From assembly GCA_010692645.1 (NCBI GenBank), contig JAAHGS010000018.1, forward strand, positions 62,588 to 126,587: a DNA stretch of 64,000 bases, given 5' to 3'. Position numbers and translations under genes: made by a program. Below are positions 1 to 64,000 of the stretch, piece by piece. Numbering within the stretch: position 1 is the first letter of the stretch; each line of letters starts with the position of its first letter. The notes below the pieces were generated by a model. The model did not search any database and was not told the DNA's origin. It worked only from the letters and a program-made list of their open reading frames with translations. The DNA comes from Symploca sp. SIO2E9 (GTDB taxonomy: Bacteria; Cyanobacteriota; Cyanobacteriia; Cyanobacteriales; Coleofasciculaceae).

Positions 1-2
1 AG

Positions 3-449
3 ATTGTTAATCGCTACTTCCAGTCCCTAGGTTGGTCAGAACTAGAATCGATCAATGTCAATCAAAAAACCTGGAAAGATGGTCCTTATGGTCGGGAGAG
101 GGCTTTTATGGGGGAGTTGATGGAAAACCGTAATATGCTAACAACTGATGCCACAGCAAGATTATTGCATAGTATTGTGGGGGGAGTAGCTGTTTCATCA
201 GTGCGATCGCAAGGAATGATGAATCTAATCAAGCGCAGTCTCAACCCTACTGATTCGATTAATGCTCAAGAAAATCAGTTAGCAGGTTTCCTAGGTGCTG
301 CCCTTCCCCAAGATGCTCAATTGTGGTCACAAGCTGCTTGGACTCCCCAAATTCGGCACGAAGCAGCTTATATTGAGCTACCATCTCAGCCGCCTTATCT
401 TTTAGTAGTGTTTACTGAGAGTAGCTTTCTTGAAGCTGGAGTATGTTGA
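3..449 (+). CDS. Class A beta-lactamase-like serine hydrolase, 5' end outside window, 3' truncated
   Basis: The reading frame is open from position 3, so the gene begins before the window. The visible 148 residues resemble the C-terminal half of cyanobacterial class A beta-lactamase-related serine hydrolases: an alpha-helical part, then the closing beta strands around '[19 protein letters not shown]'. The catalytic SxxK motif would lie upstream and is not seen. After 'VVFTE' the frame continues for only eight residues (SSFLEAGVC) that do not look like the family's usual end. Those bases are shared with the next gene's aldo/keto reductase sequence, so the natural C-terminal helix of about 20 residues appears lost in a deletion. 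The family assignment comes from recognition only; activity of the truncated product is doubtful. Confidence 0.6.
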
Positions 450-1287
450 TCTACTAGGATTACACGGAATTAATAATTCTGAACTGTTACACCATAGCAT
501 TCGCCCTGGTGGCTGCCTGGAAGTGGCGCGGCAGCTGCAAGCACAGGGCAAGGTAAGGTTTATTGGTTTTTCTACTCATGGCCCCACAGACGTGATTGTT
601 AAGACCATTGAAACCAACCAGTTTGACTACGTTAATCTGCACTGGTATTACATTAACCAATTTAACTGGTCTGCGATCGCTGCTGCAAGGCGTCACGATA
701 TGGGTATTTTTATTATTAGTCCTTCAGATAAAGGAGGGAAGCTATATCAACCACCACCAAGATTAGTAGAATTATGTGCTCCTCTGAGCCCAATGGTGTT
801 TAATGATTTATTCTGTTTGAGTCATCCTCAGGTGCATACCCTCAGTTTAGGTGCTTCTCAACCATCGGACTTTGACGAACATCTCAAGGCTGTAGAAATT
901 TTGGAGCAGGCTTGGGAGATTTTACCGCCGATTCTCAACAGACTACAACAAGAAGCCATAGCGCGGTTAGGAGAAGACTGGGTTCGTAGCTGGCACCTTG
1001 GTTTGCCTACCTATGACAATACTCCCGGAGGCATTAATATCCCAGTGATTTTGTGGCTGAGAAATTTGGCGATCGCTTATGATATGTTTGAATACGCCAA
1101 AATGCGCTACAACCTCTTGGGTAATGCTGGTCATTGGTTCCCTGGGAATAATGCAGAAGGAGTTAGGGAATTGGACTTGCGGCAATGTCTACGGGAGAGC
1201 CTCTTTGCTGAACAAATCCCCTCTTTACTCGAAGATGCTCATCAGCTATTAGCTGGGAAAGTGGTAAAACGTTTATCGCAGTCTTGA
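427..1287 (+). pseudogene. Aldo/keto reductase, N-terminal third missing
   Basis: The open frame (TTG at 430) encodes about 285 residues matching the C-terminal two thirds of the roughly 390-residue cyanobacterial aldo/keto reductases. It begins in the middle of strand beta4 at '[15 protein letters not shown]', which carries the active-site-loop His, and continues through '[12 protein letters not shown]' to the helical C-terminal extension. The first 110 or so residues, with the catalytic Asp, Tyr and Lys of the AKR fold, are absent. Immediately upstream is the end of a serine hydrolase in another frame, overlapping by about 20 bp. The simplest reading is one deletion that removed the 3' end of the hydrolase and the 5' end of this gene. 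A functional enzyme is unlikely. Confidence 0.75.
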
Positions 1288-1900
1288 TACTCTTTTAGCA
1301 TATTTCTTATTGATTTTCATTTTTTTGAATTTGTACTTTACTGTTTTGCTATCAAATTATTACTTGAGCCAAGAAGTTAGGTGTTAATTGCTATTAATTA
1401 AATGTATTTAAAAAAAAGTCGTATGTTTGGGTTTTACTAATTTAGTTTTCAAAATAAGAGACAAGTTTTTTGAAAAATTTCTGTTGTTCTAGATATATAA
1501 AATCTTCTCAACCAAGTTGGGATTAATGTAAATTTTTTAGGATAGCTTTCTGTTAACATTATTAGCTATTTGTAAGCTTATAATGATACTAATTAGTTTA
1601 CCTAATTATTACGCAGTCAGAGTATTAAAGGAAACCCTAACCTACTCCAGGGAGAGTAATTTGTCTTTCATAGTTCATGGTTATAAACTGGTGAGCTATA
1701 AACTATAAATTCTGAAATAATCGGTGCTTGACTTTCCTCTCTAGCCTTGTATATATAGGGATTAGAGCTAATTACTCATTGACACTTTCCACCTCTGTTA
1801 AAAGTGCATCTCCACAACGCATTTATTACTAGTACACAACAGTGCTATCAACTGTAAGTGAACCTAGGTAAAATCTTCAATAATTTTCACACAAACCATA
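1288..1900. other. AT-rich intergenic gap, no gene recognised
   Basis: This 613-bp stretch is strongly AT-rich, with many stops in all frames. I see no tRNA, no clear terminator and no copy of the window's repeat families. It presumably holds the promoter of the following hypothetical gene, but I cannot point to convincing -35/-10 boxes. Confidence 0.5.
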
Positions 1901-2509
1901 GTGTTAAAAACCATTCAACTCCTTAAAACTCCATCAGTGGAGCGCATAGTTAAGCTTTGGGAGCAACGCTACTCTCCTGAATTGTTCTTAAAATATTCAC
2001 TTCGAGATCCTATGATATGTGCTGAGTTGTTGAGAGCTTCTTCACCAACAGGTCGTGCTTTAACTGCTAGTAAATTGCGCCAAAATATCATCAACCTCAG
2101 ATGCGAATTAGCTGGGATAAAAGCTATTTGCCTCTACAGTTATATTCCCAATATTGTGGACTTATTGGAGGCAAAAGAATTAACTCAATGTAGCTATAAA
2201 ATTTATTTCAAGATACTTGAAATTTACCAACGACAATCTCCTCCTGCCGCTTTAATAGAAGAAAAATTATCGGCAATGACCTTTGGCTTGAGGTTTGATT
2301 CTCAAGGGGCTTTGGGAATGTTCAAAGTTGAAGAACTAGCAGAAGCGCTAGAACCATTATTACTAGAGTTTCAGCAGCAACACCACGACTCAAAAGACAG
2401 GCGTACTCTTGGTTTTCTAACCACACAGTTGAACTTCGCCAATTCTTTACTTCTTGGTAAAATGACATCTTACTTCAAACGTATTTGTAGTAAAAGTTTA
2501 GGTAATTAA
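1901..2509 (+). CDS. Hypothetical protein, 202 aa, alpha-helical
   Basis: The frame starts at GTG (1901) and encodes 202 residues. I do not recognise the family. The sequence looks mostly helical and soluble, with no signal peptide or membrane segment, and alternating charged and leucine-rich stretches (for example 'KVEELAEALEPLLLEFQQQH'). It ends six bases before the convergent rsmG stop, so the two genes are tail to tail. Codon use resembles neighbouring genes, which supports its being real. There is no strong Shine-Dalgarno before the GTG, so the exact start is uncertain. Confidence 0.55.
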   Translation: MLKTIQLLKTPSVERIVKLWEQRYSPELFLKYSLRDPMICAELLRASSPTGRALTASKLRQNIINLRCELAGIKAICLYSYIPNIVDLLEAKELTQCSYKIYFKILEIYQRQSPPAALIEEKLSAMTFGLRFDSQGALGMFKVEELAEALEPLLLEFQQQHHDSKDRRTLGFLTTQLNFANSLLLGKMTSYFKRICSKSLGN

Positions 2510-2514
2510 TATAA

Positions 2515-3258
2515 CTAAAGTGGTTGTTTGGCAGGCACACCTACAGCGCGAGGAAATTTTGCCGGTGTGGGTGACATGAGGCGCAAATACAGGCAATGGC
2601 GAATGCTATTACTTAGGGGCGTAGTGAATTTTTCAACAGATTCAATTACCCCTCCTAATTGCTCAACTGCTCCGGTGAGAGAATCTTTTTCCTCCTCACT
2701 CCAATAGCCTCGGTAAATAACGGCTAAACCGCCAGTTTTCAGCAGTGGTAGTGCATATTCTGCACAAACTGATGCTGAACCTACGGCACGAACTAGAGCG
2801 ATGTCGTAAGTATACCGGTGCTGGGGTTGTTGCCCAATTGCTTCTGCTCTACCAACAATAGCTTTGGTGTTATCAATGCCCAACTCCTCAATTAAAGTTT
2901 GAAGAAAGTTAATTTTTTTTCGCGTGGAATCGAGTAAAGTAATATAACTCTGGGGAATAGCGATCGCTACTGGCAGTCCAGGAAATCCTGCACCAGTACC
3001 AATATCAATAACTCTCGGCGCTGAATTCACAGATGGCAATAGCGGCACTACTCCCCGCAGGGAATCCCACAAGTGTTTTTCCCAAAACTCTTCTGGTGCT
3101 GCGATGCGAGTTAAATTAAATTGGCGATTCCCTGATAATATTCCTTCATAAAGACGTTCAAACAAATCATTCTGTTCTTTAGTTGGTTGCCAGTTAAGGG
3201 TTAGCTGCCAAACTGAGTTCATGTCCGGTAGTAGGGGAGAGTTTTGAGTATTTTCCAT
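2515..3258 (-). CDS. rsmG: 16S rRNA (guanine(527)-N(7))-methyltransferase RsmG
   Basis: The 247-residue protein is RsmG (GidB), which transfers a methyl group from S-adenosylmethionine to N7 of G527 in 16S rRNA. The N-terminal half carries the family helix region 'LFERLYEGILSGNRQFNLTR' followed by 'KHLWDSL'. The SAM-binding loop is 'VIDIGTGAGFPGLPVAI' near residue 85, and a strand holding 'DIALVRAVG' follows. The C-terminal tail 'PRAVGVPAKQPL' is typical of cyanobacterial members. The start is ATG at 3258. It is transcribed alone, convergent with the hypothetical gene at 1901. Length and motifs are complete. Confidence 0.95.
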   Translation of the reverse strand: MENTQNSPLLPDMNSVWQLTLNWQPTKEQNDLFERLYEGILSGNRQFNLTRIAAPEEFWEKHLWDSLRGVVPLLPSVNSAPRVIDIGTGAGFPGLPVAIAIPQSYITLLDSTRKKINFLQTLIEELGIDNTKAIVGRAEAIGQQPQHRYTYDIALVRAVGSASVCAEYALPLLKTGGLAVIYRGYWSEEEKDSLTGAVEQLGGVIESVEKFTTPLSNSIRHCLYLRLMSPTPAKFPRAVGVPAKQPL

Positions 3259-3290
3259 TGCACCCTATCTAAAATTTTATTGAAGGTGAG

Positions 3291-3358
3291 AACCCCCGTG
3301 TTTTAACTGCGGGGTGAAACCGATTGATTGGTTTTAACCAATCGTTTCTTTTTTTCTA
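3291..3358 (+). terminator. Two hairpins, the second followed by a T-run
   Basis: A CCCCG/CGGGG stem (about 3294-3314) is followed by the palindrome GATTGGTT/AACCAATC (3326-3343) and then a run rich in T (3345-3356). On the plus strand this has the shape of an intrinsic terminator. The GC-rich first hairpin also resembles the ends of TnpB-type elements found elsewhere in the window, so it may be a relic that now acts as a terminator. Confidence 0.4.
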
Positions 3359-3361
3359 TGT

Positions 3362-3475
3362 TATAGCCGTCGCCACTATGATTAGGACAGTTCCTTGTTC
3401 CCTACTCCCTGCTCCCTGCTCCCTGCTCCCTTTGAATCAAAATAGAATGTCCTAACTGATATGTCCGTTGCTATA
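3362..3475. mobile_element. MITE-like element, family A copy 1 (114 bp)
   Basis: The element begins TATAGCCGTCGCC and ends with the imperfect inverse, TCCGTTGCTATA. The roughly 28-bp inverted ends both run into TAGGACA. The core is a polypyrimidine tract of CTCCCTG units. A second copy of exactly the same length lies inverted at 35973-36086. The TA at each edge suggests TA target duplication, as for Tc1/mariner-IS630 derived MITEs. It carries no coding capacity. Confidence 0.75.
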
Positions 3476-3584
3476 GGACTTACGCATTTGCCCCCTAAAT
3501 TCCCAAATTTGGGGTACTTAAACTCTTTTTCCCCCCGGATTTGGGGGGTAAGGGGGGCGAAATCGACTCAAGTGCGTAAGTCCT
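3475..3584. mobile_element. MITE-like element, family B (about 110 bp)
   Basis: Terminal inverted repeats AGGACTTACGCA (3475-3486) and TGCGTAAGTCCT (3573-3584) flank a core rich in C and G runs that itself folds (CCCCCCGGATTTGGGGGG). It directly abuts family A copy 1 at the shared TA. No gene is present. Only this one copy was found in the window. Confidence 0.7.
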
Positions 3585-3643
3585 GTATGTAATTAATTAC
3601 TCAACTACCCCACTTTTGCAGAGAGGGGGATTACCATTAATTT

Positions 3644-4336
3644 TCAACTAACTTTTTTCGTCGGTATTACTGATTGGGTCTGTGGTACTTTTTTTTTGAG
3701 AGCAGCAGGCTCAATAGCTTGCAATTCTCCATGTTTGAGACTCCAGCAACGGTCAGCAATCTCCAATAAATCACCAGCATCATGAGTCACAATTAGTAGT
3801 GTCCAATGACTCTTTAGTTTTGCCAGAAGACTTACTAATTGTCGTCTCATCGACCAATCTAATCCTGCTGTTGGCTCATCCAACATTAGCATATTTGGTT
3901 GTCGAATCAGTTGCACTGCTAAAGCTAGGCGTCGCTGCTGACCTCCACTCAGATCCTGAGGAGCTTGATTTAAAGGCAAATTAACCAGTCCAACTTCCCT
4001 GAGAGCTTCATTAACCCTCTCTGAACCCAATTCTGGATGCCCTAAGCGTAATTCCTCAAGAATTGTGCTGCCACAAAAATGACGTTCGGGAAACTGAAAC
4101 ACTAAACCTCCCAACTGTTGCAAGTGTTCGCTAGTAAGTTCTTGGTCTCGCCAAAAAATGCTACCGCTGGTTTGCTCTGCTAACCCTGCTAAAATTTCGA
4201 GTAATGTACTTTTGCCAGAGCCAGAAGGACCAATCACTAGTCCTAGTTGCTGGGGCATGAGTTCTAGGTTTAAAGTTTTTAAAATCGGGCTAGGAGTAGC
4301 AGGAGGATGGTAACTTAAGTCTTTAAGATATAGCAT
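3644..4336 (-). CDS. ABC transporter ATP-binding protein
   Basis: This is a 230-residue ATPase subunit of an ABC system. It shows Walker A (GPSGSGKST, about residue 36), Q-loop 'VFQFPERHF', the signature LSGGQQRR, Walker B (MLMLDEP) and the switch His (VTHD). The Q-loop with PE-R-F resembles ECF-type energising subunits (EcfA) and the plant plastid ABCI11/NAP14 type. No permease is adjacent, so the substrate cannot be given. The start is ATG at 4336. It is transcribed on the minus strand without an obvious operon partner. Confidence 0.85.
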   Translation of the reverse strand: MLYLKDLSYHPPATPSPILKTLNLELMPQQLGLVIGPSGSGKSTLLEILAGLAEQTSGSIFWRDQELTSEHLQQLGGLVFQFPERHFCGSTILEELRLGHPELGSERVNEALREVGLVNLPLNQAPQDLSGGQQRRLALAVQLIRQPNMLMLDEPTAGLDWSMRRQLVSLLAKLKSHWTLLIVTHDAGDLLEIADRCWSLKHGELQAIEPAALKKKVPQTQSVIPTKKVS

Positions 4337-4961
4337 TAAATCTTGGGGAAAAAAAACTCTCAGAATTTAGGAAGTGATTTCTTGCTTCTACACTAGGGAG
4401 ATTTGCCGTTCATTGTTCATTATTCATTGTTCATCTGTCTTCGCGGCAGGAGACTCTCGCTTGAGGGCGACGAGACGTGCGACATAAACCCCTGGGGTTT
4501 CCCCAGGCGACGCGCACTCGCCGAATGCCGCGCCTCCCATTAACTTTACTTTGTGGTAAGATACTTTTGGTCGTTGACCCACCCAGACAACCGGGACAGA
4601 CAGCCTAACAGATCGAAGTTCGTAATTTTTGGCGACGGCGCAGAAAAGTTGGCAGACTGGGATAAGCTGACAGGGCAATGGGAAGTCCACCCCTGAAAGA
4701 CGCAAAGTGAATAGATTTTTTCGATACATAACCGTACCGCAGGGCTTGCGGAATCGGGACTCTTGGTGGAGTCGAATGTCTGTGGACGTATCGATGTCAA
4801 GGGCATAGTTTGAAGATTGTGTCTAGATATGTACGATTGAAGCAGAAAAACCTAATCGTGAGGCTAGGAATCCCGCGAAACACGCGCTGGGAGGATGTCA
4901 ATGTTCAATGACCGGAACCTCGAATTAAACTATACGTCAGAAGTGAGCAAGCATCATTTTT
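4337..4961. other. Non-coding gap with GC-rich palindromes and a tnpB-element end relic
   Basis: The 625-bp gap holds no convincing gene. From 4433 to 4550 lies a GC-rich, palindrome-rich patch (for instance CCCCTGGGGTTTCCCCAGG). From about 4560 to 4905 the plus strand resembles a decayed 3' end of an IS200/IS605 tnpB: broken frames, then the hairpin ATCCCGCG...CGCGCTGGGAGGATGTCA (about 4869-4901) of the kind that forms the right end of such elements. The short frames here look like chance openings. Confidence 0.4.
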
Positions 4962-4967
4962 GTGACG

Positions 4968-5900
4968 ATGACCATGATTACTCGGTTTCCTGCACCAAAA
5001 CGGACAGTGAAAGCCTTTGCTGGTACAGTAGCTGTAATCTGTACTTTATTGAGTTTGCCGGCCTTTGCAGTTGATCCTTTTCGTGCCAGCAATCCTCGCG
5101 ATATAGGTGACAATACCCATGCTGCTTTCGAGTCCATTTTCAAGGAGGGAGACTATAAAGGTGCCAAGAAATACTTAAAACAAGCGAAATCAACTGAAGC
5201 TGGTGAACCTCTAGTGTATGCCATGCTATCTTCTTTGGCTTATACAGATAGAGACTGGGAAGATCTCAAGAGCTACGCCTCTAAAACTCTAAGCACTGCT
5301 CAACAACTGCTTGAGAGCGATCCCTTGCGCGGTAATTTATACACAGCAGTTGGGCATTTTCTAGAAGGTGCGTACAAATTTGAAAAGGAAGGTCCAATCA
5401 GCACCCTAAGCAAATTACAAAAAGTGTTCCAATATTTGGACGAAGCTAAAAAAATTGATGCCAATGACCCTGAATTGAATCTGATCACAGGCTATATGGA
5501 TTTGATGCTAGCGGTTAATTTACCATTTTCTGACCCAGCTGGGGCAGTTGCAAAATTAGAAAAATATGCTTCTCCCTCTTATTTGGCTTATCGTGGCATT
5601 GCTGTTGGCTATCGCGATTTGAAAAAGAATTCCGAAGCCATGGAATTTGCAGATCGAGCTCTGGAATTAACACCAAAAAATCCAGAGGTTCTATATCTCA
5701 AGGCACAAATTTTGGTGAATCAGGGTAAGCATCAAGACGGTTTAGAATTCTTTAATAAAGCTTTGGAAAAAGGGAATATACTACCAAATTACTCAGTAGC
5801 ACAAATTGTCTACGAGCATTGCAAACTAACTGAAAAAATTGATAATATTGACCGCGATTGTCGTGCCGAAAGAAATAGAGTTAGAGATAAAGGTATTTGA
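4968..5900 (+). CDS. Secreted TPR-repeat protein (Sll0314/Alr1548-like)
   Basis: The product, about 310 residues, starts with a basic segment and hydrophobic core ending 'LLSLPAFA|VDPF', a Sec signal peptide with an A-x-A type site. It is therefore predicted to be periplasmic or thylakoid-lumenal. The mature part is a helical tetratricopeptide array: 'AFESIFKEGDYKGAKKYLKQA', then a TPR-like stretch near the C-terminus (SEAMEFADRALELTPKNPEV followed by LYLKAQILVNQGKHQDGLEF). The whole sequence resembles the cyanobacterial family called Sll0314/Alr1548 TPR proteins, whose function is not known. GTG (4962), ATG (4968) and ATG (4974) are all possible starts; I chose the first ATG because no Shine-Dalgarno decides it. 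Confidence 0.8.
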   Translation: MTMITRFPAPKRTVKAFAGTVAVICTLLSLPAFAVDPFRASNPRDIGDNTHAAFESIFKEGDYKGAKKYLKQAKSTEAGEPLVYAMLSSLAYTDRDWEDLKSYASKTLSTAQQLLESDPLRGNLYTAVGHFLEGAYKFEKEGPISTLSKLQKVFQYLDEAKKIDANDPELNLITGYMDLMLAVNLPFSDPAGAVAKLEKYASPSYLAYRGIAVGYRDLKKNSEAMEFADRALELTPKNPEVLYLKAQILVNQGKHQDGLEFFNKALEKGNILPNYSVAQIVYEHCKLTEKIDNIDRDCRAERNRVRDKGI

Positions 5901-5944
5901 CTATTCTCGGAAGGCTCCCAATACAGGGTAGGTTTGTAGCAAAG

Positions 5945-5973
5945 TTGTACTGTAGGAGGATGTCACGTATAAT
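5945..5973 (+). promoter_or_regulatory. Sigma70-type promoter for the 6008 gene
   Basis: TTGTAC (5945-5950) and a perfect TATAAT (5968-5973) are separated by 17 bp, 35 bp upstream of the ATG at 6008. This is a sequence prediction only. Confidence 0.55.
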
Positions 5974-6007
5974 CATCTTAACAAGTAGTTGAAATTAGTT
6001 ATAACAT

Positions 6008-6334
6008 ATGGCTCGGTTAAAAATTATTGATAACTTTGATAGCAGTTTTGTCCTCACTCCAGAAGCGCTAAACCAGTTATTTAATTTGTTGAAGAATGAA
6101 GCTTTTCTTAACCAAGTAGCTGTACAAGCGACCTGCCAAAAAGTTGAGTTTACAGAATTGCTGTTTCAACCAGTTCCCTATACTACAACTACTCCCAAAG
6201 GCATGCCAGCAGAGTACGAAAAGTATTACAACTCTGATGATTATGTTATTATTAATGTGCCTCCTAATTTTATGTTTAAAGCCAAGATTTTTAAGCCGAG
6301 TCGCCTTGGTGCAATTTATCGCAAAATCAGCTAA
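6008..6334 (+). CDS. Conserved hypothetical protein, 108 aa
   Basis: A small soluble protein starting at ATG 6008, behind a good promoter at 5945-5973. I do not recognise a named domain. The sequence has an N-terminal helix with 'TPEALNQLFNLLKNEAFL' and a C-terminal half rich in beta-type residues (YVIINVPPNFMFKAKIF). No signal peptide, membrane segment or cysteine cluster is visible apart from one Cys. Codon use matches the neighbours. It stands alone on the plus strand and is followed at once by a MITE-like element. Confidence 0.65.
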   Translation: MARLKIIDNFDSSFVLTPEALNQLFNLLKNEAFLNQVAVQATCQKVEFTELLFQPVPYTTTTPKGMPAEYEKYYNSDDYVIINVPPNFMFKAKIFKPSRLGAIYRKIS

Positions 6335-6356
6335 ATTATAAAACTTTTAACCATAA

Positions 6357-6472
6357 TATAGCGTTTCTCGAATAACTGAGATACACCTAGTTCTGTTCCC
6401 TATTCCCTGCTCCCTGCTCCCTGCTCCCTAAAACCAAGAAATTTGTATCTCACCATTTTGAGAAGTGCTATA
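6357..6472. mobile_element. MITE-like element, family C copy 1 (116 bp)
   Basis: The left end TATAGCGTTTCTCG and the right end, which reads TATAGCACTTCTCA on the other strand, form imperfect inverted repeats continuing to GAGATAC. The middle is a CTCCCTG-rich polypyrimidine tract. A near-identical copy lies at 30616-30745. TA at both edges suggests TA target duplication. Confidence 0.75.
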
Positions 6473-6552
6473 TTTTATAATTTAGGGAAAAAAGTCAGTA
6501 CTTAACACCTAATAACTAACAACTCATTCAAGTTTTTTTACTATCTTCACCA

Positions 6553-7092
6553 ATGACTACTCAAGCTCAAGTACCCTCACTCACAACTTTAGAATATATC
6601 CCTTATCTTGATGATACCGGTAATTTACCGGAGGACTTGCAAAAAAAAATTGGTGTATACGCCATTTTTGACCGGGAGAAGAAGCTACAACTGGTTAACT
6701 ATTCTCGCGACATATATATAAGTCTCAAGCAGCATTTAGTACGTCAGCCACAATCATGCTATTGGCTAAAAGTAGAAACCATTGAACGTCCTAATCGTAG
6801 TCGATTAGAAGTAATCCGAGATGTTTGGATTAATGAAAATGGGGCAATTCCTGTTGGTAATGGCTCTGAGGAAGCTCTATGGAATCAACCAATAGATGCT
6901 AAACCAGAGATGACTGATGAAGAGCGATTAAGCTATGAACAAAGCGATGAGTTGGCACAAATTAAGCTTTTAAAAACAATTGCTCGACGAGTTGAAGCCC
7001 GCATTTTAGAAGAATTAAAGTCTCGTGGCGTAGCCACAGAAATTCGCTTCAATTCCAAGCAAAAAGCAAAGGGATTACTTGATGTGAAATGA
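6553..7092 (+). CDS. GIY-YIG nuclease family protein (degenerate)
   Basis: The 179-residue protein has an N-terminal segment resembling the GIY-YIG fold: 'KKIGVYAIFDREKKLQLVNYSRDIYISLKQHL' at about residues 31-62, where GVY stands for GIY and NYS for YIG. The following helix carries 'NRSRLEVIRDVWI'. Related cyanobacterial proteins are annotated as GIY-YIG family. The second motif and the catalytic Arg/Glu pattern are not clearly preserved, so nuclease activity should not be assumed. The C-terminal third is charged and helical. The start is ATG at 6553, about 80 bp after a MITE. Confidence 0.7.
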   Translation: MTTQAQVPSLTTLEYIPYLDDTGNLPEDLQKKIGVYAIFDREKKLQLVNYSRDIYISLKQHLVRQPQSCYWLKVETIERPNRSRLEVIRDVWINENGAIPVGNGSEEALWNQPIDAKPEMTDEERLSYEQSDELAQIKLLKTIARRVEARILEELKSRGVATEIRFNSKQKAKGLLDVK

Positions 7093-7180
7093 ATTCAACT
7101 CTGTAGGGTATTTGCTTTCACTGACATGCTCCAGAATCAAGACTATCTTGGAAAGACGTTATCTTGAATAGCTTAAAGCC

Positions 7181-8074
7181 ATGAAGCCTTTTTTGGAATT
7201 ATACAGAATGATTCGTCGGACTTTGGCGAAACCTGCTTTAAAGGTTGTTGGTAAAATAATTTCCCTGGGCGTATTATTGGGCATCTGCACCTTGACTTAT
7301 GCCTATAAAATTGAACCAGGTTGGATCGATGTTTCCCATATTGATTTGACCTTACCCCACCTAGCGCCAGAATTTCAAGGACTTCGCATTGCACAGATTA
7401 GTGATATTCATATTGATGATGACCCGATGACCCAAGAGCGCTTGGAAAAAATTGTTCAGTTAATCAACCAACAAAAACCTGACTTGGTGGCGATTACTGG
7501 CGATTTTGTCACTTGGAAGCCAGAGCGTTTTGCTCCCAAATTAGCGATCGCTTTAGGTAAACTAAAACCCAAACAGGCAACAGTCGCAGTCTTGGGCAAT
7601 CATGACCACTGGACAAACCCAACTGTTATCCGGCAAGTACTTGACCAAGCTGGGATTATTGATCTTAGTAATACTGTTCATACCCTGCAACGAGGTAGTG
7701 CCAAATTCAATATTGCTGGTGTTGATGATTTCTGGGAAGGCAAAGACCGACTCGATTTAGTACTTGAGCAGTTACCTCAAGAGGGTGCCGCCATTTTACT
7801 AGTTCACGAACCAGATTTTGCCGATATCAGTTCAGCAACTGGTCGTTTTGACCTAGAATTATCTGGTCACTCCCACGGGGGACAAGTCAAGTTTCCTTTT
7901 ATCAAGCCACCTGTACTACCGTCTCTCGGGAAAAAATACCCAGTTGGTCGCTATCAGGTGGGTGAGATGATCCATTACACCAACCGTGGGTTGGGAACGA
8001 TTAAACCTAAAGTTAGGTTTAATGCTCGCCCAGAAATTACGGTTTTTACTTTGGAGGCAAGCTCAAACAGCTAA
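7181..8074 (+). CDS. Membrane-anchored metallophosphoesterase
   Basis: This 297-residue protein of the calcineurin-like (YkuE-type) superfamily has one N-terminal hydrophobic segment (IISLGVLLGICTLTYAY), so the catalytic domain probably faces the periplasm. The metal-binding motifs follow in order: D-x-H in 'QISDIHIDD', 'TGDFV', 'GNHDHW', the His of 'LLVHEPDF', and 'GHSHGGQ'. Such enzymes hydrolyse phosphomonoesters or diesters, and some act on lipid precursors; the substrate here is unknown. The start is ATG at 7181, with an in-frame ATG nine codons on. It is convergent with the SLH gene at 8122. Confidence 0.9.
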   Translation: MKPFLELYRMIRRTLAKPALKVVGKIISLGVLLGICTLTYAYKIEPGWIDVSHIDLTLPHLAPEFQGLRIAQISDIHIDDDPMTQERLEKIVQLINQQKPDLVAITGDFVTWKPERFAPKLAIALGKLKPKQATVAVLGNHDHWTNPTVIRQVLDQAGIIDLSNTVHTLQRGSAKFNIAGVDDFWEGKDRLDLVLEQLPQEGAAILLVHEPDFADISSATGRFDLELSGHSHGGQVKFPFIKPPVLPSLGKKYPVGRYQVGEMIHYTNRGLGTIKPKVRFNARPEITVFTLEASSNS

Positions 8075-8121
8075 AGTTTTGCAGCTTACAGGCCCAAAAA
8101 ACTTTAATGAGAATCGTCTGT

Positions 8122-9513
8122 TTAAGGAAGAACAAGCTCTGGAGAAGATGAACTGTCTATCTTTCCTGATTTAACTAAAGCCTGATACATCATAGCAGCC
8201 ACCTCGCGGCGTGTAGCAGGCTGATTTGGTCTGAGCAATTCCTGGTTAGGGTCGTTAGCGATTAGACCTCCTTGAACTGCAGCTGCAACTTTAGGGATTG
8301 CCCAATCAGGTATCTGTTCTTTATCTTTGTAAGTCTCTAGAGCTTGCTCTGCTAGAGAAGATTGTTCTAGATTAAGACCACTTACTAGGGCAACTAAAAC
8401 CTGTAAACGAGGTACTTGTTGATCTGGTTTGAAGACATCGCCTGGATAACCGCTTAAAAATCCTTTCTTGTATGCACCTTGGATCTCTTCATTAGCCCAA
8501 TAGTCTTCAGAGGTTATATCCTCGAAATCAATCGCCTCACGTCGCTCTTGTTGCTCAACAAATAGTTTTTCTAGCTGAGCAGCTAATTGGGCCCTTGTCA
8601 CTGGCTCATTAGGTTTGAATGTACCACCAGGATAGCCACCGATAATACCTTGTTGGGCTAGGGTTCTAATGAAAAGACGTGCCCAATCGTCCTCAGGAAC
8701 ATCTGAAAATTCAACTGGAGCGGCAGGAGTTTGTTGTAATGGTGTTGAAGGAGTAGTCTCCGAGGGTGATGCCTCTAGTGCAGGGCTGGGACTGACAGCT
8801 ACATCCGGTGAGGGGGATGCCTCTAGTGCAGGGCTGGGACTGACAGCTACATCCGGTGAGGGGGATGCCTCTAGTTCAGGGCTGGGACTTACAGCTACAT
8901 CCGGTGAGGGGGATGCCTCTAGTTCAGGGCTGGGACTTACAGCTACCTCAGGTGAGGGGGATGCCTCTAGTTCAGGGCTAGGACTTACAGCTACCTCAGG
9001 TGAGGGGGATGCCTCTAGTTCAGGGCTGGGACTTACAGCTACATCCGGTGAGGGGGATGCCTCTAGTTCAGGGCTGGGACTGACAACTACATCCGGTGAG
9101 GGGGATGCCTCCAGTTCCGGGCTGGGACTGACAGCTACCTCAGGTGAGGGCAATACAACGGCATTGGGGCGTGGTCTAGCATTTATCCTAGGTGGTAGTA
9201 ACTCCCTAGGAGTAGGCTTACTAGTAACCCTAGCATCAGGTAATGGCAATACACCTAAACCAGGTCTGGGACTAACAGTAGCATCAGGCGATAGTAACAA
9301 ATCAACACCAGAAGGTTTCCTTTCTGGGGCTGATGTTGTTTCCTCCGAAATTAGCTCCAAGTCTCCGAAGCTAAACAAGTCAGTTTTTCTTCCGATTGCC
9401 CAGTAGAAGATGTATCCGATAGTTGCGAAAGCCACAAGAATCGCAATCCACTCATCCCGATCAAGGGATGATCCTTGAGGTGGTGGCGGGTCGGAATTAG
9501 GATGATTTGACAT
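8122..9513 (-). CDS. S-layer homology domain protein with Pro/Ser repeat stalk
   Basis: The protein has about 463 residues from ATG 9513 (an in-frame TTG sits two codons upstream). A single membrane segment near the N-terminus (WIAILVAFATIGYIFYWAIG) anchors it. A long stalk of 16-residue repeats of the type VSPSPELEASPSPDVA follows. The C-terminal 170 residues hold three SLH motifs, starting 'FSDVPEDDWARLF', 'FEDITSEDYWANEE' and 'YKDKEQIPDWAI'. SLH domains bind pyruvylated or other wall polymers, so the protein likely links the inner membrane to peptidoglycan through the stalk. It is divergent from the downstream kinase gene; a functional link is only inferred. Confidence 0.88.
   Translation of the reverse strand: MSNHPNSDPPPPQGSSLDRDEWIAILVAFATIGYIFYWAIGRKTDLFSFGDLELISEETTSAPERKPSGVDLLLSPDATVSPRPGLGVLPLPDARVTSKPTPRELLPPRINARPRPNAVVLPSPEVAVSPSPELEASPSPDVVVSPSPELEASPSPDVAVSPSPELEASPSPEVAVSPSPELEASPSPEVAVSPSPELEASPSPDVAVSPSPELEASPSPDVAVSPSPALEASPSPDVAVSPSPALEASPSETTPSTPLQQTPAAPVEFSDVPEDDWARLFIRTLAQQGIIGGYPGGTFKPNEPVTRAQLAAQLEKLFVEQQERREAIDFEDITSEDYWANEEIQGAYKKGFLSGYPGDVFKPDQQVPRLQVLVALVSGLNLEQSSLAEQALETYKDKEQIPDWAIPKVAAAVQGGLIANDPNQELLRPNQPATRREVAAMMYQALVKSGKIDSSSSPELVLP
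8764..9147. repeat. 48-bp in-gene tandem repeat, about 8 copies
   Basis: A 48-bp unit (starting GGTGAGGGGGATGCCTCTAG) repeats about eight times inside the SLH gene and encodes the 16-residue stalk. Copies differ by a few bases, mainly A/T choices in GCA or TCA codons. There are no spacers, so this is a minisatellite and not a CRISPR. Copy number is likely to vary between strains. Confidence 0.85.
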
Positions 9514-9719
9514 GACCAATGCTCATATAGCGCCTCCATCTAAAATTAAACCAGAACTTGGCGTCCTCTAAGACTATAATTTTTGGCTTGGTCTTAATTT
9601 AAGGAGTTCAGCTATCTCCACAAGCTACTTACTGAAGTCTAGATTGCTACAGATTGGCTGTCCCCAACAGCTAGACTGAAAACGAGAACTGAAGTTTTAG
9701 AAAAAAAACAGAATTGCTT

Positions 9720-11615
9720 ATGAAACCGACGCTATTGAATAATCGTTATCGCATACTCCAAACACTGGGTTCTGGTGGTTTTGGTCACACTTTCCTTGCC
9801 GAAGATAGTTATCTGCCTTCAGGACGCAAGTGTGTAATCAAGCAACTCAAGCCTGTAACTCATAATTCCCAGGCTTACAAGCTAGTGCAAGAGCGCTTCC
9901 AACGAGAAGCGGCAGTTTTAGAAGAATTAGGAGAAGGACACTCCCAAATTCCTCGATTGTATGCTTACTTCTCAGAAGATGAGAGATTCTATCTAGTACA
10001 AGAATGGATTGAAGGTAATACTCTGACCGAAAAAATCCAGCAGGAGGGCGCTCTAGATCAAACCGAGGTTAAGGAAATTCTCACCAGTTTGTTGTCAACG
10101 CTCGATTATATACACAATCGCCGTATAGTTCATAGAGATATTAAGCCAGATAACATTATTATTCGGCAACGGGATAGATTGCCAGTGCTGATTGATTTTG
10201 GCGCTGTTAAAGAAGCAATTAGCACTGTGATTAACTCCCAAGGTAATTCTACGGCATCAATGGTAATTGGAACCCCTGGGTTTATGTCTGGTGAACAAGC
10301 TGCAGGACGCCCAATCTATGCTAGTGATCTCTACAGTTTAGGTCTGACAGCAATTTTTATGCTGGTGGGCAAACTGCCTCAACAGTTGGAGACAGACGCC
10401 AGCACTGGCGAGATCTTATGGCGTCAGCATGCTACTAGCGTACACTCTCAATTGGCAACGGTTATAGAGAGGGCAATTAGATTTCATCCAGGCGATCGCT
10501 TTACTACTGCTAGAGAAATGCTCCAAGCTTTAAAATCTGCCACTTCAATTTCCGCGATGGACACTGTAGCAGTTGCCCCTGGAAATTTACCAAAAACTGG
10601 CAATAATTCCAACTCACCAGCAAGAAGCCCTTACTCTGATACAACTGTTCCCGTAGGTAAAAATGTTCCCAAGCAAGGCAGAGGGAATAGTCCCTTGATT
10701 ATGGGTGCTTCAATTGCCGGAGGGGTTCTAGCCGCTGCTGTGGCAGTGGGCTTAACCTTAGGTCGTTCTCCTGAGATTTCTGATCCTGTTGCTTCTTCTG
10801 AAACAGCTCCTGTAGAAACAGCTCCCGTAGAAACAACTCCTATAGAGGATACCCCACCTGCTAGATCTTCAGATTCAGATCCACCTTCGACTGAAGTAGT
10901 TCACAAAACTGAAGTACCTCAAAAACAGGTGCCAAGCAATTCCCTGCCTCCCTCCCAGCCAAGCACTAAGCCAAAAACTGAGCCAGAAGCATCAGTACCA
11001 AGTTTGCCTCAAATCTTTTCTAAGCCAGAAGCTCCTAAGCCAGAACCAGAAGAGATAACAGCTTCATTGCCACCAGCTACATCACCTGTACCTGAGCCTG
11101 TTATTGTACCCGAAGCTGTTGTTCCTCCCAAACCTGTTCTTGTTCCTAAACCTGCACCAGAAAATAATAATCAAAATTCCGATATTTCTAAGCCTATTTC
11201 TAAGCCAATTCCTGCCTTTGCTCCAGGAACTCAGAGAAGGGCAGTCGAAGAAATTCTGGGCAATCCCACCAAGTCCTCAAAAGGACTTTGGAATACCCGT
11301 GCCTTACTTTACGAGGATTATATACCAGGTCAAGTAAGCCTGGGATATTTGTTTGACCAGAGTTCTGGGCGTCTTCGCCAAACTGAGGTAACTTTTTCAC
11401 AATCTGCTGGTTTAGAGACAATGTCACAGACATTGGAGAAGATGATGAGTGATAATACCACAGCAGAAATTAAGCAGGGACTTGACGCTATATATCAGCG
11501 CCAGTCCAATCGTTATACGTTCAAGGGCGGGCGAGAAAATCGCTTACAAGGTTTAATTGAACGCAATAAGTATGACCGTATTTACATTGGTATTTGGGAA
11601 GCTGATTTGAAGTAA
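9720..11615 (+). CDS. Serine/threonine protein kinase with transmembrane and C-terminal sensor part
   Basis: The protein has about 631 residues from ATG 9720 (TTG two codons earlier is less likely). The Hanks-type kinase domain covers residues 8-270: glycine loop 'LGSGGFGHTFLAED', catalytic Lys in 'CVIKQLK', catalytic loop HRDIKPDN, DFG as 'DFGAVK', and 'GTPGFMSGEQ'. A transmembrane helix (SIAGGVLAAAVAVGLTLG) follows near residue 340, then about 130 residues rich in Pro, Glu and Lys, and a conserved C-terminal domain beginning 'FAPGTQRRAVEEILGNPTK'. The kinase is cytoplasmic and the tail is probably periplasmic. It is head to head with the SLH protein gene. Confidence 0.93.
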   Translation: MKPTLLNNRYRILQTLGSGGFGHTFLAEDSYLPSGRKCVIKQLKPVTHNSQAYKLVQERFQREAAVLEELGEGHSQIPRLYAYFSEDERFYLVQEWIEGNTLTEKIQQEGALDQTEVKEILTSLLSTLDYIHNRRIVHRDIKPDNIIIRQRDRLPVLIDFGAVKEAISTVINSQGNSTASMVIGTPGFMSGEQAAGRPIYASDLYSLGLTAIFMLVGKLPQQLETDASTGEILWRQHATSVHSQLATVIERAIRFHPGDRFTTAREMLQALKSATSISAMDTVAVAPGNLPKTGNNSNSPARSPYSDTTVPVGKNVPKQGRGNSPLIMGASIAGGVLAAAVAVGLTLGRSPEISDPVASSETAPVETAPVETTPIEDTPPARSSDSDPPSTEVVHKTEVPQKQVPSNSLPPSQPSTKPKTEPEASVPSLPQIFSKPEAPKPEPEEITASLPPATSPVPEPVIVPEAVVPPKPVLVPKPAPENNNQNSDISKPISKPIPAFAPGTQRRAVEEILGNPTKSSKGLWNTRALLYEDYIPGQVSLGYLFDQSSGRLRQTEVTFSQSAGLETMSQTLEKMMSDNTTAEIKQGLDAIYQRQSNRYTFKGGRENRLQGLIERNKYDRIYIGIWEADLK

Positions 11616-11648
11616 GAGCAACTAGCAGCTGGGGAGGGCAATATTTAG

Positions 11649-11744
11649 GGGTGAGCGAAATTTTGCGTGGGATTTGAATTCTCCGCGTCTGGAGCGTCTG
11701 GAGCGTCTGCTTACTTATTTCCCCACGCCTTTTTTCGTTCACCC
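11649..11744. mobile_element. MITE-like element, family D copy 1 (96 bp)
   Basis: Inverted ends GGGTGAGCGAAA and TTTCGTTCACCC extend imperfectly through GCGTGGG/CCCACGC. The core has TGGAGCGTC tandem units. Copies lie at 46100-46201 and 63355-63448. Unlike those two, this copy shows no clear 9-bp target duplication. It sits between the kinase gene and rplL and may act as a convergent barrier. Confidence 0.75.
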
Positions 11745-11765
11745 CCTCACACCCTTTGCTTGCTG

Positions 11766-12167
11766 TTACTTAATACTTACCTTAGCGCCAGCCTCTTCCA
11801 GTTGCTTCTTAGCTTCTTCTGCTGCATCTTTGGCAACAGCTTCTTTAACCGCCTTAGGAGCAGACTCAACCATATCTTTTGCTTCCTTGAGACCAAGACC
11901 AGTCATTGAGCGTACCACCTTGAGGATAGGAATCTTCTTATCAGCTGGAACTTCTTCGAGGACAACATCGAATTCAGTTTTCTCCTCAACTTCTTCAGCT
12001 GGAGCAGCAGCACCACCACCAGCGCCAGGAGCCATCATCATCATGCCTCCAGCCGGAGCAGCAGCACTAACACCAAAGGTTTCTTCAATTTGCTTGACCA
12101 ACTCAGAGGCTTCTAGCAAAGTCAGTGATTTTAGTTTTTCGAGAATTTCGTCAGTTGTAGCAGACAT
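11766..12167 (-). CDS. rplL: 50S ribosomal protein L7/L12
   Basis: The 133-residue stalk protein recruits translation factors to the ribosome. It has an N-terminal dimerisation part ([28 protein letters not shown]), an Ala/Gly/Met hinge ([17 protein letters not shown]) and a C-terminal globular domain with '[20 protein letters not shown]'. AAGGAGTTT stands a proper distance before the ATG. It is the last gene of the minus-strand ribosomal block, 205 bp after rplJ, with a perfect palindrome in that spacer. Confidence 0.98.
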
Positions 12168-12222
12168 GGATAAACTCCTTGGAAATGAATTGAATAATGA
12201 ATTTGTTGGTTAGTCAGTGACT

Positions 12223-12244
12223 ATTCACTTTCTAGAAAGTGAAT
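12223..12244 (-). terminator. 22-bp palindrome between rplJ and rplL
   Basis: ATTCACTTTC/GAAAGTGAAT, a perfect 22-bp palindrome centred on CTAG, is followed by only short T stretches. It lies between rplJ and rplL and could be an attenuating hairpin, an mRNA processing site or a protein-binding site that lets L7/L12 be made in excess over L10. The role is inference. Confidence 0.4.
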
Positions 12245-12372
12245 TTTGTGCAACCTATTAAGCTAATCCCGATTTAACTTGCATATCAATAGAAGTACTC
12301 AATAAAAGCACTCAATCCCTGCTCCCAAAGCAGTCTCAACATGCAAATTAGATCTAGATGTGTAGCAACTTA

Positions 12373-12945
12373 TTAGTTACCACCTTCTTCTTCTTTTTTG
12401 GCAGCAAGAGCTTGGAAGCTGCGACCAAGTGAAGCTGGTACCTCATTGATACTGCGACCAAGTGAAGACGGTACTTCATTGATACTGACAGCAAGCTTAG
12501 TTGCCAGAGAATTAATTGCACCAGCAACTTGCGCGATTAGTTCTTCCTTCGATGGCAAGTCGGCAATTGCCTTGACTTGGTCTTGATTCAAGGCTCTACC
12601 TTGCATCACGCCACCGCGAAATTCGGTCTTCTTCGTGGCTTTCTGGAAATCTTGGTAAGCCCTAATCGCACCGCCAATGTCGTCTTTAACCAGCATGAAG
12701 GCTGAGGAACCAGCAAGGAATTCCGTCATCGCTTGCCAGTTTTCATCACCCTCAACGGCACGCCGCATCAAGGTGTTTTTTGTCACCTTGCAAACACTGC
12801 CTGTTGGACGCAAACGATTCCGCAAGTCGGTAATCTCAGCAACAGTCAGCCCTTGATAATCAATGACAATAGCTAGCTGAGACTCACTCAAAACTTGTTT
12901 GAGTCCAGTCACAACTTCTTGTTTGTTTTCAAGTGTCCTACCCAT
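12373..12945 (-). CDS. rplJ: 50S ribosomal protein L10
   Basis: The 190-residue L10 forms the base of the ribosomal stalk and binds L7/L12 dimers with its C-terminal helix. The N-terminal part 'GRTLENKQEVVTGLKQVLSESQLAIVIDYQGLTVAEI' and 'TKNTLMRRAVE' are diagnostic. A very strong Shine-Dalgarno (AAGGAGGTGA) precedes the ATG. Odd feature: the C-terminal helix contains a tandem duplication, SINEVPSSLGR then SINEVPASLGR, from a 33-bp repeat, inserting 11 residues where L7/L12 binds. It is preceded by a leader with a strong hairpin at 13134-13157. Confidence 0.97.
   Translation of the reverse strand: MGRTLENKQEVVTGLKQVLSESQLAIVIDYQGLTVAEITDLRNRLRPTGSVCKVTKNTLMRRAVEGDENWQAMTEFLAGSSAFMLVKDDIGGAIRAYQDFQKATKKTEFRGGVMQGRALNQDQVKAIADLPSKEELIAQVAGAINSLATKLAVSINEVPSSLGRSINEVPASLGRSFQALAAKKEEEGGN
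12419..12484. repeat. 33-bp tandem duplication inside rplJ
   Basis: Two adjacent 33-bp units (12419-12451 and 12452-12484) differ at only a few positions and keep the frame. They encode the doubled SINEVP(S/A)SLGR segment of L10. Confidence 0.9.
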
Positions 12946-13129
12946 TCTTAAATCTCACCTCCTTAGTCGAGTAAATATAGCAATTTACAATTGGGTGTAA
13001 TACACTTTGCCGTTCACTGTTGATTAATCCCCGCCTCCCGCCCCCTAGCTCCTTGTCCAGGATTTATGCATTTCACCAAGATGAAAAATTCAATAATTTG
13101 CTGCCCTCAATATCCGTCGATACACTAAA

Positions 13130-13345
13130 ACAAAACCCCGGACACTATGCCGGGGTTGCGCTTTGTATCTTCCAACCATGACAATCAAGCTTAGCGCCAG
13201 TGGTAAGACAGATACTCAGGGCATTGACCTCGGCAGGATATTAAGTAACTAAGTAATTTACTCCTGCTTTCTTTAGTACGAGCCTTTGATTACAGCAATG
13301 CGACTAATCGCATCTACTGGTTGGTTTGAGGTTTGGTATTACTCT
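13130..13345 (-). promoter_or_regulatory. rplJL leader with terminator-like hairpin (L10 leader candidate)
   Basis: About 425 bp separate rplA from rplJ. On the minus strand the hairpin AACCCCGG-N8-CCGGGGTT (13134-13157) is followed by TTGTTTTAG, a classic intrinsic terminator about 190 bp before the rplJ start. Structured sequence lies just upstream (13160-13260). In many bacteria free L10 binds its own mRNA leader (L10 leader family), so an attenuator is the natural reading. I cannot match the family consensus by eye. Confidence 0.5.
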
Positions 13346-13369
13346 TATATCTGTGACATCTCCAATTAA

Positions 13370-14086
13370 TTATGCAGCTTCACCAACTTTCATATCGCGT
13401 AGGGCATTGATATCAACTTCAATCGCTGGTCCCATGGTCGCAGATACATATATACTACGCCAAAAACGACCCTTTGCTCCCGAAGGACGGTTGCGATCAA
13501 TAGTTTCTTGCAAGGCTTTGAGATTAACTAGCAAGTCTTCAGCAGGAAAGGATGCCTTGCCAAACAACACATGAACGATACCGGTTCGATCCGCGCGAAA
13601 CTCTCGCTTACCAGCCTTGACTTCTTGAATGGCAGCCTCGACATCAAAAGTCACTGTTCCTCCTTTGGGAGAGGGCATCAAACCCCTCGGACCTAGAAGA
13701 CGTCCCAATTTTGCTACCTGCGGCATCATATCTGGCGTGGCAATCAACCGGTCAAAATCCATCATTCCCTTTTGGATTTCCTCAATTAAATCCTCGCTCC
13801 CAACCACATCAGCACCAGCATTACTGGCTTCAGTGACCTTTTCCCCTCTGGCAATTACGGCAATGCGCACTGTTTGACCAGTTCCCTTGGGAAGCGCTAC
13901 AGTTGTCCGCAACTGTTGATCTGTATATTTCGGGTCAATTCCCAAGCGGATATGCACTTCAGCTGATTCGGGAAATTTGGCTGTGGCTGTTTCTTTGAGG
14001 AGTTTAAGTGCCTCTATGGGTTCGTAGGGTCGTTGTTCGACATTATTTTGCAGTTCCTGCAATCGGCGTGATATTTTTTTAACCAT
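13370..14086 (-). CDS. rplA: 50S ribosomal protein L1
   Basis: This 238-residue L1 binds 23S rRNA at the L1 stalk and helps release the E-site tRNA. The start '[31 protein letters not shown]' and the motifs '[16 protein letters not shown]', '[19 protein letters not shown]' and '[15 protein letters not shown]' are typical. GGAGATTATAG precedes the ATG. It follows rplK after a 289-bp spacer holding a small palindrome-flanked insertion. Confidence 0.98.
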
Positions 14087-14152
14087 CTATAATCTCCTGG
14101 GGTAGTTAGCGAAGCCTCAACTTCTCCCCCTCTAAGGTTTATAAAGAAGTAA

Positions 14153-14353
14153 GCTGCATCCCACGTCTTTTAAGCGTGGGATGTAGCGTTAAGGCTTTCA
14201 AGCCGCGTTAGATGTTTGGTTGATCCTCGATTGTAGACATACTATCATTATTAAAAGGGTTGGGAGTTCAACCCTAGGCGTAGGAGATGTTAGACAGGCT
14301 GTGCCTGCAATCTCACCCTTGATGCCTGAATCCCACGAATTCAATTCGTGGGA
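14153..14353. mobile_element. Palindrome-flanked miniature element in the rplK-rplA spacer
   Basis: Two strong hairpins bracket about 200 bp: CATCCCACG/CGTGGGATG (stem 14157-14165 with 14175-14183) and TCCCACGAAT/ATTCGTGGGA (14331-14353). Shared TCCCACG/CGTGGGA stems at both ends are the look of a miniature IS200/IS605-type element. No coding frame is kept inside. It lies between two genes that are normally close together. Confidence 0.55.
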
Positions 14354-14375
14354 GTGGCTCAATAATACAAACTTA

Positions 14376-14801
14376 CTAATCAGTGATCGCCACGCCCATA
14401 TTTTTAGCAGTACCTGCCACAATCTTCATTGCCGCCTCTATATCATTAGCATTAAGGTCAGGCATCTTAGTTTGGGCAATTTCTTGCAGTTGGGCGCGAG
14501 TAATTGAACCAACTTTCTGTCTGTTAGGTTCGCTTGCTCCTTTGTCAATACCAGCTGCCTTCTTAATTAGCACTGATGCTGGTGGAGTTTTGAGGATGAA
14601 GGTAAAGCTACGATCCTCAAAAACAGAAATTTCTACGGGTATTACCATCCCAGCTTGTTCTGAGGTTTTGGCGTTGTACTCTTTACAAAACGCCATAATA
14701 TTCACCCCGTGTTGACCCAATGCCGGACCAACTGGAGGAGCTGGGTTAGCTTTACCCGCTGGGAGAGCCAATTTAATGATTGCAACAACTTTTTTCGCCA
14801 T
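14376..14801 (-). CDS. rplK: 50S ribosomal protein L11
   Basis: The 141-residue L11 binds the GTPase-associated centre of 23S rRNA. '[37 protein letters not shown]' and '[21 protein letters not shown]' are diagnostic. It is three bases downstream of nusG in the secE-nusG-rplK-rplA order found across bacteria. Confidence 0.98.
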
Positions 14802-14803
14802 CT

Positions 14804-15421
14804 CTAGCTTGTTTTTTCAACCTGATTGAATTCCAATTCCACTGGTGTATCTCTGCCAAAAATTGAGAGTAAAGCTTTCAATTTACTGCGTTCGGGGCTA
14901 ACTTCGATGACCTCTCCCTCAAAATCTTTAAATGGACCAGATAGAACCACAATTTTGTCACCTGTTGCCATATCAACCTTGACAATTGGTTCTTGCTCCT
15001 GGGATTGCTTAAAGATTCTATCTACTTCTCCTGGACTCAGCGGCATTGGTTTAACATGTCCTCGGCCCCGCCCATAGTGGCGTTTCTGTTCTGCACCAAC
15101 GAAGTTAATAACATTTGGGGTGTTTTTGACAACCTGCCAGGCGTTATCGTCCATTACCATTTGGATTAAAACATAGCCTGGAAAGACTTTTTCTTCAGTG
15201 TGTTGCCGAGAACCATCCTTGCGAATCTTCACCGTTGGCGTTTGCGGAATCTGTACTCTTAAAATCCGATCAGCTACATCCAAGGTGTGAATACGCTGTT
15301 CGAGATTAGCTTTGACCCGCTTTTCACATCCAGAAGCAACTTGAACAGCATACCAACGAGGTTTTGGTCTCTCTTCTGACTCTGGCTCACCATTATACGG
15401 TTCATCTGCTGCAAAACTCAT
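14804..15421 (-). CDS. nusG: Transcription termination/antitermination protein NusG
   Basis: About 205 residues from the ATG at 15421, which overlaps the secE stop as TGATG; a GTG 24 bases upstream would extend it inside secE. The N-terminal NGN domain carries '[22 protein letters not shown]' and '[31 protein letters not shown]'. The C-terminal KOW domain is '[21 protein letters not shown]'. NusG binds the RNA polymerase clamp and links transcription with Rho or the ribosome. Translation is probably coupled to secE. Confidence 0.97.
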
Positions 15422-15648
15422 CAGAACACCTGCTTCGATAGCCACGCAAATAGGTTGTCAACCAAGTAAATTGTAGTTGCAGAAAGTATTACCATCAGTA
15501 ATACGGCAGCTGATTCGCTAATTAGCTGCTGCCGACTTGGCCAAACTACTTTACTGAGTTCTTCCTTGGTTTCTTGAAGAAACTTGATTAAGTTAAACCC
15601 AGAAGCAGTTTCTTTATTCTCAGCTTCCGCTTTAGTTTTCTTTGCCAC
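15421..15648 (-). CDS. secE: Preprotein translocase subunit SecE
   Basis: The 75-residue small essential subunit of the SecYEG channel has a charged N-terminus, an amphipathic helix 'LIKFLQETKEELSKVVWPSRQQLISES' with the conserved VVWPSR, and one transmembrane helix (AAVLLMVILSATTIYLVDNLFAWL). It overlaps nusG by one base and follows tRNA-Trp, the usual cyanobacterial order. Confidence 0.96.
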   Translation of the reverse strand: MAKKTKAEAENKETASGFNLIKFLQETKEELSKVVWPSRQQLISESAAVLLMVILSATTIYLVDNLFAWLSKQVF

Positions 15649-15831
15649 AACTGTTCAATTCTCCCATCAATGCAGCCGAAATCCCTTTCTCCGGCGGTAG
15701 TAGGAATTGAGGAGTAGAAGATTTGAAGCACTCACTACCCCCTAGTAACTACTGATAACTACTCTGCTTAGAGCTTGGAACCGTTCAGAACTGAGGGCAT
15801 GCTTAACCACCAAAGCCCCACTAGTTAAGAG

Positions 15832-15904
15832 CGCGCCCTGGAGGACTTGAACCCCCGACATCAGGTTTTGGAGACCTGCGTTCTACCAACTGAACTAAGA
15901 GCGC
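15832..15904 (-). tRNA. trnW: tRNA-Trp (CCA)
   Basis: A 73-nt cloverleaf on the minus strand: acceptor GCGCTCT/AGGGCGC, D-arm with AGTTGGTAG, anticodon loop CTCCAAA (anticodon CCA) and T-arm GGGGGTTCAAGTCCTCC. The 3' CCA is not encoded. It sits between rplS and secE and likely shares the block's transcript. Confidence 0.95.
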
Positions 15905-15999
15905 ACGTTTCACGTTCGGCGGCAGGTTTGCCACTCTCACCTTATTAATCCTAACGCAATGAGGGCATTATTACCAAACCGAAGTTTTGCTCCTTAATC

Positions 16000-16362
16000 T
16001 TAACGACCACGGTCAAAACGCTGTTTAATACGAGTAGCTTTACCAACACGATCGCGCAAGTAATAAAGCTTCGCCCTACGCACTTTACCTCTACGAATTA
16101 TTTTAATACTGGCAACTCTAGGGGAATGGAGTAAAAACACCCTCTCCACACCCACGCCTTGGAAAATGCGACGCACGGTAATAGTTTCGTTGATACCGCC
16201 ATTACGCATAGCAATCACGGTACCTTCATAGGGCTGTACCCGCTCCTTGCCACCTTCTCGAATACGCACCCCAACTTTAACTGTGTCACCGACATAGATT
16301 GCCGGCAATTTTGATTTTAGTTGTTCCGCTTCAATGGAGCGAATAATTTCTTGACCCTTCAT
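16000..16362 (-). CDS. rplS: 50S ribosomal protein L19
   Basis: The 120-residue L19 lies at the 30S-50S interface. '[55 protein letters not shown]' and '[20 protein letters not shown]' identify it. The ATG at 16362 has GAAAGATG close by. Upstream on the same strand the iscB gene and its hairpin lie in what would have been the rplS promoter region, so rplS may now depend on sequence between 16363 and 16460. Confidence 0.97.
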
Positions 16363-16459
16363 CTTTCTTCCCCCGTGGAGACCCTCGTTATAATCAGCGC
16401 GGACGTATCGAACCTTAGGTGAGTACCGCGCATTGATTTAACGGTGGGAGGAAACGGGG

Positions 16460-16495
16460 GATATTTTACGGGGTTCAATACCCCTAAAATATCCA
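16460..16495 (-). terminator. Long hairpin just after iscB
   Basis: GGATATTTTA(C)GGGG and CCCC-TAAAATATCC pair almost perfectly around a seven-base loop, starting three bases after the iscB stop. It may be the transcript end of iscB, the palindromic right end of its element, or both. Confidence 0.55.
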
Positions 16496-16497
16496 AA

Positions 16498-17772
16498 TCA
16501 ATGTGCATAGGAATAACCGTCCTTTTTCTGAATGTGTTTGCAGTATTTGTGGCTAATACCTTGAATTAGCCCATTTACTGTTGAGATATTGAAACTACCA
16601 GTTGAACGCACTGCGACACGACCAACATAAGTTCCAATTTTTTTGCCAACAGTTACTATCGCTTTAACGATGTCTCCTGTCTGGAAGCTTTTGACAAACT
16701 TGTATCTAGGGACATACCGAGAAGGGAATCCAAACTTGTCAGTTCGACACATCTGGCGAGTACCATGACCAGTGGCAGTGATAGCCAGAGGCTTAGCAAC
16801 TAGCACCTTTAACCTTTCAGATATAGAACTTCCAACACAGGCAGCATCCAGCCAGTGAGTCTTCGGCAGTTCCTGACTAGTTCGATTAAATTTAGTCCTG
16901 CCACCAGTTCCCGTTTCGACGGCTAAACCCGTTTGTTTCAATGCCCGATACAATGCCCATCGGGTTGAATTGACGGCGGCGGCATCCTTGAGAGGGCGCT
17001 TGGCAGCAGCCAGTATGCCCTTGAGCAGCTCTGGCTTACGAGAGAGAAACTGCTCTACTGGCTTGTTCCCCTTCCTTTGGTTGCACTTAGTACAGGCTAG
17101 AGTTAGATTACTTACCCGGTTGGGGCCTCCTTTAGAGCGAGGCTGGATATGTTCGACCTCTAGAGGTACTCCTTCTTTGTGGCAGTAAGCGCACTTCCTA
17201 CCCCACTTCTCTAACAGGTACTCTCTAACTTCGTACCCAACCAACTCTCCCTGCTGGTACAACACTCCCGATACTTCGGGGTTTTGCATTAGCTGGATGT
17301 CGAAGCGCACTAACTCCATTGAGATAGCGCTAATAGGACAAAACCGCCGCAGCCGTTCTACCCAAGTTTTAATGGTTAACACCCGATGTTGTAGGCTCGG
17401 AGCTAACCAGCCGTCAGCTCTAGCTCGATTGTCGAACCGGGGTTGGCGATAGCGAGTGTGACGATTCCGGCGTCCTCGCCGCAATGCCCGACGAGACTCT
17501 AACGACTGCTTGATGCTGTAGCCCCGGTGGTGAAGTTCAGCTCCCCATATCACCCGGTCGTCAGTGACTACGGCAATACCAGTGGTTTTGGAGCCTGGGT
17601 CTAACTTGAGTCGATACTCAAGAGCATTAGAGCCTTCCACCTCTTTGAGCATGATTGTGAAAGGATACCGCCGCAGGACAACGGCTCTTCCTTCCTTGAG
17701 AAACCTTCTCGCCCTTGCCGCATGGGTTGGGTTAAGAGAGTTTCGATTTTTATCTACAGTTAAAACAAACAT
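16498..17772 (-). CDS. iscB: RNA-guided endonuclease IscB
   Basis: The 424-residue IscB is the transposon-encoded ancestor type of Cas9. The N-terminal PLMP-like segment is 'NSLNPTHAARARRFLKEGRAVV'. RuvC-I has D58 in 'LKLDPGSKTTGIAV', then the Arg-rich bridge helix 'RRALRRGRRNRHTRYR'. RuvC-II has E153 in 'ISMELVRFD'. The HNH domain (193-237) has CAYC and CTKC zinc pairs, H208 in 'EVEHI' and N222. RuvC-III has H306 and D309 in 'THWLDA'. A C-terminal target-interacting region follows (RTDKFGFPSRYVPRYKFVK). All catalytic residues are present and the frame is intact, so it may be active. It has no tnpA beside it. The guide RNA is encoded just upstream. Confidence 0.93.
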   Translation of the reverse strand: MFVLTVDKNRNSLNPTHAARARRFLKEGRAVVLRRYPFTIMLKEVEGSNALEYRLKLDPGSKTTGIAVVTDDRVIWGAELHHRGYSIKQSLESRRALRRGRRNRHTRYRQPRFDNRARADGWLAPSLQHRVLTIKTWVERLRRFCPISAISMELVRFDIQLMQNPEVSGVLYQQGELVGYEVREYLLEKWGRKCAYCHKEGVPLEVEHIQPRSKGGPNRVSNLTLACTKCNQRKGNKPVEQFLSRKPELLKGILAAAKRPLKDAAAVNSTRWALYRALKQTGLAVETGTGGRTKFNRTSQELPKTHWLDAACVGSSISERLKVLVAKPLAITATGHGTRQMCRTDKFGFPSRYVPRYKFVKSFQTGDIVKAIVTVGKKIGTYVGRVAVRSTGSFNISTVNGLIQGISHKYCKHIQKKDGYSYAH

Positions 17773-18086
17773 GAGTTCTAATCTCCCGTTTCCGGGGTGA
17801 AAGTTTGCCTCGAAGTTGTTATCGGTCGGTACTTTCTCCTAGACACTGGCTTAACCCTCTACGCCTGTTTAATGTAGGAGTTGTAGAGCTTGGGGCTGGC
17901 ACGCACTCCAAGGTACGAACTTTAACTCTTGCCGATAACGGCTACTTGGTTACTACCAAGTCTTCTGGTCAACTAGGGCTGTTTTTCAAGCCCCCGTTTT
18001 ACGCCTTTGGCGCATGCCCGTAGGGCTATTACCCGTAGGGTTAACGGTGGGTTGTTGACTGGCTTTTTAAAATCCCAGCCTCTCAT
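17773..18086 (-). ncRNA. IscB omegaRNA (HEARO-type), approximate bounds
   Basis: About 300 bp upstream of iscB on the same strand is non-coding, unusually GC-rich and full of stems. Examples (minus-strand sense) are TAACCCTACGGGTAATAGCCCTACGGG with nested pairing, ACTTGGTAGTAACCAAGT, and GCCGTTATCGGC. This is the position and character of HEARO/omegaRNA, the guide RNA of IscB. By analogy the scaffold begins near 18068 (AAAAAGCCAGTCAAC) and the roughly 16-nt guide lies just 5' of it, at about 18069-18086, in flanking DNA. The bounds are inferred. Confidence 0.75.
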
Positions 18087-18126
18087 TATACCTCTATTAC
18101 CGCTATCAAGTCTAGATTATTTTATT

Positions 18127-18193
18127 GACGCGGAGACGCGGAGATGCGGAGACAGGTCGACGCGGAGACGCGGAGACGCGGAGACACGGAGAC
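18127..18193. repeat. 8-bp short tandem repeat array (GACGCGGA)
   Basis: Eight units of GACGCGGA and variants, broken by one GACAGGTC, lie just outside the 5' end of the omegaRNA region. The same octamer forms the core of family D MITEs at 46100 and 63355. It belongs to the short tandemly repeated sequences common in filamentous cyanobacteria. Confidence 0.8.
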
Positions 18194-18560
18194 TGATATA
18201 TCACAGGCATTGATTAAATAGAATGCATACCAAACAAGGGTTTTGAGCCTTTTTTGACCCTTTCAAGTGCTTTGTTATAGCATCCAATAGCTCAAAATCC
18301 TTGCACTTAATAGGAAAATCTCGGAGCTGATCATGGATAATCAAGCTTAGAACTATCGGCTTTTCCCTACTTCCTGCTCCCTGCTCCCCTCTCCTTACCA
18401 CCAGACTTATTCAGCAAACCCTATGTAAACCAGCGATTAACTCTATTCCTAGCCAAGTGGAAAGGAAAGTTAACCGCCGATTTTTTCATTGTTAATTGTT
18501 AATGGTTCATAGGCCCATGAACAATCAACAATGAGCAATGAAGCATAAACCACAAAAAAT
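18194..18560. other. Intergenic gap downstream of porin gene
   Basis: Apart from one CTCCCTGCTCCC polypyrimidine tract near 18370-18395, a near-palindrome around 18480-18540 (CATTGTTAATTGTTAATG... and ATTGTTGATTGTTCATGG on the other strand) and scattered AT-rich sequence, I see nothing here. The short frame at 18201-18401 has no recognisable homologue and crosses the repeat tract. Confidence 0.4.
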
Positions 18561-20432
18561 CTAGAACTTGAAGGTGGTACGGATTACCCCAACCCAAATT
18601 TCCTCGTTATCAGCATTGTGATTAGGGTCGAAAATCACATAGGCACCAGGCGTAATCAGGATATTGTCGTTGAGGGGGTATTTGTAGACAGCCTCTACGA
18701 TGAAAGAGGTATCGTCGTCTTCTCTTCGTCCTAAGTCGTTGTCGGTAACCTTAGGAAGCATACCTCCACCAATACCTAGTACAGCGCCCTCTTTACCGAG
18801 ATCACTGAAAGCTATGCGCCCTGCAAAGTTCCAGATATCGGCTTCATCACCCTCTGTGGCACCTGATTCTGATTCCGCTAGCAACAAACCACCCCAACCA
18901 CCGATACTAATATTATCAGTAACTTTGAAGTCACCTTGTATGCCGAAGCGGAAGGCTGAAGCTGCATCACCATCAAAGGGATCTTTGGCGAAGCCACTAC
19001 CCGTACTACCTGAGAGATCAACCTCACCGCCTGGATAGTAGGAATAACCGAAGGCAAAGCCTAAATCTAGAGCGTCAAAGGGTTGAAAATTCAGCTGAGC
19101 AAGGGCAGTCAACTCACCATTAAATATCCCGTCTTTATCTGCAGGACTTTCGCCGTCATCAGTGAAGTAACCTAGATCAAGACTCAGTCCCTCGCCAAAT
19201 TTCACATTAACACCAGCTCCTTGATCAGCACTGTTCCGGAAGATTGCGGGGTTACGTCGATTAAAACGACTGACGAAACCTGTACCGCTACTTTGCAACA
19301 AGGGATTGTGGGTGTTTGCCATATCGTTGAAATCAAAGCCATTGGCACCAAGCCATACCCTGATGTTGTCTCCGAAGGGGAAGCGGTAGTGGAGGTCATT
19401 AACTGTTACATTGTTACCGCCACCGGCATCAAACCCCAGGCGAGCCATGTCCGTACCAGTAGCGCTAGTGAGGCTAGTGAAATTTCCAGCCTGTAGGCGA
19501 ACTCTCAGACGGTCTTTACCAGTGAAGCTGGCATCAAAGTTTAGACGAACCCTGTTACTAAAGGTAACTTCGTCGTCAACATCAATATCATCCCTGTTAC
19601 GATCAATGATACCATCACCATCGTCATCAATACCGTCGTCATCACCATCACCATCCTCATCAATAAAACGTTCGCCTGTATTAAGTGCTAGCTCATCACT
19701 ACCAAAAACGCTAGAGACAGCAAAGATTGCTTCTCCTTTAAGCTTAGTAGTTGTGGAGAACTGATGGTCTTCCAAAAACGCCACACGACCTTCCAGATTA
19801 TCTACCCTTGTACCGAGAGTAGCTAGTTCAGCTTCAAACTCAGCAATTAAACGCTCTAGGGTAGCTAATTCCTCTGGATCAATACCAGCGCCGCCTTCAA
19901 TTAAACGCACAATCTGGTCTAAACAGGCATTCAAACCAGCGGCGAATTCATAACGGGTGGTGGGGCGGTTGCCGCGATAGGTGCCATCGGGATATCCCGC
20001 AATACAGCCGTAGCGCTCAACTAGAGAGCGTAGAGCTTCATAGGCCCAGTCCCCTGGGGAAACGTCCCGCAGTTGGGAGACGTTGGTAACTTGGTCAAGG
20101 CTTTCTGTGCCAAGGACTTCTTGATTGTAGAGATCAATTTGCTCTAACATCTCGGCTGAGTCAGCAGTAGTCGCTTCAGTTGGTGTCTGCTGAGCTAACT
20201 CAAAACTTGGGCTCAACTCCACAGAAGCAGAAGTACCCTCAACTGTTGCCTGAGGTAGGTCCGTTAAGTACTTAACACCAGTTTCTCTCGATGCAGTTGC
20301 TTCGCTAGTGGTGGTGGTTGCCGTTTGCTCGGGAACTCCGCCAGAAGCATAGGCGCTGCTAGCAACTAGCAAAGAAGCGCCCAGAAGAGCCGGACTGACT
20401 TTTAGGGTATTCCAGAAAATTTTTGACATCAT
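18561..20432 (-). CDS. Iron uptake porin (SLH-OprB family)
   Basis: The 623-residue outer-membrane protein starts with a signal peptide (SPALLGASLLVASSAYA). One SLH domain spans residues 120-180 (VSQLRDVSPGDWAYEALRSL...PTTRYEFAAGLNACL) and binds the peptidoglycan layer. A coiled-coil follows (LERLIAEFEAELATLGTRVDNLEGRV), then a beta-barrel of the OprB type ending in an aromatic residue (RTTFKF). Close relatives are described as iron-uptake porins in cyanobacteria. Odd feature: a highly acidic insert near residues 255-290 (DEDGDGDDDGIDDDGDG) resembling calcium-binding Asp-rich repeats. The ATG at 20432 is followed by a second Met. Confidence 0.9.
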   Translation of the reverse strand: MMSKIFWNTLKVSPALLGASLLVASSAYASGGVPEQTATTTTSEATASRETGVKYLTDLPQATVEGTSASVELSPSFELAQQTPTEATTADSAEMLEQIDLYNQEVLGTESLDQVTNVSQLRDVSPGDWAYEALRSLVERYGCIAGYPDGTYRGNRPTTRYEFAAGLNACLDQIVRLIEGGAGIDPEELATLERLIAEFEAELATLGTRVDNLEGRVAFLEDHQFSTTTKLKGEAIFAVSSVFGSDELALNTGERFIDEDGDGDDDGIDDDGDGIIDRNRDDIDVDDEVTFSNRVRLNFDASFTGKDRLRVRLQAGNFTSLTSATGTDMARLGFDAGGGNNVTVNDLHYRFPFGDNIRVWLGANGFDFNDMANTHNPLLQSSGTGFVSRFNRRNPAIFRNSADQGAGVNVKFGEGLSLDLGYFTDDGESPADKDGIFNGELTALAQLNFQPFDALDLGFAFGYSYYPGGEVDLSGSTGSGFAKDPFDGDAASAFRFGIQGDFKVTDNISIGGWGGLLLAESESGATEGDEADIWNFAGRIAFSDLGKEGAVLGIGGGMLPKVTDNDLGRREDDDTSFIVEAVYKYPLNDNILITPGAYVIFDPNHNADNEEIWVGVIRTTFKF

Positions 20433-20640
20433 CCTTGATAATCCTCACACCTGAGCGAATCTGATACAACGTGCCAAGTCTGTCTAATCAGCAACAGTGT
20501 TCCCGATATGGCTGAATGCTATGCCAGTACACTCTTGACTCAGTGATACCATCTTTCTGATCGTACACTGATCCTACAACTTAAACTTTTGAAAAGATAC
20601 CTAGCTTGACAAAATTTAAGTCCCAAAGTAATAGCGAGTC

Positions 20641-20720
20641 TTGACACTCCCTCGCCGGAGACGAGGGATTCTTAGGTCACGGGGATTCCAACGAATTTAC
20701 CCTCACTAAGCATCATAATT
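20641..20720 (-). mobile_element. Solitary tnpB-element right end relic
   Basis: On the minus strand the sequence reads ATGCTTAGTGAGGGTAAATT, then the hairpin ATCCCTCG...CGAGGGAGTGTCA. This tail (MLSEGKFVGIP) and hairpin recur at 49239-49313 and 57178-57250. It is the 3' end of an IS200/IS605-type tnpB unit with nothing else left. The rest of the 20433-20776 gap shows no gene. Confidence 0.6.
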
Positions 20721-20776
20721 TTTATAAACGGTGGTGTAATACAAACGACTGGGTTATACTAAAGTGTTACCAATTG

Positions 20777-21445
20777 TCAAGTACTATAACCAGTAACAAT
20801 GTAGGTTACTCGTTTACCGATATTGGTAGCATGGTCTGCCATCCTTTCAAGGTGACGAATTGCCAAACCTAAGAGCAGAATTGGCTCAACCACACCTTGA
20901 ATATTGCGCTCCTGGGCAAGAGTTTGGTACACTCTGTCATAGGCTGAATCTACTTGGTCATCAAGCAAGTTAACGGCACATCCAGCGTTGGCGTCAAGGT
21001 CTCCTAATGCTGATAAACTCGCTGCTAGCATTGCTTGGGCTTGATTAGACATTCCCTCAATCTCGGGCAAGCAAGCATGGGGCGCATAGGGAAAAAGTTT
21101 GACGGCAATCTCAGCCAAGTCTTCCGCATAATCACCAATGCGCTCTAAGTCCCGCACTAGTTGTAAAAAGGCGCTGATGATGCGTAGATCTTGAGCTACT
21201 GGCGTTTGCAGAGCTAGTAGTGTCGTACACTCCAACTCAATTTTACGATAGTAGTTGTCTATTTTTTTATCTAGTAAGATTATTTCTTGGGCTGTTTCTA
21301 GCTTGCGGTCAAACAAAGCTTGGTGGCTCAGCCGAAATGAGATTTCTACCAAGGCTCCCATGCGCAGGACATTTTGCTCTAAGCGCCTGAGCAAGCGCTG
21401 GAAGTGGGTAAGTTCTGAGTTACTCTGAGGAAAATACAGTTTCAC
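20777..21445 (-). CDS. phoU: Phosphate signalling protein PhoU
   Basis: A PhoU of about 222 residues is made of two three-helix bundles: 'LRRLEQNVLRMGALVEISFRLSHQAL', the metal-binding type helix 'LRIISAFLQLVRDLERIGDYAEDLAEI', and the second copy 'LLLGLAIRHLERMADHATNIGKRV'. PhoU represses the Pho regulon with the PstSCAB transporter and the PhoR-type kinase. I chose GTG 21445 (VKLYFPQ) because upstream codons do not look like PhoU; a TTG at 21523 overlapping the kinase gene is possible. It forms an operon with the two genes upstream. Confidence 0.88.
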   Translation of the reverse strand: MKLYFPQSNSELTHFQRLLRRLEQNVLRMGALVEISFRLSHQALFDRKLETAQEIILLDKKIDNYYRKIELECTTLLALQTPVAQDLRIISAFLQLVRDLERIGDYAEDLAEIAVKLFPYAPHACLPEIEGMSNQAQAMLAASLSALGDLDANAGCAVNLLDDQVDSAYDRVYQTLAQERNIQGVVEPILLLGLAIRHLERMADHATNIGKRVTYIVTGYST

Positions 21446-21507
21446 CTCACCTACACCAGTACTAAGTGTTTGATACTTAACGATAACAAATGTAAGTAAA
21501 ATATTAG

Positions 21508-22896
21508 TTAATTTTTGCAGCAAGGGAGTTTAATTTGCAGCCAAGCACCTCCAGTTTGCGGATGGTTTCTGGCGATGATTCCGCCGTTGTGAGCCTGAAT
21601 AATTTGTTGCACAATTGAGAGTCCTAAACCACTCCCACTACTGCCTCGTGCAGTTTTTAGCTCTTTGGGGAGATTGTTTTGCTGTTGCCGGGAAGTATCT
21701 CCACGGTAGAGTCGCTCGAAAACATGGGGTAAGTCTGATCTACGGAAACCATCACCTGAATCAATGATATCAATTTGAATGCTGGCGTAATTGTTGGTTA
21801 TTTTCTTGTCTCCACAGTACTTAGCTTCTCCGGAAGATGTGCTGTTATCTTGATTTTTGCTCTCAGCAGTAGGTAGGGACTTGAGATTATCTTTCAATAA
21901 TTGAGTAACCTCAACCCGAATTTCTGAGCAGGGCGGGCTGTGCTTAATACTGTTATCAAATAAGTTGAGAAAAACTTGGGTAAGTCGGGTTTCATCTGCA
22001 TTAATCCAGATAATTTCTGGTTCGCAATAGGCAAAAGATAGCTGTTTGGTGTACGCTAGTGGTTCTAAAGTTTGCCAAGCTGACTTAATGAGAGAACCCA
22101 GTGCAATGTTTTTATATCTAAGAACGTTGCTGGGGTCTTGCTCAATCTGGGTTAACTCCAACCACTCTGCTACCAGATTAGCAAGTCGGTCAGTTTCTAG
22201 CAGCATACGCTCACACCATTGTTTGGATGTAGGTTCGAGACGCTCCTGCAAGGCTTCGAGTACTAAACGTATTGAGGTTAGGGGAGTTCTAAGTTCGTGG
22301 GCTAAATCAGAAACCCAACGGTTGCGTGCTTTAGTAACTTCGACAACAGGTTGCTGATTTTCTATAAAAATAGCTACTTGCTCTTTATCCACAGGCCAGG
22401 AGGATGCCTTCAAACTTAGCGATTGTCTGGTGGCAATTGCTACCCCCTCACTATAGGCAGGGTAAAATATCCACTCGCGGTGGCAAGGTTGCTGTTTGAG
22501 GCGTGTTTGCTCAACTAGACGATCAAGTTCATAGGAACGCACTACCTCCAGCAGCAAACGCATTTTACCATGCTCCCAGCCCTGAATATTTAATAGCTGC
22601 CGTGCCTGTTGATTACACCAGAGCAATTGATGTTCTGCATCTACAAGCAAGTACCCCAACGGCATTTCCTGGAGCAGCTGTTGTTTGATTTGCAGCTCTA
22701 ACTCTTGGGCTTGGTTTTGCCGAATCAGTTGAGTAAATCTCCGCTGCAAGTGAATCGTAATTGGCATGGAAACCATACCTTGATCACCGGGTAACAAGGC
22801 CAAGATTTTCTGCAACTGCCGCTGCCATTGGCGCTGTTGCCAGAGCCAAAAACCAATACCTAGAGCTAGACCGATCAAAAATGCCAGGATGGTCAT
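21508..22896 (-). CDS. sphS: Phosphate-sensing histidine kinase (SphS/PhoR type)
   Basis: The 462-residue kinase has an N-terminal membrane segment (ILAFLIGLALGIGFWLW), a PAS-like region (EMPLGYLLVDAEHQLLWCNQQARQLL), HisKA with the phospho-accepting His in 'WVSDLAHELRTPLTSIRLVLEAL', and HATPase_c with 'NLFDNSIKHS', 'IIDSGDGFRRSD' and 'GSGLGLSIVQQI'. About 30 Ser/Asn/Lys-rich residues interrupt the HATPase before 'IQIDIIDSGDG'. Placement between sphR and phoU supports the phosphate role. It would phosphorylate the regulator encoded upstream. Confidence 0.9.
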   Translation of the reverse strand: MTILAFLIGLALGIGFWLWQQRQWQRQLQKILALLPGDQGMVSMPITIHLQRRFTQLIRQNQAQELELQIKQQLLQEMPLGYLLVDAEHQLLWCNQQARQLLNIQGWEHGKMRLLLEVVRSYELDRLVEQTRLKQQPCHREWIFYPAYSEGVAIATRQSLSLKASSWPVDKEQVAIFIENQQPVVEVTKARNRWVSDLAHELRTPLTSIRLVLEALQERLEPTSKQWCERMLLETDRLANLVAEWLELTQIEQDPSNVLRYKNIALGSLIKSAWQTLEPLAYTKQLSFAYCEPEIIWINADETRLTQVFLNLFDNSIKHSPPCSEIRVEVTQLLKDNLKSLPTAESKNQDNSTSSGEAKYCGDKKITNNYASIQIDIIDSGDGFRRSDLPHVFERLYRGDTSRQQQNNLPKELKTARGSSGSGLGLSIVQQIIQAHNGGIIARNHPQTGGAWLQIKLPCCKN

Positions 22897-23119
22897 CCAC
22901 TAGAAAGTAAGCGAGTCGGAGATTAGCAAATTGGAATTTGGTGACATCTCCTATTCGTTTTAGTCAAGGCAACCGTTGGTTAGACAGCATATTAATACTA
23001 ACATCTCAGCTCTATTGTGACTTTCTAATTGGACATCTCCAATAATTATGCTAGAAGCCTTATGCTACCATTCCCAAATCGAGGTTTCTGGAGATGTCTA
23101 TTGGACATCGCCTCAGTTT

Positions 23120-23872
23120 TCAGCCAAATCGATAACCAAAACCTCTAACCGTAATTAGGTATTCTGGCTGACTAGGGTCTTGCTCAAGTTTTTCCCGTAG
23201 CCAGCGAATATGAACATCTACTGTTTTGGTATCCCCCAAAAAATCTGGTCCCCACACCCTGTCAATTAACTGTTCCCTCGACCAAACCCGGCGGGGATGA
23301 CTGATAAATAACTCTAGAAGCCGAAACTCTTTTGGGGAAAGACTTACCTCCTTGCCTCGGACAGTTACACGACATTCTTGGGGATAGAGGGTAATATCTC
23401 GGGCTTGCAAAACCGAAGTTTGGGGCAAACTGCAAAAACGCTGACGACGCAATAGTGCACGGCACCGTGCTATTAACTCCCTCATGCTGAAAGGCTTAGT
23501 GATGTAGTCATCGGCACCTACTTCTAAGCCTAAAACACGGTCTGTTTCAGAACTCTTGGCACTGACAATCAAAATTGGGACGTGATTAGCCTGATATCGT
23601 AACAAACGACACAGATCTAAACCATTAATCTGCGGCAGCATTAAATCTAGGATCAGCAGGTTATAAGGGAATTCTACTTCTGGAAGTTCCGCTTCTTGAA
23701 GAAGATTCAGAGCCGCGCGACCATCTTCAGCCGTTACCACCTCGTAGCCTTCCCCTTCAAGGGCTAAGACAAGCATTTCCCGAATCAAATCTTCGTCTTC
23801 CACAACTAGAACGCGCGTAGCTCTTGCTAGTTCTGGACTGGAATGACTCTTTGGTCTATCGAGAGAAAGCAT
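23120..23872 (-). CDS. sphR: Phosphate response regulator (SphR/PhoB type)
   Basis: This 250-residue OmpR-family regulator has a receiver domain with the acidic pair in 'VVEDEDLI', phospho-acceptor Asp in 'LILDLMLP' and Lys in 'ITKPFSM', and a C-terminal winged helix with 'SPKEFRLLELFISHPRRVWSREQLIDRVWG' and 'VDVHIRWLREKLE'. With sphS and phoU on the same strand it forms the low-phosphate switch. The 223-bp gap before sphS holds small inverted repeats (GGACATCTCCAATAATTATG and its near inverse). No clear Pho box is visible upstream. Confidence 0.9.
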   Translation of the reverse strand: MLSLDRPKSHSSPELARATRVLVVEDEDLIREMLVLALEGEGYEVVTAEDGRAALNLLQEAELPEVEFPYNLLILDLMLPQINGLDLCRLLRYQANHVPILIVSAKSSETDRVLGLEVGADDYITKPFSMRELIARCRALLRRQRFCSLPQTSVLQARDITLYPQECRVTVRGKEVSLSPKEFRLLELFISHPRRVWSREQLIDRVWGPDFLGDTKTVDVHIRWLREKLEQDPSQPEYLITVRGFGYRFG

Positions 23873-24408
23873 AAAGATCTAAGAAACCAATTATTTAAGG
23901 TTCTATGCCCAGGTATACAACAAAAATACCTCCTTGGACGGAGAAAAAAAACTTAATGATCTATCTCATGTTAAAACCTTTCACCAGCTTACATCAACAC
24001 TTTGTAAAGATTTCCTAGGTTTTACTTTACCAGCCGAGATATATTAAACGTTTTAAATTTTATCGAGATGTTGTAATACTTGTCATACAATGGTATGACG
24101 GATAAGGGGCTTCTAATAATTATCTGCAGCAAGATGGCACCTGCCATCTCTTAGCTGCATTTGTATCTACGGCTTGAGTGCGTTTGGGTCATCTACCATT
24201 TGTGGCTTCAATTTTATCAGGCAGGCAAATTCTGTTGGTAGTTGAAGCAACAAGTTCAGATAGGCATTAAGTATTAGGGAAATTAACTAATTTACTACAA
24301 TATAAGGTAGCGCGCCCCTAGTTCCCTAAGACACTGTCTAGTCTGTACAAAGTTGTACACTGCCTAACAAGCAGGCACAAACACCTATTGACCCGAGACT
24401 AAGTGATA
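23873..24408. other. Divergent intergenic region, sphR / creatininase gene
   Basis: The 536-bp region contains the promoters of two divergent genes. One feature stands out, the GTAN8TAC site at 24345-24358. A small palindrome, AGATGGCACCTGCCATCT (about 24133-24150), is also visible. No gene is seen. Confidence 0.5.
24345..24358. promoter_or_regulatory. Candidate NtcA box
   Basis: GTA-CAAAGTTG-TAC matches the NtcA consensus GTAN8TAC exactly and is part of the near-palindrome TGTACAAAGTTGTACA, 51 bp before the creatininase ATG. A -10 element at the usual 22-bp distance is weak (TATTGA), so regulation by the nitrogen activator is only a suggestion. Confidence 0.45.
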
Positions 24409-25155
24409 ATGCTGCTACATTTAAGTACTTGGAAAGAAGTTGAGGCATACCTGGAGCGGTCGCAAGGGATCATTTTGCCCATTGGCTCAACTGAACAACA
24501 TGGACCGACAGGATTAATTGGTACGGATGCGATTTGTGCCCAATCGAGTGCCCAAGGGGTCGGTGAAGCTACTGGAGCCCTTGTCGCCCCCACTATCAAT
24601 GTGGGCATGGCACTACACCATACAGAATTTCCAGGAACAATCAGTTTAAAGCCAAGTACCTTAATTCAGTTGATTAGAGACTATCTCACCTGTTTGGTTA
24701 AGGCTGGCTTTACCAAATTTTTCTTTATCAATGGTCATGGTGGCAATATCGCTACACTGAATGCAGCTTTTGCCGAAACTTACGCTCACTTAGCTGATTT
24801 AAACTTACCCAATGCCTCACTGGTAAAGTGTTATCTCGCCAACTGGTTCTCCTGTAAAGGAGTTAATCGTTTGGCGAAAGAGTTATATGGCGACCAAGGG
24901 GGCTATCATGCCAATCCAACGGAAGTAGCCTTTACTCAGTATGTGTGTCCCAAGATCGTTAAACACGTACCTCTAGAAGTCAAAGTTTCCTCTGACTTTA
25001 GAATATATAGCGCAGTTGACTTTCGAGAGCGCTACCCTGACGGTCGCATGGGTTCAAATCCAGCCTTAGCAACACCAGAGCACGGTAAGCAGTTTTATGA
25101 GTTAGCCGTCAAGGAACTAAGTAAATCCTATCTAGAGTTTTTAGGCTGTTCCTGA
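24409..25155 (+). CDS. Creatininase family protein
   Basis: The enzyme has about 248 residues from ATG 24409 (GTG two codons upstream possible). Metal-site motifs follow in order: 'ILPIGSTEQHGPTGLIGTDA' with Glu, His and Asp ligands, 'HHTEFPGTISL', 'FFINGHGGNIATLNAAF', and 'GDQGGYHANPTEVAF'. The family hydrolyses cyclic amides (creatinine, formamides of pterin or mycofactocin type). The real substrate in cyanobacteria is not known. The NtcA-like box upstream would fit a nitrogen-scavenging role, which is inference. Confidence 0.88.
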   Translation: MLLHLSTWKEVEAYLERSQGIILPIGSTEQHGPTGLIGTDAICAQSSAQGVGEATGALVAPTINVGMALHHTEFPGTISLKPSTLIQLIRDYLTCLVKAGFTKFFFINGHGGNIATLNAAFAETYAHLADLNLPNASLVKCYLANWFSCKGVNRLAKELYGDQGGYHANPTEVAFTQYVCPKIVKHVPLEVKVSSDFRIYSAVDFRERYPDGRMGSNPALATPEHGKQFYELAVKELSKSYLEFLGCS

Positions 25156-25219
25156 GCACAACTGATACAGACTGATTCAAGCCAATCGTAGTTTTTTCTC
25201 TTGTTGAAACTCAACTGTT

Positions 25220-25813
25220 ATGACTATTACGACTACTCACCTTTTGAGCTCACCTGTTAATTTAAGGCAGCGCACTTTCAGCCGCCGCGACTCGATACCC
25301 CTGCAACCTGATGGTTTATGGCAAATTGCGCGGGGTGTAGTCAGAACCGTAACCTGGAATCCGGAAGGAACATTAACGACCTTGGGATATTGGGGTCCAG
25401 GAGATGTAGTAGGTCAACCGCTATCTCGAATTCAGCCTTATCAACTTGAGTGCTTGACCAGTGTAGAGGTTAACTACATTCCTTCTAGTCAATGTCACCA
25501 AGTCTTCGATGCCATTTTGTTACACGTTCAACAGTCAGAAGAAATACTTAATATCATCCGCTATGAACGCATGCCCAACCGCTTGCAACAACTCCTGATC
25601 TGGTTAGCCAAAAAGTTTGGTCGCTCAGTGAGCAGTGGACAGTTGATTGACTTACGACTGACCCATCAAGGACTCGCTGAAGCAATCGGTACCAGGAGAG
25701 TAACAGTAACACGATTGCTTAATCAGTTTGAGCGAGAAGGAATTATTGCTCGACCAAGGCGCAATTTTATTGTTCTGTGTCATCCGTTGATACTTGTTAA
25801 CTCAAAAAATTAA
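25220..25813 (+). CDS. Crp/Fnr family transcriptional regulator
   Basis: The 197-residue regulator has a short cyclic-nucleotide-binding-like jelly roll (residues 20-100, 'GLWQIARGVVRTVTWNPEGTLTTLGYWGPGDVVGQPL'), a dimer helix 'LNIIRYERMPNRLQQLLIWLAKKFG', and a C-terminal winged helix with 'LTHQGLAEAIGTRRVTVTRLLNQFEREGII'. The residues that grip cAMP phosphate in CRP (Arg and Ser of RXS) are not evident, so it may respond to something else. The start is ATG at 25220, 64 bp after the creatininase gene on the same strand, so they may be co-transcribed. It is convergent with radA. Confidence 0.88.
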   Translation: MTITTTHLLSSPVNLRQRTFSRRDSIPLQPDGLWQIARGVVRTVTWNPEGTLTTLGYWGPGDVVGQPLSRIQPYQLECLTSVEVNYIPSSQCHQVFDAILLHVQQSEEILNIIRYERMPNRLQQLLIWLAKKFGRSVSSGQLIDLRLTHQGLAEAIGTRRVTVTRLLNQFEREGIIARPRRNFIVLCHPLILVNSKN

Positions 25814-25824
25814 GGTCTTGGCGG

Positions 25825-27387
25825 TCAGTTTTCGGTAATTTCCGAGAGCTCCTGATCCTCCAAATTCTGACGCAATCCTCCAGGCAAAGCAGCAATAATT
25901 GCATCGAGGACTCTCGATACCTGGACAATTTCTAAACCCAATTCGGGTAAGGTCTGACCTTTAGGAATGATTGCTCGCTTGAAACCTAGCTTGGCAGCTT
26001 CTTTGAGGCGCAGCTCCATCTGAGAAACCAGTCGCACCTGTCCCCCTAAACCTACTTCTCCAATTAAAACCGTGCGGGGGTCAACAATGCGATCACGGAA
26101 AGAAGCAACCACAGCGATTGCTATACCCAAGTCAGCGGCTGGTTCCTCAACACCTAAACCCCCAGAAGTGGCTACATAAGCATCTAATTTGGAGAGGGGA
26201 ATCCCCACTCGTTTTTCTAGAACAGCCAGGATTTGTTGCAGGCGATTGTAATCGACGCCAGTAGTAGAACGCCTGGGTGAACCATAACTGGCAGGAGATA
26301 CTAGGGCTTGCAACTCTACCAAGAGTGGACGAGTGCCTTCACAGGCGACGACAGTAGCAGTACCAGGGCTCATTTCATCCCGATTACCTAAAAACAGTTC
26401 CGAAGGATTACTAACTTCCTGTAAGCCTTTATCTACCATTTCAAAAATACCGATTTCGTGAGTAGCACCAAAGCGATTTTTCACTGAACGGAGCAGTCGA
26501 TGAGAAGCAAAGCGATCGCCCTCAAAATACAGGACTGTATCTACTAAGTGTTCGAGTACCCTTGGTCCTGCGATCGCTCCTTCTTTGGTTACATGTCCTA
26601 CAATTAGCAGGGTAATATTTGCCCGCTTGGCGACTTGCATTAGTGCTGAGGTACATTCCCGCACCTGTGCTACCGAACCCGGAGCAGAACTTAAGGCGGC
26701 AAAATATATTGTCTGGATACTGTCAATTACTGCCACCTGGGGTTTGAGGGATTCCAATTCTCGCAGAACCTCTTCCAAGTCAGTCTCTGGCAGTACATAA
26801 AGGCTTCCTTCTGGTTCAACTTGAGCTTGAGGTTGGTTGCGTTTTTTTGATTTTGAGTTTGATTTTGAGGAGGTTGAATGCTTGTGGGAATTACCCTGTT
26901 GTGGTTCTGACTCCACCGGCACCTCACCAACACCAAGGCGAGAGGCACGCAGTTTCACCTGTTGCCCCGACTCCTCGGCACAGACGTATAGTATACGGTG
27001 TATTTTTGACAATTGATTGGCAACTTGCAGTAGCAGAGTTGATTTACCAATACCAGGATCACCGCCAATCAAGACCAAAGAGCCAGGGACAATACCACCC
27101 CCAAGTACTCGGTCAAGTTCACCATAGCCTGAAGCAAATCGCATCTGGACTTGATCAGAAATTTCTGAGAACTTGAGCGATGATCTTGGTTGTGCTGGTC
27201 CTCGATTTTCTGAGTGCTCGTGAGAGGATGTCTGAGATTTCCAACCTCCACGACCAAGATTGAGGGTGGATGGGGTTACAACCTCTTCTAAGGAGTTGTA
27301 AGTACCGCAGGAGGAACATTTGCCAAACCATTGTGAGAACTCTGCCCCGCATGCATTACAAACATATAGGGATTTAGGCTTCGGCAT
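25825..27387 (-). CDS. radA: DNA repair protein RadA
   Basis: This 520-residue RadA/Sms is a hexameric ATPase that drives branch migration in recombination. The N-terminal zinc finger is 'CNACGAEFSQWFGKCSSCG', Walker A is 'GGDPGIGKSTLLLQVA', and the RadA-specific KNRFG motif is in 'VKNRFGATHEIG'. A C-terminal Lon-like domain (VGIPLSKLDAYVATSGGLGVEEPAADLGIA) follows. About 45 Ser/Lys/Gln-rich residues (SEPQQGNSHKHSTSSKSNS) are inserted after 'ASRLGVGEVPV', longer than the family norm. Confidence 0.96.
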   Translation of the reverse strand: MPKPKSLYVCNACGAEFSQWFGKCSSCGTYNSLEEVVTPSTLNLGRGGWKSQTSSHEHSENRGPAQPRSSLKFSEISDQVQMRFASGYGELDRVLGGGIVPGSLVLIGGDPGIGKSTLLLQVANQLSKIHRILYVCAEESGQQVKLRASRLGVGEVPVESEPQQGNSHKHSTSSKSNSKSKKRNQPQAQVEPEGSLYVLPETDLEEVLRELESLKPQVAVIDSIQTIYFAALSSAPGSVAQVRECTSALMQVAKRANITLLIVGHVTKEGAIAGPRVLEHLVDTVLYFEGDRFASHRLLRSVKNRFGATHEIGIFEMVDKGLQEVSNPSELFLGNRDEMSPGTATVVACEGTRPLLVELQALVSPASYGSPRRSTTGVDYNRLQQILAVLEKRVGIPLSKLDAYVATSGGLGVEEPAADLGIAIAVVASFRDRIVDPRTVLIGEVGLGGQVRLVSQMELRLKEAAKLGFKRAIIPKGQTLPELGLEIVQVSRVLDAIIAALPGGLRQNLEDQELSEITEN

Positions 27388-27576
27388 TCTGAATCTATAA
27401 ATGAAAAAATACTATTAAAAACTATTCAAAAAATTTCGATTTTTAAACAAAAGTTAAGAAAAACCTCAAAGAACGCCCAAAGCAAGGTAAAACGCTTAAA
27501 AAAGCTTCTTATAACGTTATATTCTATAGGTAAGATACTGATAAATTAACAATTCACTAAGTAGATTTCAGGAGTA

Positions 27577-28314
27577 TTGAGTAACTTGGAAAATCATAAG
27601 GAAAAAATCCTCGTTGTTGATGATGAGGCTAGTATCCGCCGCATCTTGGAAACTCGCCTTTCAATGATCGGCTACGATGTCGTCACCGCCGCCGATGGCG
27701 AAGAAGCTCTAGATACTTTTCGCAATAGTGAACCTGACTTAGTAGTCTTAGATGTAATGATGCCTAAGCTTGATGGCTACGGCGTCTGTCAGGAATTGCG
27801 CAAAGAATCCGATATTCCTATCATAATGCTAACTGCTTTAGGAGATGTTGCTGACCGAATTACGGGTCTAGAATTAGGAGCTGATGACTATGTAGTCAAG
27901 CCTTTTTCTCCTAAGGAGTTGGAAGCCCGCATTCGCTCAGTACTGCGAAGGGTTGAGAAAGTTGGGGCTTCCGGTATACCTAGTTCTGGTGTTATTCATG
28001 TCGCTAATATCAAAATTGATACTAACAAACGTCAGGTTTACAAGGGGGATGAACGCATCAGGCTTACAGGCATGGAGTTTAGTCTGCTAGAGTTGCTGGT
28101 GAGTCGCTCTGGAGAACCATTTTCTCGTTCCGAGATTTTGCAAGAGGTATGGGGATATACACCAGAGCGTCACGTCGATACGCGCGTTGTCGATGTTCAT
28201 ATCTCCAGGCTACGGGCAAAATTGGAAGATGACCCTAGTAATCCTGAGTTGATTCTGACAGCAAGAGGCACTGGCTATCTATTCCAACGCATCATCGAGC
28301 CTGGAGAGGAATAA
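27577..28314 (+). CDS. rpaB: Response regulator RpaB
   Basis: This 245-residue OmpR-type regulator is the essential RpaB (Ycf27), which with kinase NblS controls high-light and redox-responsive promoters through HLR1 sites. The receiver carries 'ILVVDDEASIRRILETRLSMIGYDVVTAADGEEAL', Asp in 'VVLDVMMPKLDGYGV' and Lys in 'YVVKPFSPKELEARIRSVLRR'. The DNA-binding domain ends 'TARGTGYLFQRIIEPGEE'. The start is the TTG at 27577, supported by CAGGAG just upstream; a second TTG (27586) is possible. It is divergent from radA. Confidence 0.95.
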   Translation: MSNLENHKEKILVVDDEASIRRILETRLSMIGYDVVTAADGEEALDTFRNSEPDLVVLDVMMPKLDGYGVCQELRKESDIPIIMLTALGDVADRITGLELGADDYVVKPFSPKELEARIRSVLRRVEKVGASGIPSSGVIHVANIKIDTNKRQVYKGDERIRLTGMEFSLLELLVSRSGEPFSRSEILQEVWGYTPERHVDTRVVDVHISRLRAKLEDDPSNPELILTARGTGYLFQRIIEPGEE

Positions 28315-28364
28315 TCTTAACTAGCTCTTGAGCATTTAATTAAGCAAGTTGCTCTAAGGGTGTG

Positions 28365-28405
28365 AATCTCCTCCCTGTCGAGGCAGGGGGATTCCTGTGA
28401 GGGAA
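28365..28405. terminator. Hairpin after rpaB, resembling a tnpB-element end
   Basis: CCCTGTCGAGGCAGGG with flanking AATCTCCT and GGATTCCTG forms a stable stem about 55 bp after rpaB. Read on the minus strand, GGAATCCCCCTGCC...GGGAGGAGATTCA resembles the right ends of tnpB elements seen elsewhere in the window, so it may be a relic now serving as a terminator. Confidence 0.4.
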
Positions 28406-28481
28406 ACTAAATATTAAGAATTAACAATACATTCTTGACAAAAGATAAATGTTTTTATCAAGTATTTATTCCTGATTGAGT

Positions 28482-29138
28482 ATGGCAAAAACTGATCAAA
28501 ACTATTTGCTGCGGCAGGTGCCATTTGTAGTTGGCGGTTTAGGAGGGTTGCTGCTACTAATTAACCGTTTACTGACGCCCCAACTGACCGATTATCAGGC
28601 ACGTTCAGATGCACTGGGAGTACTTTTGAGTGCGGTATTGATTTTGACTGGTTTACTATGGCAACAGGTACAGTCGCGCTCCCCTGAGGCTGTGGATTTG
28701 ATTGGTGAACAGGGTTTTGTACTCTCCAGTGGACTAGATCAAGAGCTCAAGACAGAACTAGCATGGGCATCCCATCTACTACTGACAAATACAGCAACGC
28801 GATCGCTTGTGGTTTGGTATCAGGGTAAAGTACTCTTGCGTCGAGGTGTCTTAGGGGTAAATCCCCAAGTCAAACCAGGGGCAATTTTGAGTAGAGTTAT
28901 GGCAAAGCAAAAACCAGTCTATCTAGTTGCTTTGGCGCTCTATCCAGGCAAAATTGAGTTTGATTATCTACCAGAGAATACCCAAGGCGTAATTTGTCAA
29001 CCCCTAGGCAATCAGGGAGTTTTAATTTTGGGAGCCAATGCCCCCCGTAGTTACACTAAACAAGACGAAAATTGGATTGAGGGAATTGCTGATAAATTAG
29101 CCAACACCCTCAGTCGCCATGAGGTTGAGTGTTGTTGA
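28482..29138 (+). CDS. Complex C (cytochrome b6) cofactor assembly subunit B-like protein
   Basis: The 218-residue protein from ATG 28482 has two N-terminal membrane helices (VPFVVGGLGGLLLLINRLL and ALGVLLSAVLILTGLLW) followed by a soluble GAF-like domain. It matches the cyanobacterial homologues of plant CCB2/CCB4, which help attach heme ci covalently to cytochrome b6 on the stromal/cytoplasmic side. The next gene starts inside its last 20 bp, so the two are probably translated together. Confidence 0.8.
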   Translation: MAKTDQNYLLRQVPFVVGGLGGLLLLINRLLTPQLTDYQARSDALGVLLSAVLILTGLLWQQVQSRSPEAVDLIGEQGFVLSSGLDQELKTELAWASHLLLTNTATRSLVVWYQGKVLLRRGVLGVNPQVKPGAILSRVMAKQKPVYLVALALYPGKIEFDYLPENTQGVICQPLGNQGVLILGANAPRSYTKQDENWIEGIADKLANTLSRHEVECC

Positions 29139-30507
29139 TAATTATCAAATGCTTTCTGATCAGTTTCGTCGCCAGTTGTCTCAAGAAGCCAAACAATGGC
29201 GAAGAGAGGGATTAATTAATGATTCTATCTATGAAAAATTAGCTGAACGCTATCAGTTTTATGAACTCGACAGATTTATACGCAACCGATTCATCCTAAT
29301 TTTATTGGGCTTAGGCAGTGTACTTTTGGGCTTGGGAATTATCACCCTTGTACAAGCAAATTGGCAAGGGTTACCACGGGTATTAAAAGTGATGCTGCTA
29401 CTGAGTTTACTCATTGCTATCAACAGGGCGGGATTCTACCTGTGGCAACGCCAAACTAATCTCTGGCAACGCCGTTTAGGGAAGGCATTATTATTTTTAG
29501 GGGCGCTGGTTTTAGGGGCGAATATGGCTGTGCTCTCCCAAATGTTTTACCAGAGTGGGCAGCTATATCAATTGTATTTAGTCTGGGGATTGGGTGTCTT
29601 GGCAATGGCTTATAGCCTGCGGTTTACTTGGTTGGGAATACTTTCTGTCCTCTTGATAGGATTAGGGTATGTGTATGGGCACCGACAGCAAACAGTTGTA
29701 ACCATCGCAGAGTTATCCTGGTTGCAGTTAATATTGCAGCATATGCCAGTGTTAGCGGGTTTAGCTTTTGTGCCACTGGCTTACTGGTGTCACTCGAGAT
29801 GGATTTTTCGTTTAGGCGCGATCGCGGTAGTTTATTCATTAGAAGCTAACTTGATAAAGCTGAATTTATTGGCTTCCCAAGCTTGGATTGCGATTATCGC
29901 CTGTGCCCTACCACCAGCACTGTTATGGGCGTACCGGGATTCTATGTGGAAAATTACACCTCATTTCCAGTCATTTGGTAACACGGCTCGTACTTTGGCA
30001 ATTACTTTCCTTGGACTGCAATTTTATCTATTATCTTTTTATTGGTGGTGGAACAGTTCACCACCAACAGTAGTATCAATTGAAGAAGCCCAACCACTAC
30101 TTTTGCCTACATTAAGCAATGTTCTGGTTTTAGGTGGTTTAACTATCTGGGCTTGGCTGCGACTGGTGCAGCAAATCGACCTAACAACCACTTTTGTAGC
30201 CAGTATAATTGCTATCGGTGCTTTAGTTCCTTATTGGCATTTAAGTATCAGTAATCTGCCTATCGCGGCAGTAGTTATCTATAATTTGTTACTATTTGTA
30301 CTAGCAATTGGTCTACTTCGCGAAGGTTTAGAGCAGGGAGAGCGCCGCTTATTCTGGGGTGGCATAGCACTGCTAATTATGCAAATTTTTACCAGGATGA
30401 TTGAGTACGAAACCGATTTACTCTTCAAATCCTTGGTATTTTTCCTATGTGGTTTTAGTGTAGTGGCAGCAGGGTTTTGGTTTGAGCGCAATCTTAGAAG
30501 CTCTTAA
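29119..30507 (+). CDS. DUF2157 domain-containing membrane protein
   Basis: A 462-residue integral membrane protein. The soluble N-terminal part 'LSQEAKQWRREGLINDSIYEKLAERYQFYELD' is the DUF2157 signature, followed by about a dozen hydrophobic helices (for example 'FILILLGLGSVLLGLGIITLVQ' and 'LLLFVLAIGLLREGLEQGERRLFWGGIALLI'). Its function is unknown. In many bacteria it is followed by a GDYXXLXY-domain protein, as here, which suggests the two work together in the membrane. It overlaps the preceding gene; an in-frame ATG at 29149 is an alternative start. Confidence 0.85.
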   Translation: MRLSVVDNYQMLSDQFRRQLSQEAKQWRREGLINDSIYEKLAERYQFYELDRFIRNRFILILLGLGSVLLGLGIITLVQANWQGLPRVLKVMLLLSLLIAINRAGFYLWQRQTNLWQRRLGKALLFLGALVLGANMAVLSQMFYQSGQLYQLYLVWGLGVLAMAYSLRFTWLGILSVLLIGLGYVYGHRQQTVVTIAELSWLQLILQHMPVLAGLAFVPLAYWCHSRWIFRLGAIAVVYSLEANLIKLNLLASQAWIAIIACALPPALLWAYRDSMWKITPHFQSFGNTARTLAITFLGLQFYLLSFYWWWNSSPPTVVSIEEAQPLLLPTLSNVLVLGGLTIWAWLRLVQQIDLTTTFVASIIAIGALVPYWHLSISNLPIAAVVIYNLLLFVLAIGLLREGLEQGERRLFWGGIALLIMQIFTRMIEYETDLLFKSLVFFLCGFSVVAAGFWFERNLRSS

Positions 30508-30540
30508 GTAATAAGTAATAAGTAATAAGTAATAAGTAAT
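30506..30540. repeat. 7-bp tandem repeat AAGTAAT x5
   Basis: Five perfect AAGTAAT units begin within the stop codon of the DUF2157 gene. Heptanucleotide tandem repeats are common in heterocystous cyanobacteria. Confidence 0.9.
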
Positions 30541-30615
30541 AATTGAAAACCAGAAGATTTATTGGTGGTCACTTAATAAGTAAAATTATAGTACTGCGCA
30601 TTTAGGTAATCCATA

Positions 30616-30745
30616 TATAGCGTTTCTCGAATAACTGAGATACACCTAGTTCTGTTCTCTGCTCTCTGCTCTCTGCTCCCTGCTCCCTACTCCCTGCTCC
30701 CTAAAACCAAGAAATTTGTATCTCACCAATTTGAGAAGTGCTATA
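30616..30745. mobile_element. MITE-like element, family C copy 2 (130 bp)
   Basis: The ends (TATAGCGTTTCTCGAATAAC and GAGAAGTGCTATA) are those of the copy at 6357-6472. It is longer by two extra CTCTCTG/CTCCCTG units in the core. It lies between the DUF2157 gene and its partner, ending 21 bp before the partner's ATG, and thus supplies that gene's 5' untranslated sequence. Confidence 0.8.
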
Positions 30746-30766
30746 ACTTCTTCAATCCTGTTTTCA

Positions 30767-31453
30767 ATGAATTCTCAATCTAATACTAATAATACTAATA
30801 GCTCTCTATCTATCTGGCGATTATGGATACCTCTTTGGTTTCAAATTGCAATCATGATTAGTGTTCCAGTCCAAGTACTATACACCATAATCTTTGGCAA
30901 AACTGTCATTCTCCAAACAGTGCCAGTATCTCCTCACGACTCCTTAGAGGGTTATGCCCAGATGTTAAGATATGACATCTCTAACCAGGACAACTTACGC
31001 CAGCTCAAAGGATGGGAGAACTTAGCAAAGCAAGAAATTAGTCAACATGATGGCAGGAAATTGAGCTTTATTAAACCTGGTACGCGCTTTTATGTAATTT
31101 TGGAAGCACCAGTTACAAATTCCTCAACTAAACTACCATCAGCTTGGTTTCCAGTTACCCTAAGTGTCAAAATTCCTTCTCAATTAGAAGCCAACCAGGT
31201 GGCGATTAAAGGTTTAGCCCAAAAGCGCTTCATTGATTACAACTTGGAAAATTATTTTATGAGTGAACAGCAATGGCAGGAAATTTATGCTGAACTTAGA
31301 CAGGCAATGTCAGCTCAACCAAACCAGCTGCCAGCCAAACCACCAATCGTCATGGAAATAAAAGTAAATTCGAGAGGTGATGCAATACCTGTTAGTATTA
31401 GAGCGCTTGTTGGTGAAGATCAACAACAGCAGATTCGTACTTATCGTTTGTGA
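30767..31453 (+). CDS. GDYXXLXY-domain protein
   Basis: The protein has 228 residues from ATG 30767. An open frame extends upstream but only into the MITE, so that extension is rejected. One N-terminal membrane segment (LWIPLWFQIAIMISVPVQVLYTIIFG) leads into a domain with 'SLEGYAQMLRYDIS', which matches the GDYXXLXY pattern with one change (G-Y-x3-L-x-Y). It is predicted to be membrane-anchored with an outward-facing domain. It is the usual partner of DUF2157 proteins; function unknown. Confidence 0.78.
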   Translation: MNSQSNTNNTNSSLSIWRLWIPLWFQIAIMISVPVQVLYTIIFGKTVILQTVPVSPHDSLEGYAQMLRYDISNQDNLRQLKGWENLAKQEISQHDGRKLSFIKPGTRFYVILEAPVTNSSTKLPSAWFPVTLSVKIPSQLEANQVAIKGLAQKRFIDYNLENYFMSEQQWQEIYAELRQAMSAQPNQLPAKPPIVMEIKVNSRGDAIPVSIRALVGEDQQQQIRTYRL

Positions 31454-31715
31454 TACTAAGTTTTCAGGAGAGACTCCTCTATCTGCTTACTTTCATCTTC
31501 TCCCTGTTCACATCGATTGAGATATATATCGTTTCTTCATCCATAGAATTGCTGATCAATTTAGCGATATCATCCCTCTAAGTTTATTATTTCGAGACCT
31601 AAGCTAAAACACATTTAATTTACATAAACCAAAATCAGTTGTTTCTTATGTAATGGCTGTGGAATGGGCCTCTCGCAGGTTCAAAATATGCAAGTTAAAT
31701 GTGGAACAGCTTAAT

Positions 31716-33533
31716 TCAATCCAAACGCCAGTTAAAGGGCAGGCGTGCATATACACTCCTAGGGTCATTCATTGCTTTGAGAATTGCCAAATCTTCTTGT
31801 AGCTTCTGAAACTCTCGACTCAAGGATTCAGGTAGTTGATCCTTGCCAAAACTGGTTTGACCAGTTAGACTTTCTACAATCCTCTCTTCCAGACTACGAA
31901 CTTCTGGATATTCTTGTACTTCCCAATCATTCTCTAACTTAGCTTGTTTAGCGGCATAGGCGATCGCATCATCTAATCCTCCTATTTCATCCACTAAACC
32001 TAACTGCTTAGCATCTATACCAGACCAAACCCTTCCCTGGGCAATTTCTGCTACCTTTGGTTTGGGCAATTTCCTGGACTCTGCCACCTTATCAAGGAAC
32101 TGATTGTAAGTCTGATTAACCATTTTCTGGTAAATCTCTAGCTCTTGCTCAGTTTTAGGACGATTAATACTACTAATATCAGCCAAACGACCAGTTTTGA
32201 CGATATCCCAGGTAATACCATTCTCGTTAGCCAATTCTTGGAGATTAGGCAGCAAACCAAAAACACCAATAGAACCGGTGACTGTATTCGGCTGTGCAAA
32301 AATTCGGTCACTGTAGGTAGAAATCCAATAGCCGCCAGAGGCTGCCACATTGCCCATAGAAACAATTACAGGTTTCTGCTTACGAGTTAGTCGAACCTCT
32401 CTCTGAATTACCTCAGAAGCTGTGGCACTGCCACCAGGGCTATTAACCCGCAACACCACTGCCTTAACATCCTTATCAAGTCGTAACTGTCTAATTTGTT
32501 TAGCAAAGCGCTCACCACCCACCTGCTGAACACTACCTTGACCATTAACAATTTCACCTTCAGCATAAACCAGGGCAATTTTATTTTCAGAGCTGCGCTG
32601 TTTAGAGTCTTTGCTAACAACTTTAGCGTAGGTATTAAGGGAAATTTGCCGGAAAGATTTATCCTCCTTACTATTACCAGTTAACTTTTTGAGTTCAGCC
32701 ACCACCTCATCAAAATAGGCAACTTTATCCACTAAACCCTGCTGACGCGCATCTTTTGCCATCAACACTCCTTGAGAATCAGCGATTGCCTGTAACTGCT
32801 GTGGATTCATCTGGCGACTTTTACCAACTTTCGCCAGCATTTCACCCCAAACATCGTTAATCAATTGTTGAATTTGTTCCCGACTTTCTGGACTTAACTG
32901 CTGGAGAATAAAAGGTTCAACTGCAGACTTGTATTTCCCCACCCTGACAATCTGAACACCAATGCCCAATTTCTCCAGTGCTCCCTTGAAGAATATTTGC
33001 TCAGAGGCAAAACCATTAAACTCCATAGCTCCCATCGGATTGAGAACAATCTCATCGGTGACAGAGCCCAGATAGTATTCTTTTTCTCCTAAAATGAGAT
33101 CATAGAAGATGATTGGTTTGTCAGCAGCTCGGAAATCTTCAAGTGCACTCCTAACCTCTGTAAGTGTTGCCCAACCAGTATTACTGCCAGCTATACTACG
33201 AGAGCCGTCTAGATAGAGAGCTTGAATGCGATCGTCTTGGCGTGCTGCTTCGAGGGTATCAAGAACTGCACGCAGAGTAATGCTGTTAGCTTCCTCCCCC
33301 GATATTGCTTCCGTAAGTGCTTCGCTGGTAGTTGAGACTGGATCATTATCCGTAATGTTCACAGATAAGTCAAAAACCAGCACTGATTTATCTTGAACTT
33401 GTGGTCCAGTATCTCTTGAAGCTACTGCAATTATTAATAACAGTAGCCCAGTAGTGCCTAAACCCAAAAATATAATTAGACTGAAGAGGCTTCCAATCAG
33501 GCTGGCAAAGGTTTGCTTGAGGAATTGACGCAT
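31716..33533 (-). CDS. sppA: Signal peptide peptidase SppA, 67K type
   Basis: The 605-residue protease digests cleaved signal peptides in the membrane; the cyanobacterial homologue acts in light acclimation. An N-terminal transmembrane helix (LFSLIIFLGLGTTGLLLLIIAVAS) is followed by two tandem ClpP-like domains. The general base Lys lies in 'GKYKSAVEPF' of the first, and the nucleophile Ser in 'GNVAASGGYWIST' of the second. 'VLRVNSPGGSATASE' is also typical. Length matches the E. coli long form. The ATG at 33533 is clear. Confidence 0.95.
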   Translation of the reverse strand: MRQFLKQTFASLIGSLFSLIIFLGLGTTGLLLLIIAVASRDTGPQVQDKSVLVFDLSVNITDNDPVSTTSEALTEAISGEEANSITLRAVLDTLEAARQDDRIQALYLDGSRSIAGSNTGWATLTEVRSALEDFRAADKPIIFYDLILGEKEYYLGSVTDEIVLNPMGAMEFNGFASEQIFFKGALEKLGIGVQIVRVGKYKSAVEPFILQQLSPESREQIQQLINDVWGEMLAKVGKSRQMNPQQLQAIADSQGVLMAKDARQQGLVDKVAYFDEVVAELKKLTGNSKEDKSFRQISLNTYAKVVSKDSKQRSSENKIALVYAEGEIVNGQGSVQQVGGERFAKQIRQLRLDKDVKAVVLRVNSPGGSATASEVIQREVRLTRKQKPVIVSMGNVAASGGYWISTYSDRIFAQPNTVTGSIGVFGLLPNLQELANENGITWDIVKTGRLADISSINRPKTEQELEIYQKMVNQTYNQFLDKVAESRKLPKPKVAEIAQGRVWSGIDAKQLGLVDEIGGLDDAIAYAAKQAKLENDWEVQEYPEVRSLEERIVESLTGQTSFGKDQLPESLSREFQKLQEDLAILKAMNDPRSVYARLPFNWRLD

Positions 33534-33764
33534 TTGGGGTCAAAAATAGGGGGTGCGGAATTTTGTCCTTGGTTGCTGAAGGTGAAGAAAATTGCAAGTT
33601 AGTCAGTCTCAATTTTCATGATTGAATGAGCTGTTGGATGTTAGGTTTAAGAACACCTAATGCCTAACAATTTCTGATTCAACCTTCCAGCCGAGATTTT
33701 TTAAGCAAAAACTTCCAACTTGCAAGTTTCTCACCTTCAACCTTTGGCTCGACGAATAACACCT

Positions 33765-34793
33765 TTATCCTAACTTCTGCAAAGCTTGGGATTGCTTTAG
33801 TCTAGAGAGGCTAGCATTACCAGTGCAGAACATAACCGTGGTGATTTCTGCAATCAGTAGTTGCACCAAAGCCTCAACGGCTTCTACTGACTCAGATGCT
33901 GCTTGTAGAAAGGGCCATGCTAAACCGGAAATGTCGGCTCCTAAGGCAATAGCCTTGGCAACATCCAAGCCATTGCGCAATCCCCCAGAAGCAATCAGAG
34001 GAAAATCTGGAGCTACTTCCCGAATACTGGTGATACACTCAGCGGTTGGTAGCCCCCACTCAGCAAAAGTTAGCCCCAAACGACGCTGATTAGGATTTAA
34101 TGCTCGTTCACTTTCAACTTTAGCCCAAGAGGTACCACCAGCACCAGCGACATCGATAGCCCCAACTCCAGCCTCAATTAAATTCTGCGCCATTTCTGCT
34201 GAGATGCCATTACCAACTTCTTTGACAATGACTGGTACTGGTAGCTTTGAACATATAAACTTGATTTTGTCAAGTAAACCCCGGAAATTAGTATCACCTT
34301 GGGGCTGAATACACTCTTGCAAGGGATTGAGATGCAAGATCAAAGCATCTGCCGCCAATAGTTCAACCACTCTTAGGCACTCATCAACTCCATAATTATA
34401 ATTGAGCTGAACAGCACCGAGATTCGCAAATAAAAGGATATCCGGCGCAAGCTTGCGCACGGCAAAAGTATCACTAAGGGTTTGATTCTCCACTACTATG
34501 CGCTGAGAACCAACCCCCATTGCTAATTTATACTTTTGCGCAACCTCAGCCAGACGAAAATTAATTGTCTTGGCCTGTTGCGTACCGCCAGTCATAGAAG
34601 AAATGAGCAGGGGCGCTCCTAGAGATTTCCCCAGAAACTTAGTAGTAATCTCAATCTCAGAGCGGTTTAATTCTGGCAGACAGCAGTGGGTGAAGCGGTA
34701 TTTCTCTAGCCCATTAGTTTGAGCGTGAAATTGTACATCTTCATCTAGACAAATCCTGAGGTGGTCTGCCTTGCGAGTTTGGGTTTGGATCAT
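33765..34793 (-). CDS. fni: Type 2 isopentenyl-diphosphate delta-isomerase
   Basis: The 342-residue FMN- and Mg-dependent enzyme interconverts IPP and DMAPP in the MEP pathway and supplies carotenoids and phytol. Motifs: '[28 protein letters not shown]', '[10 protein letters not shown]', '[12 protein letters not shown]', '[17 protein letters not shown]', 'VKEVGNGIS', '[17 protein letters not shown]' and '[20 protein letters not shown]' for FMN. The start ATG and full length are in order. It stands alone on the minus strand. Confidence 0.96.
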
Positions 34794-34922
34794 AATTCAA
34801 CAAGATATTGCTTAAAACTCAACGCTACCCCAAAGGGCAACTGGGAAGAGAGTAACCTGAAAGGAGTTGCTTATCCTAACTTTTGTCTTTAAATTTCCAA
34901 TCCCCAATTACCAAAAATTTTG

Positions 34923-35268
34923 GGTCTAAAGCCTCGCCCTTTTAGGGCGACTTTGAGGTACAATAATTTCCGAGGTAAAGGTATTCAACCTCTTAAAACA
35001 CCTAGTACTCTAACCGAGTAACGCACCTTGAAAACTAAAGATATCAGGTTCTGTGCAGTAAAGCTTGTACAGGTAAAATCTTTAAGCATCAAGTACAGAG
35101 AAACTTGCATTTTTAGTTCTCAAGGTAGGGTAGTGCATACCCAAACCAATTCTGCAAAGAGTTAAACGCTTAGGGAGAGAACCATCTCTGGCTAGATAAC
35201 GCAAGGAGTTTAGTTAAGTGGACTCATGGAACTAAGAATCCCCGTGCGTTTACGCCGGGGAGTGTCAA
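34923..35268 (+). mobile_element. Miniature tnpB-type element with both ends, no ORF
   Basis: A left-end hairpin TCGCCCT/AGGGCGA (34934-34950) is followed by a promoter-like TTGAGGTACAATAAT. About 250 bp of non-coding sequence and the right-end hairpin CCCCG-GCG/CGC-CGGGG (35240-35260) come next, closing with AGTGTCAA. This looks like an IS200/IS605-type unit that kept its termini and possibly the RNA-coding right end but lost tnpA and tnpB. Its right edge lies five bases from the 3' end of pyrR. Confidence 0.6.
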
Positions 35269-35272
35269 TATC

Positions 35273-35827
35273 TCATCTACTCAAGGAGGGAGGAACTCTG
35301 ATTAATTCCACCCCATCCCTACCATCAATCTCTTGCAGGTAAACCTTAACTTGTTCTTCAGCAGCAGTTGGTAATTGCTTGCCAGTGAAGTCTGGACGAA
35401 TTGGGAATTCCCGATGTCCTCGATCAACTAAAACTAGTAACCGAATTGCTTGGGGCCTACCGTATTCACTCAAGGCATTTAGAGCAGCGCGAACTGTGCG
35501 TCCCCTATAGATAACATCATCTACCAGTACCACAGTTTTGCCCGAAAGCTCAAAAGGAAGCTGACTTTTTACTGGTGTCCGTACATCAATCTGATCGAGA
35601 TCATCGCGGTAGAAGGTAATATCTAAGGCTCCTATGGGCACAGACACCTGTTCTAGAATTTCAATCTGACGCCCTAGTAACTTGGCAAGAGGAACGCCTC
35701 TAGTGTAAATGCCAACGAGTACTAACTTAGACAAATCTCTAGTGTGTTCGATCACCTGAGATGCCAAGCGATTTAAGGTGCGGCGCAGTTCTTCGGCTGA
35801 GAAAATTTCCACAATTTGAGTATGCAT
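35273..35827 (-). CDS. pyrR: Bifunctional pyr operon regulator / uracil phosphoribosyltransferase PyrR
   Basis: The 184-residue PyrR has the PRPP-binding loop '[21 protein letters not shown]', '[19 protein letters not shown]', and the family end '[10 protein letters not shown]'. In Gram-positives it binds pyr mRNA; in cyanobacteria it is alone and may mainly salvage uracil. The ATG at 35827 is the clear start. A miniature element abuts its 3' end. Confidence 0.92.
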
Positions 35828-35972
35828 CCTTCAATCCTTTACTTTGTAGTTTGTTAGGAGCACTCCTCAGCTGAAGAATGCCATCTTCTGATTAAGATGG
35901 CAATTACTTATGATTTCAAAATCATCTCCCCGAGCCATCCCCCCGAGCCATCCATATTAAAGATGCAAGTTA

Positions 35973-36086
35973 TATAGCAACGGACATATCAGTTAGGACA
36001 TTCTATTTTGATTCAAAGGGAGCAGGGAGCAGGGAGCAGGGAGTAGGGAACAAGGAAATGTCCTAATCATAGTGGCGACGGCTATA
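35973..36086. mobile_element. MITE-like element, family A copy 2 (114 bp)
   Basis: This is the inverted copy of the element at 3362-3475, of identical length and with only scattered differences. It starts TATAGCAACGGACATATCAG and ends GCGACGGCTATA. Its last bases form the first bases of another element, 36083-36209. Confidence 0.8.
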
Positions 36087-36209
36087 GCAGTGCGCGCTGG
36101 TATGTTTACAAATTCAGGTAAAGAACAATTGCTAAAACCTTTGTTTGATAAGCTTTTCCATTCCCTGTTCCCTGTTAAGAGTTCCCTGTTCCCAGCCCGC
36201 AGCGCTATA
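36083..36209. mobile_element. MITE-like element, family E copy 1 (127 bp)
   Basis: Inverted ends TATAGCAGTGCGCGCTGG and, on the other strand, TATAGCGCTGCGGGCTGG. The interior has TTCCCTGTTCCCTG repeats. It shares the TATA at its left edge with family A copy 2. A related copy is at 55467-55568. Confidence 0.7.
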
Positions 36210-36221
36210 AATGGTGACAGC

Positions 36222-37817
36222 TTATCTTTGTGGTGCTAGTGAGGCAAAAGTCCGCGCGTCAGCAATGCCACTAGCCGGTAATCCATTGTCTTGCTGATAT
36301 TTTTTCAAAGCTTCCTCAGTATTTCTATCGAAGAAGCCATTGGTTTGACCTCGATAGTAATCGAGAGCAACTAACCGTTTCTGAAGGCTGGTTACCCTTG
36401 AATTGCTGTCTCCTAACCTTAGTGGGATGACAGCACTAGCGGTACTACCACCAACTAAAGTATTGCCCTGGAGTGCTGCCAAGGTATTGGTATCAGCAAT
36501 ACCAGTTGTAGGCAATCCCCGTGATTGCTGAAAGTTTCTGACTGCTGTCTCGGTCAATCTACCATAATATCCAGTTACTGGGCCTGTGTAGGCACCAATA
36601 GCTTTCATGCGAGTTTGCAGTTGAGTTACGGCGGCACCAGAACTACCTTGCCTTAGCTCTATAGCTGCAATTGCGCCAGTACCTGAGGAAGTCCGAGTAG
36701 GGCTAACAGCAGGAACATTCTGAAGTGCTGCCAAAGTATTGGCATCAGCAATGCCCGTCGCAGGTAATTCCTTAGAGCGCTGGAAGTTCCTGATTGCTGC
36801 CTCAGTCAGTTCGCCATAGAATCCAGTAACTGGTCCAGAATAGACACCCAAATCTCTCATACGATTTTGCAATTGAGTTACACTCTGACCAGAGTTGCCT
36901 CGTCGCAGTTGTGCAGCAGCAATGGGAGTGGTAGTGATGGGAGCAGGAGTAATGCTCCCGCTAGTTCCCTGTAATAAGGATAAGGTATTGGCATCAGCAA
37001 TGCCAGTTACAGGTAGTGCCTTAGCTTGTTGAAAATCTCTGACTGCTGCTTGGGTTAATCGACCATAGTATCCAGTAACTGGTCCAGAATAAACACCTGC
37101 AGCTCTAAGGCTATTTTGCAGTTTGGTGACGGCAGGACCAGAGCTACCTGAACGCAATTGTGTAACTGTAGGCTGGATCGTCTCACTTCCAGAAGTGCCA
37201 GCCAAAGCTGACAAAGTTTGTCCTCCAGCCACACCATCAGCTCGTAATCCCCTGGCTTGCTGAAATTTTCTGACGGCATTTTCGGTAACTGGTCCGTAGA
37301 ATCCTGTCGAGCGCACATTTTGAGGGAAGAAGCCAGCAGTTTTGAGGTTATTCTGAAGTTGACTTACAGCAGCAGAGCGACTGCCTCTTCGCAACCGGGT
37401 AACGGAACTAGTAATAGTACCAGAACCACGATCATTACAATGGAGAACAGCTAGAGTACTTGGTCCAGCAATGCCGTCAACTCGTAATGCCCTGGCTCGC
37501 TGAAATTTTTTAACCGAGCTTTCGGTAATTGAACCATAGAATCCAGTGGAGCGAACTCGGTTAGGAAAATAACCAGTAACCTTGAGGTCATTTTGTAGGG
37601 AAGCAACTTGAGACCCCCTACTGCCTCTGCGAAACACAGCTGCCTCAGCTTGAGCAGTTGTAGTGATGATTGACAAGGCAAGGATAACTGATACTAGGCT
37701 AATCCAAGCTGAGCTGGGAGGTTTCCAATTAGCTTGCTCGAACAACCTCAACTGGCAAGACTCGGGTTGGGGATCTGCGTAGATGGCTTCTAGATGAAGG
37801 TATGCAATGGTGTCCAT
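36222..37817 (-). CDS. Secreted protein with six peptidoglycan-binding repeats
   Basis: The 531-residue protein has a hydrophobic N-terminal stretch after a 35-residue leader (SLVSVILALSIITTTAQAEA), consistent with export. Six PG_binding_1 domains of about 65 residues follow. Each starts like 'LRRGSRGSQVASLQNDL', runs through 'GFYGxxTExAVRxFQ' and ends 'GIADANTLAAL'; linkers are Ser/Thr/Pro-rich. No catalytic domain is present, so it probably binds cell wall or serves as a scaffold. The third to fifth repeats are most alike, which suggests recent duplication. Confidence 0.9.
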   Translation of the reverse strand: MDTIAYLHLEAIYADPQPESCQLRLFEQANWKPPSSAWISLVSVILALSIITTTAQAEAAVFRRGSRGSQVASLQNDLKVTGYFPNRVRSTGFYGSITESSVKKFQRARALRVDGIAGPSTLAVLHCNDRGSGTITSSVTRLRRGSRSAAVSQLQNNLKTAGFFPQNVRSTGFYGPVTENAVRKFQQARGLRADGVAGGQTLSALAGTSGSETIQPTVTQLRSGSSGPAVTKLQNSLRAAGVYSGPVTGYYGRLTQAAVRDFQQAKALPVTGIADANTLSLLQGTSGSITPAPITTTPIAAAQLRRGNSGQSVTQLQNRMRDLGVYSGPVTGFYGELTEAAIRNFQRSKELPATGIADANTLAALQNVPAVSPTRTSSGTGAIAAIELRQGSSGAAVTQLQTRMKAIGAYTGPVTGYYGRLTETAVRNFQQSRGLPTTGIADTNTLAALQGNTLVGGSTASAVIPLRLGDSNSRVTSLQKRLVALDYYRGQTNGFFDRNTEEALKKYQQDNGLPASGIADARTFASLAPQR

Positions 37818-38098
37818 AGTTTTCGTATCAAAATATTTATTTGTTGAATTCTAGTCAGTTGCTGGCAGGGAAGCTTACCATGCCAGCTAGCTTCAAAACT
37901 TTAGGGTTAGATTTCGTATTTGCTACCAGTCTGGGCAAGATTTTTGAGTTGTTTTCAGACTAACTAGTATTCTCATGTCTTATTTTTTCCCCACTTCAGG
38001 AGCATTCTCACCTACCTTGCCTCTTTTCCAACTACAGTACCTATTTATACTCAAATTAATTGACTATTGAGGTGAAGGTAGGAGTTTTATAGAAGTTT

Positions 38099-39070
38099 CT
38101 ATGGTAAAGCTGTTAGGCTCAAAACGGCAATTACCAGACTCAACCAGATCAAAAAGCAATTCCTAGTTAGTCTCAAGGCTTGGTAAATGTGTGCTGGTGT
38201 GATCGATTGAATTGGATCACCTAGGAGTGGTTTGCTTTTAGCAACGCCCTGATACCAGTTTATTCCCCCTAGCTGAACCTCTAACACCGCAGCATAAGCG
38301 CACTCACTCCAACCGGAGTTGGGGCTGGGATCGCTGCGGGCATCACGGCAACAAAGACGCCAGACCTTTTGAGGTTTTCCTGATACAAGTGAGATGGTAA
38401 TCACTGTTAAGCGACAGGGCACCAAGGTGAGAAAATCCTCTAACTTGGCACCAAACCAGCCCAAATCTTGTAATGGTTCATGGCGGTAGCCAATCATAGA
38501 ATCAATGGTGCTGGCAGCTTTGTAAGCTAGGGCAAAGGGAACGCTACCAACACCAGGGAAGAAGGCTCCTACAATTGCATAAAATAGGGGAGCCATAACT
38601 CCATCTATGGCATTTTCCGCTACCGTCTCTAGAACAGCTCGGAGGATTTCTGAGTCAGTTAGTTTTTGGGTATCTCGACCAACATACTGGCTCAATTTAG
38701 AACGCGCTTTAGTTAACTGCCCAGTGGTTAAAGGTTGTAAGACATCAACTGCTGCTGAGTGCAGACTCCTAAGAGCAAAGCAACTAGCTAACAGAATGCT
38801 TTCTATGCTCAAGCCTACTAGAGGATGAAGTCTCCTAGCAATTGAGACCAATACCCATCCTACAAATCCGCTGCCGACTATTAGTCCAACGCTTAGAAAA
38901 ATACCAGCCCAGCGGCGTTTAGAACTTGAGCTCCATTTGTTGAGAACCAAGTCGGTGAACTGAGAAATTACCCAACCCATCACTCGCACCGGATGAGGCC
39001 AGCCCCAGGGATCACCGATCAAGTAATCTAAACTAGCGGCTAAGATTAAAATTATGCAGGAATTGAGCAA
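38099..39070 (-). CDS. cbiB: Adenosylcobinamide-phosphate synthase CbiB/CobD
   Basis: The 323-residue membrane enzyme joins adenosylcobyric acid to aminopropanol phosphate in cobalamin synthesis. Motifs: 'LDYLIGDPWGWPHPVRVMGWVI', 'VGRDTQKLTDSEILRAVLETVAENAIDGVMAPLFYA', 'ALAYKAASTIDSMIGYRHEPLQDLGW', 'SPNSGWSECAYAAVLEVQLGG'. About five membrane helices are visible. The only in-frame start near the right place is TTG at 39070, so the first residues are uncertain. Confidence 0.94.
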   Translation of the reverse strand: MLNSCIILILAASLDYLIGDPWGWPHPVRVMGWVISQFTDLVLNKWSSSSKRRWAGIFLSVGLIVGSGFVGWVLVSIARRLHPLVGLSIESILLASCFALRSLHSAAVDVLQPLTTGQLTKARSKLSQYVGRDTQKLTDSEILRAVLETVAENAIDGVMAPLFYAIVGAFFPGVGSVPFALAYKAASTIDSMIGYRHEPLQDLGWFGAKLEDFLTLVPCRLTVITISLVSGKPQKVWRLCCRDARSDPSPNSGWSECAYAAVLEVQLGGINWYQGVAKSKPLLGDPIQSITPAHIYQALRLTRNCFLIWLSLVIAVLSLTALP

Positions 39071-39137
39071 AATCTACTACCTTGACTTAAGCAGAATATT
39101 TTAGTAAATCACAACTTTCATCATCTATGAGTTACGA

Positions 39138-39528
39138 TTAGTCTCTGATCTGGTCTATATTCTCTTCCCAATTAGCACCGTCAAAAGGCACAATCTGGAA
39201 TCGAGGTACTACATTGCCATCAAGACAGCGAAGATTAACATCAATTTCATCTGGATGAGAACGGGGTCGATAAAAGGGATGAATACCACAGATCCGACAG
39301 AATGTGTGTTTGGCAATGTGAGTGTTAAAGGTATATGTAGTTAAAAAGTCAGCACCGCTCAATAAAGTGAATTGCTCCAAGGGTATAATCAAATGTAAGA
39401 AGCCTTTCTTATGACAAATTGGGCAATTACAATGTAAGTGCTTCCTGCTGATCAATAGTTACTCGGAAGCGGACAGCAGCACAGTGACATCCTCCTTCAT
39501 AGGTCGTCAATTGATTAGTTTTGGTCAT
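39138..39528 (-). pseudogene. GFA/CENP-V family protein, frameshifted
   Basis: Two frames together rebuild a complete small zinc protein of the glutathione-dependent formaldehyde-activating (GFA) family. From ATG 39528 the first frame reads MTKTNQLTTYEGGCHCAAV...DQQEAL, with the first zinc motif CHC. The second frame continues HCNCPICHKKGFLHLI...KHTFCRICGIHPFYRPRSHP to the stop at 39138. An extra base at about 39435 (between codons for Leu and His) breaks the gene. It may be a true mutation or a sequencing error. The family binds two zinc ions and the real substrates are mostly unknown. Confidence 0.85.
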
Positions 39529-39543
39529 ACTAAAACAAAAGAA

Positions 39544-39987
39544 TTAAACCACAAAGTTTGTATCTTCGCCAACAGCTGCTTGCCAGCTACGGGCATCATA
39601 GTAAAGATCGGCAAGAGTTATGCTGTAAAGCGCTTCTTTAAGTTTTTGATGAAGCCGTTGCCAGAGAGTAAATGTTACCCAATCCTCAGCTTGATTAGAA
39701 TCTGGGCTATGCTTGGGCAGTGGTTCAATTGTTTCACCTACTGCTTCTAAGATTTGACCCAGAGAAATTTGTGCAGGATTGGTGGCTAATTGATATCCGC
39801 CTTGCACGCCTCGTATTGATTTAACTAAGCCAGCCCGACGTATTTCGATCAACAATTTTTCTAAATAAGGGGCTGGTAGACCTTGCCGATGGGCGATTGC
39901 ACGAACAGACGCTGGTCCGTAATCTGGTTGTAGGCTTAAATCTAGCAGCGCTTTAACACTGTAGTGTGCGCGAGTTGTGAGCTTCAT
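39544..39987 (-). CDS. Rrf2 family transcriptional regulator
   Basis: The 147-residue regulator has an N-terminal winged helix 'MKLTTRAHYSVKALLDLSLQ...VRAIAHRQGLPAPYLEKLLIEIRRAGLVKSIRGVQGGYQLA'. The region that carries three cysteines in IscR-like Fe-S members reads 'EPLPKHSPDSNQAEDW' and has none, so Fe-S sensing of the classical kind is excluded. It resembles the cyanobacterial slr0846 type. It sits 15 bp upstream of the broken GFA gene on the same strand and may once have regulated it. Confidence 0.9.
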   Translation of the reverse strand: MKLTTRAHYSVKALLDLSLQPDYGPASVRAIAHRQGLPAPYLEKLLIEIRRAGLVKSIRGVQGGYQLATNPAQISLGQILEAVGETIEPLPKHSPDSNQAEDWVTFTLWQRLHQKLKEALYSITLADLYYDARSWQAAVGEDTNFVV

Positions 39988-40596
39988 ACAAACTAAAAAT
40001 ATCCAGGCTCAACAGCAAAAGTTTTTGTGCCTCATGATCTGAGTTTCGTGCCTATCTCCTCACTTGGGGTGAAAGTTGAGGAGTCCAATATTAATTTTTC
40101 GATTAATCTTATTGTCTATCCCAGTCAAGCTGTATCATCAACCATAACCTGATCTATTTAAGCTAGTGTGCATTTAAAGCTTATATTTTCTGGTTGCATG
40201 AGAATTCTTCAAACTTTCTCCCCCTCTCTCCCTCCCCCCCTCTCTCCCTCTTATTGAATACACAAATTAAATGAGTGAGAGCTTATCTTCAACCACCAGA
40301 GGTGGACTCAATCGAGCTAGAACTGAGCTGACTATTGAGGTGTGTGTTTCTGACTTCCCTGCTGAGACAACAACTAATATTATCAATTTGCATCATTTGC
40401 TCCTCAGCTAGCTCTTGGAGATCTCGTGATCAATGCTGACCCCAAAACCAAAAATATAGCTAACAAAGTTTACACTTTGCGTATAATATAGTTTGGTATA
40501 CTGTCATAAGACTGAGGCTTTGTTGTCTTGGTTGAAGGCTAGTCCAGCAAAAATGCTGCATGTCACTTATAATCCATAAGTCTTAGATTCAAGTTG
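39988..40596. other. Intergenic gap with a copied trpC-leader-like segment
   Basis: This 609-bp stretch upstream of the AbrB gene has no gene. Positions 40160-40205 nearly repeat 61623-61668, the segment running into the trpC start (see findings). A polypyrimidine tract (CTCCCCCTCTCTCCCTCC) lies at about 40220-40250. The AT-rich section from 40440 to 40590 probably holds the abrB promoter. Confidence 0.5.
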
Positions 40597-40992
40597 ATGG
40601 CTAAAAAGAAAAAAACTGAACCCTTAATGGGAGAAACTCTGCTTAAGAAAGTCAAAGAACTGGGAAACCTTAGCAAAGAAGAAAAAGCTAGAGCCTGTGG
40701 CTACTACACCGTGACAAAAAACGGAGTAGAGCGAGTCAATATGATGAAATTCCTCAATGCCCTGATCGATGCTGAGGGCATTGAGTTAGATAGTAAAGTC
40801 AATGGTAATGGACGCGGAGGACGCAGTGCCAGTTATCGCATCTCGGTGCAATCTAACGGCAACTTGCTGATTGGCTCTGCCTACACTAAACAGATGGGTT
40901 TAAAGCCAGGGGACGAATTTGAAATCACCCTGGGAAGAAAACACATTCACCTGAAACAACTTGGAGACTTTGAAGAGGCTGAAGCATCCTGA
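40597..40992 (+). CDS. Cyanobacterial AbrB-like transcriptional regulator (cyAbrB)
   Basis: About 131 residues from ATG 40597. The N-terminal part 'LLKKVKELGNLSKEEKARACGYYTV' and the C-terminal AbrB-like fold 'ASYRISVQSNGNLLIGSAYTKQMGLKPGDEFEITLGRKHIHLKQL' are those of cyAbrB, a pair of regulators found in all cyanobacteria that tune nitrogen, carbon and hydrogenase genes. Unlike Bacillus AbrB, the DNA-binding swapped hairpin is at the C-terminus. Which paralogue this is I cannot tell. Confidence 0.92.
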   Translation: MAKKKKTEPLMGETLLKKVKELGNLSKEEKARACGYYTVTKNGVERVNMMKFLNALIDAEGIELDSKVNGNGRGGRSASYRISVQSNGNLLIGSAYTKQMGLKPGDEFEITLGRKHIHLKQLGDFEEAEAS

Positions 40993-41467
40993 AACCCCCA
41001 GGTAAGTGAAGACGGGGACCATAGCGACAGCAGAGACAATACAAATCGAACTGACAGTAGCAGTTGGTTCCCTATGTCTGTGATAAATTTACGGCTGACA
41101 AGTTCAAGTGTAAGGGCAATGCCAATTGCACCTAACCTCTTGCCAAGAAAACACCCTCAAATCTATACCTTTACCCAGAAGTCTTGAAATCCTTGTGGAA
41201 TAGGGCAGATAGATAAGAGGGATAAGATGGGGAAGATAGATAAAACTTGAAGCCTAGACCTCCATTTTTTCCTCCTTCCCTTATATTCGAGCTCTTCAGT
41301 ATCTTTTTCGCTCAAATTATGGTAGTTGTAAATGAAGCCTATATCCTCAAATTAGATCTATTCTCAAATTAGAGAGTTCATATTGCTTTAAGGCTAGGTT
41401 ATTTGCAGTGAATATTTTTCTCTGAGCTCGAGAGGGGGTAACACCCCTTCTATGGCTGTTTATATGG
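40993..41467. other. Intergenic gap between convergent genes
   Basis: The 475 bp contain a purine-rich run (GATAGATAAGAGGGATAAGA, about 41208-41245) and otherwise no repeat, terminator or gene that I can recognise. Confidence 0.4.
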
Positions 41468-42772
41468 TCACAGTGAGATCATTAAAAGCAGCAGTGAAAT
41501 ATAAGTACCCCATAATAAAATTATCATGAATTGTAGGTTGCGCCGAGCGACTAGTACTGCAGCAATAATCATAGTTAAAGCTATTGAGGCACAAAATATT
41601 GGCAAGGCTTGATAAAGCGGTTGCTGAATTTCCTGAATTTTGAATCCCAGGCTAGATGTTACGAAACCTATAGCCAGCAAACTTAGACCTAAGCTCCAAA
41701 ACCGGGGATAAATTTGGCAACTTGGTCCATTCCAAATTGTCGCTAGCTGATAACCACCAGCAAGTGCTAAAGCAGGGTAAATAGGTAGAAAATACCAAGA
41801 TTTCTGAGAAATCATCAAAGCGATCGCTAGCAAATAAAAGCCAGCCCAAACTAGCACAAATTTTGCCCAACTCCAGTTTCGATGCTTCCAGGCAAAGGAC
41901 AACCAGGAGGGCAAAAACAGTAACCATGGTACTGCCAGAATTTCTACCAGGTAGTAAAGTGGAGGGGGAGAATAGCTCAACCATGGCAACCAAAAAGACT
42001 GTAGAGATTGGTTGAAAATGCCAGTAGTATTGAAGTTATCAACATTTACTAATAGGAAACCAGTATACCAAGCTATACCAGGAGAAATGCCTAGGAGTAA
42101 ACCGAGCCACCAATAAACAGAGATGAGCAGTCTTGGTGTATCCCAGCGCAGAAACAGCAGTGCAATTACCCCAAGTAACAATCCTAGTCCAATGCCCTTA
42201 GTGAGGCAAATTAAACTTAATCCTATGCCAATGCCTAGTGCCCAGCGAAAGTCGCGACGCGATCGTAATACACACCACATCATCAAAACTGCAAAACACA
42301 AGCATGAACCATCGGCAGACGCCAGACGTCCATGGTAGATTACTGGTAGCAAGGTCAGATAAATCAAGCTAGAAAAAACAGCGCTCTGACGGCAGTGGAA
42401 AATTTCTCGACCAATTCCGTAGAGGAGTGGCACAGATAAAGCAGTAAGGATTGCACTTGGTAAGCGCGCCATCCAATCATTGATGCCGCCAAGCTCATAA
42501 GCACTAGCAATCAACCAAGTTCCTAGAGGTGGTTCTGGCAAATTTTGGGGATAAAGCCACTGCCAATAATCCACCGACTCTCCTACCAGGTGATGGGCAA
42601 TCAGCTCAACTTTGTCTTCGCACCAATCCTGTAAAGGCAGGCTGTCGAGATTAATACTAAATAGGAGTAGCGCTGCTAGGAGTAATCCGAAGACCGACAG
42701 CCCCTCAACCCAGCGTTCAGTTTTGCGAATTCTGTTTCCTGAGCGACCCCAAATAAAAGTTTGATTATTCAT
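41468..42772 (-). CDS. PMT/ArnT-like glycosyltransferase, polytopic
   Basis: About 434 residues from ATG 42772 (a TTG 17 codons upstream is also in frame). The glycosyltransferase family 39/PMT_2 architecture is visible: a first membrane helix, then the periplasmic loop with acidic residues 'SLPLQDWCEDKVELIAHHL' where the catalytic Asp of this family lies, 'NLPEPPLGTWLIA', and about ten further helices. Such enzymes move sugars from polyprenyl phosphate to lipids or proteins on the outer side of the membrane. The acceptor cannot be told. Confidence 0.85.
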   Translation of the reverse strand: MNNQTFIWGRSGNRIRKTERWVEGLSVFGLLLAALLLFSINLDSLPLQDWCEDKVELIAHHLVGESVDYWQWLYPQNLPEPPLGTWLIASAYELGGINDWMARLPSAILTALSVPLLYGIGREIFHCRQSAVFSSLIYLTLLPVIYHGRLASADGSCLCFAVLMMWCVLRSRRDFRWALGIGIGLSLICLTKGIGLGLLLGVIALLFLRWDTPRLLISVYWWLGLLLGISPGIAWYTGFLLVNVDNFNTTGIFNQSLQSFWLPWLSYSPPPLYYLVEILAVPWLLFLPSWLSFAWKHRNWSWAKFVLVWAGFYLLAIALMISQKSWYFLPIYPALALAGGYQLATIWNGPSCQIYPRFWSLGLSLLAIGFVTSSLGFKIQEIQQPLYQALPIFCASIALTMIIAAVLVARRNLQFMIILLWGTYISLLLLMISL

Positions 42773-44121
42773 CTTTACCAAAAATTCTGATTGTTGCTGA
42801 TCCTGTCGCACTCGTAGTGACAATCTGACCAGCTGGTCGCATTTATTTGTGGCTTACAGCTACTGATAAGCACTCAAAAACATAAGGAACTAAGATTGTC
42901 AAGGTTAGGTTAAACGCCTGGTCACGATCTGAGCAAGGGCAATCTGGTTTGTACCAGAGAATTGTCTTGTCAAGACCATTTACCAGCCAAGGCGTTAGAC
43001 ACCAACCATAGAGCAATCACAGCAGCTGGCGCAGATCAAACCCAACCCATATTCAGCTCTGACAACCTTGCATCAGGATAATTTGCAATTGTCCACCTTA
43101 AATCCTGATAATATGTATTTGTCTGATTTAAAGAATTCATAACAATCGAAAAATAATTACTTCTTAACTACTCAACTAAAAACTGCTATTGGTAAGCATA
43201 ATTTCCTACACGATAGCTGCTGAAACTAGAACATGGCTGCCAAAGTAGCGACATTAGCTTTTTTAGAGGAATGCATTCTAGCTTGGGAGGTTGAATACTA
43301 ACAGAGGCTGTCCTTTTCCGAAAGATTAGCCTAGCTGAGTTTTTCGCGGGCACTCCCAAGTAGGAACAAACAAAGGGTTTTACACAGCCAACGAAGCTTT
43401 ACCACAGTAAATTTTTAAACTCTGGTAAAACTTAAAGCCAGCAAGCACTTATGCCAAGTTACTGAATCAGTCTTTGGCTAGCTAAAGCCTTTACTAGCAC
43501 AACCTCTTGTGGCTGAGAACACAGGATAAGGACAAACTAGCTAGCGCTTTACGCTTTCATAGGTATATTGTCTCCCACGAATACTTCAAGCCATCTAGTC
43601 CTAAAAAAAGTGCTCCCTTTGCCAGTATAAAGGGCAAAATCTGCCTCCTCAACCTTGGCGCTAGAGAAAAGTTAGTCATGAGGTGATGAGCAAGAGTGCT
43701 TACGTTGCCAAACCCAGATGCTAAAATACCTGGCATGAATATATCTTTAACTTCTTCTTCAAAAAAACAAGCGAACTTGAAAAACTCTTGCTTCAGTAGC
43801 ACGAGCAATGGTAACGCCGCCTCAATTTTTAGGCTGGCAACAACAGCACCTGTAGTCTATCAAGCCGAGCACTGGTTAATTATTGATGAATTCTTTAGTT
43901 TCAACTCCCACCATCAGTCTTAGTTGACGATTAAAATCTTAAGTTTATAACTTAAGACAGATGTCTTGAAAAGCACAATTTGTTTATCAAGCATCTAGGA
44001 GGTCTCCAAATTGTTTAGATTAATTACCTTCATTGCCATTGTTTAAAAACCAACTTATGCTTTTGAACACAGATAATGAAGCTCTTAAATCTGAGTTGAT
44101 CACCTGTGACACTTACCAAAT
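42773..44121. other. Long non-coding gap, 1.3 kb
   Basis: No gene of usual size and no known repeat is seen. Two short opposed frames at 43557-43808 (minus) and 43696-43923 (plus) have no recognisable homology and overlap each other. TACCAGAGAATTGTCTTGTCAAGACC and similar small palindromes occur. The length and lack of frames suggest a decayed region. The last 150 bp would hold the antiporter promoter. Confidence 0.45.
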
Positions 44122-46086
44122 ATGGAAGGCTCATTTCAACTAACCCTACAGATGGTCATTGCCATCTTCGCCGGGATCAGTGCCCAGGTAATAGGTGAAT
44201 ACCTCAAAATTCCTAGCATTGTCTTTCTGTTAATGTTTGGTGTCCTGCTTGGACCAGATGGCTTTGGTCTGTTGCATCCCCAACAACTGGGAGTCGGTCT
44301 GGAAGTGATTGTTGCCCTCTCGGTAGCAGTTATCCTGTTTGAAGGAGGGCTGAACCTGAATTTGCGAGACTTAGGAAAAGTTTCCGGCTCTTTGAGGAAC
44401 CTAGTAACCTTAGGAACGCTGATCACACTGCTTGGGGGCGGCATGGCAGCTCACTGGCTGGGGGAATTTCCCTGGTCAATTGCTTTTCTCTATGCTTCTC
44501 TGGTGGTTGTTACTGGTCCGACGGTTATTGGTCCCCTGCTCAAGCAGGTGAAAGTTGATCGCCGTGTAGCTGCCCTCTTAGAAGGCGAAGGCGTACTTAT
44601 TGACCCAGTGGGCGCAATTCTAGCAGTTGTAGTGCTAGATACAATTTTGAATGCCGAAGCTGGTCCTTCAGAGGCAATTATCGGTTTGACCATGCGTCTT
44701 GGCATTGGTGCGCTCATTGGTGGTGGCGGCGGCTGGTTACTGGGCTTAATTCTAAAAAAAGCAGACTTTATCTCAGATAATCTCAAAAGTCTAGTAGTGC
44801 TGGCAGGGATGTGGGGCTTGTTTGGCCTCTCACAAATGATTCGCTCTGAATCTGGGCTGATGACCACGGTTATTGCTGGCATTGTCCTGGGAGCCTCTTC
44901 CCTGCCTGAAGAACGGCTGTTGCGCAGGTTTAAAGGACAATTAACTGTCCTTGGCGTCTCGATGCTTTTCGTTCTACTCTCGGCGGACCTTTCCATTGCC
45001 AGTATCTTTGCCCTAGGCTGGGGTAGCCTTTTTACTGTCTTGGTACTGATGTTTGTGGTGCGCCCCGTTAGCATTAGCTTGTGTACCTTGAATAGTGGGC
45101 TTAACTGGCGACAGAAAATATTTTTATCCTGGATCGCTCCCAAAGGAATTGTAAGTGCTTCGGTAGCTTCCTTGTTTGCGATTTTATTGACAGAGCGAGG
45201 CATTAATGGCGGCGACTCTATCAAAGCCCTCGTTTTCTTGACAATTATCCTGACAGTATTTTTGGAAGGGCTAACTGCTCGCTGGGTAGCTAAATGGCTG
45301 CAACTTAACCCAGAGGAGAAAGCAACAGGAGCTGTGATTATTGGTTGTAATCCTCTAAGTTGTCTGATTGCTCGTCTGTTTCAAGAGCGAGGAGAGTCAG
45401 TGGTACTTATTGACACAGATCTGGAAGCTTGCAAAAAAGCAGAGGAAGAAGACCTGCGGGTTTTCCAAAGTAGTGGTCTTGATATTGAGGTTCTCGAAGA
45501 AGCTGGTCTAGAATCGATAGGAACTTTCCTCGCCATGACCAACAATGGCGAAGTTAACTTGGTTTTGGCTCAACGAGCAGCTGAAGAGTTTGAACCACCG
45601 CGAGTTTTGGCGGTATTTCCTCGCGATCCCCAAAACAACTCTCAGAAAAACAAAACTAAAGTTAATCAAGCTTTCATCCCACAAATATCGATCAAAACTT
45701 GGAACCAATATCTCAGTGATGAGCAAGTTAAGCTGGGCAAAACCACACTTAGAGAATCTGGGTTAGCCTTCCAAAGGGCTCATCTACAAGCGTTGGTTCG
45801 CTCTGGAGAATTGGTGCCGATACTAGTAGAAAGAGAAGGGAGTTTTCAAGTTGTCGGTGCTGCTGAAAATTGGCAAGTGGGGGATAAAATAATTTATCTG
45901 CTACATGATCCCAGACCAAAACTCTTGAAACGCTTAGCTGGCGGTAGTTCTCCTTCTCGTCTAGCAGTAGAGAAATTGCCAGAAGTAGAGGAAATTCCGA
46001 TTTCAGCTCCAGTCTCAGCAACTGTCGTCGAGGAGATAGTCCAACCTCCTCAAAAGGCAGTGGTACAACCTCCAGCCCCTAGTTAA
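44122..46086 (+). CDS. Cation:proton antiporter with TrkA-N/RCK domain
   Basis: The 654-residue protein has an N-terminal NhaP/CPA1-type transport domain of about 12 helices (residues 5-400) with 'FEGGLNLNLRDL', 'VTGPTVIGPLL', 'LLEGEGVLIDPVGAILAVVVLD' holding the acidic ion-binding site, and 'WIAPKGIVSASVASLFAI'. A TrkA-N Rossmann domain follows (GAVIIGCNPLSCLIARLFQERGESVVLIDTD), then an RCK_C domain and a Pro/Val-rich tail. It should exchange Na+ or K+ for H+ and be gated by a nucleotide. The ATG at 44122 is the clear start. Confidence 0.92.
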   Translation: MEGSFQLTLQMVIAIFAGISAQVIGEYLKIPSIVFLLMFGVLLGPDGFGLLHPQQLGVGLEVIVALSVAVILFEGGLNLNLRDLGKVSGSLRNLVTLGTLITLLGGGMAAHWLGEFPWSIAFLYASLVVVTGPTVIGPLLKQVKVDRRVAALLEGEGVLIDPVGAILAVVVLDTILNAEAGPSEAIIGLTMRLGIGALIGGGGGWLLGLILKKADFISDNLKSLVVLAGMWGLFGLSQMIRSESGLMTTVIAGIVLGASSLPEERLLRRFKGQLTVLGVSMLFVLLSADLSIASIFALGWGSLFTVLVLMFVVRPVSISLCTLNSGLNWRQKIFLSWIAPKGIVSASVASLFAILLTERGINGGDSIKALVFLTIILTVFLEGLTARWVAKWLQLNPEEKATGAVIIGCNPLSCLIARLFQERGESVVLIDTDLEACKKAEEEDLRVFQSSGLDIEVLEEAGLESIGTFLAMTNNGEVNLVLAQRAAEEFEPPRVLAVFPRDPQNNSQKNKTKVNQAFIPQISIKTWNQYLSDEQVKLGKTTLRESGLAFQRAHLQALVRSGELVPILVEREGSFQVVGAAENWQVGDKIIYLLHDPRPKLLKRLAGGSSPSRLAVEKLPEVEEIPISAPVSATVVEEIVQPPQKAVVQPPAPS

Positions 46087-46099
46087 GGGACTTACAAAT

Positions 46100-46201
46100 G
46101 GGTGAGCGAAAAAAGGCGTGGGGAAATAAGTAAGCAGACGCGGAGACGCGGAGACGCGGAGACGCGGAGAATTCAAGTCCCACGCAAAATTTCGTTCACC
46201 C
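46100..46201. mobile_element. MITE-like element, family D copy 2, with 9-bp target duplication
   Basis: Inverted ends GGGTGAGCGAA and TTCGTTCACCC extend to GGCGTGGG/CCCACGC. The core has four GACGCGGA units. CTTACAAAT stands on both sides (46091-46099 and 46202-46210), a perfect 9-bp direct repeat left by insertion. It lies between the antiporter gene and cobI. Confidence 0.9.
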
Positions 46202-46245
46202 CTTACAAATAAAAAAGCAGGGAAGATTTGAGATTTTAGATTATC

Positions 46246-46965
46246 GTGCAAACAGGTATTCTCTATGGGATTAGTGTTGGACCAGGCGATCGCGAACTAA
46301 TTACCCTCAAAGGATTGCGTATACTCAAGGAGTCTACAGTAGTCGCTTTCCCTGCTGGTATTGGAGGCAAGCCTGGTTTTGCTCAGCAGATTGTCGGGCA
46401 ATGGCTAGGAAGTAACCAGATACAACTGCCATTGAGCTTTCCTTATGTAAATGACTCTGTTGCCCTGGCTCAAGCTTGGCTAAAGGCAGCAGAGCAAGTC
46501 TGGCAATATCTAAGTTTGGGGCAAGATGTGGCTTTTGCCTGTGAAGGGGATGTCAGTTTCTACAGCACATTTACTTATTTATCGCAGACACTGCAACAAT
46601 TGTATCCTGAGACTGTAGTGCAAACAGTGCCTGGAGTTTGCTCGCCGATGGCAGCTGCATCTAGTTTAGGGATTCCTTTGAGTGTACTTGATCAGCGCCT
46701 CGCTGTCCTTCCTGCTCTATACCACGTTAAGGAACTTGAAATAGTTTTAGATTGGGCAGATGTCGTGGTACTAATGAAAGTGAGTTCTGTCTACAAACAG
46801 GTTTGGCAGTTACTCGAGCAGCGCCAGTTGTTGGAGCATGCTTGCGTGGTAGAGCGAGCGACGCGATCAGAGCAGGTAATTTATCGTGATTTGAGCAATC
46901 AACCAAGCCTAAAGTTACCTTACTTTTCTGTACTAATTGTGAAAGTTACCCAATCTTCAAACTAA
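46246..46965 (+). CDS. cobI: Precorrin-2 C(20)-methyltransferase
   Basis: The 239-residue SAM-dependent methyltransferase of cobalamin synthesis methylates C20 of precorrin-2 (or Co-factor II for CbiL). The family start 'GILYGISVGPGDRELITLKGLRILKE', 'VAFACEGDVSFYSTFTYL' and 'VQTVPGVCSPMAAASSLGIPL' are characteristic. The start is GTG at 46246. The second cobalamin gene of the window, cbiB, is 7 kb away, so the pathway genes are scattered as usual in cyanobacteria. Confidence 0.93.
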   Translation: MQTGILYGISVGPGDRELITLKGLRILKESTVVAFPAGIGGKPGFAQQIVGQWLGSNQIQLPLSFPYVNDSVALAQAWLKAAEQVWQYLSLGQDVAFACEGDVSFYSTFTYLSQTLQQLYPETVVQTVPGVCSPMAAASSLGIPLSVLDQRLAVLPALYHVKELEIVLDWADVVVLMKVSSVYKQVWQLLEQRQLLEHACVVERATRSEQVIYRDLSNQPSLKLPYFSVLIVKVTQSSN

Positions 46966-47186
46966 ATTCTAGTCAAGCCAATTGAATAAATGGCAACTTT
47001 TATGCTATCAGAGTAGTCTTAGTTCTGAAGCCGTGTTACCTCCAATAACTGCTCAGGTAAACTCTCGAACAGAAGATTCCGAAAAACAACATCCCCGTCG
47101 AAGGTAGTTTGAGGGAGATGTTAAGGAACCCCCTGATTCTGAATCACCTTCCTACAAAGACTCAGCTCTTGTGAACTATAACTGCT

Positions 47187-49049
47187 ATGTCCTACACTTC
47201 TTTCATTCAAAGCATCCCAGGAAAGTTGAACCAGCCCCTCAGTATTGCTGTTATGGCTTCTGTAGGCATCCATGCGCTCTTGGGAGTGACACTACCGCCA
47301 ATGTGGTCCAGTGAAAAACCGCAGAAACAGCGCAATGTTGAACTACTGGAGTTAACACCATCACAGCAGAGTCGTCTGCCGGAACTCTCAACGCTGCCGC
47401 TTATTCCCAATCAGAATAATTCTTTGTCGCCTTTCCCCTCTATTAAACCTTCCCCCATCCCCTATTCTATTTATCAAAACTCGCAGCTCGACAAATACCC
47501 AATACCTTCTCTGGCAAATCCTTACAGATTGTCTGTAATACCCCAACTGCCAAAAGAACGCATCAGAATAGGGGGAAATCTAAGTCGTTATCGTCGTCCC
47601 ATTCAACCTAATCGCCGAAACAACACCCGGGGGAGTTTTCCTGTAAAAACAGATAGGCTACCTCCTCCTCCAAGTACTCCATCACTGTTGGGTAATGGTG
47701 TCGAGCCCAGTAATCCAAAAGATTTTCAGCTCGAATCATCTAACCAGCGGGATTATGCGATCTTTCCAGGCTATGATTTGAGGCAATATGATTTTAAAGG
47801 CTCTAATCAGCCGGAATCTAATAGTTCTGATACTAAAGAGCCTAATTTTCCCCCAAACACTGAAAACAACTCGATTGAAGAACCTCGTGAGCTAGGTTCT
47901 ATTGCCTTGCATCGGAAAGAAAAGGTGGTAGCACTCCGTGAAGAAATACGACAACGGCAACAGAGTCTTAGAAAAGATGAAAGCAATACAAGTCTTGAGG
48001 ATGCAAATACAAATCTTCTTACTTGGATGAATACGGATGCTGTGAAAAAGGTGCTCCCAGAAGAGGAAGAGAAGATAATACCACAAAGACAAAACTTCAA
48101 TGGTACCTATCCACAAGATGCCTGCAGCAGACAAGTAGAAGGCACTGCTGTCTATGGTGTCTTGGTTGGTACTGATGGTGCACCTACTGAATCATCTTTG
48201 ATTCGGAGTTCAGGTTATCCCATTCTTAATAATCAAGCCCTCCAGGATATTACTTCCCGCAGTTTCTCAAATCAAACTGGTAAACCAAAACCTTATCAGG
48301 TACATGTCACGTTTAAACCAGAAAATTGTAAACCTCTGAAAGTTTTCCAAGATTCACCTTCCCCCAACTCAGCTTCTCCTGATTCTGGAAAACCAGCACC
48401 CGTCATACAAGAACCAGCGGTTGAGGAACCTACCGATAAAAAACCCACTGTGGAAATCCCTGCAGTTGAGGAACCTACCGATAAAAAACCCACTGTGGAA
48501 ATCCCTGCAGTTGAGGAACCTACCGATAAAAAGCCCACTGTGGAAATCCCTGCAGTTGAGGAACCTACCGATAAAAAGCCCACTGTGGAAATTCCTGCTG
48601 TTGAGGAACCTACTGATACAAAGCCCACTGTAGAAATCCCTGCTGTTGAGGAACCTACTGATACAAAGCCCACTGTAGAAATCCCTGCTGTTGAGGAACC
48701 GGCAGACAATCAGCCGACTGTGGAAATCCCTGCTGTTGAGGAACCTACCGATAAAAAGCCCACTGTAGAAATCCCTGCTGTTGAGGAACCGGCAGACAAT
48801 CAGCCGACTGTGGAAATTCCTACGGTTGAGGAACCTACCGATAAAAAGCCCACTGTGGAAATTCCTACGGTTGAGGAACCTACCGATAAAAAACCAACTG
48901 TGGAAATCCCTACAGTTGAAGAACCTACCCATAAAAAACCCACTGTGGAAATCCCTGTTTTTGAGGAACCGGCAGAAAACAAACTGACCAAAAATATTGG
49001 ATTCAAGCCCCGTCCTTCGCTTGACGGCTTTTTGTGGGAGCAATATTGA
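47187..49049 (+). CDS. TonB-like energy transducer with long VEEP repeat, tail supplied by an inserted element
   Basis: The 620-residue protein has an N-terminal membrane anchor (LSIAVMASVGIHALLGVTLP), a long Pro/Asn-rich periplasmic span, and a TonB_C-type domain (residues 310-375, 'GTAVYGVLVGTDGAPTESSLIRSSGYPILNNQAL...YQVHVTFKPE'). Then come twelve copies of a 15-residue repeat, VEEPTDKKPTVEIPA. TonB proteins pass proton-motive energy to outer-membrane receptors. Unusually, the repeats follow the TonB_C domain instead of preceding it. The last 19 residues (KNIGFKPRPSLDGFLWEQY) come from a 59-bp segment also found after lpdA, so the original C-terminus is probably lost. Confidence 0.75.
   Translation: MSYTSFIQSIPGKLNQPLSIAVMASVGIHALLGVTLPPMWSSEKPQKQRNVELLELTPSQQSRLPELSTLPLIPNQNNSLSPFPSIKPSPIPYSIYQNSQLDKYPIPSLANPYRLSVIPQLPKERIRIGGNLSRYRRPIQPNRRNNTRGSFPVKTDRLPPPPSTPSLLGNGVEPSNPKDFQLESSNQRDYAIFPGYDLRQYDFKGSNQPESNSSDTKEPNFPPNTENNSIEEPRELGSIALHRKEKVVALREEIRQRQQSLRKDESNTSLEDANTNLLTWMNTDAVKKVLPEEEEKIIPQRQNFNGTYPQDACSRQVEGTAVYGVLVGTDGAPTESSLIRSSGYPILNNQALQDITSRSFSNQTGKPKPYQVHVTFKPENCKPLKVFQDSPSPNSASPDSGKPAPVIQEPAVEEPTDKKPTVEIPAVEEPTDKKPTVEIPAVEEPTDKKPTVEIPAVEEPTDKKPTVEIPAVEEPTDTKPTVEIPAVEEPTDTKPTVEIPAVEEPADNQPTVEIPAVEEPTDKKPTVEIPAVEEPADNQPTVEIPTVEEPTDKKPTVEIPTVEEPTDKKPTVEIPTVEEPTHKKPTVEIPVFEEPAENKLTKNIGFKPRPSLDGFLWEQY
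48419..48958. repeat. 45-bp in-gene tandem repeat, 12 copies
   Basis: Twelve contiguous 45-bp units (starting GTTGAGGAACCTACCGATAA) lie within the TonB-like gene and encode VEEP(T/A)D(K/T/N)(K/Q)PTVEIP(A/T). Sub-variants alternate (ADNQ units 7 and 9), which shows block duplications. There are no spacers, so it is not a CRISPR. Confidence 0.9.
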
Positions 49050-49313
49050 TAAACAATGAGATTGATAGTAGAATAGTATTAGCGGTAATGCGCACATACA
49101 AAAGGCGAAGTAGGTCTAGCGGACAACTTCTGATCCGGAACCCTGGTAGCATAAATCCTAGATCTTGTACAAATGAGGAAGTCGTTAAGGCGAAAACTCG
49201 AAAAACATCGCTTCAAAGGCCGCCGGACAGTCGGTGTATGCTTTCTGAGGGCAAGTTCATAAGAATCCCCGTGAAGAAAGAATCCTCGTTGCTCTACTCG
49301 CGAGGAGTGTCAA
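48990..49313 (+). mobile_element. Miniature tnpB-type element at the 3' end of the TonB-like gene
   Basis: The left part (48990-49048) carries the hairpin AGCC-CC-GTC/GACGGCT and is repeated at 61527-61583. The right part carries a tnpB tail (ATGCTTTCTGAGGGCAAGTT, 49239) and the hairpin TCCTCG/CGAGGA ending AGTGTCAA (49283-49313), like the relics at 20641 and 57178. About 190 bp of broken coding sequence lies between. It looks like an element reduced to its ends. Confidence 0.6.
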
Positions 49314-49429
49314 AACTCCAGAAGCAGTTGTCCCAAGATCAGTTGATTGATTCAAACTCAAAGATGATCACCTTAAATAGCTCCGGCAATAATTCTCCCG
49401 TTATAATGCAGTACGCGAAGCTATGATCT

Positions 49430-49456
49430 TAGAGCCCTTCGGGCATCCTTTTGCCG
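49430..49456 (+). terminator. Short hairpin with T-rich tail
   Basis: GCCC-TTC-GGGC followed by ATCCTTTTG forms a small intrinsic-terminator shape about 120 bp after the miniature element. The remainder of the 49050-49619 gap holds no gene that I can support. Confidence 0.4.
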
Positions 49457-49619
49457 GAACTAGATAAATTGCCTGTATGACTGAATTTAGTCACAACAAC
49501 ACCATTTAGGTTTGTTACAATAATCTAGGTAGTTGACCCACCCGACTGGCTAAGAGACCACCCTTTGGTTATAAAGTATGTACTCGGCAGAGTTCGGGGA
49601 GGAGGAGAGGCGTCGTTTA

Positions 49620-50741
49620 ATGGCAGACGGCTTGAGTAATCGGCAAAAGTTAGACCACGATCGCAAAGTAAAAAAAGATAGTAGCCTACAATCGAGAGTC
49701 CCCCGTCGATTGTTGGTGACGGGAGGAGCAGGATTTATCGGCTCAAATTTTGCCCACTATTGGTGCAATACATATCCAGTTGATCGGGTGGTGGTTCTCG
49801 ATGCTCTTACCTATGCAGGCTCCCTGCGCAATCTGGAGGCTTTAGATAGCCAGGACGAATTTCGCTTCGTGCAGGGAGATATCTGTGACCCTATCCTTGT
49901 AGAAGCCCTGATCAAAGCTGAAAATATCGACACAGTGGTTCACTTTGCTGCTGAATCTGATGTTGACCGCTCGATCTTAGGACCAGTTGCTTTTGTGAGA
50001 ACTAATGTCCTAGGTACTTCTACCCTGCTGGAGACTTTCAGGCAGTACTGGAAGCGTAGAGGATGTCGAGAAAGCGATCGCTTTATTCACATCTCTACAG
50101 ATGAAGTTTACGGCAGTCTAGGTGCCGATGAGCCTGCTTTTACAGAAACGACACCCTATAATCCCAATAGTCCTTACTCAGCCTCTAAAGCTGGGAGCGA
50201 TTTTTTAGTTCATGCTTACCACCATACCTATGGCTTGCCGACGCTAATTACTAATTGTTCTAATAACTACGGTCCATATCAGTTTCCTGAAAAGGTAATT
50301 CCCTTAATGCTAATCAATATGATTATGGGTAAGCCATTACCTGTTTATGGAGATGGGGAAAATGTGCGGGATTGGCTTTACGTTGAGGATCATTGCCGTG
50401 CTTTAGATTTGGCTATTCACAAAGGAATACCAGGAGAAACTTATAACATCGGTGGCAGTAACCAACTCAAGAACATTGAACTGGTTTATAGTCTTTGCAA
50501 GTTGATGGATAAACTAGCACCAAAGTTGCCAGTACGTCCCTGCCAAGATTTAATTACCTTTGTTAAGGATAGACCAGGACATGACCGCCGTTATGCAATG
50601 GATACTAGTAAGATAAAAACTCAGTTGGGTTGGCAGCCTCAAGTAACTCTTGAAGAAGGGCTGCACCAAACTGTTAAATGGTATCTGAAGAACCGTAAGT
50701 GGTGGAAAGGATTGCTGTCGAAGGATTACAAATCAGCCTGA
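49620..50741 (+). CDS. rfbB: dTDP-glucose 4,6-dehydratase
   Basis: About 373 residues from ATG 49620, chosen because AGGAGAGG stands nine bases upstream; an ATG at 49578 would add 14 residues. This is the short-chain dehydrogenase of dTDP-rhamnose synthesis, forming dTDP-4-keto-6-deoxyglucose with bound NAD. The NAD loop is 'LVTGGAGFIGSNFAHYW', then 'HISTDEVYGSLG' with the catalytic Asp/Glu, the Tyr-Lys pair in 'YSASKAGSDF', and 'RPGHDRRYAMD'. The N-terminal 30 residues before the Rossmann fold are longer and more charged than usual. Partner rfb genes are not adjacent. Confidence 0.94.
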   Translation: MADGLSNRQKLDHDRKVKKDSSLQSRVPRRLLVTGGAGFIGSNFAHYWCNTYPVDRVVVLDALTYAGSLRNLEALDSQDEFRFVQGDICDPILVEALIKAENIDTVVHFAAESDVDRSILGPVAFVRTNVLGTSTLLETFRQYWKRRGCRESDRFIHISTDEVYGSLGADEPAFTETTPYNPNSPYSASKAGSDFLVHAYHHTYGLPTLITNCSNNYGPYQFPEKVIPLMLINMIMGKPLPVYGDGENVRDWLYVEDHCRALDLAIHKGIPGETYNIGGSNQLKNIELVYSLCKLMDKLAPKLPVRPCQDLITFVKDRPGHDRRYAMDTSKIKTQLGWQPQVTLEEGLHQTVKWYLKNRKWWKGLLSKDYKSA

Positions 50742-51216
50742 GGGAGTGTCAATTCTTAATTCCTAAGGAAATACTTAGTCATTGCCTACTGAAAAACAAA
50801 AGGGCAAAAAGCTTTCTGGCTAAGGGCAAGAGCTTGCTTGTCACCCCGTCAGCTATCCCAGCTTTATTGAAAAAATCACTGATGGTATTGACATAGATTT
50901 TCAATAAGGATATATTGTTTTTAGTGTTCTCCTCTCAGTAAGTAAGGATCGGCAGGTGGAACCAGTAACCGAAGTTGTGGGCTGGTTTCCACTTTTTTAT
51001 TTTCAGCCATCAGCTTTAGACCTCTTGCAAAAGTGTTTTGTGGTATAATTAAAGACTGTTCATTTCTGGAGTAGCCACTACTGTCAAGCGATCGCCACCT
51101 AAAAAAGCGATGGGACAGCACTCGCTTCGCTGCGATAAGTGAAGCTTTACGCCTCGCAATTAGATAGCAAAAGACTGGTATAAAATGGTGCATAACGGGA
51201 TGAATCAGACACAGCT
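50742..51216. other. Gap holding the left side of the IS607 element
   Basis: No recognised gene. A minus-strand frame at 50921-51193 (90 codons) has no family that I know. A promoter-like TGGTATAATTAAAG at 51041-51054 and TGGTATAAAATGG at 51176-51188 precede the recombinase gene. The left end of the IS607 element must lie here but cannot be placed without an empty site. Confidence 0.4.
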
Positions 51217-51807
51217 ATGTACCTTACTCCAATAGAAGCAAAAAAGCGTTATGGCTATGATACTAAGACGCTTGCACGTTGGGCGACAGCTGGAAAAATT
51301 CAGTACATTAAATCGCCCGGTGGTCATAGAAGATATTTAGCATCATCTTTAGAACAGCTCATAAATAAAGAAGATGTTCGCCCAACCGTTCTATATGCAA
51401 GAGTTTCAACAAAATCTCAGTCAGATGATTTGAGTTCCCAGATTGATTATTTAGGGAAAAGTTTTCCCAATTGTCGGTGTTACTCAGAATATGGATCGGG
51501 ACTTAACTTTAAGCGCCCTAAGTTCATGAGCTTGATGGAACGTATAGCCAAATCAGAGATAAAAGTGCTGGTGGTCGCCCATAAAGACCGATTGTGTCGC
51601 TTTGGCTTTGAGTTTGTTGAGTGGTTTTGTAATCTCCACCAATGCAAAATCGTTGTTCTCAACCATACCTACAAAACTCCTCAGCAAGAACTCATGGACG
51701 ATTTTATGGCAATCATGCACTGTTTCAGCTCCAAGTTGTATTTTCTTCGTCGCTACGAGAAAGAAATTAAATCTACTTTCCCGGAATTGGTCAAATCAGA
51801 CAAGTAG
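51217..51807 (+). CDS. tnpA: IS607 family serine recombinase (TnpA)
   Basis: The 196-residue transposase has an N-terminal MerR-type helix-turn-helix 'MYLTPIEAKKRYGYDTKTLARWATAGKIQYIKSPGGHRRYL' and a resolvase catalytic domain with the nucleophile Ser in 'VLYARVSTKSQSDDLSSQIDYL' and 'VVAHKDRLCRFGFEFVEWF'. It cuts and joins DNA through phosphoserine links. The frame is intact; the C-terminus 'MDDFMAIMHCFSSKLYFLRRYEK' is typical of IS607. The tnpB gene follows 39 bp downstream. Confidence 0.94.
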   Translation: MYLTPIEAKKRYGYDTKTLARWATAGKIQYIKSPGGHRRYLASSLEQLINKEDVRPTVLYARVSTKSQSDDLSSQIDYLGKSFPNCRCYSEYGSGLNFKRPKFMSLMERIAKSEIKVLVVAHKDRLCRFGFEFVEWFCNLHQCKIVVLNHTYKTPQQELMDDFMAIMHCFSSKLYFLRRYEKEIKSTFPELVKSDK

Positions 51808-51846
51808 TAATATAATAGACAAAGATAAGGCAGTGGAGGTCGAACA

Positions 51847-53325
51847 ATGCCTAAGGGCACAAACACAATTCAAACTGAAAAACTTTCAACGCAAATAGTC
51901 CCAATTATAGGGATGACTAAATCTGTTGAAACCGAGATTGTATCAACTATGCAGCGCTTGGGTATTGTTCGCTCACAATCTTATAACAAACTTGGTAGTG
52001 TTAGGCACTGGGGGCTGGACTGGAAAAAAGCCTATCCCTTAGTTAGAGCGCTGAGAACTCCTGAGTCGTTAGACCTGCCATCAAAACTTATGGAGTGGAC
52101 AGTTAATGATGTCGCCAAAGCTATTAGCGCTCAGCAGGCAGCTTGCATCGAAGCTCTAGGAACAGCTTTGCATCATCGATATCCGGGCAAAGAGAATGAA
52201 AAGCGCCGGAAACAGTGCTATAAGCAGCTGTCTGATACCAGTTTTCTGGATAATCCATTCTTGCACCGTGTAGTTAGGAAACAGTTTCAACGCGGGCATA
52301 GCTGGGTAAAAAACCAGATAGTTTATCAACAAGGCGGTTACTCCTGTAAGCGCATTTCTCGTCACACCTATGAGTTAGAATTGGCAGGGCTACGACGTGG
52401 TAAACGAAACAGGATATTAATCAGGTCTAACCGTAAGATAACTCGACAAATCCGCCTCATCCACAATCTTGAACTTGACCGCTTTGAGGTTCACTTTCTG
52501 GTCAACCATGGCACTGTCACCGCCCCAGGGCAGCCTCGAGAGATTGGCATAGACAAGGGGTATACTGAAGCCTTTTATGATTCGGATGGTAACGCTCACG
52601 GCAAAGGTTTAGGTTTCTTGGCGACTGCTAAATCAGACCGCATTACCGCCAAAAATCGCAATCGTGGCAAACTGTGGGGCTTACACCGGAAGCTGGAAAA
52701 AATAGACCCTGCCAAGTCTGCCAGAATTCTAGAAAACAATTTGAGCAGGAAAACAGAGAATCGCCGTTACAGACAAGATCAAGAAGCGATCGCGCAGGTC
52801 ATAGGTGCAGCTAGTAAGTCTTTACTTGGGAGTGAATCACTAAAAGTTTTTGCTGAGGATTTGACCCAACCGATTAAGAGTAAGCGTCAGTCTAAGGCGA
52901 TGTCCCGTAAGCTCAATAGCTGGATGAAAGGAGCGATGCGGGACTCTTTACAGAAATGGGCTAACTGGACTGGTTCAGTTATCTCAGAAGTCGGGTCGAG
53001 TTACACGTCGCAAGTTGACTCTGTTACTGGGACTTTATTGGGTCGCAGGAATGGGGACAACTTCATCAGGTTTACTGGGGTCGTGTTACAGGCTGACCAC
53101 AATGCTGCTTTGAATATCCTTGCTCGTGGTACAGACAAGGAAATTTCCCGATTCATGAAGAGAGAGGAGGTTCAAGGGGTGTTGTTGCGCCGTACTGCGC
53201 GTTTCTTGAAGGGTATGGGACTTACACTGCGTGACGGAATTGAGCTTGGTTGGCTTGACCCTAAGCATAGTAAATGTAAGGCTTTCAAGGAACTCCTCGC
53301 TGGGATGCGAGGAACGTCTAGATAG
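51847..53325 (+). CDS. tnpB: IS607-type TnpB, RNA-guided nuclease lacking zinc-ribbon cysteines
   Basis: The 492-residue TnpB begins at ATG 51847 with GGAGG seven bases upstream. RuvC catalytic residues are all present: D236 in 'REIGIDKGYTEAF', E337 in 'SLKVFAEDLTQPI' and D417 in 'VLQADHNAALNIL'. Between E337 and D417 the 'SSYTSQ' start of the usual zinc ribbon is kept, but the four Cys are absent: 'TSQVDSVTGTLLGRRNGDNF' replaces CxxC...CxxC. A branch of cyanobacterial TnpB with this form exists. The protein is longer than the roughly 400-residue norm at both ends. It probably uses a guide RNA from its 3' end. Confidence 0.9.
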   Translation: MPKGTNTIQTEKLSTQIVPIIGMTKSVETEIVSTMQRLGIVRSQSYNKLGSVRHWGLDWKKAYPLVRALRTPESLDLPSKLMEWTVNDVAKAISAQQAACIEALGTALHHRYPGKENEKRRKQCYKQLSDTSFLDNPFLHRVVRKQFQRGHSWVKNQIVYQQGGYSCKRISRHTYELELAGLRRGKRNRILIRSNRKITRQIRLIHNLELDRFEVHFLVNHGTVTAPGQPREIGIDKGYTEAFYDSDGNAHGKGLGFLATAKSDRITAKNRNRGKLWGLHRKLEKIDPAKSARILENNLSRKTENRRYRQDQEAIAQVIGAASKSLLGSESLKVFAEDLTQPIKSKRQSKAMSRKLNSWMKGAMRDSLQKWANWTGSVISEVGSSYTSQVDSVTGTLLGRRNGDNFIRFTGVVLQADHNAALNILARGTDKEISRFMKREEVQGVLLRRTARFLKGMGLTLRDGIELGWLDPKHSKCKAFKELLAGMRGTSR

Positions 53326-53345
53326 ATGGGTGGGAAGCTTAACCC
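53200..53345 (+). ncRNA. Predicted TnpB guide RNA (reRNA/omegaRNA), approximate bounds
   Basis: By analogy with characterised TnpB systems the guide RNA overlaps the 3' end of tnpB and the right end of the element, and the guide is taken from the flanking DNA. Here the hairpin TCCTCGCTGGGATGCGAGGA sits at 53293-53312. Position is inferred from family knowledge; transcript ends are unknown. Confidence 0.4.
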
Positions 53346-53456
53346 CAATTGCTGGCACGACCACCCCTCACTCAGACAACAATAAAATGACCTTGACCGA
53401 TTTATCCAGGTTTCACCTGTTTGATCCCGGTTTAAGAGTATCCCAAAGGCGTATCG

Positions 53457-53891
53457 TCAATCAAAAATTGGATTGGACTGGAAAATGTCTGAATCTAATG
53501 TCTGTCGTACTCCTCTGACTGCATGATAGGCGATCGCAATTTTTAGGGCTGTCTCTACTGCTTCTGAACCAGAGTTAGCGTAGAATACATGATCGAAATC
53601 CCCTGGCATGAGTTTAACTAAGCGCTCTGCCAGTTCAAAGGCATCGGGATGTCCCATCTGGAAGGTAGGGGCAAAGTCCAGATTTGCTGCCTTGTTTTGG
53701 ATTGCTTCGACTATTTTAGGGCGGCAATGACCAGCATTGACACACCACAAACCAGCTGTGCCGTCAAGGATTTGACGACCGTCATGGCTAGTGTAGTGCA
53801 TGTCTTTGGCTTGGGCAAGTAGGCGCGGCTTGGCTTTGAACTGCCGATTGGCAGTGAAGGGCATCCAGAAGGCTTCGAGTTGGCTTGGCAC
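53457..53891 (-). pseudogene. Class III aminotransferase, N-terminal stump
   Basis: The frame from ATG 53891 encodes about 125 residues like the start of omega-amino acid:pyruvate aminotransferases: 'AFWMPFTANRQFKAKPRLLAQAKDMHYTSHDGRQILDGTAGLWCVNAGHCRPKIVEAI' and 'HVFYANSGSEAVETALKIAIAYHAVRG'. It then runs into 17 unrelated residues and a stop. The PLP lysine and the remaining 300 or so residues are missing. The break is about 190 bp from the IS607 right end, so loss probably happened by insertion plus deletion. Confidence 0.85.
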
Positions 53892-54179
53892 AGTTTTCTC
53901 CGTTAACGGTGGTTAGGATTACCCATTTTTACCTTGTTTTCTTTCTAATTTATATATTTTACAGCGATCGCACTTTGGAATGCGATCGCTTTAGGTCGAT
54001 AAGGGTCAGATATGGGCTGGATGAGGAGAGTCTAATTAGGGCTTGCTGAAGCTGGTTACAACTAGGCTTACTTCTTCTCTCTTCTTCTTCGCACCCAATC
54101 TAACGACAACTTGCACACGTAGGAGGTTGTGCAAATATTAATCTGCTTCGTAACAACAGACGGACGAACACCAGTCCTG

Positions 54180-54518
54180 TTAACTGCCGCATGATTTACA
54201 CAAGCCTCCTCCCAGACGTTTATAATAATTGACATTAGTAATTTGGCAGACTTCTTCAGGGCTTGGTGCAGGATTGCCTTCCTCTTCCGTGCATCCGCTG
54301 TCTTCGTATCCTTGGTACGTTGGAGACAAAGCCTGGGCCAGGTGTGCTGACAGTTCTACTGAATCAGCATCAAGGTCACTCGCCAGCTCCATCGCCACTG
54401 ACTCACGATTTGGCTCTACGTTCGCCGCATTAGCAACTGACGGAACCCCCCAAACCAAAGTGATCATTAGAACCAATGAACAAACAACAGCCATTGCTCT
54501 TTTCATTCGGTACAACAT
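54180..54518 (-). CDS. Secreted cysteine-containing small protein, downstream of the sigma locus
   Basis: The 112-residue product starts at ATG 54518, with GGAAG seven bases upstream. A signal peptide is clear (basic MLYRMKR, hydrophobic AVVCSLVLMITLVWGV, then VANA|ANVE). The mature part is acidic (ESVAMELASDLDADSVEL) and ends with a four-Cys segment: C-x14-C, then 'NVNYYKRLGGGLCKSCGS'. I do not recognise the family. Its start is 18 bp after the last sigma-repeat frame on the same strand, so the two form an apparent operon. It could be a peptide-toxin-like or signal precursor or a regulator of the sigma protein; this is open. Confidence 0.65.
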   Translation of the reverse strand: MLYRMKRAMAVVCSLVLMITLVWGVPSVANAANVEPNRESVAMELASDLDADSVELSAHLAQALSPTYQGYEDSGCTEEEGNPAPSPEEVCQITNVNYYKRLGGGLCKSCGS

Positions 54519-54536
54519 TCGTTTACTTCCTTTTGA

Positions 54537-55463
54537 CTATGTTTCGGTAACAACTTTTTTACCGACAACAATTAGACGTCTTGACTCGCAGATCTCTGAA
54601 AAAACATCAAGGGTTTTCCACATCACTTCTTTTATTTCTTTCCGTGCCAAAGAAATGCGCTTGCATACGTTATCGTAGGTTATCCCTTGTTCTTCGGCTA
54701 TTTCAGCATGGCTACGCTGTTGATAAAAATGTAATCTAAAACTATTGCGCAACCGTACTGATAAAGAGCCGATTGTGCTCAACCACGAAACCAGTATTTC
54801 CCCACAGTAATTCTGCACCAGCCCATTGCTGTCGCATATCCCTACTGACTTCTCGCTCCCACAATCGTGGTCGATGGCTTTCTTGACTACTGCTTTCTCT
54901 GGCGCAGTGATACCCGGTGCCGATGAGGTGCTGACAGAGGTAACTTCAGGTGTAGTATTATCAGCGATCGCGCCTGTGGAATTAATATCCTCTGTAGAAA
55001 TGCGCTTGCAGACATTATCGTAAGTTATCCCTTGTTCTTCAGCTATTTCAGTATGAGTACGCTGTTGATAAAAATGTAATCTAAAAGTATTGCGTAACCG
55101 TTCTGGTAAAGAAGCGATTCTGCTCAACCACGAAATAACCATTTCCCCACAGAGAAGTATGCACCAGCCTATTGCTGTCGCATATCCATACTGACTTCTC
55201 CCTCCCACAATCGTGGTCGATGGCTTTCTTGGCTACAGCTTTCTCTGACGCAGTGATATCCAGTATCGATGGGGTGCTGACAGAGGTTAAATCAGAAGTA
55301 GTATAGCAGTACGTATTAAGGTTAGGACAAGCTAAATCGCTAAAACTTTGTCAAAGTCAACTTCTGCCTTCTGCCTTGCGCGTAGCATTATATTATCAGC
55401 GATCGCGCCTGTAGAATTAATATCCTCTGCCGAACTCTCTATAGCTACTCGGTCGTATTTCTT
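54537..55463 (-). pseudogene. Sigma-locus 3' part: third and fourth region-4 units, disrupted
   Basis: An open frame (54537-55208, 223 codons) encodes two more copies of the region-4 unit seen in the upstream gene: 'IASLPERLRNTFRLHFYQQRTHTEIAEEQGITYDNVCKRIS' and 'IGSLSVRLRNSFRLHFYQQRSHAEIAEEQGITYDNVCKRISLARKEI'. Between them the linker is shortened by an in-frame deletion joining KRIS to TEDINSTGAIAD. Upstream of 55208 the linker sequence continues in a shifted frame and is interrupted by an insert at about 55323-55397. It reads as the former 3' half of one long gene, now separated by insertions and a frameshift. Confidence 0.75.
55323..55397. mobile_element. Small insertion inside a sigma linker copy
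   Basis: Compared with the parallel copy at 56005-56040, the text AGTAGTA|TTATCAGCG is split here by about 75-90 bp starting TATAGCAGTACG and ending GTAGCATTATA, with TA at the joints. The left end resembles the TATAGC ends of MITE families A, C and E. It contains a CTTCTGCCTTCTGCC tract. Confidence 0.5.
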
Positions 55464-55466
55464 AGC

Positions 55467-55568
55467 TATAGCGCTTCGCGCTGGTGTATTTACAAATCAC
55501 AAATAGAGGCTTGATTAGCAAAGGCTTAGAACATTTGTACTGTAAATAGACGAGAGCGAACAGCTATA
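55467..55568. mobile_element. MITE-like element, family E copy 2 (102 bp)
   Basis: Inverted ends TATAGCGCTTCGCGCTGG and, on the other strand, TATAGCTGTTCGCTCTCG; the left portion matches the element at 36083 (GCGCTGGTGTATTTACAAAT). It is inserted into the sigma repeat gene and supplies the stop codon at 55564-55566. Confidence 0.7.
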
Positions 55569-56778
55569 CCTTTGTTTTTGGCTCCCTTTTGTTGAGCTTT
55601 TCACCTGTCGCCACTGGGTTTTGCCGCTGAGGAGTACCCACCGTAATTACTTCCCCATCCGTTCCTTGAAAATAGCACCTCAAGCTCTCCTTGAGTTCTT
55701 TCCGTGCCAAGGATATCCGCTTGCAGACATTATCGTAGGTTATCCCAAGTTCATAGGCTATTTCAGCATGAGTACGCTGTTGATAAAAATGTAAGATAAA
55801 ACTATTACGTAAGCGTTCTGGTAAAGAAGCGATTCCGCTCAACCACGAAACCACCTTTTCCACACTAGAAGTCGGCACCAGCCCTTTGCTGTCGCATACC
55901 CCTACTGATTTCTCGCTCCCACAATCGTGGTTGATGAATTTCTTGGCTACAGCTTTCTCTGGCGCAGTGATACCCGGTGCCGATGGGGTGTCGACAGAAG
56001 TTAAATCAGGAGTAGTATTATCAGCGATCGCGCCTGTAGAATTAACATCCTCTGCCGAACTCTCTATGGCTACTATGTCATCTTCCTTAGCTACCTTTGT
56101 CTTTGGCTCCCTTTTGTTGAGCTTTTCACCTGTCGCCCCTGGGGTTAGCCGCTGAGGAGTACCCACCGTAGCTACTTCCCCATCCCCACCTTGGAAATAG
56201 CTCCTCAACCTCTCTTTTAGTTCTTTGCGTGCCAAGGATATCCGCTTGCAGACATTATCGTAGGTTATCCCTTGTTCATAGGCTATTTCAGCATGAGTAC
56301 GCTGTTGATAAAAATGTAAGATAAAACTATTACGTAAGCGTTCTGGTAAAGAAGCGATCGCATTCTTGATTACTGTTGCTTTCTCTTCTTTCTCCAAGGC
56401 TTTCTCCGGAGTATCCACCGTACTCGCGGTATCGACATTATCCGTCGCCCCCACCCATTCCAAACTTTCAACACCTGCTGCTCCCTTAGAGCGTTGGCGA
56501 ATAATATCGATACAGAGGTTGCGAGTCAACTGCACCAGCCAAGCTTTCAAGTTATCGATTTTGCCAGCATATTTCTGTACCTTTTCCCAAGCCTTGAGCA
56601 TAGCCTGAGACAAGGCGTCTTCAGCATCCGTAGAGTTGAAATTCATCAACTTTAGACAGCAGCGATAAAGTTGGTCTTTTTGTTCCTGCCATTGCTGCCA
56701 AAACTTGGAGACAATATCATCTGGAGCGGTTCCAGTTAATGTACCGCCACTGTTGCACCCGATATTACTAGGTTGCAT
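55564..56778 (-). CDS. Sigma-70 family factor with duplicated region 4
   Basis: The 404-residue protein has region 2 at residues 23-95 (WQEQKDQLYRCCLKLMNFNSTDAEDALSQAMLKAWEKVQ...DNLKAWLVQLTRNLCIDIIRQR), like ECF-type sigma factors, and a first region 4 at 139-197 (SLPERLRNSF, then HAEIAYEQGITYDNVCKRISLARKEL). A linker of about 120 residues rich in Thr, Ala and Pro follows, then a second, almost identical region 4 at 314-372. The period is 175 residues (525 bp) and DNA identity is high, so the duplication is recent. The C-terminus 'KREPKTKV' ends in a MITE. Further copies lie downstream. The ATG at 56778 is clear. Confidence 0.88.
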   Translation of the reverse strand: MQPSNIGCNSGGTLTGTAPDDIVSKFWQQWQEQKDQLYRCCLKLMNFNSTDAEDALSQAMLKAWEKVQKYAGKIDNLKAWLVQLTRNLCIDIIRQRSKGAAGVESLEWVGATDNVDTASTVDTPEKALEKEEKATVIKNAIASLPERLRNSFILHFYQQRTHAEIAYEQGITYDNVCKRISLARKELKERLRSYFQGGDGEVATVGTPQRLTPGATGEKLNKREPKTKVAKEDDIVAIESSAEDVNSTGAIADNTTPDLTSVDTPSAPGITAPEKAVAKKFINHDCGSEKSVGVCDSKGLVPTSSVEKVVSWLSGIASLPERLRNSFILHFYQQRTHAEIAYELGITYDNVCKRISLARKELKESLRCYFQGTDGEVITVGTPQRQNPVATGEKLNKREPKTKV

Positions 56779-57177
56779 AAAATTATGAATTCAAGATCAA
56801 ATCATGCCTTAGCACTATCAGAATTATTATTTTTATCAGTATTAATAACAACCTATAAATCTCATCTAAAATCTCATCTAAAAACCTACTAAGCTGCTGT
56901 GCATTAAAAATACACAACACCAAGGCAGACGGCAGAAGGCAGAAGGCAGAAGGAACAAGAGTTTCAGCCATTAACTAATATCAAATAAATATCTGATTTA
57001 AATGCTTAACAGCTAAAACCTCATCTAAAAACCTATAAACCTCATCCAAAAACCTACCTTAACCTCATCTAAAACCTCATCTGTTACCCTACATTCCTCA
57101 TCTCAAATCTCATCTAAAACCTCATCTCATCTGAAATCTCATCTAAAAACCTATAAACCTCATATAAATACTCATTT
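56779..57177. promoter_or_regulatory. Array of about 13 CTCATCT-type repeats upstream of the sigma gene
   Basis: CTCATCT (AGATGAG in the sense of the sigma gene) occurs ten times exactly, counting one overlapping pair, plus CTCATCC, CTCATAT and CTCATTT variants, mostly followed by AAAA(A)CCT, between 56861 and 57177. ACCTATAAA recurs three times. A GGCAGAA tract (56923-56953) separates two proximal copies from eleven distal ones. Spacing is irregular, from 5 to about 24 bp. Binding sites for a regulator, or a simple-sequence expansion, are both possible. Confidence 0.6.
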
Positions 57178-57425
57178 GACACTCCCTCGCTAAAAGCGAG
57201 GGATTCTTAGGTCGTGGGGATTCCAATGAATTTACCCTCACTAAGCATCTTGACCACCGAGTTTAACTTCGTCAATCGGTAATTAACACGCCTCGGTGCG
57301 CGCCCTACGGCTGCAAGTCCCCGTATAGCGACTACTTGAGCGGCTGCCACATCTCTATCAGTGCTATAGCCGCAATGGTGGCAATGGTGTGTTCTTTGTG
57401 CCAGAGTTTTCTTTCCAGTCTCGGT
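57178..57425 (-). mobile_element. tnpB C-terminal relic fused to the end of murA
   Basis: On the minus strand a frame reads [31 protein letters not shown]..., the last zinc-ribbon CxxC and the RuvC-III Asp region of a TnpB. It runs to a stop in MLSEGKFIGIPTT, then the hairpin ATCCCTCGC/GCGAGGGA and AGTGTCAA. The first two thirds of tnpB are gone. The relic overlaps the murA stop at 57364 in a different frame. Confidence 0.85.
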
Positions 57426-58755
57426 TAGCCACCTTCTGTAGTTTTGCCTCCAGATTTTCGTAGCCCCTGTCTAAATGATGCAATCCCTGAATCGTCGTTT
57501 TGCCCTCTGCTGCTAGCCCTGCTATTACCAAAGCGGCAGATGCTCGCAAATCTGTGGCAACTACAGGTGCCCCTGATAGCATTGGCACTCCCCGTACAAT
57601 TGCAGTATTACCTTCAACCCGAATGTCCGCGCCCATGCGATTTAGTTCTGCAAAGTGGCGCAGTCGATTTTCAAACACCGTTTCGGTGATTAAACTGTCA
57701 CCTTCACTCAATGAGAGCAAGACCATAAACTGAGCCTGCATATCCGTAGGAAAACCTGGATAAGGTAGGGTTTTAATATCTGTAGCTTGCAAATTACCAG
57801 GAATAATACGCAAGCAATCAGAACCTTCTGCAATTACTTTGGCTCCTAAGTCGTGCAATTTAGCAATCACAGCAGTGAGATGCTCTGGTACTACCGGTGA
57901 GAGGGTAAGTTCTGAGTGGGTAATTGCCCCAGCAACTAAAAACGTTCCTGTTTCAATGCGATCGGGAATAATCGAGTAGTCTACCGAGTGTAAACTGGGA
58001 ACGCCAGAAATGATAATGGTTTTAGTGCCAGCTCCCCTAATCTTAGCTCCCATAGCTCGGCAGAAATTTGCCAAATCTACAATTTCTGGTTCTTGGGCGA
58101 CATTTTCTAGAATTGTTTCTCCTTCTGCTAGTGTTGCCGCCATCATCAGAGTTTCTGTGGCTCCCACACTAGGGTAATCCAGGTAAATTTTCGCTCCCTT
58201 TAACCTTCGACGACCACTCCCACTAACGTAGGCATGGACAGTTCCATGCTCAATATGTACCTCAGCTCCTAATGATTGTAATCCCCGGACGTGAAGGTCT
58301 ACAGGTCTGGCACCAATAGCACAACCACCAGGTAACGGTACCCGAGCGACTCCTAAGCGTGCCAACATTGGACCAATTACAAAAAAACTAGCTCGCAGCT
58401 GAGAAACCAGCTCATAGGGTGCTTTGGAGTTTTTGAGGTGCGTGGAATTGAGCTCTAAAATGTCGCCGTTACGCTCTAGCTTAACCCCAAGAGCTGCGAG
58501 AATCTGACCCATGCGCTTAACATCTACAAGGGAAGGAACGTTGCGCAGTCGGCAATCTTCAGGGCATAGTAAAGCTGCCGCCATAATCGCCAGAGCCGAA
58601 TTTTTGGCTCCACTAATTTCAACGTGTCCTTGCAGGGAAGCTCTGCCCCATATCTGTAGAACTGATTTGTCTTCTAGGGGCAAAGAGGTGGTATTTACTA
58701 GGTTCAAAGATTGATTGATGGCTCTATCCTCCAGGCTCAGTGGAATATTTGGCAT
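57364..58755 (-). CDS. murA: UDP-N-acetylglucosamine 1-carboxyvinyltransferase MurA, altered C-terminus
   Basis: The 463-residue enzyme performs the first committed step of peptidoglycan synthesis, enolpyruvyl transfer from PEP to UDP-GlcNAc. Motifs: '[23 protein letters not shown]', the Cys loop '[25 protein letters not shown]', '[18 protein letters not shown]' and '[15 protein letters not shown]'. After '[19 protein letters not shown]' the normal ending is replaced by about 21 residues ([20 protein letters not shown]) read from a tnpB relic in another frame. The core is whole, so the enzyme can still work. The N-terminal 30 residues are a cyanobacterial extension. Confidence 0.95.
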
Positions 58756-59002
58756 TTTTTAAAATTTGGTTCTGATTCTACCTGAAAGATCGTATAGGTC
58801 TAGATTTTTAGTCAAGGTTCCTAATGTGACAGTTATAGCAATCGCCAAGGCGGTTAAGACATTAAAAAAGTCCCAAACTCAGATAGAACTTGGCTTTTCC
58901 TCCAGCATCGGGCCCTGGAGCCTCCTGCTCAGGACTAAATCAGTTGACGAATTTCCGTTATTGCCTCATGATAGTAAATCGCGCAACTCAAATAGTTTGC
59001 CA

Positions 59003-59086
59003 GCGGAACTGGCGGAATTGGTAGACGCGCTAGATTCAGGTTCTAGTGTTCGCAAGGACTTCCGGGTTCAAGTCCCGGGTTCCGCA
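59003..59086 (+). tRNA. trnL: tRNA-Leu (CAG)
   Basis: An 84-nt class II tRNA: acceptor GCGGAAC/GTTCCGC with discriminator A, D-arm GGCGGAATTGGTAGACGC, anticodon stem CTAGA/TCTAG around TTCAGGT (anticodon CAG), long variable arm GTGTTCGCAAGGACT and T-arm CCGGGTTCAAGTCCCGG. No intron and no encoded CCA. Confidence 0.96.
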
Positions 59087-59160
59087 CTCACTAACTTTTA
59101 GATTGGGGATTTTGGATTGAATGCCAGTTTAAAATCTAAAATCTAGAATCTAAAATCACG

Positions 59161-59949
59161 ATGTTGACTAGTACTCACAATCCTTTGGTAAAGCAGATTA
59201 GGAAATTGCACAGTGCTAAGGGAAGGCACGAGCAACAACAATTTCTGTTAGAGGGAACTCATCTGTTGGAGGAAGCTTGTGCCATTGATTATCCCTTGGT
59301 GACGGTTTGCTGTACACCTCAATGGCTGCAAGGGCATCAACAGCTTTGGCTTAATGCCACTGACAGGTGTCAACGAGCAGAAATTGTGAGTGAGTCTGTA
59401 CTCAAAGCGATGGCTACTACTGTTCAACCTGCCGGTGTCGTAGCAACAGCAAATCGCCTCTCCCTCTACCAGTCCCCCTCTCTACCAGTCTCTATTGGTC
59501 TAGCACTAGAGACACTTCAAGATCCAGGTAATCTTGGTACAATTATCAGAACTGCTGCCGCTGTCGGTGCCGATGGCTTATGGCTCAGTGCTGACAGCGT
59601 TGATTTCGATAATCCCAAGGTGTTACGAGCCTCGGCTGGTCAGTGGTTCAGACTCCCAATGACACTCAGTGGTAATCTACTAGACCTGGTTTGTCAATCT
59701 CAGAATCAAGGCATACAAGTAGTAGCAACTTTACCACAAGCGAGTTTGAGTTATTGGGAGATAGACTGGCGGTGTCCTACTCTAATTCTTTTGGGAAACG
59801 AAGCTGCTGGACTAAGTACTGAGTTGGTCTTGAGGGCAGATCAACAAGTTAAAATTCCCCTCATGCCAGGGGTAGAGTCCTTGAATGTAGCAATCACTGC
59901 TGCCTTGATGTTGTACGAAGCACAGCGCCAGCGCCAAGAACTGCGTTGA
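59161..59949 (+). CDS. TrmH/SpoU family RNA 2'-O-methyltransferase
   Basis: The 262-residue SPOUT methyltransferase has an N-terminal substrate-binding domain ('LTSTHNPLVKQIRKLHSAKGRHEQQQFLLEGTHLLEEA') and the knotted C-terminal domain with the three SpoU motifs 'DPGNLGTIIRTAAAVGADGLWLS', 'LILLGNEAAGLS' and 'IPLMPGVESLNVAITAALMLYEAQRQR'. The likely target is a ribose in 23S rRNA, but the exact site is unknown. The start is ATG at 59161, 75 bp after tRNA-Leu. Confidence 0.92.
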   Translation: MLTSTHNPLVKQIRKLHSAKGRHEQQQFLLEGTHLLEEACAIDYPLVTVCCTPQWLQGHQQLWLNATDRCQRAEIVSESVLKAMATTVQPAGVVATANRLSLYQSPSLPVSIGLALETLQDPGNLGTIIRTAAAVGADGLWLSADSVDFDNPKVLRASAGQWFRLPMTLSGNLLDLVCQSQNQGIQVVATLPQASLSYWEIDWRCPTLILLGNEAAGLSTELVLRADQQVKIPLMPGVESLNVAITAALMLYEAQRQRQELR

Positions 59950-60085
59950 AGGTTGATTGTCCTTGAGGTGAGTGCAAACCACTGTCAATTTCAACTCTTC
60001 CTTCGACCAGACTTGCGATTATTGATTAGTCAAGTTGAGAATAGTGAGGTCATTTCCAAGATGGATGATCAGTCAGGAGATGGAT

Positions 60086-61525
60086 GTGAGTCAGGAATTT
60101 GATTACGATTTAGTGATTATCGGTGCTGGTGTAGGCGGACATGGTGCTGCACTGCATGCAGTCAGCTGCGGCTTGAAGACTGCCATTATTGAGGCTGCTG
60201 ACATGGGCGGTACTTGCGTCAATCGAGGCTGCATTCCCTCAAAAGCACTCTTGGCAGCCTCTGGTAGAGTACGAGAGTTACGCAATACTCAACACCTAAA
60301 GTCTTTAGGAATCGAGGTAGGAAAGGTTGATTTTGACCGACAAGTGATCGCTCAACATGCTAGCAATCTTGTCGGTAAGATTCGCTCTGATCTGACTAAC
60401 AGCCTAAAACGCTTGGATGTTGAGATCATTCGGGGTTGGGGCAAGTTAGCAGGACCGCAAAAGGTAACAATTGCTACAGACAGCGGTGAAAAAATTATTA
60501 CTGCTAAAGATATTATGCTTTCCACTGGTTCGGTTCCCTTTGTACCGCCAGGAATTGAAATTGATGGCAAAACAGTTTTTACCAGTGACGATGCTGTTAA
60601 CCTAGATTGGTTGCCAGATTGGGTGGCAATTATTGGCAGTGGTTATATTGGTCTGGAGTTTGCCGATGTCTACACAGCACTTGGTTGTGAGATTACAATG
60701 GTTGAAGCTCTCGACCAGCTAATGCCAACTTTTGATCCAGATATCGCTAAAATTGCCATGAGAGTCCTGATTAATCCACGGGACATTGAAACCCATAAAG
60801 GTGTGCTGGCGATGAAAGTGACTCCGGGCTCGCCAGTAGTGATTGAACTGGCTGATACCAAAACCAAGGAAGTCGTTGATGTACTCGAAGTCGATGCCTG
60901 TCTAGTGGCAACTGGCAGGATTCCTGCTACCAAAAATCTGGGACTCGAGGCTGTGGGCGTTGAAACTGATCGACGAGGATTTATTCCTGTAGATGAAACC
61001 ATGGCAGTATTAACTTCAGGAGAACCAGTGCCGCATTTGTGGGCAATTGGGGATGCTACAGGTAAAATGATGCTGGCTCACGCTGCCTCGGCTCAAGGTA
61101 TTGCAGCAGTAGAGAATATCTGTGGACGTGATTACCGCCTAGACTATCGCAGTATTCCTGCGGCAGCATTTACTCATCCAGAAATTAGCTATGTGGGTCT
61201 GACAGAGCCACAGGCTAAGGAATTGGGTCAAAAGGAGGGGTTTGAAGTCTCCTCAGACCGTTCCTACTTTAAGGGCAATTCTAAGGCACTTGCCGAAGGA
61301 GAAGCAGACGGTCTTGCCAAGGTGATCTATCGCCAAGATACAGGGGAAGTCCTAGGCGTACATATCCTAGGCTTGCACGCTTCGGATATGATTCATGAAG
61401 CATCGGCGGCAATTGCCCAACGGCAGTCAGTTAAATCTCTCGGCTATTTGGTTCATACCCACCCTACTCTCTCAGAAGTACTTGATGAAGCTTACAAGCG
61501 GGCAATGACAAGTTTTGATGCCTGA
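60086..61525 (+). CDS. lpdA: Dihydrolipoyl dehydrogenase
   Basis: The 479-residue E3 flavoprotein of pyruvate dehydrogenase and glycine cleavage reoxidises dihydrolipoamide with NAD. The start is GTG 60086 ([18 protein letters not shown]), because CAGGAG stands six bases before it and homologues begin there; earlier ATGs at 60065 and 60080 are in frame. Motifs: FAD '[13 protein letters not shown]', redox pair '[14 protein letters not shown]', NAD '[14 protein letters not shown]', '[14 protein letters not shown]' and C-terminal '[13 protein letters not shown]' with the active-site His and Glu. Confidence 0.96.
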
Positions 61526-61526
61526 C

Positions 61527-61583
61527 AAAAATATGGGATTCAAGCCCCGTCCTTCGCTTGACGGCTTTTTGTGGGAACAATGC
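61527..61583 (+). terminator. Hairpin with T-run after lpdA, shared with the TonB-like gene end
   Basis: AAGCC-CC-GTC and GACGGCTT pair around CTTCGCTT, followed by TTTTGTGGG. It starts two bases after the lpdA stop and has the form of an intrinsic terminator. Forty bases of it are identical to 48999-49038. Confidence 0.6.
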
Positions 61584-61660
61584 TTGAGAATGATAGTTTT
61601 ATTTAGGCTGTGTTGTACTAGTAAGCTAGTGTGCATTTTAATCTTATATTTTCTGATTGC

Positions 61661-62587
61661 ATGAAAATCCGCCGACGCTCTCCTAACCCAGCTGTTGATC
61701 TGAGCATACTCCGTTATCAAGTTGCTCTTCCAGACGCCGAACCGCGCCATATCCTTGAAGAAATTGTCTGGCACAAAGAGAAGGAAGTTGACAACATGCG
61801 TGAACGTCTTCCTTTGGTCAAGTTGCGCCAAAGGGTGTCCAATGCAGCAAATACACGCAACTTCAGGCAAGCCCTACTCACAGGCCCGACAGCTCCTGCC
61901 TTAATTGCCGAAGTCAAAAAGGCTTCCCCCAGTAAGGGCTTACTGCGAGAAGATTTTGATCCAGTGGCGATTGCTAAAGCTTACAGTCTCGGAGGTGCTA
62001 GCGCCATCTCGGTGCTGACTGATCAAAAATTTTTTCAAGGTAGTTGGGAGAACTTAGCAAAAGTTCGCAGTGCCGTTGAATTGCCAGTGCTATGTAAAGA
62101 TTTTATAATCTACCCCTACCAAATTTATCTTGCCCGCAGCTACGGAGCTGACGCTGTCTTGCTAATTGCCGCTATTTTGTCTACTCAAGACTTGCAATAC
62201 TTTGTTAAAATTACCAAAGGTCTGTCGATGACACCCTTGATTGAAGTCCATAATCTCTCCGAGTTAGACCGCGTTTTAAGATTAGATGGAGTTAACCTGG
62301 TTGGTATCAACAATCGTAACTTAGAGGACTTTTCAGTTGATCTGCAAACAACCTGCAAAATTATGGCGGCGCGGGGCAACCAACTTAAGGAACGTGACAT
62401 TGTTGTAGTGAGTGAATCAGGACTACATGCAACTGCCGGTCTAGAAATGGTAGCATCTGCGGGTGCGGCAGCTGTTCTCATTGGCGAGTCGCTAGTAAAA
62501 CAGTCCGATCCTGCTGTAGCAATCACCAAGCTGTTCCAAACTAGAGGAACTCAAAGCTCATCTCCAGGGACAAGGAATGACAAGTAA
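61661..62587 (+). CDS. trpC: Indole-3-glycerol phosphate synthase
   Basis: The 308-residue (beta/alpha)8 enzyme closes the indole ring in tryptophan synthesis. The ATG at 61661 ([14 protein letters not shown]) is chosen over an upstream TTG because homologues begin there. Motifs: '[22 protein letters not shown]', catalytic Lys in '[15 protein letters not shown]' and '[27 protein letters not shown]', '[16 protein letters not shown]', 'VVSESGL'. The bases just before and over the start codon are nearly repeated at 40160. It is not in a trp operon. Confidence 0.95.
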
Positions 62588-62842
62588 AGGATAGAATAAA
62601 GCCTCTACAACCTTCAAACTAAATTTATGCGGATAATTATTCAGTTTAGAATACCACTTAAGATGTTGTCGTCTTAGGGAGTAATCATCAAACACAAACT
62701 GCACCATAGCATAATGGAAATAACTCTCCAGCAAGCTAAGGGTTTTTAGAGCATTAAATATATATAGCAGGACTAGTGTAACCTAAACTTGCATTAGCTA
62801 ACGCTACCGCCGATTAATCCATTTGAGGTATAACCAGGTTTC

Positions 62843-63151
62843 ATGGAGCCAATCCCTCTTCCCTCTTTTATCCACTATGAGCTGCTCCTCCAACTTCTAG
62901 AGCGCCAAACTTCTTTTGCCGCCAGTCAAAAGCCAGAAGTTAGAGATCAGGTTCAGGAACTGATTATCACTCTTCGTAAAGCCTTAGCACAGCAAAAGCA
63001 ACTTGAACAAAGTTGCCAGCAAGCCAATTTGCCTATAGAACACCGTTGGTCTCTCAACAGCACTAGTTTAGATCAAGAACAATCTTCAGAAGTTTTCCCA
63101 CTAGAAACTAAGCCCGAAATCGGTAAGATCAAAGGCGCTCAGCACTCTTGA
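62843..63151 (+). CDS. DUF5340-type small cyanobacterial protein
   Basis: The 102-residue protein begins 'MEPIPLPSFIHYELLLQLLERQTSFAA', followed by a helix 'VRDQVQELIITLRKALAQQKQLEQSCQ'. This matches the cyanobacteria-only DUF5340 family as I remember it. The C-terminal 40 residues are acidic and probably flexible. No signal peptide. The function is unknown. The start is ATG at 62843. Confidence 0.7.
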   Translation: MEPIPLPSFIHYELLLQLLERQTSFAASQKPEVRDQVQELIITLRKALAQQKQLEQSCQQANLPIEHRWSLNSTSLDQEQSSEVFPLETKPEIGKIKGAQHS

Positions 63152-63354
63152 AAAAGTAAAGAGTTGCTTGGCAACAAGGTAGAGAGGGTATTAGAGTAAC
63201 TTGACTTTAATACCTTTTCTTTACCTTTAATAAAGTTGGTATGAATTCAAATACCCGCCAGAGAAATGTGCAAAATTTCGAGTATAATTGAGAAATATCC
63301 ACAACTAAGCCTCTCAGGCTTGGTTGTGGGATGCTAAGTGCAGCAATGGTAAAA

Positions 63355-63448
63355 GGGTGAGCGAAAAAAGAGTGGGGGAACGAGTAAGCAGACGCTCCAG
63401 ACGCGGAGACAGGTCGAATTGAAATTCCAACCAAAATTTCTCTCACCC
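63355..63448. mobile_element. MITE-like element, family D copy 3, with near-perfect 9-bp duplication
   Basis: The ends GGGTGAGCGAAAAAAG and, inverted, GGGTGAGAGAAATTTTGG belong to the family at 11649 and 46100. The flanks are ATGGTAAAA (63346-63354) and ATGTTAAAA (63449-63457), eight of nine equal, as expected for an older target duplication. The core has one CTCCAGACGCGGAGACAGGT unit. Confidence 0.85.
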
Positions 63449-63475
63449 ATGTTAAAAAAAACAAAATTAAGATTT

Positions 63476-63718
63476 TTACATTACTTGCTCAACTTCAACA
63501 ATTTCAGGGATTGATTCTCGCAAGCGCCTCTCAATACCCATTCTCAGGGTCATGGCTGAACTAGGGCAAGAGCCACATGCCCCCTGGAGCCGGAGTTTAA
63601 CAACAGCCCCGTCCAACCCCACTAGCTCGACATTGCCCCCATCAGCCATTAAGTATGGACGCATTTCGTCCAATAGATTTTCGACGTTTTCAGTAGTTAG
63701 TGCCATTTCTTCGGACAT
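63476..63718 (-). CDS. nfu: NifU-like iron-sulfur scaffold protein (Nfu)
   Basis: The 80-residue protein is the stand-alone C-terminal domain of NifU, a carrier that assembles and hands over [4Fe-4S] clusters, important for photosystem I in cyanobacteria. '[58 protein letters not shown]' contains the cluster-binding CGSC pair. AGAGG lies six bases before ATG 63718, which favours it over the ATG at 63706. Confidence 0.94.
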
Positions 63719-64000
63719 AGTTTACCTCTTGTTGAGATCCTTCCCCGGTAAATCGTTTAGGTGCGCAACACAGCTGTGGAGTGAACCTCCACAGGGGTTG
63801 CACCTGGGCGATATGCTCCCCTACTTAATCGAAGATTACAGTAGAGGCTTTGGTAAGAATAACTTCTTCGGCTTCCTGGTTGTTCTCTTACAAAGTTTTA
63901 TCCTAGCACATTTGTTGAACAAGCAGCTCTGATTATGTGTTTTGCTAAACATTTAATAAGTCAATGGAGTCAGTTGACTGACTGGTGATCATCACAGGTT
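63719..64000. other. Upstream region of nfu, right edge of window
   Basis: About 280 bp with the small palindrome GGAGTGAACCTCCACAGGGGTTGCACC. No gene that I can support continues to the window edge. Confidence 0.35.

What the first reader, a model, noticed from the sequence alone, without database searches (positions are those of the whole stretch)
16460..18090. Intact IscB with its omegaRNA, next to ribosomal gene rplS
All RuvC and HNH catalytic residues and the bridge helix are present, and about 300 bp of structured non-coding DNA lies upstream as in HEARO/IscB systems. There is no transposase. The putative guide would be taken from about 18069-18086, just inside a GACGCGGA repeat array, which is an unusual flank. 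The element lies in the promoter region of rplS.
Basis: partly seen in the sequence, partly recalled or inferred. Interest (0 to 1): 0.7.

Follow-up and report, generated by a model that had tools for sequence, protein, structure and literature searches.

The report
RNA-guided transposon on a start codon
A cyanobacterial IscB element (a small Cas9-like nuclease with its guide RNA) has inserted exactly at the start codon of the ribosomal protein gene rplS, so the gene's own promoter now reads into the guide RNA, and most relatives of this element also sit exactly on start codons, a habit for which I found no earlier description in the papers I could search.

Summary
Its boundaries and flank were wrong. 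An empty site in a congener and sister copies fix the element at 16363-18059. It is inserted, without target duplication, exactly at the rplS start codon: the motif next to its right end, ATGA, is rplS's own ATG-A. A second copy in the same genome sits exactly on the hypD start codon, also with an exact empty site in the congener. The predicted guide (about 18060-18079) is the rplS leader, just behind the conserved rplS promoter, not in the GACGCGGA array (18127-18193). Across 62 distinct insertions of related elements, 45 (73%) lie on the start codon of an ORF; about 9% of other ATGA sites in the same flanks do, and 29% when gene interiors are left out (Fisher 5e-12). Most right ends finish in a Shine-Dalgarno-like tract 5-9 nt before that ATG. 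I infer a lifestyle: land on start codons, borrow the host promoter for the guide RNA, and leave the gene a ribosome-binding site. Identity and position are shown; expression, cleavage and ribosome binding are inferred.

The parts
16363..18059 (-). whole IscB/HEARO element (1697 bp), left end GTCAACAACC..., right end ...CCACGGGGGAAGAAAG
   Evidence: empty site in congener L031; right end shared with the hypD copy and alignment-end consensus; HEARO model start
17799..18059 (-). HEARO/omega-RNA scaffold
   Evidence: RF02033, 116.6 bits, model 1-211 complete
18060..18079 (-). inferred guide (16-20 nt), GCTGGGATTTTAAAAAGCCA, which is the rplS 5' leader
   Evidence: abuts the omega-RNA 5' end; the homologous leader precedes ATGA in the empty site, differing by AT to GC three and four bases before the TAM; leader and promoter conserved in relatives. 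Guide length inferred.
16498..17772 (-). iscB, 424 aa, RuvC and HNH residues intact
   Evidence: dN/dS 0.09-0.19 against sister copies
16370..16460 (-). right-end hairpin with internal loop TTTCC/TCTCC; its 3' arm ACGGGGG is the SD-like tract
   Evidence: fold; the equivalent hairpin in 16 relatives has compensatory changes at 13 of 20 pairs
16363..16376 (-). Shine-Dalgarno-like tail ACGGGGGAAGAAAG immediately before the rplS ATG
   Evidence: sequence; duplex-energy comparison over the family. Function inferred.
16359..16362 (-). element-flanking motif / inferred TAM ATGA = rplS start codon plus first base of codon 2
   Evidence: right ends abut ATGA in 60 of 62 distinct insertions, GTGA in 2
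16000..16362 (-). rplS (ribosomal protein L19)
   Evidence: PF01245 E=7e-47; same start codon in the relatives shown
18085..18114 (-). rplS promoter: TAGACT - 18 nt - TATAAT; expected +1 near 18078
   Evidence: 10 of 12 matches; same layout in rplS of the congener and, with variations, of many other cyanobacteria. Start site inferred.
16461..16492 (-). extra hairpin after the iscB stop (GATATTTTAGGGG...CCCCGTAAAATATC), present only in some sister copies

Best explanation
This is a transposase-less IscB (ISC/HEARO) mobile element that inserted exactly between the rplS leader and the rplS start codon, using ATGA (start codon plus one base) as its flanking/TAM motif. Shown: identity, exact ends, no target duplication, empty site, and that most copies of this clade sit on start codons. 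Inferred: the host gene's promoter transcribes one RNA, leader(guide)-omegaRNA-iscB-right end-rplS. The leader thereby becomes the guide, aimed at any allele that still has leader plus ATGA intact (the empty site). IscB cuts such empty alleles and favours the copy that carries the element. The right end supplies a Shine-Dalgarno-like tract at the right distance from the ATG, so the interrupted gene stays translatable. Landing on start codons thus gives the element a promoter and a lasting target without killing the host gene.
For: HEARO and IscB identity. Two exact empty sites in the congener: rplS and hypD (AAAAATATTAAATTGAG|ATGAAATACG), with the shared right end in the second copy. In 62 distinct related insertions 45 are start codons of ORFs >=60 aa without long upstream extension, against 9.4% (163/1738) of other ATGA in the same flanks; leaving out gene interiors 45/60 against 29%, Fisher 5e-12; stricter criteria 37/62 against 5.8%. 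Interrupted genes include HypD, glutaredoxin, FabH-like, RmlD, peroxidase/KatG-like, STAS, ArsR and ParB, several with the Pfam domain starting at residues 3-5. SD-like tails (duplex <=-6 kcal/mol) in 78% of right ends against 20% of the leaders they displace. The rplS promoter is the only consensus promoter found in 16300-18250 and is conserved. dN/dS 0.09-0.19. One parB insertion is retained in four Nostoc species with intact IscB.
Against: No expression, cleavage or translation data. In the main right-end type the SD-like tract is the paired arm of a strong hairpin, so it may be occluded, and it may exist for transposition rather than translation. SD strength and start-codon position are only weakly associated (Fisher p=0.16 within the ATGA set; 0.016 after pooling with the ATGG group), with related sequences counted separately. 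A sister ATGG-type group without SD tails also shows start codons (4/10). The rplS guide differs from the congener's allele at two TAM-proximal bases. Start codons were called from ORFs, not from annotation or proteomics.
Confidence: 0.7

Rival explanations
1. Ordinary IscB transposition next to ATGA anywhere; insertions inside genes are lost, and start codons merely count among the harmless sites. No start-codon lifestyle.
For: ATGA/NTGA TAMs are known for IsrB (PMC9581776), so chance overlap with start codons is expected; 15 of 62 insertions are plainly intergenic.
Against: With gene interiors removed only 29% of ATGA sites are start-like, against 75% of the insertions outside gene interiors. 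Selection against promoter damage could add to this and was not modelled.
Confidence: 0.3
2. The Shine-Dalgarno-like tail is a by-product of the single-stranded DNA hairpin that a Y1 transposase would recognise at the right end, with no role in translation.
For: The tract is the 3' arm of a covarying hairpin with almost no G-T pairs; many IS200/IS605 ends carry such hairpins (established knowledge).
Against: Other right-end types (CGTGAGGTTTTT|ATGA, CCGAGGATTTTGT|ATGA, CGGAGGTTTTTAG|RTGA) also carry GAGG/GGAGG at SD spacing, outside the main conserved hairpin.
Confidence: 0.4
3. A domesticated regulator of rplS, comparable to TnpB-derived repressors.
For: It sits between promoter and ORF of an essential gene.
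Against: All catalytic residues are present; the insertion is absent from the congener and the other relatives whose rplS start region was read; sister copies sit at unrelated genes.
Confidence: 0.05
4. An immobile relic that happens to be intact.
For: No transposase in the element; none of the 13 Y1-transposase matches in the genome shares its ends.
Against: Intact ORF, purifying selection between copies, two copies absent from the congener.
Confidence: 0.15

Closest known systems
HEARO RNA (Rfam RF02033)
   Same: complete 1-211 match above the gathering score, directly upstream of an HNH/IscB ORF; from memory the original description placed these elements next to ATGA/GTGA
   Different: nothing structural; that the ATGA is usually a gene's start codon was not found in the papers I could search
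IscB of ISC transposons (e.g. OgeuIscB, PDB 7xht/7utn)
   Same: RuvC and HNH residues, bridge-helix region, upstream omega-RNA
   Different: 424 aa; flanking motif here ATGA; clade largely cyanobacterial; right end carries an SD-like tract
IsrB (DtIsrB, CwIsrB, DsIsrB)
   Same: NTGA/NTG/NTGG-type TAMs reported (PMC9581776), related omega-RNA
   Different: IsrB lacks the HNH domain; this protein has it
IS200/IS605-family elements with TnpB
   Same: no target duplication, a flanking motif kept on one side, a guide read from the other flank, hairpin near an end
   Different: guide at the 5' rather than the 3' end; no tnpA in the element

Membership tests
HEARO / omega-RNA (RF02033) | covariance-model match above the gathering score | tested here: met
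   116.6 bits against 83, full model
IscB | split RuvC with D/E/H-D residues, RRXRR N-terminus and an HNH insert | tested here: met
IscB | omega-RNA-guided double-strand cleavage next to a TAM | not testable with these tools
   needs biochemistry
ISC / IS200-IS605-like transposon | precise insertion without target duplication beside a fixed motif | tested here: met
   two empty sites; ATGA in 60 and GTGA in 2 of 62 insertions
ISC / IS200-IS605-like transposon | hairpin structure near an end | tested here: met
   right-end hairpin of relatives, 13 of 20 pairs with compensatory changes
ISC / IS200-IS605-like transposon | Y1 transposase in the element | tested here: not met
   only iscB lies between the ends; Y1 genes elsewhere in the genome show no shared ends. 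So non-autonomous at best.
IsrB | RuvC without HNH | tested here: not met
   HNH present
TldR-like nuclease-dead repressor | lost catalytic residues | tested here: not met
   residues intact

The most novel reading that the evidence does not exclude
A lineage of IscB transposons specialised for start codons: the TAM is the start codon, the host promoter makes the guide RNA from the gene's own leader, and the element's right end donates a ribosome-binding site (possibly gated by its hairpin), so the element can sit in essential genes and home into every empty allele.
Probability: 0.45. Interest if true: 0.78.

Novelty: new variant of a known kind. Interest (0 to 1): 0.6.

Why it matters
It would explain how transposase-poor IscB elements persist and how their guide RNAs are expressed: they take the promoter and leader of a host gene and keep that gene working. 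It turns 'what do these nucleases do for the element' into a direct test at named genes (rplS, hypD, parB). It also gives a natural example of a mobile element whose target motif is the start codon itself.

Tried and rejected
I first placed the left boundary by maximal match at ATTGAT/TTTTT, which would suggest a TTGAT target; rejected because the second copy shares the right end up to the ATG. Guide self-targets: 40 sites with <=3 mismatches in the genome against 26 for the reversed control, so no real second target. Promoter proximity in general: TATAAT-like motifs at -100..-20 of insertions are not clearly enriched (25 against 18 of 45). A Y1 transposase sharing the element's ends: none found. 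The right ends of many 52-57%-identical IscBs could not be delimited. The first 39-insertion survey used hand-entered end strings; the larger one found ends automatically. One insertion with a CTGA call (L117) is a likely misjudged end and was dropped. The founding papers (Weinberg 2009, Kapitonov 2015, Altae-Tran 2021) are not held, so I could not check whether they mention start codons.

Full report
WHAT IS THERE. On the minus strand, 17799-18059 matches Rfam HEARO over its whole length (116.6 bits, E 2.1e-23). Immediately downstream lies a 424-aa ORF, 16498-17772, with RRXRR and HNH domains. It aligns with solved IscB chains and carries D58, E153, H208, N231, H306, D309 and two CxxC pairs.

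EXACT ENDS. The same-genus genome G001 (probably Symploca sp. SIO3C6, since the contig lengths are equal) has the empty rplS site...TATAATTGGAGGCTGGGATTTTAAAAAATCA|ATGAAGGG, where ATG starts rplS. The window reads ...TATAATGAGAGGCTGGGATTTTAAAAAGCCA|GTCAAC(omega-RNA)...CCACGGGGGAAGAAAG|ATGAAGGG. A sister copy, split between two contigs, has the same right end followed by the hypD start codon. Its empty site in G001 is exact (AAAAATATTAAATTGAG|ATGAAATACG), and the ORF is HypD. The join of the two contigs is inferred from that site. The element is therefore 16363-18059, without target duplication, abutting the rplS start codon. A third copy (C146) also ends at an ORF's ATGA (1002 aa).

PROMOTER AND GUIDE. 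The rplS promoter TAGACT-18-TATAAT (18114-18085) is the only consensus promoter in the region. Its layout recurs upstream of rplS in the congener and, with variations, in many other cyanobacteria, whose short leaders also end directly at an ATGA start codon in the sequences displayed. The expected transcript would start about 19 nt before the omega-RNA, so its 5' end would be the guide. The GACGCGGA array lies at 18127-18193, away from the guide.

A FAMILY HABIT. I gathered related loci from public genomes. Left ends came from the HEARO model or from alignment to those. Right ends came from where alignments between copies at different sites stop. Of 62 distinct insertions with RTGA (60 ATGA, 2 GTGA), 45 are start codons: an ORF of at least 60 aa and no in-frame start more than 50 codons upstream in the rejoined flanks. 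Other ATGA sites in the same flanks meet this in 9.4% of cases (163/1738). Leaving out gene interiors gives 45/60 against 160/550, Fisher p 5e-12; stricter criteria give 37/62 against 5.8%. A first hand-curated set gave 29/39. A sister group whose right ends abut ATGG shows 4 of 10 (one of the four without a located left end). Copies within a genome are separate insertions, but the elements are related, so the p-values describe insertions and not lineages.

RIGHT END. The tail before the ATG pairs with the 16S anti-Shine-Dalgarno sequence at <=-6 kcal/mol in 78% of insertions, against 20% of the native leaders displaced. Examples are AAGGAGGTAGAAAG|ATGA, CGGGAGGCGGACAG|ATGA and CCCGTGAGGTTTTT|ATGA. 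In the commonest type this tract is the 3' arm of a hairpin supported by compensatory changes at 13 of 20 pairs. It could thus be masked in the mRNA, or serve transposition. The link between SD strength and start-codon position is weak.

MECHANISM. Shown: identity, ends, empty sites, start-codon excess. Inferred: promoter capture, guide from the leader, cleavage of empty alleles (the established role proposed for such nucleases), donation of a ribosome-binding site. Selection keeps the protein intact (dN/dS 0.09-0.19), and four Nostoc species keep one parB start-codon insertion with intact iscB.

KNOWN OR NEW. The element is a member of HEARO/IscB. NTGA, NTG and NTGG TAMs are known for IsrB (PMC9581776), and ATGA/GTGA neighbours were noted for HEARO, from memory. 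PMC9755519 reports that few HEARO nucleases lie near TnpA, which fits. Searches of the held papers found nothing on start codons or ribosome-binding sites at IscB right ends, but key papers are not held. Hence: new variant of a known kind, with the habit, not the nuclease, as the new part.

Noticed in passing
L129 and L138 (Nostoc parB locus): Same parB start-codon insertion in both, but synonymous divergence of IscB (0.018) is far below that of the adjacent ParB gene (0.179), as if the element had moved or been converted between strains at the same site.
   Followed up: partly
L156 (G001 contig, probably Symploca sp. SIO3C6): A congener copy of the same IscB reduced to its last 74 codons beside a group II intron match, with the right end intact before an ATGA.
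   Followed up: no
L098 2033-2249(-) and 2747-2969(+): Two HEARO RNAs in opposite orientation within 1 kb in Planktothrix sp. PCC 11201.
   Followed up: no
L186, L191, L193-L207: Sister IscB group whose right ends abut ATGG instead of ATGA and lack the SD-like tail; 4 of 10 on start codons.
   Followed up: partly
window 18127-18193: GACGCGGA tandem array, 8.4 copies, upstream of the rplS promoter; similar arrays lie near other element copies in this genome.
   Followed up: no
L139 Dictyobacter, L142 Desulfobacterales, L146 Nitrospirales: IscBs 49-66% identical to this one outside cyanobacteria, suggesting transfer across phyla (or, for MAGs, mis-binning).
   Followed up: no
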